Source: Thelephora terrestris
Lineage: Eukaryota; Basidiomycota; Agaricomycetes; Thelephorales; Thelephoraceae
Direction: 5' to 3'
NCBI GenBank assembly: GCA_015956445.1
Contig: WIUZ02000005.1
Location: 1,302,001-1,366,000, forward strand
DNA length: 64,000 nucleotides
Each line of letters begins with the position of its first letter. Position 1 is the stretch's first letter. The notes below the pieces were generated by a model, which had not been told where the DNA came from, did no database searches, and saw only the letters and a list, made by a program, of their open reading frames with translations. This document shows positions 1 to 64,000 of the stretch, piece after piece. The position numbers and the translations under genes were made by a program.

Positions 1-210
1 AGGGAGACAAGAGCCGGAAAACGATGCCGATGGTGGTGCATATGAGGCGAGAGGCAACGTGGGAGACATGCATGAAAACTGATTATATGATCGCTGAGAG
101 GAGGGAGGAGTTCTGCTATCGAGAGCCTGCAGGAAGCCGAAAGATCGCGACGATTCTAGGAGGGGACCGGACGCTTCGCTATGACTGAAACGTGGTCGGG
201 AGGGGCTCAT
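1..210 (-). CDS. pol polyprotein of gypsy copy A, N-terminal fragment
   Basis: Open frame from an ATG at 210, only 8 nt after the Gag-protease stop, running off the left edge (70 codons seen). It is Ser/Pro-rich and starts MSPSRPRF, like the Ser-rich beginning of the pol ORF in copy B, which also starts just after its gag stop. No catalytic reverse transcriptase motif lies inside the window, so assignment as pol is by position and by analogy with copy B. The gag-stop/pol-ATG spacing suggests reinitiation rather than frameshifting. Confidence 0.6.
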   Translation of the reverse strand, partial: MSPSRPRFSHSEASGPLLESSRSFGFLQALDSRTPPSSQRSYNQFSCMSPTLPLASYAPPSASFSGSCLP

Positions 211-218
211 AGAATCGC

Positions 219-2384
219 CTACAAACGAAAATTTACGGCAGGTCCTCGCGAAGGCTTGGGCGGACGAGGGCTCGTCGAGAAGACGTAGGGAGTTCCAGTC
301 TTGGGATCTCTGACATGAATCTTGTGAATACCGCCAGCGTGGCTGATATCCATGCAAGATAGGACGTCAAAGAAGGGTCTACCAAGAAGAACCTCAAAAG
401 GAGCGTCCTCAACAACCTGGATCTGCAAGAAAACAGTGATCTGTCCTAGAGTGACAGGTTGCTGCTCGACCATCCCGAGGGTCAGAGTAGTACCACTGTT
501 CGCAGACTCCATAGCCATCGCCTTGTTGGCAGTGATAGGAGACCGAAGTTTCTCCCAGATATCCTTCCGCATCACGACAATTTGCGCTCCGCTGTCCAGA
601 ATGCACTCAGGTTCGACTCCTGGTGCGAAGGTAGGATAGATGACTCGTAGCGGGAGGGAGGGAGCAGCAGAGGAAGTCGTCGGGTCGTATTTGTGGACGT
701 CGAGATAAACTGCGGGAGAATCGGGCTCCAAGAAGGAGGTAAGGTAGGAATCCGTAGAATCCTTCGCGATAAGGTTTGCCGCAACCTTTCGCGTCGAGAC
801 CAAGTCCTTGACATGCTTGCGCGCATCCGTCGAGACAGCCAGGATCTCGCGAGCTGAGATCTGGACCTTAGCATCTAGAGCCCTGTCAATGACGTCGTTG
901 ACATTGACAGAGGACTCAATCGCAGAGTGGTAGCGATGCTTCGAGTCATCGGCAGAAGGCTTGGGGGGCATGTCGAGAGGCTTCATAGGACCTTGGGGAC
1001 GAGCGGGAGGATCTACAGGTGCTCCAGGCTTCCCAGCGAGGTGAGGAGGGGTATCCCGATGAGGGAATGGCTTTAGGGGAACTCGCTGGCCGTGGATATT
1101 CGGCTGAGGGGGAGCGGGAGCAGGAGAGGAAGCGGGAGGAGGAGCTGGGGCCTTCTGGCGGGAAGGGAACCCAGTCTTGCGAGGAGGGACCTCAACGCCA
1201 TCGAACTGTTCGCGACGAGCCTTCTGAGCTTCGAGAAGAGAGTTTATCTTTGCGTGCATAACCTGGATCTCGTCGTCGGTCTCATTGGGCTCAAAGGAAG
1301 AGACCTCGACCTCAAAGGCGTACTCGTCGTTGCTCTCGAAGAAGTTGGTCGCGGCGGGCTCGTACTGGTTCCTCTGGGGGTTGCGACGTTTCCAGTCGGC
1401 GTAGTTGTCAAGACGTTCGCGCATGCAACTGCCAGGAACCGTTCGAGGGAGGAATCGACCATCGGGAAGAGTGATCTTGTTATCGCTGTTCCTAATGATC
1501 TTTCCCTGCTGGAGGTACTGCCCGACGATGGGACAGACACGGAGGAAGTGGTCGGGAGCGTTGCAGAACATGCAGTAGCTCTGAGGACGAGGCTGGGGCT
1601 CCCACTGGGGGGGGTTTTGTGCTACTCCTCCCGGAGTAGGGTAACCATCCGTCCTGGGATACTGCTGCGTCGCGACGGGAGGGGCTGAGTTGCGCTGAGT
1701 CTGAGCGAGAAGGGTGCCCATCATCTTCAGCAGTTCCTCCATCTGTCCATTCTTCTCGACCTTGATCTCCGGTTCGACCTTTATCTCGCTGTCGGGATCT
1801 CGGGAATCCACAGCAAAGATAGCGGCCTCGTGGAGGTCCTCCAAGCTATAGCCGTCAGCGGGACGAACGTCGGGCTTCTTTATCGCGAGCCTCTGCTTCA
1901 TCAAGGTGCGGATGAACTGCGGGAAACCCTTTAAGTAGAAGGCATTCCGCTCGCGAGTGGAGAGACGATCCTGCGCGATAAGATAGTCCGAGATCGTGGT
2001 GAACTTCCGATAGTATGCGCCTACTTCGTCCTGAGACATTGTGCGGAAGCACTGGGTGGCCTCCATGTGTCTGTGGAGGTCCATGATGCTGTAGCGACGA
2101 TCGCTGAGTAGGTGGGGGTAGCGCAGACGTACTTCCTCCCTAAATTCGTCGAGGGTAGGAGGGGGAACGCGACCAGGAGCCATGCAAGCGACATTCTCCC
2201 AGTTTTCGCTCTCGTCGCCACCATAGGAGATCGCCCACTCAATAGCATCAGCGTCTGTGAGTCCCGCACGCTTCGCGAGCTCCGAGACATTCTTGAAGAA
2301 GGCCTTGAAGCCTCGCTCATCCTCTCGGAATTTGGGAGCGTCGCGAGTGTGCGAGAGAGGCATGTAGAAGGGAGGTGCTGCCAT
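219..2384 (-). CDS. Gag-protease polyprotein of Ty3/gypsy copy A
   Basis: Structural Gag followed by an aspartic protease. The start chosen is the ATG at 2384 (product MAAPPFYM..., 721 aa) because it has a strong ACCATGG context. The frame stays open upstream to a TGA near 2700 but holds no other ATG. A CCHC zinc knuckle (C-X2-C-X4-H-X4-C, CMFCNAPDHFLRVC) lies about 270 residues in, after a capsid-like region; a Pro-rich linker follows. The retropepsin active site ILDSGAQ is at about residue 597, with a downstream LLGRPFF flap-like block. No stops or shifts are seen, so this copy may be recent. Copy B's gag aligns throughout its C-terminal half. Confidence 0.85.
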   Translation of the reverse strand: MAAPPFYMPLSHTRDAPKFREDERGFKAFFKNVSELAKRAGLTDADAIEWAISYGGDESENWENVACMAPGRVPPPTLDEFREEVRLRYPHLLSDRRYSIMDLHRHMEATQCFRTMSQDEVGAYYRKFTTISDYLIAQDRLSTRERNAFYLKGFPQFIRTLMKQRLAIKKPDVRPADGYSLEDLHEAAIFAVDSRDPDSEIKVEPEIKVEKNGQMEELLKMMGTLLAQTQRNSAPPVATQQYPRTDGYPTPGGVAQNPPQWEPQPRPQSYCMFCNAPDHFLRVCPIVGQYLQQGKIIRNSDNKITLPDGRFLPRTVPGSCMRERLDNYADWKRRNPQRNQYEPAATNFFESNDEYAFEVEVSSFEPNETDDEIQVMHAKINSLLEAQKARREQFDGVEVPPRKTGFPSRQKAPAPPPASSPAPAPPQPNIHGQRVPLKPFPHRDTPPHLAGKPGAPVDPPARPQGPMKPLDMPPKPSADDSKHRYHSAIESSVNVNDVIDRALDAKVQISAREILAVSTDARKHVKDLVSTRKVAANLIAKDSTDSYLTSFLEPDSPAVYLDVHKYDPTTSSAAPSLPLRVIYPTFAPGVEPECILDSGAQIVVMRKDIWEKLRSPITANKAMAMESANSGTTLTLGMVEQQPVTLGQITVFLQIQVVEDAPFEVLLGRPFFDVLSCMDISHAGGIHKIHVRDPKTGTPYVFSTSPRPPKPSRGPAVNFRL

Positions 2385-3140
2385 GGTCTGCTGTGTGGGT
2401 GGAGGGCTGGGAGAAAGTGAAGCTATGGACGAAAGAGAAGAGACCGTGGAAGAGGGAATATGAAACGGGGATCGCGATGAATCTATCAGGGAAGTAAGGG
2501 AACTGGAATCTAAAAGATCAAAATCGTCGGGAACGTCCAAAGAATTATCGGGAACAGCGGGATAAGGGGGAGAGAAACCTTCAACGAAAGGATCACTAAA
2601 AGTGGGTGGGAAGGGTGGGACTGTCTCAGACAGATAATCCCGAAGGTCAGAGAGACGCTTCTCTGCGCGAGTAGAGGGAATGATGGAAGACTTAATGAGT
2701 CAAAGGAGCGGAAAAACCGGTCCCGGCGTGGGTTCCAGATGAACTTGCCACAAAGCCTTCGGAGTCCGAGAGGGCAGAGATGGCAGTTAGAAGGTCGGGT
2801 CCTCGGTTCAGAGGCGCGAGCCTCTAGGGAATCTGCGGGAAGCGAATGAACAGCAAGAGGGAAAGTCGGGATACGAACGGGAGAACAAGGCAGAGGACAA
2901 CGGGAAAGCCAGAGAACGAAACTACCGATAACAAACAAAGGGAAACGTCGGGATACGTCGGGACAACAGAGTCAGAAATCGGGACACCAGCGGGACACGA
3001 GAGACCAGAGGGACAACGAGAACGAGGGCGAGACGACGAGAGAACCGAAGGGAGGACCGTAGCAACGCTGCTAGGCCTCAGAAGAGAGAGAGAGAGAGGA
3101 AACGCTGCTGATTGATTCTGTGGTCTATCGAATACAGGGG

Positions 3141-3150
3141 CCTTTATATA
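3141..3150 (-). promoter_or_regulatory. TATA box of gypsy copy A LTR
   Basis: TATATAAAGG on the minus strand, about 760 nt upstream of the Gag ATG, followed by a CT-rich stretch typical of a fungal start region. It is the probable core promoter of the element's LTR; the transcription start is inferred. Confidence 0.5.
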
Positions 3151-3501
3151 CAATGCTAAGGGCTCTGAGAACGAAGGGAACCAAAGGGAACGAACCAAAA
3201 TGATGTCAAGAGACCTTATGACGAGTCTATGACATGGGGAAGGCGGGGGATCGAAGGGAATGATGAAGGAAAGGAATGTGGTTGAGAAACGAACCAGAGG
3301 GAGGTCTGGAGTCGCAAGCAGGGCGATCGATCGAGACGTGATCGGGACGCAGGGAATGGAGATAGGGAGATGAAAGCTAAAGGTAAGAGCCGTGATGGAG
3401 GATCGGGAAATGGTCGGGACACGATCGGGACTGGTCGGGACGTAATCGGGACGAGGTGTGAAGGAATAAGAGTCTGAGAGAAACTATCTACTAGAGAACG
3501 C

Positions 3502-3564
3502 GGGTCGCAGGTCTAAGGTCGAAGGGCGCAGGTCGCAGGTCGCAGGTCTAAGTCGCAGGTCGAA
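3502..3564. repeat. Tandem GGTCGCA short repeat in gypsy U3
   Basis: The heptamer GGTCGCA and variants (GGTCTAA, GGTCGAA) repeat about eight times. They lie in the presumed U3 of copy A, upstream of its TATA box, so they may be enhancer-like or simple slippage. A second motif, (G/A)TCGGGAC, recurs through 2870-3660. Confidence 0.55.
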
Positions 3565-4359
3565 AGGGAAAACGTCGGGAAGTCGCGAGGGAGAATAGGG
3601 AGAGAGAGGGACGTGTGGCGAAGTGAAGGGACAGGCAAATCCTCGTCGGGACAGTCGAGAATGCTGAGGGAGGTCATCCAGACCTCGCGCAGCGGTTGTC
3701 GATAGTCGAGAGAAGGTCGCGATTCCGGATAGTGTCCGAAATACGGTCACGACACCGGTGCAGCCTACCGAAGAAGATAAAATCAACGAGCGGTTCAACA
3801 TCATGAAAGCCGAGCTCAAGTCTCTTCGGGAAGCCCAAGTCCTAGCTACGCAGCAGGGTTGCCGAGAAAAGTTCGACGGAGTCGAAGTCCCCCAGAGAAA
3901 GACTGGTCCCCCTCCCCACAGGAATCCTCCTGTTCCCCAGCCTAACATTCACGGCCAGCGAGATCCATTTAATCCAATCAACAAAGATCCACCTCCTCAT
4001 CTCGCCGGGAAACCAGGAGCTCTCGCAGGAACTTCCCAGAATCGCCCACAAGGTCCAATTAAGCCTATCGCTATGCAGCCCAAGCCATCCGCCAATGAAT
4101 CTAGAACTTGTCAGCGTGCTGAATTTTATTCCCTTTTTGAACCATTTTTACACCCAACTTTCGCCCACTTTCCTTACCTATACCCCTTTCTTATCTTATC
4201 GTTTCCCTTATCACGACTCACACGTCATCAAGGAACACAGACAAGGACACTGATGATATTACACACGTGCGCGCAGCGAAGACACAAGACTACCAAACCG
4301 ACGGAGTTGAATCCGCCCGGACTCTATGAACGAGGACTAAGGCGTACAAACCCTAGTCG

Positions 4360-6111
4360 TCAAGACCTGGTCTGCCAGTACTCCTCAGCACTGGCAACCT
4401 CCTCCTCCGTCCCCTCCGAGGCATTCTCGTCGACTTCCTCGTCGACCATCTCGACAACCCGAGCTTCCTCCAGACGATGAGCTACGGCCAACTGAACTTC
4501 GGCGCGCAGGCGGTTCCTCGCTGAATCGACCATAGTCTGATCCAGAGTCCTCTGGACTGACCAACCCTCCACTCTCTCGGTCAGTTGAGCCACCAGGCGA
4601 ACGGCCTCCGCTGCACGCTGGACCGACAAGAGCGTCAGGTCAGTTAAGCCGTTCACGTCGACGGACTCCACCGGAATCAGCTCGCCGCAATCCACGCGAC
4701 ACTGTAGCATCGTCGCATCGAAATAGGACGGTGGACTCAATGTCTCCACCCTGGCGGACAACGTTGGGATTACTGGGACGCATACGGTGTGCTGGACGAA
4801 GTGCCCCACGATAAGGAACCCAACAACGAGCACGGATAGAACATTGCCCACGCACCGGCGAGATTGACGGAGGCGGAATCGGAACAGCCACCTCGTTCTC
4901 CCCCGCGTACTCCAACTCAGGAGAACTGCTAACTGGGTTCACCGCCGTCTCCTCGGACGTCTCACGGACGACCTCTTCCCCGCCATCTGTGTGCACCGGT
5001 GTACGGTACGAACCGTCGGAGGCTAAAAAGGATGTCAGTGGACAAAGTCAAATATGTCAACCGACATCCCACCTATGGGAGAAGCCATCCGATCCGGTAT
5101 CGACTCGTCTTCGGACTCGTCGCGAACTGCAGCCACCGAACGAGTACGGCAATGGCACAACCGCTCGCTCATGGACTCCACCCGAGCGCCCAGCAATGGT
5201 AAAGCGTCGTCCAACGTGTCAACCTAGAAGTGGTATGAGCTCCCTCGGATCAAGACCAGGGGAAGGCACACCGACCTTGGTGTCCAACTCATTTAAGGCC
5301 CTTCGATGACGATTGAGCCGTCGGTCGACCTCGATCAGGTCCCGCTGAATGGTGTCGTCCCGTTCCTTCAAGGACTCGACCAACCGGTTGTGTTCTTCGC
5401 GCATCGCCAGCATCTCGCTCTCAAACGTGACGCGGAGCGTATCGTTCATCAGGAGCAGCGTCTTCTTCGTGTCCAACGCTTCTGAGTACATCCTACGGGC
5501 ATCATCCTTCGCTTCCTTCACTGATCGCTTCAGTCGCTCGTTCTACAAGCCTGTCAGTGTTATCCCACAAGCGGGATGCACAGACCGACTCACCGCTTTC
5601 TGTTCGGTCCTCAAAAGGAACCAAAGGCGGTGACCAACGGCTGCTGTATAATGTTGCGAACGAGTTGCCCCCGGCCACCTTCCTTCGCCGTTTCCCAAGT
5701 CGTAGATTCCCATCTTCAGAAGACCCCACAACGATGACGCCACCGGAGTCTCCCATGGCATACGCAACTCGGTTTCAAACGTGACCCCGCGCATAGACTC
5801 CTGTAGCTTGTGGTCAATCAAGTTGTGGTACCACAACTCGTCGTCCATGGTCAAGTAGTTGGGAGGCTTGGCTATCGTCGCCTCCAGCTGTCGGGCATCC
5901 ACCTTGTCGGCGGCCGCGAAGATCTACGATGCGATGTCAGTTGTTGCCAGCAAAACGGCGACACGTGACGTCGCACCTCGCGATAACTGGGGTACGCCAC
6001 GTTGGCGTTCGGAAGGAAGTAACCCTTGTTCTGCACAGACCGAGGATCCGCGGACTCAATGGTAGCGGTGCTGTTCTCAGCACGGAAGACCTGATCGGAG
6101 ATCATGGGCAT
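4360..6111 (-). CDS. Coiled-coil protein encoded inside TG..CA element, copy 1
   Basis: Unrecognised 493-aa protein from six inferred exons: 6111-5977, 5923-5594, 5542-5276, 5223-5073, 5022-4856, 4791-4360. All joins keep one open frame. The second exon carries a DDELW...MRG...GIYD signature shared with copies 2 and 3; the third is a long charged coiled coil (residues about 156-244). A Pro-rich linker with ELEYA and an acidic C-terminus follow. The final exon is exactly 432 nt, as in copy 2, though sequence identity between the copies is low. The gene is antisense to the LTR-like promoter. There is no similarity I can name to Gag, Pol, transposase or envelope proteins. The last intron (4855-4792) is the least certain join. 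Confidence 0.65.
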
Positions 6112-6563
6112 GATGGATGAGTAGTTGTTTGGTGGGATTGTTGGTTTGGGGAAGAAGGGAGTGTGATGGATCCAACGGCCGGTTCGCGCTACGCTTTATC
6201 CGACCATCGGTAGCACTCGCGTCCTATTCGCCATTGGATCGGTCCATCGTTTCACCGGTCCAGACTCCTCATACATTCGCCTTCGACATTCATGCCCCAC
6301 TCAGTCTTTTGTTGTCCCGATCGGACGAGCTGACGCGTCGTCCTCTCATTGGTTCGTCCTTGCATGTGATATTATCCTTTGTCATTCCTTTCCCACACGA
6401 CGTCATGACCCCTTTCTTATTTTCTCACGAACCCTGACCCATTAGTCTTTCCTTTATCATTTCTATTCTATACTCCGGGCCGCTTACTGTTCTTGCTTAC
6501 TCTCGGCCCTTCTTTACTCCGAGTTATTATTAGATAGGGTTACCTCTGTCCCGGCCGCTCTCC

Positions 6564-6569
6564 TATATA
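6564..6569 (+). promoter_or_regulatory. TATA box of TG..CA element copy 1
   Basis: TATATA on the plus strand, 466 bp before the element's 3' end, the same relative place as the TATAAG boxes of copies 2 and 3. This spacing fits a U3/R boundary and sets the LTR-like orientation, opposite to the internal gene. Confidence 0.5.
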
Positions 6570-8943
6570 GGTACCAGTAGAGTAGCTGAGGACTCCCCAT
6601 CTTTGATATCTCGGGAAGTCCTCTTCTCCTTGCAGCATCGGTGTATTTGCTGTAGGCCACTGAAGAGCTTATCGAGTAACTCTCTGAACACGTTCGCTCT
6701 CCTCTCTCTCTCAGCCTTGCGTTAAGAATCGGCGAACGCGCTTACGAAAAAGAGTTCCTTGCCGCTCTCTTAATCAAGCACCAGTTTGAGGCGCCATCCT
6801 CGGGCTCTTATCTCTGCCCTCAGAAGAAGATAGGGATTGATCTGATAGAGGCTCGGCACTCCTGCTGTGAATTCGGACAACCTACCGGAGAACGCTCGTC
6901 CCTCGCGTTTTGGACCACGTAGACTTTGGGTGGATATAGGGAAGTCGTTCCCCCTTTGCCCCATTGTTTCTTGTTGGTTGGAGTTGCGACTCACCAACAG
7001 CACTGGTACCTGAAGGGCGAAGAGTGGCCCTGACAGAACTCGCTACCACGCCGCTATCGAGGACTCAGCCAAAGCCTCCAACATTCTCGAACGAGTTCTC
7101 GATATAAAGATTCCGGTATCTGCTCGCGAAATCCTCGCCGTCTCCAACGATGCCCGGAGACAGGTGAAGGACCTTGTAACCTCTAAAAAGGTTTCGGCGA
7201 ATCTACTGGAAGCAGGGACCACTGACTCTACTTATAGGATCGCGGAAACTTCCCCATTCGACGTCTATGAGTACTCGTCTCCATCTGCCACTCCGTTCCT
7301 CCCGCTACGGGTGATCACTCTCAACCTCGCTCCAGGAGTGACACCCGAGTGTATCCTCGACGGAGGATCGCAGATTGTGGTCATGAGACGCGACGTCTGG
7401 GAGAAGCCCCGTGTACCTATCACGGCGGACAGAGCTATGAAGATGGAGTCTGCGAACTCCGGGACGACTCTCACTCTCAGAGAAATCGAGAACTTCCCCG
7501 TGAAGATTGGACCAGTTACCGTCCACCTTCAGATCCAAGTCGTCCCTTCAGCTCCATTCAAAGTCCTTCTCGGAAGGCCCTTTTTCGATGTCCTCAACTG
7601 CACTGAATACAGCCGAGCCGGCGGTGTTCACAAGATCGAAATAAAGGACCCCGAGACAGGAACTCCATATGTGTTCGCCACGCAGCCGCGCCAGCATAAG
7701 AACTCTAAGGGATCTGCGGTAAATTTTCGTATGTAGACGGTCCTTCGAGAGAGATGTCCTCCTCTCGGCAACATTCCCAGCCCCGGGAAACGTTCGCCCT
7801 CGTCGAAGTTCCGTCGCGATTACCCAGTTCTCTTAGAGCCACTTCTGGTTCATCTGTACCCCCTTCACTTTCGTCGTCTTTCCCCCAGTTCGATTCTCCC
7901 CTTTCCCCTTCGTCGCCTGTGACTCGTTTTGAATCTATTGCTCCTTCTTCTTCGTTGTGGACCGTTGCTTCTTCTTCTTCCTCGATTTCTCCCTCCTCGT
8001 CTGCGAATGTCCTTTCCCCGGCGCAACTACCGCTACCTGTTTCCGCCTCCATTTTCTGGGACAATAGTGAGTCCCTTCTCGAGCCTACTGTACTTCCCGA
8101 TAATGCATCTATTTTGAGCTCGTATTCCCCCGTTCCCTCTGCAAGTTCCTCTGAAACTCGGCATGTATTTTCACCTTCGCATGTATCCTCTTGCTTTTCT
8201 CTCCACTCACCTCAACCTGTATCTTCTCCTTCGCATGTGCCGATCTTCGTTTTTCCGGATTCCTCTCTCCATTCCTCCCTTCCTGTATCTTCTTCTTCTC
8301 GTGTCCCGACTTTGATTCCCTCTCTCTCTCTTTCTCAGCATGTATCTTCATCTTCGCATGTTCTGTTTCCTTTCGATTCTTCACTTCGTTCGCCTCCTGC
8401 CAGCGTTCTCCACACCTTCTTCCAGTCCCTATCCTCCTTGGATCGTCGGACCGCCTACTCCTCCTTCGCTACCCTTCGCAACGCTATTCCTCCTTCACCC
8501 ACCAATCCCTACACTCCCATCCAGCTTGCTAGCCTCTGGATCTCCGAGCAGTTCACGGAGAATCCCTTTATCGAGCTAGAACGGGATGGTGTGGCTTTCC
8601 TCTACAAGAAGGTTGCGAACAAAACTAGGCCGGTTGCGACGACTCTTCCAGAGAATTTCCGAATTATTCGCCATGAGCATCCTGACCCTCTCGCTGGGCT
8701 ACTAGATCTTCCGGTCCACCCTCCTGACTTCCGCCCTACCGGGAGGTTCACTAGCGAGAGACGGGACAATATGGCTATCGGAAAGGACTTACTTTGGCCC
8801 GAGGAAATCAAGCTTGCCGAGTGGATCGTGTCCAAACACAATTCAGCCTTTGCCTGGACAGATGACGAACGAGGATCTTTTGACCCCCAGTACTTTGCCC
8901 CCATCGAGATTCCGCATATCTCTCACATCCCTTGGGTACTTAA

Positions 8944-9896
8944 CACTGGGGGCAAGGGGTCAAATACCCAGTGGGTACATGCTGAATACATTGTGATCAC
9001 AGTCAAAAAGTGATCACAATGTGCCCAGTGGGGAAAATTTGAATACATTCAAAATGTACCTGGCCATGTGAACCCAATGTGCCCAGTGGGCACATTTTGA
9101 TTGTGATCACAATGTACCCATCAATGTGATCTCAATGTGCCCACTGGGGACATTTTGATTGCGATCACAATGTACACATCAATGTGATCTCAATGTGCCT
9201 GCTGTGCACATTTTAATTTCTTTCACAATGTCCCCATCAATGTGTTCCCAATGTACCCAGCTCATTACATAATAGTTTCTTTCACAATGTTGTCCACAAT
9301 GTGTCCAGCATGTGGCTGAGCCACTCATTCAAAATTCTTTCACAAAGTATCCAGTGATGTGTCTAGAATGTGTACAGCCATACACATAGTGATTTCTTTG
9401 AAAGTTCATGATGAAATTGAACAATATTGTGATTACATTGTGATTACTTCAAAAAGAACCCCCTGGGGACATTATGGACACATCACTGGATAATCTTTGA
9501 AAGAATTTTGAATGAGTGGCTCAGCCACATGCTGGACACATTGTGGACAACATTGTGAAAGAAACTATTATGTAATGAGCTGGGTACATTGGGAACACAT
9601 TGATGGGGACATTGTGAAAGAAATTAAAATGTGCACAGCAGGCACATTGAGATCACATTGATGTGTACATTGTGATCGCAATCAAAATGTCCCCAGTGGG
9701 CACATTGAGATCACATTGATGGGTACATTGTGATCACAATCAAAATGTGCCCACTGGGCACATTGGGTTCACATGGCCAGGTACATTTTGAATGTATTCA
9801 AATTTTCCCCACTGGGCACATTGTGATCACTTTTTGACTGTGATCACAATGTATTCAGCATGTACCCACCGGGTATTTGACCCCTTGCCCCCAGTG
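8944..9896. mobile_element. CACTG-ended foldback (MITE-like) element A
   Basis: 953 bp with terminal inverted repeats CACTGGGGGCAAGGGGTCAA and a 3-bp target duplication TAA. Almost the whole element is one inverted repeat: two arms of about 450 bp around a short centre near 9395-9460, so a single strand could form a giant hairpin. The arms contain degenerate direct repeats of about 60 bp built on AATGTGCCCA and the palindrome ATTGTGATCACAAT. There is no coding capacity. CACTG ends plus a 3-bp duplication point to the CACTA (CMC) superfamily, to which fungal Plavaka-type elements are assigned; the mobilising transposase is not in the window. Confidence 0.85.
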
Positions 9897-10205
9897 TAAG
9901 CAAGGTCCGATCCCTCGCGGCATCCTTCGAGAAGTCATAAAAATCATCGAAGACAAGTGGCGGTCTGGAGTGTACGAACCCTCTTCTTCATCGTACAACA
10001 GCCGCTGGTTCTGTGTCTTCAAGAAGGATGTTCTCCAAGGTGACATCACGCACATTCTTCGCCCTGAGATTCCACATTGGACTCAGCCCTTTGCCGACGA
10101 TGTTCCGATTAAAGGCCCCAAGACTTGCTACAAGTTCCCCGACGGATCCTTCGAGACGATTGACGGAAACTCCAGTATCCGTCGATTCGTCTGGGAACAT
10201 CTTGA

Positions 10206-10706
10206 CACTGGGGGCAAGGGCACCTGGAATCAGTGATTACATCTTGATTACATGGTGAGTTCATGTGCACTTTTCAATGATTGTAATCACTGATTCCAGG
10301 TTGATTACATTTCAAATGTTACCTTGACATGTAATCCAACCAATGTCCACCAATTCCATTTGGAATGTTCTCAACAAATGTTTCTGGGATGTTTTTGACC
10401 TGTCGGCAAAAATGATACTGCAATGTAATCAGCATGTTCTTCAATCGTCTGAGATGTAATCTAAATGCACTCAAAAACATGAGATGTTTTCACAATGTAC
10501 CCACTGGGCACATTCAGGAAACATTGCTTGGGAACATCTTGAGAAAATTTCAAATGGAGTTGGTGGCAACAGTTGGATTACATGTCAAGGTAACATTTGA
10601 AATGTAATCAACCTGGAATTGGCGATTACAACCATTGAAAAGTGCACATGAACTCACCATGTAATCAAGATGTAATCACCGATTCCAGGTGCCCCTGCCC
10701 CCAGTG
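10206..10706. mobile_element. CACTG-ended foldback element B
   Basis: 501 bp, ends CACTGGGGGC(A)AGGGGCACCTGGAATC, 3-bp duplication TGA. The inverted arms are about 140 bp (10206-10345 and 10563-10706) with an unrelated AT-rich middle. It shares only the terminal CACTGGGGGCA..GGG block with elements A and C; the rest of the arms (repeated GATTACAT motifs) differs. It is probably a separate non-autonomous family moved by the same enzyme. Confidence 0.8.
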
Positions 10707-11968
10707 TGAGGCCGTTAATCGAATCATCCATCGCGTTCAGTCCTACGGCGCCACCTTCAGCGGAAAGAAAGCATTCATTGGCGTTCCGCAGGCTGACATT
10801 GTCGGACATGTGTGCACCTACAAAGGAAGAATCGTGGATCCTTCCCGAGTTCAGGCACTTCAGGACTGGCCTATCCCGAAGAGCGTCTCCGAGGTTCGTG
10901 CGTTCCTAGGAACGTGTGGAGTCTTGCGAATCTTCATTAAAGGATATACGCTCATCGTGCGGCCGCTGATTCAGCTGACTCGAAAGGACGTCCCCTTGGA
11001 GATCGGTCCCCAGCAGTTAGAGGCTTTCGAGAGACTGAAGCTAGCCGTGCTCAGTTCTCTGTCAGGAACATGGTATTTTTAAACTTTTTATAACACGCTC
11101 TTTCTTCGAACTCTTCTTACCACTTCTTATGTTTGAATGCTTCACATTCCTTATCCTTCACACCAATCATTCAAAACACACAAACACGCATACATTCACG
11201 GCAATACGGAACAACATGGCTATACTGATGCTTATACAACGTCCTCAAAAGTCGACTCTATCTACGGCAGGCCTGAAGGTCATCAACTGTCCATCCCGGA
11301 GATCGTAGTGCTGGCCCCTCCTCGCAAGGACCTCCCCGAACATGGCGTCACCGTCTTCGGCACTCAGCTGAATGACCAGTTCAAGCTGATAGGAAGAGAT
11401 GCCTTCGAGCGGACCGATCAGCCTCCCAGATGTCACCGAACTCTGGAACACTTGGTCCCACATCTCCATCACCGGGTGATTGCTCGGCAACACTATCGAC
11501 GTAGTCGGCGAGCGACCCTCTGTCAGGGCCACTCTACCCCAACAACTACCAGTGCACTGAGCCGACTCCGCAGAGTACTCACTAGTCCAACTAGCTTGTG
11601 AGAGAACGATCACGTCTCTATTCTTCCGGTAGGTTGTCCGAGGTCACTACAAGTCAGGTCGAAATCCTAAAGAGAAACCCAACCTAAACCGTACTTCGTT
11701 CGGTTTAACAAGCAAGGGTTGATCCCTACAACAGGATTGATGACTCCACCAGTTGATCGACTGGACGCTCGAGGTGTTCTAATATGACTGCTGGGAGTCT
11801 ATAGTTACGAGGCGCAGTTGACGCGCAGAGCGGGAGGGAGAGCAGATGGGGGATGTCTTGGATCAAACAAGAAACTCTGACTTGTCCTTAACTGCAACTG
11901 GGCTGAGAAGGGCAGAGGATTTCCTGAGGTAACAAAACTAAGGTACTACGATACAGCCACAGTTGCTA

Positions 11969-11974
11969 CTTATA
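11969..11974 (-). promoter_or_regulatory. TATA box of TG..CA element copy 2
   Basis: TATAAG on the minus strand, 449 bp from the element's 3' (left) end; the counterpart of 18195-18200 in copy 3. Confidence 0.45.
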
Positions 11975-12824
11975 CTAAAGGAGTGGCCATGACGTCAATA
12001 CCTTAATATACCCTTATCAAGTCCAGAACAAAGGGAGATAAGGAGTGTGAGAACGCTAAGTAAGGGAAGCGAACAAGGTGACGCGTGGGAGAATAAAGGA
12101 CAAAGGGCCTTACTAGCGTGTGAAGGATTGCATAAAAGATAAGGAATGTCCGCATGAAACATAGGGGTAAAGATAACACTAGTCCTAAAAGAAAAAGGGG
12201 CATGGGGTCATGAAAGTTCGTACCTGGGGATCACACCCAAGGGTCAGGTGGCAATCTCCCTTTACATAGTTGTACCAGCGGATTCGGGAGTAGAGCCATG
12301 CAAACATCCCTTGTTGTCTGTAGGCGGTAACAGCATCACGGACTAGTGGCAACCTCAACGTACGTCCGAACATGAGGAGGTCGGGCCTAGACTCATGGGA
12401 CATGAGGGATTACAGATTCGCTGGTGTTTCACGCTAACGGCTACTCCACATGCGCTGGGCTAACCAGAAGGATCCTAAGGCGATGCTTCCGAATAGCGGC
12501 GAGTCCTTCCTCCGGTTAGGAGACTGTGATGTGACTGTCCACGTGTGTGATCAGGGTCCAGGGTTGATCGTAATCGTAAAGTCATGAGGGGTCGTAAAAA
12601 GGGGTTCGTGATGTCATAAAGTGGTCATCAGGGTCTTGAGACCTATTTTTAGTGCGCGCGCGTTCTAGGCGTTCCGGAACGAAGTTCTTCCAAGGCCGTC
12701 CCGCGGGCCGAGGTGTCAGCTTGATGTAGTAAGCCAACGATGATGGTACAGGGGCGGAAGTTGATGTGACCCGGACCAATGAGGTTCGTCGAGGTAGGTC
12801 ACGTGAAGGATCACCGATCTAGGC

Positions 12825-12830
12825 TATAAG
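12825..12830 (+). promoter_or_regulatory. TATA box of the internal gene of copy 2
   Basis: TATAAG 73 bp upstream of the ATG at 12898, followed by a CA/CT-rich leader. The internal gene therefore appears to have its own promoter, divergent from the LTR-like TATA about 850 bp away. Confidence 0.5.
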
Positions 12831-12897
12831 AAGGACGTCTTCTTGGAGCCATCCTTGATCAGCAACACCAGCAACTTCCCCATCATCTTACCACAAC

Positions 12898-14634
12898 ATG
12901 TCCTTCCCCAACAACCACACCTACAAAGTCACCAATGGTATCTCCACCATTTCTCGCATCGACCGTCGTGCCGCTGCCCGTAAGACCTATGCCTGTGCGG
13001 CAGGGACTCCCTATACCACAGATGATCAGGTATGGGGGAGACCTAGAGCTTAGTAGTTTGCACTAACGCCTTCCTCTAGGTAGAGGAACGTTCTTTTGGC
13101 GTTGATGTCAAACTAACGGCTTCTAGATCTTGGAGGTCGTCACGGAGGTGGACGCTGAACGTCTCAGGGAGACAATGCCTCATTTGAAGGGTCTGACCTG
13201 GGATGATGAGCTCTGGGTCCGTACGATCATTGCCGAGAAGGTGGCCTTCCAAATGAGGGGTAGGTTCGGAGAGTTGGAGCATCCGATCAAGAAGGAGCTC
13301 TGGTACACCCTACAAAGGGGAATCTACGATCAGGACCTATTGGAGCACGGAGCGACCGTTCCTCGAGCCGTCCGCCATGCTACCGCTTCCACTAGCCTTT
13401 TGTGGTCACTCGTTCGTGAAGGAGAAAGCCGGGTAGGTTTTCTGTCTGAATATTCGAGTATGACTCTCGACTAATCAGACTGCCTAGGTTGAACGATTGG
13501 AGCGGGAGGTGAAAGAGGCGAAGGCAGACGTCCTTCGTCTATCGGCAGAGGGTCTTCAATTGAAGGAGACCTTGGCTGCCTTCCAGCAGGGGACGAACGA
13601 GGCGTTGGAGGCGATGGTCGCCAACCATCAGGAGTTGATCGCTGGGTTGAAGGTTAGGGATAACAACATTAAGGGGGCGTTGGCCAGGAGGGATGAAAAG
13701 GTAATGCCGCTTTCATCATTGCTTAAAATGATGAAAGCTGACATTTCCTAGACCGAAGAACTCGAGAACGTGGTGGCTGTGTTGACAGCGCAGGTCGAGT
13801 CCTTGCAGGACAAGACCTGTAACTGTAAGGAGGGTCCCAAATTGGTTGGTCAGGGGACAGCCGATGTTCCGTTCGAGTTGGAGTACGCCGACGAGGTGGT
13901 ACTCCCATCGCCTAACCCGTCGTCCTATGCGACACCTCCGATCGAGAACGCGGTTCCCGTTCCGACTCCAGGTCCGGCTTCCACCTTGGCCGCTTCCGAC
14001 AAGGAGAACTGTGGGCGCTGCGTCTTGCAGCCAATCCATCAGTTGGTGAAGATCGAGGATGAGGTCATGGAGGTTGACCGAGCTGAAGATGCTCCGAGGG
14101 TCGCCGAGGTACGTCCGGTGACTAAGGGGCAACGTTGCAGGCGCTCTCGACGCCGTCCTGCTCATCGTATGACTGCATCGGCTAATCCTTACCCTCGACC
14201 AGTTGAGTCGGATGGTGACCAGTCTGGTCGAGGTGGAGGACGAGAGTTCCGCTATCGGGTCAACCGTCCCTACCGACAGGTCGAGTCGGAGATCCAGCTT
14301 CGCCACCAGCGTCGACTCGCAATCCAGGATCCCACCCAGGGGTCCGACGAGGGAGACGGAGGGTCGCTTGCCGACTACGTCGACAGTACTGTCGAGCAGT
14401 CACCCGGTGATGGAGATGTGGGACCAGGTGTTCAGCAGTTCGGTGACATCTGGGAGGCTGATCGGTCCGCTCGAAGGTATCTCTTCCTATCGGCTTGAAC
14501 TAGTCGTTCAGCTGAGTGCCGAAGATGGTGACGCCATGTTCAGAGAGGTCCTAGCGAGGAGGGGCCAGCACTACGATCTCCGGGGTGGACGTTTGATGAC
14601 CTTCAGGCCTGCCATAGATAGAGTCGACTTTTGA
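12898..14634 (+). CDS. Coiled-coil protein encoded inside TG..CA element, copy 2 (intact)
   Basis: Unrecognised 479-aa protein in five exons: 12898-13029, 13127-13432, 13488-13700, 13752-14108, 14203-14634. All introns are phase 0 with GT..AG ends, and most show CTAA(T/C) branch sites. Residues 45-146 hold the conserved WDDELW...FQMRG...GIYDQDL block. Residues 147-217 form a heptad-rich coiled coil (VERLEREVKEA). Then come a short CNC/CGRC cysteine-containing Pro-rich linker and a C-terminal block starting HPVMEMWDQ. The ATG is in good context after a TATA box. Frame and intron positions match the dead copy 3, and in large part the distant copy 1. It is antisense to the element's LTR-like polarity, so introns would survive retrotransposition. 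Function unknown. Confidence 0.75.
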
Positions 14635-16640
14635 GGACGTTGTAGAAGCATTTGTATAGCCAGGTTGTTTCGTATTGCCGTGAATGTATGCGCGTTTGTG
14701 TGTTTTGAATGATTGGTGTGAAGGATAAGGAATGTGAAGCATTCAAAACATAAGAAGTGATAAGAAGAGTTCGAAGAAAGAGCGTGTTATAAAAAGTTTA
14801 AAAATACCATGTTCCTGACACCCTCCGTCTCCCTCATCGGACCCCTGGGTGGGATCCTGCCTTGCAAGGCGAAGCTGGTGTCGGAGTTGGATCTCTGACT
14901 CGACCTGTCGGTAAGGACGGTGGACCCGATATCGGAATCCTCGCTCCTCACCTCGACCAGATTGGTCACCATCTGACTCAACTGGTCGAGGGTAAGGATT
15001 AGCCGATGCGGTCATACGATGGGCGGGACGGCGTCGAGAGCGCTTGCAACGTTGCCCCTTAGTCACCGGACGTACCTCAGCGACTCTCGGAGCATCTTCA
15101 GCTCGGTCAACCTCCATGACCTTGTTCTCGATCTTCACCAACTGATGGATCGGCTGCAAGACACAGCGCCCACAGTTCTCCTTGTCGGAAGCGGCCAAGG
15201 TAGAAGCCGGACCTGGAGTCGGAACGGGAACTGCGTTCTCGATCGGAGGCGTCGCATAGGACGATGGGTTAGGAGATGGGAGTACCACCTCGTCGGCGTA
15301 CTCCAACTCGAACGGAACATCGGCGGTCCCCTGACCAACCAATTTGGGACCCTCCTGGCAGTTGCAGGTTTTGTCCTGCAAGGACTCGACCTGCGCTGTC
15401 AACACAGCCACCACGTTCTCGAGTTCTTCCGTCTAGAAGAAGGTCTTTCAGTTATTGCACAAACTGCAAAGGCTGAAAGACGACCTTTTCATCCCTCCTG
15501 GCCAACGCTCCCTTGATGTTGTTATCCCGAACCTTCAACCCGGCGATCAACTCCTGATGGTTGGCGACCATTGCCTCCAACGCTTCGTTCGTTCCCTGTT
15601 GGAAGGCTGCCAAGGTCTCCTTCATCTGAAGACCTTCCGCTGACAGACGAAGGACGTCTGCCTTCGCCTCTTTCACCTCACGCTCCAATCGTTCAACCTA
15701 GGCAGTCTGATTAGTCGAGAGTCATACTCGAATATTCAGACAGAAAACCTACCCGGCTTTCTCCCTCTCGAACGAGCGACCACAAAAGGCTAGTGGAAGC
15801 GGTAGCATGGCGGACGGCCCGAGGAACGGTAGCTCCGTGCTCCAACAGATCCTGATCGTAGATTCCCCTCTGCAGGGTGTACCAGAGCTCCTTCTTGATT
15901 GGATGCTCCAACTCTCCGAACCTACCCCTCATCTGGAAGGCCACCTTCTCCGCAATTATCGTACGGACCCAGAGTTCGTCGTCCCAGGTTAACCCCATCA
16001 AGTGAGGGATCGTCTCTCTGAGACGTTCGGTGTCCACTTATGTGACGACCTCCAAGATCTAGAAGCCGTTAGTAGGACATCAACGCCCGAAAGAACGGAC
16101 CTCTACCTAGAGGAAGGCGTTAGTGCAAACATACTAAGCTCTAGGTCTCCCCCATACCTGGTCATCGGTGGTATAGGGAGTCCCGGCCGCACAGGCATAG
16201 GTCTTGCGAGCAGCAGCACGACGGTCGATACGAGAGATGGTAGAGATGCCGTTGGCAACCTTGTAGGTATGGTTGTTGGGGAAGGACATGTTTTGGTGAG
16301 ATGATGGGGAAGTTGCTGGTGTTGCTGATCAAGGATGGCTCCAAGAAGTCGTCCTTCTTATAGCCTAGATCAGTGATCCTTCACGTGACCTACCTCGACG
16401 AACCTCATTGGTCCAGGTCACATCAACTTTCACCCCTGTACCATCATCGTTGGCTTACTACATCAAGCTGACACCTCGGCCCGCGGGATGGCCTTGGAAG
16501 AACTTCGTTCCGGAACGCCTAGAACGTGCACGCACTAAAAATAGGTCTCAAGACCCTGATGACCCCTTTATGACATCACGAACCCCTTTTTACGACCCCT
16601 CATGACTTTACGATTACAATCAACCCTGGACCCTGGAACA

Positions 16641-17593
16641 CACTGGGGGCAAGGGGTCAAATACCCGGTGGGTACATGCTGAATACATTGTGATCACAGT
16701 CAAAAAGTGATCACAATGTGCCCAGTGGGGAAAATTTGAATACATTCAAAATGTACCTGGCCATGTGAACCCAATGTGCCCAGTGGGCACATTTTGATTG
16801 CGATCACAATGTACCCATCAATGTGATCTCAATGTGCCCACTGGGGACATTTTGATTGCAATCACAATGTACACATCAATGTGATCTCAATGTGCCTGCT
16901 GTGCACATTTTAATTTCTTTCACAATGTTCCCATCAATGTGTTCCCAATGTACCCAGCTCATTACATAATAGTTTCTTTCACAATGTTGTCCACAATGTG
17001 TCCAGCATGTGCCTGAGCCACTCATTCAAAATTCTTTCACAAAGTACCCAGTGATGTGTCTAGAATGTGTACAGCCATACACATAGTGATTTCTTTGAAA
17101 GTTCATGATGAAATTGAACAATATTGTGATTACATTGTGATTACTTCAAAAAGAACCCCCTGGGGACATTATGGACACATCACTGGATAATCTTTGAAAG
17201 AATTTTGAATGAGTGGCTCAGCCACATGCTGGACACATTGTGGACAACATTGTGAAAGAAACTATTATGTAATGAGCTGGGTACATTGGGAACACATTGA
17301 TGGGGACATTGTGAAAGAAATTAAAATGTGCACAGCAGGCACATTGAGATCACATTGATGTGTACATTGTGATCGCAATCAAAATGTCCCCAGTGGGCAC
17401 ATTGAGATCACATTGATGGGTACATTGTGATCACAATCAAAATGTGCCCACTGGGCACATTGGGTTCACATGGCCAGGTACATTTTGAATGTATTCAAAT
17501 TTTCCCCACTGGGCACATTGTGATCACTTTTTGACTGTGATCACAATGTATTCAGCATGTACCCACCGGGTATTTGACCCCTTGCCCCCAGTG
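16641..17593. mobile_element. CACTG-ended foldback element C
   Basis: 953 bp, nearly identical to element A over its whole length, with the 3-bp duplication ACA (16638-16640 and 17594-17596). It sits in copy 3 upstream of the dead gene's start; copy 2 has the empty site, which confirms the ends. The target triplets TAA, TGA and ACA across the three elements show no fixed 3-bp preference. Confidence 0.88.
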
Positions 17594-18194
17594 ACACACA
17601 CGTGGGCACGGGGTATCAACATTTGGACACTGTGCTTCTAATCGGATAGTAACCCTATCTGATCTAGTTGTGCTTTGGAAGCAGAGTAGGCCCGAGCCGA
17701 GAACGGCGGCCGAAGAATATAATCCCTGGTGCCACTTAGGAAGAACGATATTCCCAGGTGCTAGGCCTAATCAAGACTGGGTCTGATCAAGCGATTACGG
17801 TTGCAACTCCCAGGTTACTGCCTGTTCGTTGGTATCATACCATCTACCGACAACAAGGGATGTGTAGAGTTCCTTCGATCTCTAGCCAATCACAGAAGCT
17901 CAGAGATGGTGCTCACCTGACCCTTGGGTGTGGTCTAGATTCAGGTACGAACTTTCATGACCCATGCCCCTATTTCTTTTAGGACTAGTGTTATCTTTAC
18001 CCCTATGTTTCATGCGGACATTCGTTATCTTTTATGCAATCCTTCACACGCTAGTAAGGCCCTTTGTCCTTTATTCGCCCACGCGTCACCTTTTGTTCGC
18101 TTCCCTTACTTAGCGTTCTCACGCTCCTTATCTCCCTTTGTTCTGGACTTGATAAGGGTATATTAGGGTATTGACGTCATGGCCACTCCTTTAG

Positions 18195-18200
18195 TATAAG
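18195..18200 (+). promoter_or_regulatory. TATA box of TG..CA element copy 3
   Basis: TATAAG on the plus strand, 448 bp before the element's end at 18647, matching the position in copies 1 and 2. Confidence 0.45.
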
Positions 18201-18928
18201 TAGCAACTGTGGCTGTATCATAGTACCTTAGTTTTGTTACCTCAGGAAATCCTCTGCCCTTCTCAGCCCAGTTGCCGTTAAGGACAAGTCAGAGTTTCTT
18301 GTTTGATCCAAGACATCCCCATCTGCTCTCCCTCCCGCTCTGCGCATCAACTGCGCCTCGTAACTATAGACTCCCAGCAGTCATATTAGAACACCTCGAG
18401 CGTCCAGTCGATCAACTGGTGGAGTCATCAATCCTGCTGTAGGGATCAACCCTTGCTTGTTAAACCGAACGAAGTACGGTTTAGGTTGGGTTTCTCTTTA
18501 GGATTTCGACCTGACTTGTAGTGACCTCGGACAACCTACCGGAAGAATAGAGACGTGATCGTTCTCTCACAAGCTAGTTGGACTAGTGAGTACTCTGCGG
18601 AGTCGGCTCAGTGCACTGGTAGTTGTTGGGGTAGAGTGGCCCTGACAATCGGCTTCAGAGTCGCCTGGAAAACGATGCCCAGTCATGTTGGGGAGAGTGG
18701 AAGGGAAGTGCAGAAGGGAAGGCGCTGGCGTGGGCACTGCCTTGCTTCCACCGCGTGGGGTAATTGTGCCTTGGGAAAAAAGTGGGGCGATAAAAGCCGA
18801 TCAATCAACAGGCCGGCATCTCCCAGGAATGATGATTTGTCAAAAGAAGTGCCGACTGTGTCACGCGATATGCCAGCTCATTTCCTTCTGACCTCTTTCC
18901 ACCTGGGTACAAGTCCTCGTCCTCTCTG

Positions 18929-21241
18929 ATGGCTCCCTCTCCCTGGGCGACGCCAGAACAACAGGAGTTCCTCATCCAAGAAGACTCTAAGTGGGAGATC
19001 ATCAAGTCCGGTGGAGGCACGCTCAAACACTTCTATGTTCGAATGGCGGTGACTTTCCTCGAGAAGTGGCCGGTAGATCCCACCCCGGGTATGCTGAAGG
19101 CTGCTGGTGATGACTCTGAAAAGGCGCAGCAATTGGCTGAGGAACGGCTCCAAACGGTACATGTTTGTTGGCCAACTCGCGTCCATGCCTCCCCACTCAC
19201 GTTGCGTTGTAGCGCATAGCAAACTGGTACACCCATCGTCACCGTCAGAAGAAGACACTCCCCGCAGCGTCAAAGCCAATCCTTGACCTCGCTGGGAAAG
19301 GCTCTCGCAAGAAACCTCCGCTGCAGAAGTGGCAAGCCTTCTCGTCTGTCTACTACCGACCAAAAGACTCCCCACTCCGCGCAGAGGTGAAATCACTGTA
19401 CTCTCAACGTTCTGACCCCACCACCGTTCAATATCTCTCTGAATTCCTTCCGAATGATCTTGATATCGCCGCCACCGATCCTCTCACCTTCCTTGGTGTA
19501 TGGGCACGCGAACGTTGCACACGTTTGACCAGTGAAGAAGAACAGAAAGTGCAGGCGTACATCGAAAAACAGCAACTGCTAGCTGCGGAACACCGAGACC
19601 GTCCTTGGTTCCTCGATGACGACTATGAAGACAAGCCCCTCTTAGCGGAGAACAGGTACATTCAACAGTAAGTCATGCTTGTGCTCGCCACAATGACTAT
19701 ATACTGATGGAATGTCTCAGGCGTATTGATGAGCTGCCTCGCGTGTGCCAGCGCGCCATTGAGGAGATTGAGAAGGCTACTGGGTTCAAGGCAATTCTAC
19801 TTGTTGGTGGTCTCACCCCTGCAAACAACGGCGCAATCTCTACCCATATGTATGTGTTCAGCCATTTTTTATCCACTCATAACTCACGGTGCTGTAGTCA
19901 CACATCAGGTCAAGCAATCACGACTGGGCTAACGTTCGCAGAGGTGTGGGGTGGATGCTCTGACCTACGCACTGCCTTTGGTGAGTGGCTGCAGATAGCG
20001 TTCAGTAAGTCCGGTATCCTTTCAACCTAACGTCCCTGGCTAATTATTTGGTACAGCGGGAGAAGAAAAGGCTCATCGTGAGGGATATTCTATGGGTACA
20101 CTGGCACTCACGTCCAACGATGAAGCAGTAACCCCTACCGACAAACTAACAAGAGCCGACGGTTTGATGCCAACACCAACGCCAACAATACCCGACAAAC
20201 CGACGCCAACGCCAACAACGCCTGACAACCGGGCGCCAACGCCAACACCAACAACACCTGATGGGCAGGCACCAACGGTGTCAGACGAGGATCCCGTCCC
20301 AGATGCCTCGCCAGTACCCTCTTGTACGGGAGAGTCGCCTAGCCCTGGACAGACAACAACAGCAACCACTCCAACCCCCGAAGTCATTCCATCTCCTGTA
20401 ACCGAGAACAGGACGTCTCCATCAACAACCTCTCCTTCTCCCGCTCTGCCGCCGCTGACGGCCCCACAAACTTCCATGCCAACTCCACCCCGGTAACCCC
20501 GGGCAGCATGTTGTCTGCACCCCATTCGATCACGTCAATTGCATCCCCATCCCCCACTCCCAGAGTCCGCCCGTTCAAGCATGATCTGTCATACCCGGCT
20601 TTCATCACTCCGGCCGTGATCGACTATCTAAATTCCGTTGATGGTGGGCCAGACTGGGCAGAAATGGTGGGGGGTTATTTAGTGCTTGAGAGTGAGTACC
20701 CTTCGAGGGTAAGTATCTCTCGTTCTCATTGCTCGCTCCTGCCTAACTCAATTCAATACAGTGTGTGGGAAGACTGGCACTGCAGAACCGCCCTGAAGAG
20801 GTCATTCACTGGGCACGCGAACGCGATTCCACACCCTCCATCACCAATGTACAACAGTTCCATGGGAAGTGGGTTGCCTGGTGGCGAATTTACCAACCAA
20901 AGTGGCAAACGACTGAAACGTGGCCTTTCGCTCAAGGCGACGCCAAAGGAAAGGACTGGGCACGGCCGAACGTCACCGGGTTGTCTGGGCTATTCCCTGT
21001 TGTCATCTCTACGTGTTGGTGGGCTGCTTCCATGACCTCGGATTCTGAGCGCAGGGCGTTTGATGTTGCCATCAAAGATTTGCGCTGGGTGATTGAAAAC
21101 CTGATCTACTTTAACTCACAGCTCCAGGTTGCCAGACCCGAGAGCACTGCAACTCTGGCAGATCACTTCCCCGGCCATGGTCAACGAGAAGCAGGAAAGC
21201 GCAAGGTTAAGCCTACTCCCAAAGCCAATGCTACGACTTAG
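18929..21241 (+). CDS. Hypothetical protein, seven exons, PT-rich centre
   Basis: Inferred exons 18929-19156, 19213-19667, 19721-19849, 19898-20004, 20057-20492, 20564-20708, 20762-21241 give one 659-aa frame; every join changes frame correctly. The N-terminus begins MAPSPWATPEQQEF. A basic GRKKP-like segment (GKGSRKKPPLQKWQ) lies near residue 115. Exon 5 encodes a low-complexity PTPTPTTPD repeat (about residues 330-370); the C-terminus ends in a basic tail. The N-terminal pattern resembles a family of uncharacterised proteins expanded in mushroom genomes, from memory only. No catalytic motif is recognised. It starts 281 bp after the repeat nest, so a link to mobile elements is possible. Confidence 0.7.
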
Positions 21242-22854
21242 TCACATTATTACAATTTGTTTTTCGTCCTTCAATACAATTGTGCTTGATTTCTCGTTTG
21301 GAGGTAATAATATTTGCAGGATGAGTGATCGTGTGAAAATATTCGGCGCCAGTTCGGCACTTGTGGACTTAGAAGAAATTTCTGGTTTGCGAAAAGGGGA
21401 ATATGCGCGTCTTGGGCCAAAACAGCAAAATAAATTTTGAGGGGTTTGAGACTACTAGCTATTTGCTGTTTCTACATGTGAGGACTATGCGTTAAGCAGG
21501 GTGATAAATGGTGAAGGGGAGGAACTGTCAAGCGAGGCGGGCTGGTCAAAAAACATGGTGGCACGACAAATCTGCACTGGAATCGCGTGAAACAAAGCAC
21601 AAACTGTAGGTAAGATACAGTGGCTTAGACTTCAAGGGGTGCATGCTGAAAAAAGAGACTCTGTGATGTGCCGGAGGCAGGTTCTTCCAGAAGACAAGGT
21701 TCTCGTAGGCAATAGATGCCTGTAAAAAGGGCTTTTTCAGGTTCCATAAATGTTAGATAGCTGAAACAAACGCCGAAGTGAGAAAATCGTACCTGGTAAA
21801 GCGAGAAAAAAATGAGAAAAAACCAGGTAATGGCCCACCCTGGGCGATCGCTCAGGATCTGGCTAGCCAGGCGATCCCACATCACGTCTACATTCGGCCG
21901 CACGTGCGGTGAGTTCATGGATGGTGAGGTTGGGCCGATGGGAGGTAAACAAGAAGCCAGAGGTACATGCCAGCGCGAGGAGAAGAGGGTTAGCCGGATC
22001 AGGTGTTCCCGATGCGCATCGTCAGTCCTGACTGGTGTGCTCACCAGCGACGGAAAATGCCCGCCCTGGAACGAATACCGCATGGAATGACGGCGTTGTT
22101 AGCGGGATGAATTGTAGTATCCTTTACCTACCTGGTAGTATTTTTTTGCATTTTTTTTCGTACTTTTCTCACGCGCTTAAATTTTTGTAATGTTTAAAAC
22201 AACATATATCTACCGTACACACGTGCCTGCACAAGGGGAATATGCTGGGGGAGGGTCCAAGCAGCCCCAAAGCCGGCAGCAGGAGCCAGGGGAATGAATT
22301 CCCACGAGCGGTAATCCCAGGAACAATATTGATGGAGGAAGGCGCCCAGGAGAGGCCAGAAGGGGACCAGGGAGCCGCGTGATGGCGGGAATTCTCACGA
22401 TTTCACCGCCTGATGGCGGGGGAGGACCCGGGGCGGGCCCGATCATCCTCCCGGGCCATTTCTAGGCCCAGTTCTCACAGGCTAGGGGAATATACAATTG
22501 ATATACGAATGATATACAAATCATGTGCAAATATCAACAGGAGAGGTCGATACGCAAACGTGCGGAGTTGTTGTACATAGTTCGCGGCAGTCGATCAGTA
22601 TTTGTATTACAATTTGGGTAAGTACGGTTGGATGTGTAAAAGAGGCAACGAGGCATGAGGGGCCGAGACCGCGAACCAATTAAGTTCCCGTGAGGCCTAT
22701 GATGCACAACGAATGTGTATGGAACCCTCTTCCGTTCTATTCGTGAAACAAAAAATAAAAAACAGTGGGGCAGACCGGATGGCCGGGAAGAACCACGGCA
22801 AGTCAGCGAGGACTCGACACTGTCAAGTGAACGGTGACCAGATTCGGGCCTCCG
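21242..22854. other. Gene-free interval
   Basis: No convincing gene. AT-rich stretches with poly-T runs at 22140-22200 are followed by a GC-rich block at 22225-22490 with repeated GATGGCGGG and short local palindromes (GGACCCGGGGCGGGCCC). It may be a decayed repeat; no ends or duplications were found. Confidence 0.4.
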
Positions 22855-23338
22855 CTAGTCAATATCCGTTTGATCCCGTGGGCGGTACTTAATACCCCGA
22901 CTCTCTAACTCGGCCTCCACATCTTCGGGTACTCTACCCTTGACCCGCACGGCATACATGCCACGAACGTTTCCAGCTGCTTGGCGGTCAGAACGTCCGT
23001 CCACGGGACATATGGAATCGCAAGTATCGACTCACATGTCCGCTGCCACCGTCCAACCCAGCTCGTTTCAGGGTCAATCAACGCAATGATCCCGTCAAAG
23101 TATGTCGAGGTGCACGACTGGATACGGTCCGGAGAGCCTTTCATCTGCGTGTACCGGTGGGTCAAGGCCGATGTATTCGGAATGGGTGGGAACGAACCTG
23201 GAGAATCTCTTCACAATTAGGACACCCGTTCTTGCGGAAGTCTCCAGGGGTCTGGATGAGTGAACACAGAAGACATGCCCTCAGCTGCCTGGCCTTTGGC
23301 TGTGGTGGAATAGCTGCTTGAGGTTGACCGTCGGCCAT
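22855..23338 (-). CDS. SPT4: Transcription elongation factor Spt4
   Basis: Small zinc-finger subunit of the Spt4-Spt5 (DSIF) complex, which binds RNA polymerase II in the nucleus and promotes elongation. Three exons (23338-23198, 23144-23036, 22976-22855) give 123 aa, a normal family length. The N-terminal zinc finger is formed by RACLLC and NGCPNC (residues 20-42). The family blocks [15 protein letters not shown] and [11 protein letters not shown] follow, ending in YRPRD. It is divergent from the homeodomain-like gene, with only 80 bp between the two ATGs, so they share a promoter. Confidence 0.92.
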
Positions 23339-23418
23339 GAGTGGTGGAGGATGTGAGACAAGTCTCGGTTGGTAGAAGTGATCGAGAAACCGCGCCTTTC
23401 CCGAGTCCTCCCATCGCC

Positions 23419-24565
23419 ATGGGCATTCGCAAAAGTGCTCCTCGGAAAGCACGTCAGGACGCGCACGTTACTCTAGGCCCCCTACGAACCAGCCACAAAA
23501 CTGCACTAAAGAAAATCTGGGATGAGCGGCCGTGTCTTCCTTCAATCACTTCACGAAAGGCGTGGGCACGCGCCCGAGGGATAGACCCCACTTTCGTCAA
23601 TAGGTGGTTCTACACGCGAGCCCGGGAGGCTAGGGAATCTGGGTTTGAGCTTGACATACAAAACGAGAGTTACGATCTTGACGTCGAGGGTGGCGGCCTC
23701 AATACCACTCCTGAGCGGTACCCGATTCTGCATTCCACGACTCCGGAAGGCCTACCGGAACTTTCCTACTATGAACACTCTACAGCTAGCGAGACTGGCC
23801 TTCGAATCCCTCTTAGTCCTGGCCAATCCTCGTCCCCTATCTTTGGATCATCGTTTTACTCTCCGAAGCTTACTCTTGACTCCCCGACTAGCGCATATGG
23901 CCACCTCACAGGCGTAGAACGGTTTATTTTAACCCCTCCCAGTCCACCGAGGCGCTCGAAGACCCTGCCCCGTACCCCTAGCCAGCGCCCCATGGAGGAA
24001 CCTCAGACTCACAATCATCAAGATATGCCTTCACTGCCAGCCAGCCCCATGCCCAACAACCGCCTTCCCCCTTTACCTCTGGCTCCCCAAAAACCCAGAC
24101 CATCACGAGGCAGCCACGACATTCTTGACTTTCGCGTGCAAGACGATCCTTGTCTTTGGTTGTCACCCCATACCTTATCGCCCACCCCTGCCCGGTTAGG
24201 GTACTCGGTTTCCTACCACAATAGCCCCCGAGTACAGGAAAAAGACGATAATCTAAGAGCGTCGACTTCCGCCGATCTTCGTATGATTGTCACAAAAACT
24301 TCACGTATCACTGGGCAAAAGCAAAGTAGGGGTATCCGTGACGATCAATCTTTAAATCAAATAGATAATCAGGCCACAACTTCGTTCCACAAGTTTCTAT
24401 GGATGACAAGTGTACAGTGCTCAGTAACTCTAAAGGTGTGTCCTTCCCAACTTCTCACTTTCCGTTCCTCCATCAAAACACGTAGATCCCATTGTCCGCC
24501 TTCCTTCTCAATTCAAGCGCCGATGGCTACATCGTGTGCATTTGCGGCCCACCCGTGCACCCTGA
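23419..24565 (+). CDS. Homeodomain-like protein
   Basis: The ATG at 23419 (GCCATGGGC context) starts MGIRKSAPRK. Residues about 24-75 fit a divergent homeodomain: helix 1/2 ALKKIWDERP..PSITSRKAWARARG, and a recognition helix VNRWFYTRARE containing the W-F-x-x-R core of homeodomains. The rest is Ser/Pro-rich, likely disordered. Exons 23419-24331, 24373-24435, 24486-24565 (introns 41 and 50 nt) yield 351 aa; reading through without splicing would instead stop at 24666 with an atypical tail. Probable nuclear DNA-binding regulator; the target is unknown. It does not resemble a typical mating-type HD1/HD2 gene pair. Confidence 0.65.
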
Positions 24566-24701
24566 TCCCCTTCACCCGCCACGCTCGCCCGACCAATCGT
24601 CGCTGCTGCTGGATTGATAGGAGCAGGGGTCTGGCCTTGACGGGAATGACCCTCCTGATAGCGTAGATTTCGCAGAGGAAGTACTGTTTCCGTCACCGTG
24701 A

Positions 24702-25565
24702 TCAATCCAAATTCCTGCCCTTGATACCCTTGATCGCCGTCCACACAATCGTAAGAATGAGAGCAACAGTGGCGCTCCAAGCGTAAATTTGTGGGATCGG
24801 CCTCGTCGCGCATCGGCGTATGCCTAAGTCCCCTTCCTTCCACAAGAAGAAGACTATCGTGGCGGCCACGGACCAGAATACGACGATACCGATGAGAGGG
24901 GCGTAGGGGAGTTGTGTAGAGACCAAAGCGTAGAGTATACCGGAGAGGGTGCCGGAGTATACAAGCATCCATCCGCGGAAGACCGATACTGGCGGGTAAC
25001 TCGCCCGGAAATGCACAACGACAATGAGGACCGATGCGAAAAATACGCCGGCTGCGTACATGTAATGACCGACGATGTGTTCCCAAACATTCCTCGTGTA
25101 AACGTAGGCCTCTTCCACAGCCGGTATCATTGAGGCGCCCTGTGATGCCTTGATCTGCTCGATGGAGTGTTTAAGCAGCGCGCTCATGGTATGGGCCGTG
25201 GAACCAAATATATAGAGCACGGATGAGAGTGCGAATAGGGTCGTCAGTGTCCTGGAGGGTGCCGGTCTTGCAGAGTTGAAGAGGAGATATAGAAGTGGGT
25301 AATTTATGAATGGGTCCAATATGCGGAGGAGGTCATTGACACCAAACCTCGGGAAGTCGAATTGCGTATGGTCATCTGGGATGACTACGGGGAGGAGGAG
25401 TAGGAGGAGGAAGAACGTCGACGATAAACATGATAGAAGGACTAACCTCGGGCGCGAGGGTGGATGAAGGGTTGGCGTCATTAGTAGAGTATCATCAAAC
25501 CCAAGCTCATGCGAGTCTATGGGAGAATGCTCGCCCTGGGGTGTTGAACGGTATCCGGAAGACAT
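24702..25565 (-). CDS. Multi-pass membrane protein of unknown function
   Basis: Single-exon 287-aa ORF from ATG 25565. A cytoplasmic-looking N-terminal 40 residues precede seven or eight hydrophobic segments (for example LLSCLSSTFFLLLLLLPVVI at 44-63, and VFFASVLIVVV and IGIVVFWSVAATIVFFLW later). Conserved-looking polar residues sit between the segments (GSTAHTMSALLKH; EHIVGHYMYAAG), where paired histidines could bind metal, but I cannot assign a family. It converges on the homeodomain-like gene with 136 bp between stops. Confidence 0.75.
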   Translation of the reverse strand: MSSGYRSTPQGEHSPIDSHELGFDDTLLMTPTLHPPSRPRLVLLSCLSSTFFLLLLLLPVVIPDDHTQFDFPRFGVNDLLRILDPFINYPLLYLLFNSARPAPSRTLTTLFALSSVLYIFGSTAHTMSALLKHSIEQIKASQGASMIPAVEEAYVYTRNVWEHIVGHYMYAAGVFFASVLIVVVHFRASYPPVSVFRGWMLVYSGTLSGILYALVSTQLPYAPLIGIVVFWSVAATIVFFLWKEGDLGIRRCATRPIPQIYAWSATVALILTIVWTAIKGIKGRNLD

Positions 25566-25788
25566 TGTAGTCGGTGGTCAAGTAAACTTATGTTTGTATG
25601 CTGCGCCGGTAAAATTATCGTGCACAAGATCAAACTTTCCCGGAGCACGCACTGCAGAAAGGGGATCACGAGCACAGGTCACACTAAATCATACCCCAAA
25701 CGAGAATAGGATAAAATCAGAGGAATACAAGGAACATTAATGTGTACATCGTGCAAAGATAATTTACTCTTCGCCCTCCTCATCAGCT

Positions 25789-26889
25789 CTATAACAAGTC
25801 GTGAGCGGGCAGGTTGAAAATTCGAACTGCTGGAGCGAGACGACTTACGCAATGTTGTAGAACCGCAGCAGTGCGGAGAATTTCCAGATAATTTGGAAGT
25901 TCATCATCTGCACTTACAATGATGTCATGCATTTGAACGGCGTGCTGTCGTCTCGAACAAACACAGCAAACAGAGGGTGTTGCCCACTGTGTACCCGAGT
26001 AGTAAGCATTTAGGCATTGATATACAATGTCTTTCGGCACAACCTGGGGCCAAGAATCAATGTAAGCTTCCCTTGCTGCGCGCGAATCGGAGACTGTTGC
26101 AGCGTGTTTTTCGCGGCGAGTTTGTTTGTTCTTCTCCTTCAAGATTTCTGCACTCGGAAGCGAGATAAGCCGCTGTGAGATCTCTTCGCCAAATTCTTCC
26201 CTAAGTAGAACTTCCAACAAATGACCGCGTGGCAGACTTGGGTCCGGCAAACTCTGCGGAAGCGAGGCGATGTACTCCTTCGCGAATTCAACATTTGAAA
26301 GGCTCAGGAGGTACAGTGAACGGGCTCTAAATTTTTCAATTAGTAAATTATATCTCTCTGTTTTCAGCCTCGGCGAATGGTTCGGCGCAGCATACAGATC
26401 ACAGTAGGATTTTATTGTTGCAGCGTTGACTTTCATCAGACGTGATCTGAGTTGGGAAGGTGGGGTTTGAGTCCATGGAGGAAGACAGAGACCGTCGTCA
26501 GAGACATCTGGGGGGTTCCAACGAGCGAGCGAACACAACAACTGCGACGCGATTACCGTCCCATACCGGTTGTGTATGAACCGGCATATTGAAGGAAACC
26601 GAAGTTTTGAATGATCGGTGCTGTTGGGTGATGTCGATGAGACGGAGCGCAGGATCTCTTCGGCGGAAAATTGTACAAGATTATTTGTCTGTTGCGCATA
26701 ATCACTTTTGATGAGGCCAATGTAGCCGGTCTTTGTTCGTTCTCCCTTGGGAACGCTATCTCGAAATCTTCGAACGCAGCTCAACAGGACGTCAGCGGAA
26801 AGAAGGGGCAATCGCACGAAAAACTTGTTATCGCTGCAGAGGAACGAGGCGGGATAAACGTGATCCAAGATGTTGTATTCTCCTTGCAT
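25789..26889 (-). CDS. Helitron-associated N-terminal ORF, probable remnant
   Basis: 366-aa ORF from ATG 26889. The C-terminal third contains YIDSWPQVVP...CCVCSRRQH, a Trp-Pro and Cys-cluster segment that, in mushroom Helitron ORFs as I recall them, precedes the Rep/helicase regions. Those downstream domains are absent, the frame stopping soon after the cysteine cluster, so this looks like a truncated element or a captured piece. No Helitron termini (5' TC, 3' hairpin-CTRR) were identified. A cellular orphan gene is the alternative. Confidence 0.5.
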   Translation of the reverse strand: MQGEYNILDHVYPASFLCSDNKFFVRLPLLSADVLLSCVRRFRDSVPKGERTKTGYIGLIKSDYAQQTNNLVQFSAEEILRSVSSTSPNSTDHSKLRFPSICRFIHNRYGTVIASQLLCSLARWNPPDVSDDGLCLPPWTQTPPSQLRSRLMKVNAATIKSYCDLYAAPNHSPRLKTERYNLLIEKFRARSLYLLSLSNVEFAKEYIASLPQSLPDPSLPRGHLLEVLLREEFGEEISQRLISLPSAEILKEKNKQTRREKHAATVSDSRAAREAYIDSWPQVVPKDIVYQCLNAYYSGTQWATPSVCCVCSRRQHAVQMHDIIVSADDELPNYLEILRTAAVLQHCVSRLAPAVRIFNLPAHDLL

Positions 26890-27218
26890 ATTGCTCTGAT
26901 TGTTGATAAAAACCGAATCAATTTGTACCGTTAAACCGTAAACCTTGACTGTATGGGGAGTGGATGAGAGAAAGAGAGGAGACTCGAGAGGTCGGGGATC
27001 GGCTGGGCTCCCCTATATGTCGTCACCCACGGAAATCGGATCGGTCCGGTCGGGATGGTGCCGTTCGTTTGCAGAGAGGTCTATACGTTTCATCACGACT
27101 AAACCCTCCTCCTGTCGGACTCGGGGATTCATAATGGGGCATTGTCAACAAGAAGGGGAGATGTATGTTCGTGAATAAAACATCCTCAAAGGAGAGGAAA
27201 GAACGGGGGGCACAGGCA
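26890..27218. other. Intergenic, 329 bp
   Basis: Between the Helitron-like ORF start and the NIPA gene stop. No gene or repeat seen. Confidence 0.4.
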
Positions 27219-29520
27219 TCAAGGAGTGGAAGGCTTCTCTTTGTCTTGGTCTAGTTGGTCAATAGGCGAGTGCACGGGAGCGGTATTGTTGGAGGCTGGC
27301 AGCGGCGAAGTCTGTACCCTCGAACTTGGGCGTTGCTGGTTGGGATCGAAGTGAGCGTGAAGCGCGGGTACTCGCTTGGGAGAAGTTGGAAGGGGGTCAA
27401 ATTTCTCACTCTCCGGTGATGAGTGAAGAACTTGTTGTTCTGCCGAAAAGTTGGATGAAGGGGAGAATAAGATAGATTGAGTACCCCGCGGATGGGTATC
27501 GTGGGGTGGGACATCGCGTAACGCGGATGGTGTAGGTTCGGAGGGTCTCCTTGCCCCCGACCCAAAATACCTGCGGCCGAGGTCGAGCTTTTCTACATCT
27601 CTCTCTTCTGCAGGCTCCCTAGGCTCCTCGTTTATGGACGGCGACGCCGGGCTACTGGCATCACTCCCGCCCCGGTTTCGAGAGTTGCTCCGGTCCTGGG
27701 CCTCGGCAAGCGCTGTACGTCGTCGGTTCCTAATAATCGTTCCAATCGCTCCAAATGTCCCCCTCAGCGAATCAATACCGGGCTGTTCAACCTTCTCGAC
27801 AATAATCTCCGTGTCTTCCGTGTCGCTGGAGTCGCTTTCTGCTAGCGTGGGATCCCACACCTGGCTCGCACCAGATTCGACGTCCGTCACTGAAGTACCA
27901 AGTGGCATGGTCGATGGTGCTTGACTTCGCGAACTCATAGTTCGGCGGCGGCGGCGGGGAGACGACAAAGCAGAGGAGCGGGATCTGGCATCCAACTCTC
28001 GCGAAGCCTTCGGAGCCGGCTCTTGCTTCGCGACTTCGAGGAGTAGGGTGGTATGTGCATCGACCTTATGTCAAAGGATTAGTCTGGTTGCTACGGAGAT
28101 CGGTTGGACCACTTACGTTGGCCAGCTTCCTGGGGTCGACCTTAGACATTTGCAGAATAGTAATCCCAGTGCAGATCACCAAGAAGGCAAGGACGACCGT
28201 GATGATGATTCTTGCTGATGCTTTAAGGCCTTGGTAGAGAATGACGGATGTCAGCAGCGTACAGAACGTAACTAGAAAAGTGTCAGCGACCAAAGTCAGC
28301 ATCTGTATGTTCAAGACTCACATGCAACATAGTATGTCGGCGTCACTGTGGTCTGGATGTTAGATGGGTAAACTACAATCCAGTAGGACAAGACTGACCC
28401 ATAGCTAAGGGAGAGCTGTCAGAATCTGGAAGAAATGAAGGGAATGGGACACCTTACCGGTGTTATATAACGCAAGAGCAACATTGAGATAGTATATCTC
28501 CGTAACTAGATAGCCTCAGTACTTTCGTCGAGGAGTGCAAGCAAAGGCGCACTCACGCAGTGTAACCACAACGAAGGCGATTAAGAAATAAATAAACCAA
28601 TTCTTGAACTGGAACGAACGGTCAACATCCGTCTGTCGACGAACTCCGGGCAGGTAAATTCACCTGATTATCGCCCCTGATGGAGGTAAGGATGCAAGCA
28701 CCCAGTCCTTGAATACAACTGACACTGAGACCACCGATCAAACTACAAACCCCAATGTATGGCAACATGGACCTGTGTCCATACTTCGGTGCCACCCAGA
28801 CGGCCAAAACGACAGCGGTAACAATTGCGACAGATCCCCATGAGAGAAATCCAGGTGCGAGAAACAGCTTCTTGAAATCCGCGATATTCGTAACGCTCTG
28901 TTCCTCTGGTGCGTTTAAAGCCAAGATGGAAGCTCCAAGGATACACTGAATGGACCCGATCCAACCGAAGAGGGATAATTTCTCCTTGAGGATGAGGTGC
29001 GACAGGATAGCGGATATCACGACGGATAATGCGCCCATAGGGGTCTGTCCGAGAATGAGGTTTTCCCAACACCGCTTTGGAAGAAAAGAGTTTGACGTAC
29101 AACCACGATGGCTTCTACGAACGCGTAGGCTGCGAAGTTACATATCTCCCCTGGAAAGAGATGAGTGGATTTTTATCACAAACTATAAGGTAAGCGCACC
29201 CAGAATCATTATGGTCATCCCCGTCCACCACATAACCTATAGCTTATGCATCGGTGAAAGTTCACGGCGCTCCCGCATGGAAACTCACAGATTTGAGATA
29301 ATCAAGTCCCTCGCCGGCAACCTTCCCCTTCTGAGAGCTCAACAGACCCTTCTTCTTGAACACAAAAGAGGAGCCAATAAGCACTCCAGACCCAACTGCC
29401 AAAAGAATCCCGACCCTGTTGCACAAGGTAAGTGTTACCCTCCGCTGCTTCGCTAATCGTTCGGATAGTTACATACGGGCGATATTCTTTCGGTTGGGTA
29501 GAACTTGACGCTTGGGACAT
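27219..29520 (-). CDS. NIPA-type magnesium transporter
   Basis: Multi-pass NIPA (DUF803) protein expected to carry Mg2+ across the plasma or endosomal membrane. Eleven inferred exons: 29520-29477, 29415-29289, 29236-29200, 29150-29101, 29044-28664, 28608-28557, 28505-28458, 28404-28399, 28345-28322, 28271-28117, 28064-27219; 589 aa in one frame. Family blocks in order: VGILLAVGSG, SSFVFKKKGL, EICNFAAYAFVEAIVVTP.GALSVV, WIGSIQCILGA, CSLIGGLSVSCIQGLG, ITSIRGDNQ-like, and ALYNTAMVTPTYYV. Nine hydrophobic segments precede a long Ser/Pro-rich cytosolic tail of about 280 residues. Exon 8 is only 6 nt (Ala-Met); without it the VTPTYYV frame is lost. Confidence 0.88.
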
Positions 29521-29987
29521 GGTGCAGCAAAGGTAAGATGGAGAGGATGGGATATTGTGGGGCTTTGGGGAGACGGGTGTCGGTGGGCACGCACAAGTTG
29601 GCGCTGATTGGGGGTGTGGTGCCAACTACGTCTTTCTCCACCACTGAAAAGAATGAGCTCCGCTGGGTCAGTCTCCTCGCGGTTGTGTTCAAAGAGACCC
29701 GTGGGTGAAAAGCAGACACTCGCAGGTGAAAAATTCTCGCTGGATGGTCGGAAGCGGCTATGACCGTCACGGGTGGGTGTCCCAGCAAGACGGGAAGAGA
29801 GCCACAATAAACACCTTCCATAGAAGGTAATTCAAGCAGAGTTCCTGGGGTCCACACATTTATGTAAACGAAGTGGTAAGTTACAGGCACGGGGAAGATG
29901 AGGTCAGCGCAGCACATAAGTACAGCGGGAACGGTAAATACGGCGTTAATATTGGCCGTAAATCGCAGAGCGTAGGACTGTGCTGAA
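29521..29987. other. Intergenic, 467 bp
   Basis: Promoter region of the NIPA gene and 3' flank of the upstream TPR-like gene, both on the minus strand. No further gene seen. Confidence 0.4.
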
Positions 29988-32620
29988 TCAGAAGGCAACC
30001 TTCTCCAGTTCCACCAAATGTACGGCTGCAAGCCAAGCCAGCACGATCTCAACTCGTGGCCCATGCAACGGGATGCTAATGGACAACCCCTTCTTTTTCT
30101 TCCCCATCGCGGCATCCTCCTGCTCCATCTCAACACGTTCCTTCTGCCGCTTTGCAACTGGTTGGAGAAGAATACGTATGTGGTCCAAGGACTGCATCAG
30201 CGTAAAGTTGTCCTGCGCGTGCGGCGGCCCGCTCGTGGTAGGTGACAACGCGGGTGAGGGGACTCTTGACGATGAAGCACATGCGAAATTACCAGTGCTA
30301 GACGCGGATGGGCTGTAGTTCGGGATGGAGAAAGTAGGCAGCGGATGCGGGTACTCGTCTGCGAGGTCAACTGGATCTGGTTCGACTTCTCTATCTTTGC
30401 CATTCGATTTGAAACTCCCAGATGGCATGAGACGTTTCCTGGAACAAGAGTTCGGCTGCAAGCCCACGGCCCATCCACTGGCAAGTCGCTCAAGGATCTC
30501 TGCAAATTCTGCCTGGGCCATGGACCTTGGAGGAAGGAAGACCGGGTAGCCTTCCAGTCCATCCACGATCATCGTTGTCCTCGAAAACGTGGGCAACAGT
30601 GTCGTAAAGTCTCCCATGATCAACAGACACAACAGGCGGCTGAAGTATGCTTCGACCAAGAGCGGATGGTAAGTGGTAATAGAAGCGGGGACTTCTGGGA
30701 TAACGAAGTTCTTCGGAGGAGACGATTTTTGGCTGTGGTGACCACTTTTGAGCGACTCGAACAACGAGAAGGCGTATTCGGTACGTTGCGCCAGGTCTCC
30801 TTCTACGAGTCCGGGGTAAGGTGGCCCCTCAACGGTGTCGAAATGAGATAGGAACTTCTCATGATCACGGAAACTTTTCTTGACCAGCCCGAGAATCGTC
30901 TCTCTGAACGTGGGGTCAGTGAGAATTTCCCGGTAGGCAGCCAACTTTGAGCCGTCCTTTTTTCCAAGGGGCCCGTCCGGATTACCGATCTCGGTTCCAC
31001 CGAATCGCCCTCCTTCAACGTAGCAGAGTCGCAGATCGGTCCCTTCGGGAGTGGTGTTCTTTTTCACACCTTCCAGCTTGAGCATGGCGGTTTCGATGAG
31101 GAAAATGGCGTGCTGAAGGTACGCGGTACCTCGGAAGAACAGGCATTGAGGTTCGATGGGCTCCGGAGCGTCGGGGAGGACTGATGGATGAAGGACGAGC
31201 TGGTCTCCCTCCGATCCATCACAATTCGAAGCTAGGTCAGATCCAGCGCTGTCTTGTTTCACAAGCTCGCCCTTCCCTTTCTTCTTCCTCCCAGCTGTGC
31301 CCCTGGAGGTTTCATGTGCAACGCTCCCAGCACTGTTATGAAGAGATTTGGCTTTGCGACGTGCACGAGCCTCACGTAAGGCGTGGGTAAAGTCCTTTGT
31401 GGCCATAGCGTACTCGTCTCGGAAACAATGGACGATTCCCCGTGTACGTAAATATTCAAGCCGGTGAGGGTATTGTGCGATGAGATTATCCAAAACGTCT
31501 GTGTTCGTGGACTCGGCCAGCTGCCTACGGAGTTGTCAGCCCTCTTTATGTCACCAAAGTCACCGAAGGCCAACACACCGGGAGGGTATCTTTTCGTGGA
31601 AGAAGTGTACGTATTTCGCATCCACGTCGTTGGGGTCATATTTGAGGACTCTTTCAGCGATGTCATCGAAGACACTTCCACCTTGCATCACCATGACGCT
31701 CGAAGCAATCTCGTCTGCTGCATACGCTGCCGCAAGTTTTTGAACGGCCAGGGCTCTGAGTCGGTGTATCCGCGTAGCAGACATCGTGACGTTCCTTCCG
31801 CCATGACCGTTCTCCGGATTGAAACCCTGTGTCGACCCCCAGGGAGAATTACTCAACCCCCCACTTCCCTTACGAAGGGAGCCCAAAGCGACTGCAGACA
31901 GTCCAGACGACGCACGAACGGAAAGCTCTGACGCCTCGTCTATCAACCTGCGTATGGATGCGACGGACCGGAATACGCCCGGATCTACTGGAGGAGGGCT
32001 GGCCTCTCCTGGGGCGGGTGAAGGGAACGGGTTGGTGTTTGCGTTTTGCGAAAAGGAGGTAAAAGTCGTTCGAGGGGAGTCGGGCGGGGTGTGGTCGCTT
32101 AAGCTGGCGAACCCACGGTCTCGAGCTCTGGGGGGAGGCAACGCTCGCAACTCGCGTTGTGGGGAGGGTGAATAGGGGACGTCAGGCGCCGAGAGCATGC
32201 CTGGGTCCATGTTTAGAACGAGTAAAGATTCGAGGAGTTCGAGAGGAAGTTGCAACCATGGTCCCTGGATGACATCTATCATTTCAGCACCCGCTTTCCC
32301 GACAAACGAGGGATACGAACGTGAAAAGAACTGATATACTTCCAGTGTTTGTTCCTGCTGATATACAATGGCGGTGGCTGATTCTCCTCAATGGTAGGAG
32401 CTGGGGTAGCAGGCGGGGCAGGAGAGGTTGTGACGTCCTTGAACTTGTTAGATTTCTTAGATTTCTTCTTTTTCTTCTTCTTTGCCGCGGCTGAGGTGGC
32501 CGAGGGAGTCACCGTGGTGGTCGTTGGGTCATTTTCGGCGAGCGGCGGGGAAGGTGGAGGAGTCAAGATCTGGACTGGCTCTGCGGCCGTGCAGGAATCC
32601 GTGTCTGAGGTCGAAGTCAT
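29988..32620 (-). CDS. TPR-like protein of unknown function
   Basis: Exons 32620-32317, 32275-31579 and 31524-29988 give 845 aa. The N-terminus is acidic/Thr-rich with a KKKKKKKSKK basic run. A GPWLQLPLELLESLLVLN block follows the first intron. Around residues 330-375 a helical pair (PHRLEYLRTRG..., YAMATKDFTHALREA) fits a tetratricopeptide unit and is interrupted by a basic loop. The rest alternates helical segments with Ser-rich linkers, and the C-terminus ends in a hydrophobic helix. It is divergent from NOP10 with 127 bp between starts. It looks like a fungal conserved protein; the molecular role is unknown. Confidence 0.75.
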
Positions 32621-32747
32621 GGAGTAGAGGGATCAAGCCGAAGAGGGGTTTTCACCGGAAAGTTTCCAGAAAATGAACGGTGGACGGATTTGGATAGGGC
32701 TGCCTCTTGGCTGCCTCACGCCTTTTGCTGCTTGACCCTCGTCCACC

Positions 32748-33067
32748 ATGCATCTCATGTACACTCTGAATGAGAATGGCGAAAGAGTTTACACACTCAA
32801 GGTACCTGTCATTTTTTCTTTCTAATGCTTAGACTCTCACCGTTGCACACCAGAAAGTAACGACGGCGGGTAAAATTACAAAATCTGCTCACCCAGGTCT
32901 GCTCAATCCAACGCTTTCTTCGTATTACACCGAGCTCAGGGAGAATACTCGTGTATCCTACATTCACAGCCCGATTTTCTCCAGATGATAAGTTTTCTCG
33001 TCACCGGATTACTATCAAGAAGAGGCACAGCATCCTCCTCACCCAACAACCCGCGAAACCTTGGTAG
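32748..33067 (+). CDS. NOP10: H/ACA snoRNP subunit Nop10
   Basis: Very short protein of the H/ACA ribonucleoprotein that guides rRNA pseudouridylation and contributes to telomerase RNP in other eukaryotes. Exons 32748-32801, 32854-32896, 32970-33067 encode 64 aa, the usual size. It starts MHLMYTL and continues [29 protein letters not shown]; the family hallmarks (MHLMY..., SAHPARFSPDD) are unmistakable. Introns of 52 and 73 nt hide it from simple ORF searches. The last eleven residues ([12 protein letters not shown]) are a typical variable tail. Confidence 0.95.
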
Positions 33068-33422
33068 CATATTTCGCATCACGCAGCATTCTCTTCATGC
33101 TTCCTATGGTTATATAAAATCTGAACAAGAACGTACACGTTTGTAAATTAAGGCAGCCTTGTGAATTGTGTGCGTCGTAAACAAAATCGTGTCCTGGAAC
33201 CGGATTATTCGAAAAGAAGTGAGAGTGAAGCGATCAGGCGTCTGAGCGAACAGGATTGTAGAAACGAGGGGACGCCGTCAAGAAAGGGCACTAAGATGCA
33301 GGTATAATTATTGAGACAAGAAAATAAGTCCGTCGTGGATTCGCTAGCTGAATGAATGCAATGGTGGAAGAAGAAAATTGTCAAGTCCTGGGTGAAGGGA
33401 AACTGTCCCTTACCAGCTCCTC
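33068..33422. other. Intergenic, 355 bp
   Basis: Convergent 3' ends of NOP10 and the chitin synthase. AT-rich near 33100-33180, no gene seen. Confidence 0.4.
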
Positions 33423-36400
33423 TCAGTAAGCATTGCCGTACACGCCTGGTTGTGGCGTGGCAGCCCCAGGAGGCAGATAAGTCGATCCTCTCGAATACCG
33501 GTTCTGTGGTGGACTCTGCTGGCTCTGTCTCTTCCTTGAGACCCGTCGAACACCGTCGGGCCCAGGAACAGGTCCATTATCCGTCAAGCTCACACCTCTG
33601 ACCCTCTCGCCGTGCGATTGGGAGGATGGAGATGGTGTATAATTCCCTGGGGCGTACTCTTCGGAATCCGCAGTAGGGGAAACTCTGTCGAATTCTGGCA
33701 TCGTGCGCTGGGAATTAGAGAACACGAAATGGTTGGCTTCCACGGATTGACGGGGAAGTCGGACAGTATTGTGGTTGCTGGGCTCGGTGGAAGCAGGGGA
33801 GGTATACCTGGAGGGCGAAGGCATGAATGGCGAGTTATCGGGAGTATCATACTCTGTGGACTGGGGACTACTGATGAGTCGCTGGCGAGAGGATTCTGGT
33901 CCCCCCGCATCCTCGCTTGTCAGCGATAGGCGTGGGGAAGGTCGGTTAACAGAGAGAGGAGCGGGGAGCATCAACAGTTGCTGGCTATCGTGCCGTGATC
34001 GAGATCCACTTCCTTGCGTGTGGCTCGAAGATTCGTAAACGCGGGAGTCTCGTTCTGTTGTGGATACCAAGGAATGTCTGCGAGAATCCCTAACACCCCG
34101 TCATTTAATGCGGCTGGTCGTGAACGAATTGCATACCTCTTTGGAGAACTGGAACGAGGATCATAGTACGAGTTCCTCGCGGAAGGAGTTCCACTCTTCC
34201 ACCTTCTTTCCCTCTCAAACTCAACCCACCTCTTCATTACAATCGCAGAGGAATCGAATTCTCCTTTCTTGTCACCATGATCCGTGTCCCCGGCCAGTTC
34301 TCCCTGAGTCATTCGGGTCTGGCCCCAAGAAAAGTCGTCAAAGTGCCAGAACGCGTACGTGGGCAAGATACCGTTCCAAACCGGTAATGAGAAGAGGTAG
34401 ATCAACATCCAGCCGACGTAGGACAACTTCCTTGTCGTGATGACGATCAGCAAACCCGGAAGACCCAGGATGATGCCGAGCAAAACGAGCGGGATGGTCG
34501 TATTTGTTCCTCCGGGGATAATGGAAATGATGATCAGGTACAATGTGAAAGAAATCGCGGCCGGTAAAACGAGAGTTCCAGCCAACTCCATGCCGACGAC
34601 AAACTGCATCGAGAAGCAGAACGTGCCACACAAATCGCGAACTAGAATCAACTCGGCGAGATTGTGGATGGTTGAGTTGATCCATCGACGACGCTGGGAG
34701 AGGAGGATGCTGAACTTCTCAGGGACAACCGTTTTGCAGACCGCTTGCGGACAAAAAATATTCTTTCGTTTGGGGAATGTCTTGAGCATCAGGGTTGTGA
34801 GATATCGGTCTTCACCAAGGAGGAGGAGGTTCTTCTTGTGAAGAGTGTCGACTACGTTCTCCGAATAGTGCTCGACGATGTCAGGATTTGCGAGGATGGG
34901 CACCCAGTAACCTGTATCTCCCTTGGGGGCCTTGATCCTATACATGCTGAAGCAGCCCGGGAGGCAGGTAACGCCACCGAACATGGATTCAAAGGCCTTG
35001 ACCATGTGATGGGAAGTGTAATACTCGAAAACTAAACGGATGGCGTCAGTTTGAAGTTAGGGCCCCGAACACCCGCGCACCTTGAATCATAGTGACCCAA
35101 GTCTCTGCCTTGTTCGCGATCTTCGTCTCTCCGCAGAGTCCCATGATCTCCGGGTCGTCCACCATACAAGCCGCCATGCGAGAGAGAGCGTCTGGGAAAA
35201 CCTTGGTGTCTGCATCCACACATAGCGCTAGTTCGTAACGGTCTGGACTGATACCGGTAACTCTCCAGATCGAGTTGAAGAATTCGTACTCGAAAGCGGT
35301 CATTCGCTCATCGAAGATAACTTTCTGAAGGAATGACATGAGGATGATTTGACTGTCGCGCTTCCCTCTGTTCCCGGCCTTCTTCTCTTTATTCCGTTGC
35401 TCCGTTTCGTTGCCAACCTTCTCGACCAGGACCATTGGCACCCGTTGTTGCTTGGATTTCTCGACCGAGTTGTCATCGTAGAAATAAAATCCGGCGTATA
35501 CCTTGGCCTGGTTGAGTTGCTTTTCACCGTCAGCGATAGCGACGTAGGAGTTAGCTTCGACTTGATTCGCAGGGATAACGAGCTCCTTCATCATAGTCAA
35601 GCATATCTGTGGAGTTGGCAACCCGTTTCCGTCACCGATCACCTGCCCATCAGCGATGACAAGGATGAGTTTGTGGCTGTTTGGATAGTCGGTGGTGGCG
35701 ATCGAGTCGAGTGTGGTCCTCAGGCCGGCTTCGGACTCGGAGTACGCGGTAACAAGGCAAATCATGTGAGCCAGAGAGAAACCGAACGGTTCGTAATCGG
35801 GAGTAGGTTGCGGAACTACGTTGACAAGAGGGAATGGGCAGTCGGTGAATCCCCGATCCGGAAGCGAGGTGCTTGACGTCAGATCCGGGGAGATCACGCT
35901 CTTGGACCCCTTGCCTACGACTGACCCGTAGATACTCGTTGCGTTACCGCGCCTATATGGAGTTGAGTCGAGTTTCCCGTAGGCAGTAGTCGGTCTCGCG
36001 CCTTTGAACAAGTTATCGGAGGGGGTAAACCTGGACTGAGTGGGGAGGAAACCTGTGACCTTGGGTGATTTCGATAAACCCTTCTTCGTAACGTCCGGCC
36101 GGTAGGCACTCGGAGCGGGACGGTAGATGTCGGAGGTCCAATTCTCGATCTCAACGATTCGACGACGACGCTCTTCATATGTTTCGTTCTTGAAGATGCC
36201 GAGTTTCCATGAAAAGAACCAGGCGAACATGACAGCCATGAAGAAACGAATGGCAACCACACCGATGATGAAGATGAGGGAGAGGTAGAGAACGACGTCC
36301 GAAGCAACGCAACCGACGCTCTTGGTGTCGATGAAACCAACGGCGACGATATCCTCTAAACATTGACCAAGTGTTCGCTGGTTGGTTCGGAGGAAGTACA

Positions 36401-37866
36401 TTGAAAGGTCCCTGCCGTTGAAGGTACCATTGGAGTGCTTCAGCTGATCGAAAATGGGGGGATACTTGACCTGCGCCGTGGTCAACCAGTTCAAGAGGTT
36501 CAAATCGATGACCGTACTGTGAACAATGTGAGGTCCTCAAAGGAGAGCGTAAAGAATGCGGACTTACGACTCGAAGACTGCCAAATTTCGGTTGGGATCG
36601 CGAACATCGTCCCAAGTGTAATAGACCTGACCAGCTGGCTTCATAGCGGCCAACATGGACGATGACCTTGAGGCGTAATGGCAATTAGCACCAGTCTCAA
36701 CCCCAGTAAGATTGACACCCGAGTTGCCTCGTTGGCTATAGATGTTGCAAGGGAAATACCAGTTCAAGGCTCCGTTGCTCCCTGAAATCGTCGAGTTTGA
36801 TGCTTTGGTAATGAGACCACTACACCGCTGGTTGACCTTTTGGAAAAGAAAAGATATATCGTTCCCAGCCGCATTCCATCCTCCAACGTACAAGGGGTTC
36901 TGGTTTCCTGTCCACGTCCCGACAGCAGGGTGGTTGAAATTCGAAAAGTCGTAGTCGTAACCATGGATGATAACGGACGCTGTTTGGATTTCCCCGGTAT
37001 GATATCGGGTCGGGGGCGTGCCACAAACCGCCAATGTGAAACCGAACGTGAGGAAACCAACTCCAGCCATGAGAGAAAGGATGAGACTGAGGAGGCCGAT
37101 CTTCTCTCTCCAGGCCCTCTGCTGCTCGGGAGTTCGGATGCCAAAAGCTCTGAGTACTGCAGGAGGAATGCAACAAGTGATGGCAAAGCAGTAAAGGAAC
37201 CAGCAGTTTTTCGGACCAGGGCCAAGGGCATCGAGCCGACTATGATTCTTCTTGAGGAGTTCTGGATTGGGGCGAGAGCCGCGTGTTGAGCTTTTCCGCC
37301 GAACAGGACCGCGTTTGAAGTGAGCGAGACCTGATTCGTGAACATCTTCATCACGGGCGAGGATGGAGCGGCCTCTGCGGAGCTGAGTGGGTTGATTACC
37401 GGTGACTGAAAACGTGAATATCAACACATGGAAACTCCGTGAGGCAGCCAAGAAAGAAGTTCATACGGGAAGGCATGACGTTGACGCCGGGGCTGGCGCT
37501 GTGTTCCCCGGCTGCGTGGTTGCGATAATGCCACTGTCGATGGCCAGGCTCGATTTTCTCTCGTTCTGGACGAACAAGGCTCTTCTTCCTCCCTAGTCCA
37601 AAGTACCCGCCTGCTTCAGCGAGGGTAGGATCGGAGGTCGAAAAGGTGTGATTATTTGCGGGTGAATGACCATGTTGTCGGGGATGGTCTATCGGGTCAT
37701 TTCGAGCCCCGCGTTCCGTATTCTGGAATGAGACGAAGCCCTGATGAGGTTCAGAATGGCCATAGGCTGGACGAACGGAGGGTTCGGAATGGGATGGGGG
37801 AGGGGGTAGCGGTTGTTGGGGGTTGGGTCTCGTTGAACGAGGGGGTCTACGGCCGGTGTGGTCCAT
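33423..37866 (-). CDS. Chitin synthase, class IV (Chs3-like)
   Basis: Processive GT2 enzyme making cell-wall chitin from UDP-GlcNAc at the plasma membrane. Exons 37866-37467, 37405-36568, 36516-35081, 35031-34137, 34077-33423 give 1407 aa. An N-terminal Pro/Ser-rich region of about 170 residues precedes two membrane segments ([37 protein letters not shown]). A lumenal domain and another segment come next. The catalytic core follows with [33 protein letters not shown] and the QRRRW signature. Five or so C-terminal membrane helices end before a long Ser-rich tail ending GVYGNAY. Class IV is assigned from overall layout. It is divergent from the fucosyltransferase-like gene. Confidence 0.92.
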
Positions 37867-38468
37867 GGGGTAGGATTAGAATATGTAGACAGGCCGCCAC
37901 ATAAACAAAACAAGAGGGGGAAAGGGAGGAAGAACAGATAGAACGAGTTGGGGCAGGTGAGAGGACGAAAACGTTGGAGCAACTGAACGTGCCTCAGCGG
38001 CAGTGCTACTTTTTAGGAAGGTAGTTCTCACACTATCTGTCCCCATGGTCAACACCCCGGTCCCTAAACGTGGCCATGTTTGATTTTGCATCAGACGTTA
38101 TCGATAATCAACCGAAAAGCGACTGGAAGTCTCGAACTGGTGCAAGGGCCAGTACTGCAGTTGAGCACTGTTAAGCATCAGACGCCCCTATTCAACGTTT
38201 CAACGTCAACGACCACCAACGTGTACGGTTGCTATCTCTAAAGATCTAAAAGCCTTAATCACATAACGCCAATCCTAATCCCATGGGACATTGAGAATCA
38301 CTTTCCAATGCAGGAGGATTAGGGTCTAAGAACCGGAAAATACCGTCGGAAACCGGTGCGATGGCGGCGGCCGGCGACTTCAGCGGTCGGTTCCTGCCAT
38401 CTGATGATCGGCTGTGACGCACACAACCTCCACCAGCTGCCACTCCGTCCCACTCGTGGTCTACTAAG
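37867..38468. other. Shared promoter region, 602 bp
   Basis: Divergent upstream region between the chitin synthase and the fucosyltransferase-like gene. No gene or clear repeat seen. Confidence 0.4.
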
Positions 38469-40201
38469 ATGTTTCGCGAACGACCCCGGAGAGGCAAACA
38501 AGCCTTCGGTATCCTTCCTCCTTATGATTCGGACACAAGGAAAACTTCGCCCAGAAGCGGACGACTTCCCAGACGTGTCACCAGGCTACTTGTCTCCATC
38601 CTGGCCAGCCTGACCTTCCTCGGCCTATACTCTTTGTTGGAGTTTGACGACGATAGTTGGACCCCCTCGAACCTGCCTTGGCAAGAACGTCTACCACCAT
38701 TATACGGTAAATACCGTTTGCGAGAACTTGCGCTCCCCCAACACAATCTCGATCTACCATATCCAGAGGGCAGGGACGGAAAATATCTGTGGCTCCCGGA
38801 ACACGTCCGCGGTAAGTCTCATGGAGAATTAACAGCTACTGTCCTTCACAATCAATTTCTTGATGCAGAATCTGGATGGGGTAATGCCTTGCAAGAACAT
38901 TTCGTCAACGCCCTGCTTGCATACCATTCACGGAGAGCGTGAGTTGTAGTACTTCTCTCCCTTCGGAGAATCCGACTCATCACCTCGCTGCCAGTTTCGT
39001 CTTCGATAATTACACGTGGAACGCAAATGGCTCCCTTTATTCACAATTCAACAAAAACATCATCCCTTCCAAAATTCCCATGACCGTACAAATAGCAGGT
39101 ACGTTCACGATGCCGTGCACTTCGTCCCTCGACTTGATGCATCATTTTAGGTCCGATGGCTGGTGGCCCTTTCGCGCCTGGCGACAATACACCAAGATCT
39201 GTGATGAAAGAATGGTTTGACGTTGTCTGTCCACACCCTAAACGACTCGATAGGGATGCCATCCGGGCTTCGCTTCCGGAGAACTACAGCGCCAAGACTG
39301 TGATGGACGCTTGGATTAAGCATATAGAAGAAACCCCAGAAAACTGCGTTATCGCCGATGACAGGATTTTCGACATCTGGTAATTCAAGACTCCCCGGAC
39401 TGGTAACCGTCATTCATTTGAATTGACTCGAAGTACACTTCCAGGGTCTTCGGCTCCAAGCGTCTTCTCGATATTGTCCCCCTCCTTTTTGAGTCCCCAA
39501 TGGTCACCGAGTTCAGATGGTCGTCGCTTATAATCGATGGGTTCAACCGGAACCAGAAGCTTTACGCCCCGAAAGGGCTCACAACTGCTACCTCGAACGA
39601 CCCATACCCGGTCATCCCTGGCCTCCTTGCGCTTCATCTCCGCAGAGGCGACTTTGAGAAACACTGCCGCGGCTTGGCGGAATGGGGATCGACTTGGACC
39701 GGATTCAATCAACTTCCAGAACTTCTCGATCATTTTGACTCACCGCCTCGACCAAAAGAGGGGAATGCCACACAGGAGATCTACGACGCCTATACCAAGA
39801 GCTGTTATCCCTCTATAGAAGAGATCGTTCAGAAGGTCGCAGACGTTAAACGCACCAAAGCAGGAAGCCGTCTTACCAACATCTACATCATGACCAACGG
39901 AAAGCATCCGTGGTTAGGTGAACTGAAGCAGGCATTGCACAAGTCAGGAAATTGGAACAAGATCTCGACCAGCAGGGAACTGAAAGTCACTTGGGAGCAG
40001 AAGTACGTGGTGCAGAGTATTGACATGGTGGTTGGTCAACGGGCCGACGTGTTTATAGGCAATGGAGTAAGTTTGATACCTCCTGCCCCCCTTTCCTCCC
40101 TTGTTGATTTGATGTTCCAGTTCTCAAGTTTAACTGCCACCATCGTCATGCTGCGAATGGCGAAGGGCCTGGACCCAGCGGGGACGAGGCTCTGGTCTTA
40201 G
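38469..40201 (+). CDS. Fucosyltransferase-like type II membrane protein
   Basis: Exons 38469-38811, 38869-38938, 38995-39098, 39151-39379, 39445-40066, 40121-40201 give 482 aa. One membrane anchor at about residues 38-56 (LLVSILASLTFLGLYSLL) suggests a Golgi type II enzyme. The stem is followed by SGWGNALQEH, FVFDNYTW, GGPFAPGD, and the nucleotide-sugar motif LALHLRRGDFEKHC, typical of GDP-fucose O-fucosyltransferase-like folds. Near the end come IYIMTNG and GQRADVFIGNG. A multi-copy family of this layout is common in mushrooms. The substrate is unknown. Confidence 0.75.
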
Positions 40202-40419
40202 CCACTCTATTTTCCATCGCGTGTCATGTTCGGATTTCTCTCGCTTTCTGCACTACAGTTATTAGCTGTTTTGCTTTGTATTATTATTTCGCCACGCAGG
40301 CTTGGTATCTGTTACGTTGCCGTCTAAATCATTACGAACCGAGCACAGGGATTGGCCAAAGCTTTGGTGAGCGGAGTCCTGAATAAAGGGGAGCGCAGGA
40401 CGGTGGGATGTGGCCGGCA

Positions 40420-42056
40420 TTAGTCTTTCCTCCTCCGTTTGTTCGGTGGGCAGTGGATTTCCGCTGAAGCATCACTAGAAAACCGAAGAGCATTCTGTAC
40501 AGCCTGACGACGGGCTTTTTCAGGAACTTTCTCCCAATATAACTCTTCCTTCTTGCCTTCCACCAATTCTGCGACGATAGATTTAGTTGGCCCTGAGGGA
40601 GGGGCGCCAACTGCATCTAGGCCATCCGATTGTGTGAGTGAGCGAGTGTGAAAGTACTCGACGAGGGCGGAGGCTTCTTCTGGGTTTTTGATGCGCAGGA
40701 AGCACTGCAATTACATGCTCATGAGTCGATCAGACTCACAAAATAATATTCGGACGTACAGAATCCATTCCCTTGTTAAAATCGACATAATCGAGTATAT
40801 CTTGGGGAGCACCAATCGCGGAAGAGAACATTTTCCGCAAAGTGGTCTTATTTGTCTCAGTGTGGATATTCCTCGCAAACACGAGGCATCCGCGCGGGTA
40901 GTCCTGCGGAAATGCGGAACTGGACGGGCCACCAGATACCGACGGGGGTAAATCAGGCACGGCCATGCTAAATCCTGGTTGGATGTTTGTTCCGAAATCC
41001 CGTTCCTCCTCGCGAACAGCATTCAGAAGCCGTGCACGATGTGCAAAATACTCATCGCGTAGTTCCTCCCACCGCGCCTTAGTGATTGCCCGTACCCCGA
41101 ACTTTTGCGCTTCTGTTACATCAGCGGAATCTGACGCAATGATCCCACTTGATACGGGGACAGACCGATCCAACGGAAACCACGGCCAAGCATCCACAAG
41201 CTGTTCCACAAGCCCTTTCGAGGATAAGGTCACAAACGCAAATCCCCTGAACACGCGTTTGGACTCGGGTTCGAAATCTGAAGGTGGGGCCAGTTTGACG
41301 TCTTGGATCGCGTCGAAGGAGCAATCTTTTTGGCTGTTGAGCAGCGACCAAACAAACCGATAGACTGCTGCCACGGAGCGTGCACGTGGCGGTAGTTTTT
41401 CCTAGAACGCCGGAACACCGTCAGGATCTCTTTCGTGGCTAGTTTCATCGGGCGGGCGACCACGTGGCGGAGGGTTTAAAACGCACCAGGTACACTGTCT
41501 CAGCGTCCCAACCCTGTTTGGGTAAAGATCCTGTGATTAAACAAAGGGACTGCCAGTCCTTGCGGCGTATTTCATACCCGCCGGTTGCACCGGAACGAGT
41601 GCCCGGGGAGTTCCAGGCGGACTTTTGCGGAGAAGAAACAAGGATCCGAGCCTCGAGGACGTTAGACAGGTGCTTTTGAACCGCCCGGACGACATCCGCT
41701 TCGGGAGGCGTCGTCTTCAAGTCCTTGAAACTCTCGGATTCGCGGATCAGGCGGACCAAGGGTATGTCTAGCGAACTGCGATCAGTTCCAGAGATGGCCG
41801 TCGAACAGCCCATAGTCTACGTACAGCCGTCTTCGGAAGAGATCAAGTCGGGATTTGCCCAGACGCTGTGCTTGGATAGAGCGAGATGCACAAGTGCGGC
41901 GAGCTCTTCGCTGGCAGCGGATGTCTCATCAGAGGTTTTTCCTTTTCCCTTGAGATCCTCCTGCAGAATAATAGACTCCTGGACGAGCTCAGGACGGGTG
42001 GCCGCAAGCCTTCTAGTCACGTCATTAGGCCTGGAGACTTTCCTCGGAATGAACAT
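40420..42056 (-). CDS. La-related RNA-binding protein, LARP7/Pof8-like
   Basis: Exons 42056-41825, 41767-41487, 41401-40760, 40704-40420 give 479 aa. The frame is open further upstream but has no earlier ATG, so Met MFIPRKVSR was chosen. A La-type winged helix fits residues about 60-130 (YIPLVRLIRES..., TPPEADVVRAVQKH). A first RRM-like section follows (FRGFAFVTLSS). The C-terminal xRRM-like domain has GCLVFARNIH, DYVDFNKGMDS and CFLRIKNPEEA, with a basic tail PPNKRRRKD. The La plus xRRM layout matches LARP7-class proteins that bind 3' ends of U6, 7SK or telomerase RNA. The exact RNA partner is inferred only. Confidence 0.7.
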
Positions 42057-42168
42057 CAAAGGAAGGATGACCAAGCGTGGGAGAATCGGCGGCTGTCTCA
42101 AACTGGCAGACTCCCACTCTTTAGTGGGATAAAACAGGGGCGTCTGGCCTGCTAAGAACGCCAAAAAA

Positions 42169-45140
42169 ATGGCTGCGTCCTCCCTCGGTAAGCACTACCC
42201 TTTGTCTTTTGCGCCCATGAACGCTCACAAGAATTCAAAACAACTTCGTATAGTCGTCCCCTCGTCCGTCAGTTTCCCGGCCCTGGATTCTGGCACACCC
42301 CTGATCGCCCATCCACGACCCTCCTACCTACCTTTCCGCCGCATATCCCTGCCCAATGCGCCTTCTATGATACATAGACAGTCTGTTGTAAGCATGGAGT
42401 CATTCGAGTCTCTCCCGGAAGAGGGGGCTGGTACCTCTCAATCCATCCCAATCTCGTCCAAACTATCGTCCCGACGTCCACCACCCTCGGCTTTTGACTC
42501 CCCGACTAGGAGTCGCCAGCGGCGACGCCCACGTAACGACCGCAACGATGAGAAGCGACGGCGAATCATCAACGAACTTTATGAAACTGAACGATCTTAC
42601 TTCGGGGGCCTTGAGCTCATCTACTCTGTGAGTTGACGCTTTGGTTCCTTCTGCCCTGAGCTAACCTCTACCTTTTAGCATTTCCTCACTCCCATCATTG
42701 AGTCGCTCGAAAGTCCAAATCCGCTCTTGGACCGTGCACAATTGACGTCCATTTTTGTCAACTTCATCGATATCTGGAACCTACACCGTTCTTTCCTTTC
42801 CTCCCTCTCCGCCCATTTGAACACCCCGGCAGAACATGGTCGATCCCCACCGATATCATCAATTCTGCTTTCGCATTTCCCGTACCTTTCTCTCTACACC
42901 CCTTTCGTGACCGCTTTCGACTCCTCCCTATCCTCATACATGAAGCTGCTAGCCACCAAACCTGATTTCGCGGCTTTCATCGCAAAACAAGAAGCAGATC
43001 CTAGGTGTGGTAACCTCAAGCTCAGGGATTGGTTGCTTTCGATCATCCAGCGATGTCCTCGGTACCTGTTGTTGCTGAAGGACTTGATCAGCTGGACACC
43101 AATTGAGGACCCAGAACACGCCCCACTCGTTACCGCCCATACAATGGTCTCAAAGAGTACGTTCCATGAATCATTACAGTTCATTAGCCTGATCTGTTGC
43201 CAGTCACGTTGTCTCTGAATACCTCTCTCCACACTTATGCACAAACTCTCTCACTCCTTGCCGTCCAACGTGCTACCTCAAACCTTCCATTCCAGCTCAT
43301 TTCACCTGGTCGTAGCCTGCTCAAGCGTGGCCCACTATTACAGGTCGAAACCTCGTCACCGAAGGAAAGGGAGGTTCTCCTCTTCTCAGATTGTCTGCTC
43401 TGGCTATCAAGTGCGGATAAAGTTAGCGGCGGCGAACTCATTGCGGAGAAATTGGGCCGTGGCTCTAGTCCCCCTGTTCGCCCGCCAATGGCCCGCAACC
43501 GGAGTAAAAGTGATGCAGACCTTCCCATGTTCACCAATAATAAGCAATCTTCCTTGCTGCCTAATAGCAAGTCCCAACTGCCTTCGAAGGGCAAGGGGAG
43601 ATACCCTAGTAGTGGTGCAGAGGAGAAGTGGATATACAAAGGACACATTGAATTGGTCGACATCGATGTTGTCATACCCCCTACACTGGAGTCGAGTCAG
43701 GATCATCGGTTGGAGATTCACAGTCCTCACTGTTCCTTTGTCCTTTATGCAAGTGAGTGCTAATCGCGATGTTGCTATGATGGAGACTGAAATATCCGCC
43801 ACAGCCAGTGATGAGGAGCGCGATGCGTGGGTAGAAAGCATTCGATCTGCCCGGGCTTCCCTGATGGCCACCCTCACGGCCATGAACGCAAATTCAACAT
43901 TGACTTCATCTGCATCCACGAACCATCTCCGCCGAACGTTGCAAGCAATACCACACTTGCCCGAGGACGACGACAAGAATCCTCCACGTGGCAGAGTGCA
44001 ACACTTTGTGCCAGCTATCTGGATACCCGATGGAAAGACAGATAATTGTATGCGTTGTGGGAGACAATTCGGGTGGCGGCGTCGGCGTCATCACTGCAGG
44101 TTATGTGGGAGATGTGTTTGTGGGGCTTGTTCTGGAAAGGTACGATCAACGAGCTCAAAAAGTTTGCCTTGCCCTGGCTAAATCGCTGGACTCTCTTCTT
44201 TCATATATAGACCTTTTATATCGCCGAAGCTACTAAGAACGAAAACCGACACAAGCCTGCTCGGGCTTGTGAGCAGTGCTATGAAACCGTGTTTCCCGTC
44301 ATGGACGGCACTCCCTCTATCCCTGGTTCCTCAATCATGGCGGGGGGTGGGGCCACGAATACGTTGTCAGATTTCCCGGAATGGCGATCGGTACGAATTT
44401 CGAACATAGGGGAGGATGCACTCGCATCCTCCGCATCCTCCGCTCTGCTGGGCGTCGACCTGAGCCCACACCGCGAGTCTTTTCACATGGACAGAGAACT
44501 ATCTCTTGACAATCCGGCACTGAATCGTAATGCCTCCCCACGCATACGGATCAAACCGCCCCCTCGGCCAAGGAGTTACCTCCAGATCCTGGAGGACTTC
44601 AACGAAGGTAGCCCATCTGGGTCAGGTTTCGCCACTGGCAAAATGAGCGAACCTGATGCCTCGAGTGTGGGGGTGAACGACGGCATTGGTGCTTTGACCG
44701 TGACCGGGGCGAGCGGACTCCTGTCGACCTCGATCTCGACATCTGGCGAGTTCTCTCCCGAAAGCGCAGAAGCCACCGACGATGTATTCGATTCACCAAC
44801 CAGTCCAGAACTCAGCCCCCCTCCGAAGGTCAGGTGGAGAGTGTCTGCTTCACCGAAGCGGCGAGAGGACACCGTTAGGAAGAAGAAGAGATTCTCGATG
44901 CCTGCGTTGGCGATACAGACAACCACCGTCACCACCCATACAAATGCCAGCGGTAACAGCAAATCCAAGAGGTTCTCGCTCATCCTTGGAGGAAGGGGAA
45001 GTTCCAGCCAACCAAACCTCATGGGAAATGGCAGACTGGAAACGAATATGGAAGCAGAGGAGGGGAGCAACGGCGATGGGTTTAGAACCGGGGCCGCTGG
45101 GAAGTTGAGCGAGCTGCTCGCGAGAAGTCATAATAAGTGA
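42169..45140 (+). CDS. RhoGEF-PH-FYVE protein
   Basis: Exons 42169-42627, 42679-43156, 43204-43752, 43805-44139, 44211-45140 give 916 aa. Domains in order: a basic Ser-rich N-terminus; a DH (RhoGEF) domain beginning RIINELYETERSYFGGLE (about residue 125), with the RCPRYLLLLKDLI core helix; a PH domain split by a Ser-rich loop (LLFSDCLLWL; EEKWIYKGHIEL); a FYVE zinc finger (CMRCGRQFGWRRRRHHCRLCGRCVC...CEQC) with the RRHHCR phosphoinositide-binding motif; then a Ser-rich tail. This FGD-like order suggests activation of a Cdc42/Rac-type GTPase on endosomal membranes rich in PI3P. It is divergent from the LARP7-like gene (112 bp). Confidence 0.88.
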
Positions 45141-46014
45141 ATGTTCCCCTTCTATTCAAACCGCCTGCATGAAGCTCCTGAGCGCGCGCAGAATATGCCC
45201 GTTCAATTGTGCATGGATAATTTTCTCTCGCATTGTTCGTTCTATCTGTTTGCACCTTCGATACTGTACACATTCGATATCGAATTGTTTATATTTGTTG
45301 TACGCCTGCCTTGTATTGAACTTGTTGTTTGTAATCAAATGGATGGTGGAGTCTGCCGACCAAGCCCGATGAATGAACTGGAATTCCATGCGATAACCAG
45401 GTGCAGATAAGATGGTATTAGAACCACCGATCGGCTGCGGCAATACCTTCCCGTGATCACGTGAAGCCTCTATCGAGTTTCTGCAAACGCCCTCTGCCAG
45501 TGCCACCCTCACAGTCTATGGCACGATACCTTGCACTTGCGCGACCTCTGTTTGCCTGCCATTGGCACGGATACGAAGGTTGAACGCTAAGGTATCATTT
45601 AGATCTTTTGGAGGGCATCTCTTGTCCCAGAAAATAGGCACCTGGAGAAGGGATCTCAAGCGACTTGGAAAGTTCCTCGCTCTCAGCTGTTAAACTGCCG
45701 ACATGGAACGAAATGCAATGAATGCTCTGCTGACGCAGGACACCTTCGAGGCTTTTTTTCCCTCCTTCCATAACCCCCGGCAGTTTCAGCTCGGCTTCCC
45801 TCGTTGGCACCACCGGTTTGTTAACCTCCGAGCCGCACTGCTTGGATTATGGCTTCCCAGTCTTCAGCCATCTATGTTTGACCACTGACTTTTCTGTGCC
45901 CTATAAATTCAAACCCAACGGCTGTCGGTGTTATTCTGCGGTTCACTCCTTTCCTAGTTTCGGCCCACCGCATATTTCTAAACCGCTCAGTCGCTCACTC
46001 GTTTCTGGCACACG
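45141..46014. other. Intergenic, 874 bp
   Basis: 3' flank of the RhoGEF gene and promoter of the protease. TATAAA-like sequence at about 45902 lies 113 bp before the protease ATG. No gene seen. Confidence 0.45.
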
Positions 46015-47807
46015 ATGCACAGACAGTCACTCTTTTTCATTTTGCTTGGTTGTATCACACTTTCTTTCGCTGCGATCATACCTCGGTCTGCAGGAGTGTA
46101 CAGATACCAGAGAGCCGCTGACGAGGGGGGCTATATCGTCAAGCTCCGTAATGATCCCCAGCAAGACTCCCTCGAGGACTTTGTCGAGGACTTCATCAAG
46201 GAATTCTTTGGTGGAGTTATAGCCTCAATATCGTACAAGTGGAACTCCGACTCGTTCAGAGGCTTTGCAGGTTCGCCATTCCTCCCATTCGCCTGTGTAA
46301 CGCCTGGACCTAAGGTTTTCGCAGGGACTCTGGACAGGAGCACCGCTGACGCCCTCAGCTCGAGACCCGAGGTTGAATACGTCGAGGAGGATGTTACTAT
46401 GTCGACATTTGAAGCTCAGTATGTCGAATCGCCACCATCTGTCGGTTCGTGTTACTCAAGCATATCTGTCAGAACTGATGCGTCATGGAACTTGGCTCGC
46501 GTGAGCACTCGGGATAAGCTTGCCAACCAAGATCCATTCGCTTTGACCTACCAGTATAATTATATCCCCAAGCCAGGAAGTGGGGTAGACATCTATGTGG
46601 TGGATACTGGTTTGTTCTTTCCTGTGATTTTTTTCTTCCATAAAAGTCTCAACGAGTAACTTCGCAGGTATCCTCGTAGAGCACGTACGCGGATTTGACC
46701 CGGAGGGTGTACAGCGATACTGATTGTTGTATAGTCTGATTTCAATGGTCGTGCCAGATGGGGAGGTGCTTTCTGCTCGAACTGTACCGTAAGCTTTCCT
46801 CTTTATGCTCTGTATTAGTTGGCTCATTGATAAACAGCAACGAGATGGCAACGGTCACGGTACTCATGTGGCGTAGGCACTCCATCCCTCCACGTTCCCC
46901 CGCAAACTGACTTGCGACAGCGGAACCGCCGGAGGAACGAGGTCCGGAATCGCTAAAAACGCGAATTTGATCGCAGTCAAGGTCCTGAATGATAATGGGT
47001 GGGTATGTCCAAAGTGTGTAATTTCCCGTTCTAATAGACCCGCACAGCTCGGGGACAGTCTCTGGAATGTGAGTGTCCGACTCCCTTGATAGTTTTCTTG
47101 AAATTCACACCTTCCCTTGAATAGCATCGACGGCCTCCAATGGGTTTATCTCCAATATAAGTCTAATGGTGGTCGCCCAAGTATTGCAACCATGAGCCTT
47201 GGAGGCCCAAGCTCCCGCGCACTGAACGATACCGTCACAAATGTATTTTCCCCCTTTTCTAACGTAAACCCGTGACACACAACGTTTACAGCTCATCGGG
47301 GCTGGCATACACTGTACGGTGGCCGCTGTAAGTAGTCGCGATGCATTTAGGCATGTGTATTGGGCTGAACGATTTATAGGGTAACTCTAACGTGGACGCC
47401 CAAAACACCAGCCCGGCGAATACCCCCGACGCGATCACTGTTGGCGCAACCGATATCACTGATAGCAGGGCGTTCTACTCTAACTATGGGCCGATCGTCG
47501 ACGTATTCGCGCCGGGATCCAACGTTACATCCACCTGGAATGACGGGGGCTACAAGACTATCTCTGGCACGTCCATGGCTACCCCCGCTGTTGCCGGTCT
47601 GGTCGCCTACTTCTTGAGTTCCACCAACACGATGACCCCTCCAGCAGCCATGAGAAATTTCATCGTATCGGAGGCCACTCGTGGCAAGTTGAGCAACATC
47701 CGTGAGTGACCTTCGCTGGTGGAACTTTTTCTCTTATTCGCATTCTGTTCATGCCGATAGCCGACGGGACCGACAACCTTTTGGTGTTCAACGACTACTT
47801 GTCGTAG
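46015..47807 (+). CDS. Secreted subtilisin-like serine protease (S8, proteinase K type)
   Basis: Ten short exons: 46015-46609, 46668-46684, 46735-46788, 46838-46872, 46921-46998, 47048-47068, 47125-47242, 47292-47327, 47380-47701, 47761-47807; 440 aa. A signal peptide (residues 1-19, LFFILLGCITLSFA) is followed by an I9-type propeptide (YIVKLRND, EVEYVEEDV). The catalytic Asp is in VVDTG, His in DGNGHGTHVAG, and Ser in SGTSMATPAVAGL; the oxyanion segment is VAAGNSN. The layout is that of extracellular proteinase K-like enzymes. Exons of 17 and 21 nt are notable but are needed for the conserved frame. Confidence 0.92.
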
Positions 47808-48182
47808 AGAGGCCGATCCTTGAGCGAGCCGTACACTATCTATTCTTCCCTCAGATACCTTGACGAGGAAAAAACCTCGTCCCCACATTCTTTTCACAAT
47901 AATACCACACTCTCTTGATCGCATTCTCTTGACCAACTTCACTTACCGGTATCACTGTAGTACTGCCCACCGAGGCTGATGTATTTCCGCCGGCTTATTA
48001 CAGAAATTATCTGGCTCATGCGAAGCGAATCTGAACTGTTGACTCGGAGGCAGTGGAGGTGCGAACTGTAGGCCCTGCCAAGCACGATCGCTCTGACCTT
48101 CTGGACGACCAAAATTGCTGGTCCCACTCAGGATATCAACATGCTTCTTGTGGGAGATGGAACCGCACGATAACACGCAGTT
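47808..48182. other. Intergenic, 375 bp
   Basis: Between the protease stop and the proteasome-like pseudogene. No gene seen. Confidence 0.4.
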
Positions 48183-49040
48183 GTGAGTAAGCAGTCCTTG
48201 TATACTTACCAGGGCCTTCGTCCACAACCTTACGACGGTACCTTCCTAGACGGTGTGAACGGTGATACTGTACTCGGTATCTTTGCAAGGGATGGTATCG
48301 TCCTCGTGGTAGACGGAAAGGTGAGCGGCAAGCTTTTCGATCTCTCTGGAATGAAGGAGAGCAGTGGTTATGATGGGGGCGAGAAATATCTCTCTCCTCC
48401 AGTCGTACGGCCCAGTGTCGTTGTCATCATTTCCGTCATCTTACCAGGGTGAAAGTGTAACAACGTCATCTATGGTATTGCCGGTATTACAGTGGACGCA
48501 AACTTTGACGCAAACTACGCGCGAACCGCCCCTCAGAGCCGTCTACAGTCCTACAATTGAGATTCCCCCGTTGAATTACTGATGCGACCCGTATCTGATT
48601 TGAAACGAGGCTACGCCCTATACGGAGGTGCTGCGTGTGTTCTGACGACGTTGCATTTCACTAACACCGCGCGACAGGTCTTTGTTCCTACCCTTCACTG
48701 GATGAGGCCCACGTTGCTAGAAGTTCCAATTGTGCCACAGCGGTCCTTCAGAAACTACCCCAGCTGGAAGGCCGCGTGTATCAGTGCTAGCAATGGGACA
48801 GAGCAGAGCTTGCTGGAACAAGAACACAAGGTCGACGTTCTCATAGAGGATGGCCATCGCCCAAGTCGGATGAGTGAGACGATGGACTCCAGGATCACCC
48901 TCGGGAGCGAAAAAGTTTTTCGCTGTATAACCCTGTAACCTTGCAGATCTGATCCCTCAGTGGAGTTTGCCACTTTGAAAGGAGACCCTATAACAAAGAA
49001 GCCTAGGTTGAAGATCTGTTGCGAAGCGCGAGTTAGCAAC
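48183..49040 (+). pseudogene. Decayed proteasome alpha subunit (alpha-3/PSMA4 type)
   Basis: Several frames together resemble a 20S proteasome alpha subunit. Seen in order: GDTVLGIFARDGIVLVVDGKV with GKLFDLSG (48260-48350); GIAGITVDANFDANYAR (48475-48525); PVELLMRPVSDLKRGY (48570-48615); NYPSWKAACISASNGTEQSLL (48757-48820), the well-kept NY-GWKA-C-G-N motif; MSETMDS (48870); SVEFATLKGDPITKK (48957-49003). Frameshifts and at least one stop separate the blocks, and the N-terminal H0 helix cannot be found. It therefore looks like a degenerate duplicate of PRE9/PSMA4; the functional gene must be elsewhere. Confidence 0.75.
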
Positions 49041-49205
49041 CAAGGGCACTGAAACAAAGACCGCATAGCCCTTGTCCGCTCCGAGACTGTACTGTAGCTT
49101 GTCCATCAGCTGTAAACCACATAGTCGTCCATCTGGACCTTTGATCATGAGGGTACACCAGTGTGCGTTGCGTGATCTGCGGCATTGATCGGCGACCGTC
49201 ATCAA

Positions 49206-50399
49206 ATGCCTCGACGATCTCGTTCAGCCACACCTGAACGCGAGAGACGGCGTTCTCGTTCTCGTTCTCGCTCAAGGTCATATTCAAGAGAGCGGTCTTA
49301 CAAAATTCCCGAAGGGGTGTCTGAGATATCCGAATCTGATTACTTTCTAAAGAGCGACGAGTTTCGGGTGTGGCTCAAGGAAGAGAAGGATAGGGTGAGT
49401 CGTTCGGACGATGGGCTCCTGAATTGACACTTACGGAGCGGTGAAGTACATGGACGAACTGTCGAGTGACAAGTCCCGGAGGCGAGTCTACAGCTATCCC
49501 GTTGTCCTGCTGGACTCTCATATTGTGTTTACAGGTACTTCCGGAAGTTTATCAAGGTCCGTAACACCCACCAACAGAACCGAAATGCTGTCTGACGGCC
49601 TGTGAAGGCGTGGAACAGGGGAAAACTCTCAAGTATGTCTAATCCAATTCTCGTGTCCAAGGCGCGCCTCAACCTTCAGGAACCCGCGTTCCTTAGAATC
49701 TATCTACCAAGGGGCCACGGAGAAGGCGCCTACTACAAGACACAGATGGAACTTTGCATCAAAGACCTCTAAAAAAGACTCTGACGCCATCCGCGCCGTT
49801 CGCGAAGAGGTGGAAGCCTCTAAAGTCGGAGGGTCTTCTACCAACTCTAAAAGAGTACTAGGTCCAACGCTCCCCTCTCGCGCGGACCGCGTGCTTGCGG
49901 AGGAAGAGGTGGAGGAGCGGCGTGCGGCTGAGATTCACCGGAAGCGAAAGAGGGAACGCGCGGAAGATAAGGATCGAGTCGAGGACATGGTTGGTCCGAA
50001 AGAGATTGGGAAAGCGGGATTGCTTGAGAAGAAACGCGTCAAACGCGAGAACGATAAGGCTTTCAGAGAAAAGGGAGATGACGGTTTCGTCGAGGCAGAC
50101 GACCGCACTCTGATGGGCGGTGGAGATAGCTTCAAGGAAAGGTAAGTGTTTTGCACAGCCCCGTTATTCTCTTCCGCCGTATGCGGAAAACGGTTGAACA
50201 CTGAACGCTGAACACCGTTTTTCCTCACTCCCACAGAATTGCTCAGCGAGATGCAAATCGACTCAAATGGCAAGAGAAGAAGACCTCGGAAAGAGGTGAC
50301 AGGACAGCAGAGATTCAGGAGCGACAGAACTCCATTCGAGAGAAGGAACGTGCGACGATGGATGCGTTTATGAAAATGGCTAAGGAGAGGTTTGGTTAG
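49206..50399 (+). CDS. RS-rich protein, style cell-cycle inhibitor 1 (SCI1)-like
   Basis: Exons 49206-49394, 49447-49481, 49535-49556, 49608-49632, 49697-50141, 50237-50399 encode 292 aa. The N-terminus is an RS repeat (RRRSRSRSRSRSYSRERS). The family core follows: SEISESDYFLKSDEFRVWLK, YMDELSSDKSR, YFRKFIK, AWNRGKLS. A charged helical region contains RVLGPTLPS and EDMVGPKEIGK, and ends in a helical tail. It probably acts in the nucleus, linked to RNA processing through the RS region. The second intron (49482-49534) appears to use GC instead of GT; exons of 22 and 25 nt are needed to keep the conserved core. Confidence 0.75.
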
Positions 50400-52095
50400 G
50401 CTGAACCTTGGAGACTTGGAGTGGATTTATCGATCGTGTCAATTTTCGACTGATCTCGATGCAAGTATCTTGGCAACTGAAATTCAGCTTTCCCTTATCA
50501 ATCTCTCACGATGCACCGGTTTTACGCACCCCTCGGACTCACGACAACTGTTTTCTAGAAGGCGCTCCACGCCTCGGTAGCCTTTTGATCTGGGGCACAC
50601 GAGTTTAATTCTGTCCACGATCGGTAAAGGTCAAGCGGAACTCGCTGGACGACCACGAGTCCTGGTGGATTCGCTCTCACACCCTCGGTGGCCGCGTGCA
50701 ACTGGCCATGGGGTGTGTGGGGAGCAGTGAGCCAGCTCCACTCCACTATCCACCAAATGAGGGGAATCCCATTGGTATTCCTCGATAGAGAGCCCAAGTT
50801 GCATGGACGTTCCGAATTTCATACCATTCGATTTGGAGCCCTCGAGTTTTGGCTTTGGCGTTGCCAAACGACATTGAGTGGAGCCTAGAAAGGCCCTCCT
50901 TCAATCATCGCGATTCTCGCCTTTTAGCCGCAATTTACTGTCCACGTTCAGTCCTTCGAATACAGTGGAGTCAGCTGGAGTGAGAAACTTTCACGTGTTA
51001 CTGTGGATACATCAGCGGCACACGGAGGTTACCGAAAGTGAGGCGCCACGAAGTTTGAGGGGACTCGGGGGCAAGCCGAGTTCCGGTTCGGCTCGACCGG
51101 TAACTTTTCGGCTTCGGACCGACCAATGGTGAAACGGAACAACGAGGGGGAAGGAACATATCACAGACTGCCACGACATATACCACGCTAGCGCTCTTGC
51201 GATGATGAGGACCCCCCTTCCTGGCTCCCTGGCGCTGTGCCGTGCATCGTGTTTTCCCTACCATCGCAACGCAGATTCATGGTTTGGAATTGAAGCAAAA
51301 GACATCAGCGGGATCTTTGAATTCACCCCCTCTCTTTTTCTCTTTCCCTTCCCCCCCCCTGTATTGCCCTGGGCAAGGGCATGGGCTCGTTTTGCATTTG
51401 TTGCCAAGTGGATCGTATTTGCGCGCTCGAGGAAGTCGCCGCTCCGGTAGTCCAGCTCCAGCGATGGCCAACATCCGTTAGTGCTTGTCTAACGTTGACT
51501 AGGACCAAGGGCAATATGAAAGGCTTTGATGATCTTCACCGCCCCAAGGCTGGGTGTATAACGTCTAGCCGTGATTGATCATGATTGCTCCTCCCTCGCA
51601 ACAAGGAAACGGTCCGGTGGACCAACATACGGGTACACCACCGACCCTTGCGTCTGCAAGTGATAGCGATTGTACGTGAGAAGGGGAGATAGGATAGTCC
51701 GTTTAGTTCGTGTAGGGAGTATTGTCCGCATACGCCTCCAGCCCAGGGTTCAAGTCAAAACGAGAAAGTTAGCGAAAGAAATATACCAAAGAATGAGGAT
51801 ACGGTACGGTACGATACGAAGTGTCCGAGCAATTTAAAGGGTCCGTAGAAAAAGCAAAGGTTCACAGAAACGAAATGTCCAGCTCCGAACCAGAAAGTGT
51901 CAAAGGGGGGGAGGGGGGAGCGCAAGTAAAGACAGAACTGGAAAGTTGGGTTAATACAAGTTAGGGATTCGGCCTGCGGGCAACAAATAGTACTACAGCT
52001 CAAGTCCATTAGTTGAATTCTTGGGTGACAAAAGTCCGAAAACTGTCCGATAAAAGTAAACAAAGTACAAAGAAGGAGTATACCACCTGTACCCT
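50400..52095. other. Intergenic, about 1.7 kb
   Basis: No supported gene. Pyrimidine-rich tract at 51330-51370, and scattered ORFs under 90 codons that lack any recognisable motif. The right end is the 3' flank of the zinc-finger gene. Confidence 0.4.
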
Positions 52096-53101
52096 TCATT
52101 GGTAGAAGTAATGCACCGGCATTTGATTCTGGAGTAACGAAGACACCGGCGGCGAGAGAGAGTACGCCGAATGTTGATTAAAAGACTGTTGCTCTTGTTG
52201 CGCGTATTGGGGCATAGCACCAATGGAAGGATCGTAAAAATAATCGACACCCGAAGAGGCAGGATCCTGTTCATGCGATGAAGAGACGGCCATCGTGATG
52301 TTTGTCATTAGGAATCGGTCAAAGGTGTCGTTAATAAGATACTGTGGCTCTGACACAGGCAGGCCCATGCCTGTAACGGTCGTTTGATGATGATGGGGTG
52401 GTGATGGGGAGGCTGAGTAGGAAGAGTCGTCAGAGGTGGCCACTGGTGACGCCGATTTCCGTTCGTAGTCCGAGAAGTCCTGGAACGAGAAAGGGGGACT
52501 TGGGGGCAGGGCCGAAGCGAGGGCGGCAACGTCGAGATCCTTGTGGATCTTGAGGTGCTGTACGAGGTTGTCTCGCCGACTGAAGTGCTTTCCACAAGAG
52601 GGGACGACACATTTGTAGGCTATCGTCATGTTAGGCGCTAAACTGGATAACAGGGCGATACGGGCAGACGAACGTTTTTCATGCGTATGAATAGACCGGA
52701 TGTGTCGTTTGAGGTGCTCCCCCCGGAGGAAACACTTTCCGCATCCAAGGACATCGCATCGGAACATCCTCGTCTTTGATGATGGACCGCCGGCGAGTTC
52801 ATCTGTTTCTGTCTCGGTAGGAACCCTTCGACCGCGGCTCTTCTTGATGAGATTTGGCACGGGAACGGGAGATTCCTTGGTCTTGTAGTGGTCCATGTTG
52901 GGATAAGGCGAATAGTGGGACGGATGACGAGGCACGCAGGTAGAGGGCCGCGAAAAGTGAGAATAGGCCACCAGATTTGAGCGGGGAGATAGTTGATCTT
53001 GAAGGTAGTAGTCTTGCTGGGGGTGGATCATCTAGGATTTGTGAGGAAAGAGGTGATTAATCGAGAGGATGTTCGCGCACCTGAGAGTAGTATTGGGCCA
53101 T
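52096..53101 (-). CDS. C2H2 zinc-finger transcription factor (paralogue 1)
   Basis: Exons 53101-53081, 53031-52674, 52619-52096 give 300 aa, starting MAQYYSQMIHPQQD. Two adjacent C2H2 fingers (about residues 100-155): FRCDVLGCGKCFLRGEHLKRHIRSIH, linker HEKPYK, CVVPSCGKHFSRRDNLVQHLKIH. The pair resembles Msn2/4-type stress regulators; the RGEHLKRHIRSIH first finger is characteristic. An upstream PVPNLIKKSRGRRVPT block is shared with the gene at 54365. The last intron falls inside the linker (HEK/PY). The C-terminal region is Ser/Gln-rich, a possible activation domain. Targets unknown. Confidence 0.88.
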
Positions 53102-54364
53102 CGTTTGTAGAGCACACGAGCAGTGGGGGGGTGGCAAAGGGACGAAAATTATAAGAGGGGGAGTTGAAAGGTAAAAAAAAGAAAACCCAAGAAGAAGAAA
53201 GAGAGAAGAGTCAGAAGTTCATAGCAGAGGTGGGGGAAAATCCCGGGTGAGGTGCTTTCGATCAAATACAGTGAGCGAGCGAGGCGGTGTATTTGTATGG
53301 CTCAGCGACGACGGGGGCAATAGTCGCCATACGGAATAAACTCACGTGTTGGCTGGGTTTATGGCAGATTGCCGGCCTTGCGTTTGCAACCATTGAGACC
53401 GAACGCTGATGCGATGCTTCGGATTCACTCCTCGTTCCTCCCGGGCCTATTTCGCCCTTTCATCGCGGCCATCTGCGGCCCTTCCCTCCGGCCTCTCATC
53501 TCTCCTCCGACCCCTGAAGACAAGGAACCAATTTCGTCTTCACCTCCGCACCCTCGGCTCCCTCCGAACACCCGTCGTCTCATCTGCTTCCAACGGTGGG
53601 GCATCCGATCCATCAATTCCTAGAATACCGCTTCCAAAGTCTAATATCTGCTATAGGCTCAATGCCTTGTTCTCCTATCGGAAGGGCCGAAAAGCCCCCT
53701 GAAGGTCGTCATTGGCCAGATGATCATAACGCGAGCCCGCCCGTGGCTTGACCTATAGTCTGGATCAGCCTTCTTCGTAGCCTCGTGCTACCCACAATCG
53801 ATTGACAGCACCACAGAGAGATCCCCAGATGTCATTGGTCATCTGGGGATCTCTCTGTCGCCTCTCTCTCGTGCGCCAGCTGCTTACCTGACAACTCCAA
53901 GTCGGACTTATCTCCGTCTTAATCTACCTTGGATCGTCCAAGCGCGGACATTGCTCCAAACAATCGTGTCTAGTCGAACCAAAATTTCGACCCAATGTCG
54001 ATCATATCCGCTCGACCCCAAACCTAGAACCTCGTCGACCCTCTTTTTCTGCGACCCCGTCCTTTTAGTCGTCCTCGCTGGTGCAGCCATGATCGACGCC
54101 ACCTTGTTTTCCGCGGGCACTTGCACGGTTTATCGTGCCTACTTCCCAAGACAAGGGTACCACCCCTCGATCTAGATCTTCGAGGCCAGGTCGGCTTTAC
54201 GGGGTTGAAAATAAACAGTGCAATATCGCCCCGATTGCGTTGGAACCAGAACGCTCGTCTCGGACTCTCATCATAATTTACTCAGCCACTTCCTCTCATA
54301 TATCTTCGACCATATCTCCTTGGAATCTCCCTACCTTCTTTGCCTCACTACGCCATCCCCAGGT
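53102..54364. other. Shared upstream region of the two C2H2 genes
   Basis: 1.26 kb between divergent paralogues. A purine-rich tract lies at 53160-53220, and a perfect 19-bp inverted repeat at 53813-53858. Small ORFs at 53369-53702 lack recognisable features. Confidence 0.5.
53813..53858. repeat. Perfect 19-bp inverted repeat
   Basis: ACAGAGAGATCCCCAGATG and its exact reverse complement separated by 8 nt (TCATTGGT). It is located roughly midway between two divergent regulator genes. It could be a hairpin, a paired operator-like site or the scar of a foldback element; no function can be assigned. Confidence 0.8.
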
Positions 54365-55987
54365 ATGCAGATGTACGGTCAATCACCCGGCTACGTCGTT
54401 TGTTCCAACAACCCCACCTATCCCTCCGGCCGTTCTTCGCCGTCCCCCGCTCACCTAATCCCGCCACATACACCTCGTTCACTCAGCTACCTGCCACAGC
54501 TGGGACAAATTTACACCGAAAACTCCTATGTTCCCAACCCACCCCCCTCGTCACCCCCGAGCTCAAGTTCCGGCACGGTATCCAGCCGCGACAGTAGTCC
54601 ATATCCATCTCCAGTGGAACGATTTGCCGGAGACGATTACTCGTATCCATACCTCCCCTTCGCTGAGCCGCAGCAGTATGTATTCCACCCCCTGAATCCT
54701 ATCTCGATCGAACCCCGGCTAATCTGGTGTATTACAAGATTCAAACCTCTCTTCACTCCTTCGGGGATAGAATCCTCCACGCCTCCTAACGAAAGTTCGC
54801 ACTACGTCTTTCAACACGTACAGCAGCATTTTTACGAGCTGTACCGACCACATAAGACGGAACCTTCTGAGGCCCCCCTGAGCCAGATCCTGCCGCATCC
54901 TTACCCTTCTACCTTCGCCCAAGATTACGCTGATCCCAGCCAGCGTGCTGACTACACCTATCAGACCCCGTGCGAGCAGTATCCTCAGTATCCTTCCGCT
55001 CGGTCCTCCGTCGATTACAACATGTTTGCCGAACAAAATCCTGACTACATCATCGGTACCTCCAGCATGAGGTACACCGCTTCCTCCCCCCCAGACCAGG
55101 GCTGCATCTCCCCCGCGATGGTCTCAGATGCGTCTTCTCGCGGTTACGTCGAAATGACGGAACTTCCCCCTTCTTCCCCTGTCTACGATGTCACTCAGGC
55201 GAGCGTTTGTGATCCACGTGCGGTGAGCGGCTTTGAGGAGCAAGCGCAACGACCTCCCCCTAACCTTCCGATGAAACGGAGCCCAAGCGCAACCCCTCCG
55301 CCTATGGTCGCTTTTACCGATCAGCTGCCCCTCGAGGCTGACACTACCACGCCGCACGTACAGCAAGAAGCTGAATCATCTAGCAGCGGGGAGAGCGAGC
55401 TGGACCAGGAGGAGTACGAAGACGAGAGGAAGATACAGATTGCTGTCCCTCCAGAGGAACCTGTGCCCACAGCCGTAGAGCGTACAACTCCCCCACCTGC
55501 CTTGGAGTCCACATCCCTGTCAACCCCGGCGCCGGCTGCTGCCTCACCGGAACTAACCCGCGAGACAAGGTCCCCCCTGACCATCACGGTACCCTCTCTG
55601 CCGAAACGTCGTCGGGGCCAGGCCGGTCCAATACCGGTCCCCAACCTGACCAAGAAGAGTCGTGGGAGGAGTGTCCCCACGGTGCCAAGCCCTGTCGTTC
55701 CATATCATGCTTACAAAACCCGACGGTCCTTCGTCTGCCTTGTAACCGATTGCAGGAAATGTTTCGCCAGGGGTGAACACCTCAAGCGGCACATTCGTAG
55801 CATCCATACCAACGAAAAACGTGAGCCCAATCTTCCCTGCACGACACCACCCGAAGGAGATCGAAAACGAACGCTAACTCTACCCCTGTAACCAGCGTTC
55901 TCGTGTACGTTTCCGGGTTGTGATAAGGCGTTCAGCCGCCACGACAACCTCGGCCAACACATGCGTATTCACAAGCACCTGAGATAG
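54365..55987 (+). CDS. C2H2 zinc-finger transcription factor (paralogue 2)
   Basis: Exons 54365-55820 and 55896-55987 give 515 aa from ATG 54365; an acceptor-like CCCAG just upstream means an additional 5' exon is possible. A long Ser/Pro/Tyr-rich region precedes a basic block PVPNLTKKSRGRSVPT, like that of the divergent neighbour. Finger 1 reads FVCLVTDCRKCFARGEHLKRHIRSIH; the intron again interrupts the NEK/PF linker; finger 2 reads CTFPGCDKAFSRHDNLGQHMRIH, followed at once by the stop. Identical intron position and finger layout show the two genes arose by duplication. A further intron around 54680-54740 cannot be excluded. Confidence 0.82.
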
Positions 55988-56491
55988 TGGCGTTCTTGTT
56001 TGATCTCGCGTAAGTAGAGCGCGTGTACAAAATGGTCGTGATCCCGACCAGGCCTGTTTGATCTCGATGCTCCGCTCGCTCGCCAATCTGTATGGGATAC
56101 TTACTATATTGCCTTTGACCCTCAGTTACTGATCTCTAGCTTCTCTCTTCCCTGCCTTCTGTCATGAAGGTATGACTTGTGTGTACCAACTCACTTGTAC
56201 CGACTCGCTTGTTCCCCCTTTTGCCCACATGCTCAGGGTCCACGGAGTATTCCATTCCCCGTGGTTTATCCGCTTTTTGTATTTGTATTCGTATGTGTAG
56301 AGTGTGTTACTATATCGACGTGGCGACGACGCCAAGGAAAGCGACCTCCCTGCCGGGAACGTGGGTTCCGGTCAGGACGTGCCATCGGTCCTATTGAAAG
56401 TTCGACGATACTCACAAGAGAAAAGCAATGTGACATGGAAGAGAGATGATCGGAAATGAATATACTAGGGACCAACAGCTGACGGCCTCAG
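55988..56491. other. Intergenic, 504 bp
   Basis: Convergent 3' ends of the C2H2 gene and centrin. No gene seen. Confidence 0.4.
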
Positions 56492-57106
56492 TTAGGTCTC
56501 GTCCGTCATTATCGCGAAGAACTCCTGCTCATTGATCTCCCCATCTTGGTCGAGGTCGAATTCGTCAATCATTGCTTGTCTGTATTGGGGTTCGTCAGGG
56601 AATCGGGCGGGCGGCATCCAAATTGTCGAAAGACGTACAATTCATCGTCTTCCAGTCGGTCACCGATTTCCTTCGCCACTCGTCGGAGATTGCGAAGACT
56701 GATCTTGCCCGTATTGTCGTCGTCGAACAATTGGAACGCCCTACGGATCTCTTCCATTGGATCCCTCGCCAGTATCCGTTCGCTCACTGTGACCGACAAC
56801 GGTTAGAGTTCGCCACCGCGAGTCGAGAGCGGTTGGGAATGCGGGCGTACTTATTTTCGCAAAGTCCTCAAAGTCCATCAAGCCGTGATTCGTCTTATCG
56901 TGGTCTCGGAGTATCTTCAAGACTTCTGCCTTCTTGAGATCGAAACCTAAGGCTCTCATGGCGACTTTGAGTTCATGATAATCCACACATCCATCCTTGT
57001 CCGTATCGAACAACTCAAAAGCCTCCTTGATCTCCTGCTTCTGTTCGTCCGTGAGCTCAGGCCTAGAGTGTGTGCGCCGTTTGGACTTTTGCGCCGCCGA
57101 ATACAT
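56492..57106 (-). CDS. CDC31: Centrin (Cdc31-type)
   Basis: Calmodulin-superfamily EF-hand protein of the spindle pole body, also linked in yeast to mRNA export. Exons 57106-56851, 56786-56639, 56579-56492 give 163 aa, the normal centrin length. A basic N-terminus ([16 protein letters not shown]) is followed by EF-hand 1 [12 protein letters not shown], a degenerate second hand ([14 protein letters not shown]), the hallmark [22 protein letters not shown] with EF-hand 3 [12 protein letters not shown], and EF-hand 4 [12 protein letters not shown] before MTDET. Introns of 64 and 59 nt. Confidence 0.93.
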
Positions 57107-57349
57107 TGTGTGACGTTGTATGGTTGAATGGGGGGGGGGGGAATAGCAAGAGTAAGGCGAAGAAGGGACCGGGTGAAACCTCGAAAACTCAGTCAACGCG
57201 CTGGTCGCGTTTGGACAGATGTTTGGTACCACGTGACTGTCGCGTGGCTATTGGTCACGTGAGGATTAAAGGCTCCCGGCTAGTCCCGGCTAACTCCCAC
57301 CGGTCAAGAAACCGAAGAACTGAGGAACATCGTTATCTGCGCGAAGGTG

Positions 57350-58784
57350 ATGGCCATTGAAACCTTCCCTATCCCGCTCCCGCCGGCTGCAGACGCATCC
57401 AAGTTTAAAGACTTCGGACGGGAGGTTAGAGGCGTTCACCCTGGAAGGTTGACGGACAAGGAGTTCAAGGAGATTGAACGATTGCTGTACGAGGTCTGTC
57501 TTACTACCCTAATGACCTCCGTACTGCCTTACTTATCTGTGTGTCGGGCAGCATGATGTACTGCTCTTCAGAAACATCGATCTCTCACCTGAAGAGCAGT
57601 ACAAACTCACGAAGGTATACAGCCAGCACAACCCTCGCAATAAGACCGTCCTCGCGACGTTTTCTCTGTCTAGGCTTTTGATCCCGAGAGCGACACCTAC
57701 GGCCACGGCAACAACAAAACCGAGAAGAATTCAAAGTCGATCCTCCATCCTGACCTGAAGACGATCCCTCGAGTTCCCCAGGTTCAGCTGATCGGAAACG
57801 GGACTGTATACGACTACGAAGGTCTCGCCGAAGCCAAGTTGAGGCACCCTCAACACCCCGGTTTCCACAAGACCGAGATCTCCCCCGAGGATGCCGCGAA
57901 AGGGTACACCCGCTTCTACCGCTGGCACATCGACGCTGCCTTGTACAATTTCTCTCCACCCAAGGTGACCACCCTTTATGCGGTGAAGGTGCCGAGGGGT
58001 GAGCGCCAGATCGTTAGATACGACGATGGCACCTCGGACGAACTCGAGGTTCCCTTGGGCACCACCGCGTTTGTTTCCGGTGTTACCATGTTCGAGATCT
58101 TACCGCCAGAGTTGAAGAGCTTGGCCGTCCGGAGCAAGGTTAGATACGCCCCTCACCCATACGTCTGGATGGCCCCAGCAAGGGCTCTATCCACCGGACT
58201 CGGCATCGTATCAGACGGACTGGAGATGCCCCTGAACGCGCTCCCCGAATGGGAAGAATCTAAAATAAAGACGTTTCCCGTGGTAAGCCCCCTGCTCGTA
58301 ATCCTGTGCTGCCTTGTTACTTGTCCTCACATGTATCTTCTGCCTCTAGTGCTGGTTAAACTCCGTCACGGACAAATTGCATTTCCAGGTCCACCCATGT
58401 GGTGTTCAGGAACTCTTTGTCGATCCCCTCCCTGAGGGTGCATCAAGGGACGGAGCCCTCTACCCAGACGGCGCTCATATCACTGACCTGAAAGAGGTCC
58501 GGGACATCTTCTATAAGATGCAACGCCCCGCAATAGATCCCAAGGTACGATCCATCACATCCTCCTGTGCCGAGCACTCACTGCTCGCGCTGTACCTGAT
58601 GCAGCTGGTTTACCCGCACGACTGGTCGGAGAAGGACCTTGTGCTCTTCCACAACAGAGGCGTTTTGCACACAGTCGTCGGAACATTCTCAGCAGACCGA
58701 ATCAGGGCTTTCCACCAATGCAACCTCGCTGCTTCTTCAGATCCGCTTGGGCCAACTCCGGAACATGTCAAACGTTTTGCGTGA
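57350..58784 (+). CDS. Fe(II)/2-oxoglutarate dioxygenase, xanthine dioxygenase (XanA) type
   Basis: TauD-family oxygenase; XanA homologues convert xanthine to urate using 2-oxoglutarate and iron in the cytosol. Exons 57350-57493, 57552-57614, 57674-58282, 58350-58544, 58605-58784 give 396 aa. The iron ligands are visible as H-x-D in YRWHIDAALY (about residue 175) and a distal His in LFHNRGVLHTVVG, followed by an Arg that would bind 2-oxoglutarate (ADRIRAFHQCNL). N-terminal FGREVRGVHP and LLFRNIDL fit the family. The last intron is 60 nt without stop, so retention would keep the frame. Xanthine as substrate is inferred from similarity. Confidence 0.82.
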
Positions 58785-61204
58785 TTTGACGCCCTTTGCA
58801 GTCGGTCCCATGGATGAATCACAATGATTTCAAACCCATGTACGCCATCCCCATCTTGTCTCTTCTGTAAATAGATAGTTCCTGGAACCGTGTAGGATTT
58901 ATTGAACTCGAATCACGAGCTGTTTTTACCACGTTTAGATCAGTCCTGCGTAAGAAGGCCATTTCCCAGGGTCCTAGAAGACAACGAACCCGACTCGGGC
59001 CCATACCCACGCACATCCCGCACTCTGCCTCCATATCCACCTACTAGTTAAGTTCCCACATTGGTCAGCATCTTAGGACGAACAGAGGCTATCCAGCAAC
59101 GACGTTGCACACCAGCAAATATCAAAAGGAACCCCGGAAAACGGACCGCGAGAATGAAAGGACACAACAACCAGTGGGCGGGCCCGTGATCACTTCCGAA
59201 CTTCTATCTGTATGTGCTTCTTGCACGAACTCGCATATCTTTCTTGCATCCCGAGTGGAGATTCCGCAACTGGCCAGAAGGTGGTGACCTGGGCGTGGCG
59301 CCAATTCCCTTGAGAAGAATGTACGAGTGACCTGGGTTGGGAGGCGTCCCCAGGGAAGTTTCTATCGGTTCAGGCCCCCGTTGGGTCAGGATCCACCAGC
59401 GGACGCTATGAATGCCGCTTTCGCGATGACATCGAGCTACTTAGGCCAATTGGTTACGTACAATTTGTGAAGGCACAACCGTCGAGCGCGTGCACAAGCA
59501 CGTATACTCCAAGTTGATCGGATCCCAGACTCGCATGGAACAGTCAGAGGCAATGAGCGGCAAATCAGCTGGCGGGGATCCAGAAAAGCTCGAGATAGCT
59601 CACGGTGGAAACATGGGTTTTGGCTAGGAAGAATAAACTGTTCAGGACTGGGGTCGGAGGGAGTTGTTATTTCCGTAGGATATCAGCAGGTGGCCATTGC
59701 TAGCCCAGATGGGTAAGGTTCTGCGCACGAGCCGAGAGCAGGTCGCCCGAGACGATCTAAACAGTAAATCGTGGGTCAGGGGAGGTCAGGGGGGACTCGC
59801 ACTTGCCGACGCGAGATGTCACAAACTATGTTGTTGTTCCTGAGCCCAATCTGAGAAAGCGTTGATCGTGTGAGACCCGTGCACCTAGATATGACTCGGT
59901 TAAGCGAATCATAGGGCGAGTGTAGCGATCTAGTATGTTTTGGCGATCAGAGAAAGTTGTCTTCACGTACTCGAGCATAGCAGTGACATTGGCGATGGTG
60001 GCACCGTTCGGAGGATCCCTATAAGCCCATAACTCAAGATGCTGGCCTATGCCTTCACGGCAGCTAACTTGAGTTGACAGCCAAGGCCCGTCCATCAGAC
60101 GAGGGCCGACGATCCCCTACTATAGGTTTACATTAGGATCTCCCAGAACCTCGATGGTTTGTGTTTCCCCTTGCAGAGCCCAGGAGTCGACAAGTGGCAG
60201 GGCCGCTGTCCAAAGTACGCGGCTGAAAGTGATGTCCTTCGGTGACGGAGAGAGAGGTAGACGGCGACCGGCGAAGGGTCGCAAGTAAACTCAGCCCGAT
60301 ACAGCAGTTTAGGTACAAGCCGTGAAATTGAGGTACGGAGAACGGAAACCTTTGATTGCTGAGGGCGGAATCGCACAGAAGGCGCTTAGGGCAACGATGT
60401 TTCCCCAGCAGGAGGGCCTCCGACGAATGGTTTTCTAGAACTTGAAGATCAAGTTGCAAGGTCGAACACATGATCGAGCGTTTTGGGATGGCTCAGGCAG
60501 GGACAGTCGGAAAGAGTGTAATAAGGTAAGTCAGAGGGTCAGTACTTCAGTACTCATGGGGGTTTTTGCGCTAGGTAAAGAACTGGTTGGCGCCGGCACC
60601 CACTAAAGTGTACGATTAGATTGCGTCGTCAGCCGCCGCAGCAAATTGGGGGACATCCGCGCGCCCATCAATGATAACTAGACACCATCGCAATCATGGC
60701 ATTGCTCATCGACACCAAGAAAAGATACCATCCAAGGGATACCTCGAGTTCAAGGTGGACCGAGGCTAGCGCAGTTGCAATTCGGGAGCTGTGCCAGCAT
60801 CTCAAGAATATCCGTAGACGGTAGCATCGCAAGCCAGAATAAGAAAGTGGTTGGCAAAAGTGACAGGGTAAAGTTCCTCAAGACAGTCCAGCTGGTTCCT
60901 CTTGGAGGGAGAGTGGAGGGAGAAGGGGAAGGACTGGCGGTGGCTGATAGATGGGGGAAGAATGTTACATTGTACCGGGCCCATGTCAAATAACTTCCTG
61001 TATCCTTGAGCTTAGGTTCTCCTCTTGGTTGCCCCCACCATAACCACGTCGGGCGACCACTCGATGGGTGTTCCAAATATTTGGTATCTCGCAGCCGAAG
61101 GCGATAGAGTTTAACCCCACTTTTGTGTCTCATTAGGGATATCTAGTGGATCGACTACATCATCCCAAAAACCATTAAATACACAACGCGCTCGTAAATG
61201 AAAA
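58785..61204. other. Gene-poor interval, 2.4 kb
   Basis: No gene that I can support. An 89-codon open stretch on the minus strand at 59826-60095 (VTAMLEYVKTTFSDR) has no recognisable domain and may be a decayed gene. From about 61025 the sequence belongs to the 3' flank duplicated with the secreted-protein gene. Confidence 0.4.
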
Positions 61205-62004
61205 TCACGAATTGTTAACCACATCTTGCGCCTGCTGAAGCAGAGAATTGAGGTCCGCGCCGGGAGCGACGGCCTGAGCAATGAGATTTTCGATCTGTCC
61301 GAGGACAGACAACATCTCTGAGAGAGAATCAAAACCAAGACATCAGACGAATGGGTAACATAAGAGCACGCGTTGAATACTGACCGTCACCTTTCCCTAG
61401 GTTCACATAGGTGTTCATCACCTGTTGTTCTAAAGCACGCATTTGGGCCACCACGGAATCGGAATCGTCTCTTCGAACTAAAGTGGACGCGGTTAAGAAA
61501 CAGACTTTACTCGTGCTTAGGGACGATAGACTAACCCGGAGGAAGGATCAGCGGAGATTCCTGTGGTGGTGTGATGGGAGTTGGCTGGGTGCTGGAGTCA
61601 TCGTCCGGAACACCGGATGGACCAGCTGTCGGAGTCGGTGAACATTGCGATGGGTAGACATACACCGTTGTAGTCACGACGGAGACAGAGGGAGACAATG
61701 AAGACGATGACAGGCTGGGGACCGGTGTGCTTGTTGGGTTCAAGTCGAGAGGCGGCAGCGAAAAGGAGATTGAAGGGACAGGCAACAAGATCGGTTCCGG
61801 AGTAACCGTTGGAAGTGAGAGGGCGGGAGGAGTGCCAAGACTTGAGCTTGAGCTCGAGTAGTAGCCGTCGTCGCCTAAACCAGGAGTGGGTGACCTTCAG
61901 CACCCAACAATCGACACTAAAAATATGGACCACGTACGCCTGAAGACCAAGCCGTTGGCAAGAGCAGCCAAAAGAAGGGAAGAGATGATAACTCTGGAGA
62001 ACAT
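61205..62004 (-). CDS. Small secreted Ser/Pro-rich protein with Arg-Arg sites, copy 1
   Basis: Exons 62004-61938, 61874-61536, 61477-61385, 61317-61205 give 203 aa. A signal peptide MFSRVIISSLLLAALANG is followed at once by a dibasic site FRRDDG. A Ser/Pro-rich low-complexity middle (about residues 25-135) contains VVTTTVYVYPSQC. A second dibasic site VRRDDSD precedes a C-terminal helical region (VVAQMRALEQQVM, MLSVLGQIENLIAQAV). RR sites fit Kex2 processing in the Golgi, which would release a middle and a C-terminal peptide; this is inference. One cysteine only. A TATA box lies 130 bp upstream. Confidence 0.75.
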
Positions 62005-62133
62005 GATTTCCGAAAGATGTCGTGAAGTGTACGGTGAAAAAAAGGCGACCAGGCCTGAAGGTTTGGAGAACGAAAAGCGGGGAAGAGTCGCACAGCGGCT
62101 GAGGAAACCCTCTCCAGGGCGACGACCCTCCGC

Positions 62134-62140
62134 TTATATA
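62134..62140 (-). promoter_or_regulatory. TATA box of secreted-protein gene copy 1
   Basis: TATATAA on the minus strand, 130 bp before the ATG at 62004. Copy 2 has TATATGA at the corresponding place (about 63832-63837). Confidence 0.5.
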
Positions 62141-62879
62141 CCCAACGCATCGTCGCAGGGTTCGGCGTCGGTCGAGCACATAGCATCGCGCATCATGATG
62201 CGTGATGCGACACTCTGTCATACATCATGATCAACCTCTTACAGGTCGACCGCCGCGCACGGCTTGCACGCTGCCGCCTGTGCAGACTCGGAGGGCTTGA
62301 GCGGCCGGCGGTGTGGAGTATATCAATGCTATATATACCCACGCGGCTGTAAGTCGTGTCTGCGTGTGTGCTAATCATATGTAGAGTGCAAGTACCTACC
62401 TTGTCACTTGTGGGTGTGGGGACTGGCACTCGGGGACCGCGTCGCCGTCGGTGGAACAGCCTGAGCCTGCCAGATCAACGATCAACGTTTCAACGTCGTC
62501 GACGATAATATCGCAGTGGGGCCAGCTTGGCTGGGTGTTCGAACATTCTTTTTCGAGAGGGTCCACGCTATGTACACCGTAGAAACATAGCGGCCAGAAT
62601 TAGGTCGATCTACGCCACCTTCAAGTCAGGCAGGCGCCCATTTTGCCCCACAGTACCTCTCAGCTCGGCTTGCCCGAGAAAGTGTGAGTCAAGTCGAATT
62701 TTACCAAGTTAAAGGCGCAGGTATTTTCATTGCGAGGTCACGGTAGGTTCCGAGGATCTACAGTTAAGAAAATGCATGTACGTGGAAACAGCGTCACACG
62801 TCCTACTAAATTCCTAGCCACTTCGCAACGTCTTTCTCGTTGGAGACAACAGAAATCGCCGACAACCCCGTTTATCCCT

Positions 62880-63960
62880 TGATCACTACCGCCGTAGTCA
62901 CCTTGGGTCGACCACTCGATAGAAGGTCCAAGTATTTGGTGATTCGCAGCCAAAGACGATGGAAGTTCAACCCCGCTCTTGCGTCACGTTAAGGATATCT
63001 GATGCATCAACTACAATAGCCCCAAAAAACCATCGAGCACACGTTCGTAAAGGAAAATCATGAACTGTGCGCCTGCTGAACCACACCACTGAGGTCAAGA
63101 GCGATGCCCAGGTTACCGAGATTAAGGGTACCGGGGCTTTCTGCCTGTCCTTCGATCGCCACGGAATCGGTATAGCCTCGTCGAACTGTTGGATTGAACG
63201 CGTTTGAGAAACCGACTTCGGCTGTGCCTAAGGATGGTAGACTAACCTGGATGAAGGTTCAACGGAGATGCCTGTGGCAATGTGATGGGAGTTGGCTGGG
63301 TGCTGGGACCATGGTTTGGAACGTCGGATGGACCAACTGTCGGAGTCGGCGTACACTGCGATGGGTAGACATACACCGTTGTAGTCACGACGGGGATGGA
63401 TGGAGACAACGAGGATGATGACAGGCTGGGGACCGGTGTGCTTGTCGGATTCAGATCGAGAGGCGGCAATGACAGGGAGACCGAAGGGACAGGCAACAAG
63501 ATCGGTTCCGGAGTAACCGTTGGGAGTGAGAGGGCGGGAGGAGTGCTAGAACTTGAGTAGTAGCCATCGTCACCTATATCCGGAGTGGCCTCCCATCAGC
63601 ACCCAGCAATCGACACCCAGAGTATGGATCGCTTACGCCTGATAGCCAAACCGTTGACAAAGGCAGTCAAGAGAAGGGAAGAGATGATAGCCCTGGAGAA
63701 CATGATTTCCGAAAGAAGTCGTGAAGTGTACAGCGGAAAAAAGGCGACCAGGCCTGAAAGTTTAGAGAACGAAAAGCGGGGGAGAGTCGCACAGCGGCTG
63801 AGGAAACATCCTCCAGGACGATTCGCCTACTCATATACCACGCATCATGGCAGAGATCGGTGTCAGTCGGAGCACACAGCACCGTTCATCGCGATCTGTG
63901 ATGCATGATGGGACAGCTTGACGGTCACAAGTACATCGTGATCAACTTCCGAAGGGTCGG
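62880..63960. repeat. Tandem segmental duplication, unit 2
   Basis: Diverged direct copy of 61025-62260, same orientation. It contains the second secreted-protein gene and matching flanks. Confidence 0.75.
63058..63703 (-). CDS. Small secreted Ser/Pro-rich protein with Arg-Arg sites, copy 2
   Basis: Exons 63703-63637, 63573-63247, 63185-63058 give 173 aa. Signal peptide MFSRAIISSLLLTAFVNG, then IRRDDG, a Ser/Pro-rich middle almost the same as copy 1 (VVTTTVYVYPSQC), and a second site VRRGYTD. The C-terminal part is shorter and different: the region matching copy 1's third intron and helical repeat is rearranged, ending GVVQQAHSS. The signal peptide, first RR site and middle are therefore conserved while the C-terminal peptide has changed. 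Function unknown. Confidence 0.72.
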
Positions 63961-64000
63961 CCTTGCATGCCCATTGAGTGCCGAGCGTCGACTCGGACGC

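Follow-up and report, generated by a model that had tools for sequence, protein, structure and literature searches.

Antisense accessory genes are already known from plant Retand/Grande elements and from HTLV-1. In the passages describing them, the Retand/Grande gypsy elements carry an antisense accessory ORF that follows pol and precedes the 3′ LTR, TRP28 being present in 97% of clusters (PMC11963269), and the Grande product is nuclear and has its own promoter, going by the title of a work cited there. The word 'intron' is absent from the main text of that paper. As portrayed there, these elements resemble the Thelephora terrestris family described here, in that a gypsy retrotransposon keeps an antisense accessory gene. 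In contrast to their ORF, the gene of the T. terrestris chromovirus is spliced and lies wholly inside the LTR, and TRP28 (PF04195) is absent from the Pfam hits of its protein at E ≤ 1. Among fungal LTR retrotransposons, the crapaud subfamilies of Podospora resemble the T. terrestris family in that U3 varies greatly ahead of the TATA box, whereas the 3′ half is conserved (PMC10787394). They differ in that the passages concerned describe no LTR gene, the word 'antisense' being absent from the main text (PMC10787394). HTLV-1 HBZ, in the source passages, is likewise an antisense gene with a spliced form, and it represses sense-side transcription; it is a bZIP protein, whereas the T. terrestris antisense protein has no bZIP hit at E ≤ 1. 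The exons of HBZ lie mainly outside the LTR. The superantigen of MMTV, a retrovirus, is encoded within the LTR, and its gene has the sense orientation. Among the papers listed in searches of an open-access library, none, going by title and start of abstract, describes a fungal LTR that contains a gene, spliced or otherwise.

The window is a 64,000-nucleotide stretch of T. terrestris DNA, in which a preliminary description had noted three LTR-like elements with TGTCAG..CTGACA ends. These termini are seen in all three copies (4109-7035, 11521-14820 and 11060..18647). The window copies are LTRs alone, without an internal region, and the 5-kb internal region of the GT subfamily has no match within the window. 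Their layout is as follows.

4109..7035, + strand: copy 1, a solo LTR of subfamily GA, 2,927 bp, U3-R-U5 from left to right, identified by its TGTCAG..CTGACA ends and target duplication
4104..4108 (left) and 7036-7040 (right): target duplication of copy 1, GAACT, read from the sequence
6564..6571, + strand: sense TATA of copy 1; predicted transcript start ~6601, R-U5 ~435 nt
11521..14820, - strand: copy 2, an LTR of subfamily GT, 3,300 bp, sitting inversely inside copy 3
11966..11974, - strand: sense TATA of copy 2; predicted transcript start ~11940, R-U5 ~420 nt
11060..11524, + strand: left part of copy 3, covering LTR 1-466
14820..18647, + strand: copy 3, right part, LTR 457-2276, a palindromic insertion, then LTR 2571-3300; gene broken

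The 5-bp target duplications reported for two of the elements are present as GAACT around copy 1 and CCCTC around copy 2 (11516-11520 and 14821-14825), and there is none around copy 3. Copy 3 is interrupted twice, by copy 2 in inverse orientation and by a palindromic element of ~953 bp (16641-17593); ~320 bp between this insertion and LTR 2571-3300 are unlike copy 2. A sense TATA box is present as described, and the distance from its start to the LTR 3′ end, previously given as 448-466 bp, was re-measured as 472, 454 and 453 bp in copies 1, 2 and 3. The transcript start predicted for copy 1 fits the self-priming site that such a start implies.

Their sequence identifies the window elements as LTRs that derive from a chromodomain Ty3/gypsy retrotransposon of the Tf1/sushi type. 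Direct copies of the unit flanking gag-pol, which the preliminary description had proposed looking for, occur elsewhere in the genome; two full-length elements that were read have near-identical 3.3-kb LTR pairs and 5-bp duplications outside each pair: L041/L042 (ATCAC; 100% identity over the 1,982 bp compared) and L043/L044 (TAATC; 99.93% over 3,009 bp). Copy 2 is 94.7-95.0% identical to the LTRs of full-length elements in complete LTR alignments. The pol of L041 is a single 1,367-aa frame in the order protease-RT-RNaseH-integrase-chromodomain (RVP_2, RVT_1, RT_RNaseH, Integrase_H2C2, rve, SH3_Tf2-1 and Chromo, all above Pfam cut-offs), and the 3′ LTR begins ~20 bp past its stop. A Tf1-like self-priming site (PBS), predicted from the TATA position, was matched in 8 and 3 copies of the two subfamilies and in none of the controls; it consists of 12- and 10-nt complements of the predicted transcript's own 5′ end, 2 nt after the LTR. 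This site fits Tf1-like self-priming, with both the priming and the transcript start being predictions. The short inverted ends and the mostly single units would also suit a DNA transposon whose transposase is the antisense protein. This reading, raised as an alternative from the start, is refuted by the LTR-pol-LTR elements, with an open pol frame between near-identical LTRs and the duplication outside the pair, by the PBS and chromodomain integrase, and by the lack of a transposase match at E ≤ 1; we assign it a negligible probability.

The family is evidently young, with two subfamilies (GA and GT) present mostly as LTRs without an internal region. Genome-wide, the 17-base LTR end with at most one mismatch has 599 matches (reversed control, 1) against 11 pol copies, so the bulk of the LTRs can only be solo copies or fragments. 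Among 20 GA relatives of copy 1, 12 retain both ends, 10 of them with a perfect 5-bp duplication. The other eight (L021, L022, L026, L030, L032, L034, L037 and L040) are incomplete, and a chimaeric origin was considered for them; the palindromic element splits the LTR in L026, L030 and L032, and in L034 part of it adjoins the LTR piece, where a GT LTR piece also intervenes. Between GA and GT, RT identity is 75-76% and little LTR DNA is alignable.

The U3 of each subfamily contains a spliced gene in antisense orientation, with a TATA-like box, introns and a stop before the LTR end. An intron-containing antisense gene had been ascribed to every element; this stands for copies 1 and 2, while the gene of copy 3 is broken by a stop inside exon 2 and by copy 2, which splits exon 4. 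Copy 1 has four GT-AG introns (53, 51, 46 and 50 nt) and copy 2 has three (97, 55 and 51 nt).

5977..6111, - strand: copy 1 exon 1, ATG at 6111, with frame constraint
5594..5923, - strand: copy 1 exon 2, the DDELW..MRG..GIYD region; omega 0.09-0.26 in windows inside the exon
5270..5542, - strand: copy 1 exon 3, coiled coil
5073..5223, - strand: copy 1 exon 4, end of the coiled coil and CxC
4856..5022, - strand: copy 1 exon 5, following deposited models
4360..4791, - strand: 432-nt alternative last exon of copy 1 (model P0081); frame constrained only from ~4735 downwards
12898..13029, + strand: copy 2 exon 1, own TATA (GCTATAAGAAGG) ~75 bp upstream
13127..13432, + strand: copy 2 exon 2
13488..13700, + strand: copy 2 exon 3, coiled coil
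13752..14498, + strand: copy 2 exon 4 in its unspliced form, ending at the stop that follows ...FLSA (model P0001); conservation supports this frame best, to ~14380
14203..14634, + strand: 432-nt alternative last exon of copy 2, after an intron at 14109-14202 (model P0007); frame constrained only from ~14400
14820..16289, - strand: copy 3 gene remnant, with exon 1 at 16158-16289, exon 2 at 15753-16058 and exon 3 at 15485-15697

The deposited T. terrestris models that were compared (BJ322DRAFT_ entries) have broadly the same exons, some adding residues at intron 1. The antisense TATA is kept in all 12 GT rows covering the site, a neighbouring base being altered in one. A last exon of exactly 432 nt, singled out in the preliminary description, is reproduced by the deposited models that splice to it, P0007 and P0081. 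Substitutions and metagenome relatives favour the unspliced frame across that intron. The 432-nt exon is a predicted model, supported only in part by conservation. When the intron after exon 5 of copy 1 is retained, the frame continues to a TGA at 4640-4642. Automatically built splice models terminate prematurely at the 3′ end, and the frame change near the C-terminus is not clearly accounted for by any one intron.

The antisense gene is under strong purifying selection in both subfamilies. As had been anticipated for a maintained gene, dN/dS is far below 1, with omega at 0.153 in GA (13 copies, 388 codons) and 0.222 in GT (17 rows, 420 codons); six non-coding GA controls gave 0.88-1.16. Third codon positions have a variability of 0.60 and 0.56, compared with 0.11-0.22 for the first and second positions. 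Among 30 distinct GA indels, none falls in exons 1-5 and nine fall in introns. A chance ORF is ruled out by the codon-position signal, the indel pattern and the controls. CpG mutability as the source of the low omega is likewise ruled out, since the codon-position signal persists without CpG sites (GA variability 0.113, 0.042 and 0.498 at positions 1, 2 and 3). Constraint inside two well-separated subfamilies (omega 0.15-0.22) contradicts the notion of a functionless host gene, recently captured and hitch-hiking in the LTR; the introns and the lack of gag-pol similarity above the Pfam cut-off would agree with it, but homologues exist in metagenomes (two at 69 and 59% identity, and a further, more distant one at E 5.5e-8), and we consider it highly improbable.

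In GA, changes confined to one copy remain constrained (omega 0.25), and exon 2 is free of stops in 139 of the best-scoring 150 of 568 GA candidates and in all of the best-scoring 150 of 601 GT candidates. These observations would be expected if the fungus depended on the protein and the LTRs were its vehicle, a domestication in progress with solo copies kept by host selection. Against this stand the weaker constraint on single-copy than on shared changes (0.25 versus 0.085) and the breakage of three (copy 3, L039 and L023b) among six GT copies in which exons 1-4 could be read, and we regard such host dependence as improbable. The earlier proposition, that a maintained frame suggests a protein that matters to element or host, is borne out by the strong constraint, while host upkeep of single solo copies is not. 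All three GA full-length elements have an open exon 2 in each of their two LTRs, and so, among the matches listed, do the LTRs around at least six of the eight GT pol copies. The constraint can be best explained by selection that would act on transposing lineages. If a trans product were freely shared and supplied by many copies, selection on the gene should have relaxed; the strong constraint counts against this and points to cis preference, bottlenecks or selection at the level of the host.

The antisense proteins of GA and GT share 31% identity over 355 alignment columns, in keeping with the very low identity first noted between copies 1 and 2. The protein was described as lacking gag-pol similarity, and the Pfam search agrees: no family reaches the cut-off, and no gag, DNA- or RNA-binding domain lies above it. 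The T. terrestris clusters matched contain 256 (GT) and 62 (GA) member sequences, summed by hand. Matches outside this species are metagenome or archive proteins, and there are metagenome proteins that keep the coiled coil - CxC - GQR order; viral contigs contained no relative of P0089, the sole query. The two fold models have low confidence, with mean pLDDT values of 50.8 and 48.3; the first predicts a long coiled coil and has no PDB match at E ≤ 0.001.

We give about an even chance to the interpretation that the antisense gene encodes an accessory protein that regulates, in trans, the LTR family to which it belongs. Being antisense to the genomic RNA, the gene would, by established logic, keep its introns through retrotransposition, and its position entirely within U3 would give two gene copies to every new insertion and one to every solo LTR. 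The product would oligomerise through a long coiled coil and carry a basic segment, acting in trans on the LTR family, most likely on transcription or silencing, and solo LTRs could go on supplying it once the internal region is gone. The rapid divergence between subfamilies (31% versus 75-76% for RT), together with the little alignable LTR DNA, would fit a family-specific regulator coevolving with its target. Against the interpretation count the strong constraint, which is unexpected for a freely shared product, the lack of a DNA- or RNA-binding domain above a Pfam cut-off and the low confidence of the folds.

Such a protein could help the element or limit it. Ty1 p22 of yeast is described as a trans factor from the element whose level rises with copy number, and it differs in not being encoded in the LTR. 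By analogy, the antisense protein might disrupt Gag or particle assembly and cap transposition at a dose following LTR number. The 599 genomic ends that could set this dose, the 11 pol copies alone beside them and the predicted long coiled coil speak for this; on the other side, the protein has no Pfam gag match, self-restriction is on general grounds rarely favoured by element-level selection, and the LTR number means that the family did amplify. We consider this self-limitation unlikely, though less so than host dependence. We lean towards helping (anti-silencing) over limiting (copy-number control), since selection on transposing lineages would account best for the constraint. VANC proteins of the VANDAL family in Arabidopsis are fast-evolving, family-specific anti-silencing proteins, and their anti-silencing is the functional model we favour for the antisense protein, although VANDALs are DNA transposons.

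LTR-LTR recombination is the usual end of such elements. Tentatively, and with less assurance than for the trans-regulator itself, we suggest that U3 took up a spliced antisense regulatory gene, the LTR becoming a functional cassette, and that after such recombination a few hundred copies would still work in the genome as genes for a family-specific anti-silencing or dose-dependent control factor. Solo LTRs are usually viewed as leftover promoters; here, many hold an open and constrained protein gene, whose product is filed in databases as an ordinary hypothetical protein of a fungus. Lone LTRs left behind can thus still carry an antisense gene whose protein sequence is strongly conserved. If the proposal is true, the family would provide a testable system for a retrotransposon that keeps a regulatory gene after the loss of pol, and it would bear on intron survival in antisense retrotransposition and on a regulator outpacing RT divergence.

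Thelephora terrestris is an ectomycorrhizal basidiomycete, and its 40.6 Mb genome (60 contigs) was searched for relatives of the LTR-like elements. A 17-base motif from the common LTR 3′ end has 599 genomic matches with at most one mismatch, compared with one for the reversed control. In the copies read, two motif types track two subfamilies: GAAGAGTGG marks GA (copy 1, 4109–7035, plus strand) and GTAGAGTGG marks GT (copy 2, 11521–14820, minus strand; copy 3, 11060–18647, plus strand). The coordinates, ends, and target duplications in the preliminary description were borne out with small corrections. Twenty GA copies, each read in a 10-kb stretch, were taken from the best 40 of 205 candidates. 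Both LTR ends are present in 12 of them and perfect 5-bp duplications in ten of those, which are therefore solo LTRs; the eight interrupted or incomplete copies were excluded from alignment. The 400 nt beyond CTGACA showed no similarity in pairwise comparisons of the 20 copies, apart from one 47-bp match, and none to the GT internal region.

Full-length GT elements were located through reverse transcriptase (RT) matches positioned between LTR ends. The element bounded by L041 and L042 comprises a 3,307 bp 5′ LTR and a 5,079 bp internal region, with the target-site duplication (TSD) ATCAC; its two LTRs show no difference in the 1,982 bp that were aligned. The L043/L044 element has the TSD TAATC and an LTR pair 99.93% identical over 3,009 bp. 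A single 1,367-aa frame in the L041 element contains the protease, RT, RNase H, integrase, Tf2-like SH3 domain, and chromodomain, and is preceded by a gag-like frame that contains a CCHC knuckle and overlaps its start. Direct copies of the unit flank a gag–pol region, confirming its proposed identity as an LTR. A DNA transposon is ruled out by the near-identical LTR pairs around pol and the TSD outside the pair.

The L041 internal region starts with GAGTAACAAAACTA, and a 12-nt complement is found 34 nt after the sense TATA start, an arrangement like that of Tf1 self-priming. A GA primer site, predicted from the copy 1 TATA and then searched behind the LTR end, occurs at three exact genomic places, and the GT site at eight (control, 0 for each). 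An independent protein search found pol at these 11 places and no others of this clade; eight copies are 99–100% identical and three 75–76%, the next best genomic match being 33%, and all 11 matches are stop-free. The genome thus has 599 LTR ends for 11 pol copies. Three GA full-length elements (contigs C12, C5, and C23) carry exon 2 of the antisense gene in both LTRs, at a spacing of 8.76–8.80 kb. On C23, at approximately 1,030,000–1,050,000, three LTR genes spaced 9,310 bp apart accompany two pol copies, apparently an LTR–internal–LTR–internal–LTR tandem.

The antisense gene lies in U3, opposite to the sense transcript. Its introns measure 53, 51, 46, and 50 nt in copy 1 and 97, 55, and 51 nt in copy 2, all GT–AG in gene orientation. 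A TATA-like box precedes the start codon: GCTATAA in all 12 GT rows covering the site, and GATAAAG or AATAAAG in 13 GA copies. Across 13 GA copies, which were picked by LTR 3′-end similarity and are hence biased toward young copies, first, second, and third codon positions have a variability of 0.157, 0.113, and 0.603, and the 388 codons give a dN/dS (omega) of 0.153 (101 nonsynonymous and 286 synonymous changes). The GT alignment, consisting of three complete rows and 14 fragments, some being pieces of one copy, gives 0.224, 0.138, and 0.555, with an omega of 0.222 over 420 codons (161 and 297 changes). The identical count on non-coding GA sequence yields 0.88–1.16 (two stretches in three frames each), and the maintenance of the frame suspected earlier is supported by exon ratios well below 1. 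None of 30 distinct GA indels falls within exons 1–5, while nine fall in the 200 bp of intron sequence. The frame is open to at least residue 390 in 12 of the 13 GA copies, L025 having a stop at residue 235. The codon-position pattern persists without CpG sites, although these are hypervariable.

At GA third positions, 0.82 of CpG sites and 0.50 of other sites are variable, and in introns 0.59 and 0.17. Third positions overall exceed introns (0.60 versus 0.25), an excess for which CpG alone does not account. High CpG variability in both alignments is as would be expected if the repeats are cytosine-methylated.

The C-terminus is less uniform than a last exon of exactly 432 nt, as first described. 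The deposited protein models P0007 and P0081 do remove a 94- or 64-nt intron before a terminal exon of that length, while P0001 and P0028 end in the unspliced frame. Constraint favors the unspliced frame across that intron and on to approximately 2300 (GA) or 2860 (GT); only beyond these points is there constraint in the 432-nt frame, its later part giving 0.46 and 0.40. Single windows conflict inside the overlap; for example, GA 2401–2520 favors the unspliced frame. In the metagenome proteins P0085 and P0087–P0089, the unspliced frame continues with a GQR-plus-basic segment, and a genome search with P0089 matches the C-terminal region (E down to 5.5e-8). Both signals would be accounted for if the gene produced two isoforms whose frames overlap.

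A Pfam search of the antisense protein returned no family at or above the cut-off. In protein searches of a 5.8-billion-sequence set, two of the three scoring the best 8,000 candidates, named matches came from T. terrestris only, the rest being metagenome or archive proteins. P0087–P0089 match the GA query weakly (E 0.0065–0.73), but the P0089 genome match strengthens the link. The low identity noted between copies 1 and 2 holds for the subfamilies: GA and GT antisense proteins are 31% identical, versus 75–76% for RT, and the LTR DNAs have only short segments in common, none longer than a 36-bp one at the 3′ end. AlphaFold pLDDT exceeds approximately 80 only in a central helix (residues 150–240 in P0007 and 160–260 in P0081).

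Other elements occur in and around these LTRs.

219–2699, minus strand: gypsy-like gag–protease frame (DUF4100 and gag-asp protease, counting both such frames together)
7014–7736, plus strand: second gypsy-like gag–protease frame, with copy 1 at its edge
8944–9897: near-perfect palindromic MITE-like element, ~953 bp, ends CACTGGGGGCAAGGGG
10196–10716: shorter relative of the palindromic element
16641–17593: near-perfect palindromic MITE-like element, ~953 bp, ends CACTGGGGGCAAGGGG

Copy 1 apparently inserted into the plus-strand gag–protease frame. The palindromic elements are flanked by 3-bp duplications (TAA, ACA); relatives at 95–97% interrupt three of the 20 fetched GA LTRs (L026, L030, and L032), and further copies lie near L021, L023, L034, and L039. 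Eleven GT copies out of 40 scored carry approximately 305 nt unlike copy 2 in place of LTR positions 2285–2571, which lie between the two divergent promoters. Copy 3 deviates at the same stretch (17594–17913), with only a 26-bp match to copy 2.

Changes found in a single copy show a higher omega than shared ones, both in GA (0.25 versus 0.085) and in GT (0.35 versus 0.13). Six GT copies are readable through exons 1–4. Three of these are intact, namely copy 2 and the 5′ LTR from each of two full-length elements, and three are broken (copy 3, L039, and L023b). Among the best-scored 150 copies, the best preserved by choice, exon 2 is stop-free in 139 of 150 for GA (568 candidates) and 150 of 150 for GT (601 candidates). 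We read the omega contrast and the broken copies as constraint acting on transposing lineages, with older solo copies decaying, which does not imply a need for each solo copy.

Antisense accessory ORFs are described for plant Retand and Grande (PMC11963269) and HTLV-1, a feature common to the T. terrestris element. The crapaud LTRs, also fungal, are characterized by a variable U3 (PMC10787394). A complete spliced gene within a fungal chromovirus LTR was not found in the open-access literature searched. The gene most likely encodes an accessory protein that would form oligomers, be expressed from an antisense promoter within the LTR itself, and act on LTRs of its own family, either helping or limiting the element. 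Antisense placement would allow the introns to survive reverse transcription, and placement in U3 would double the gene at each insertion and rescue it when LTRs recombine. Constraint this strong despite the many copies argues for some preference in cis or for selection at times when copies are few.
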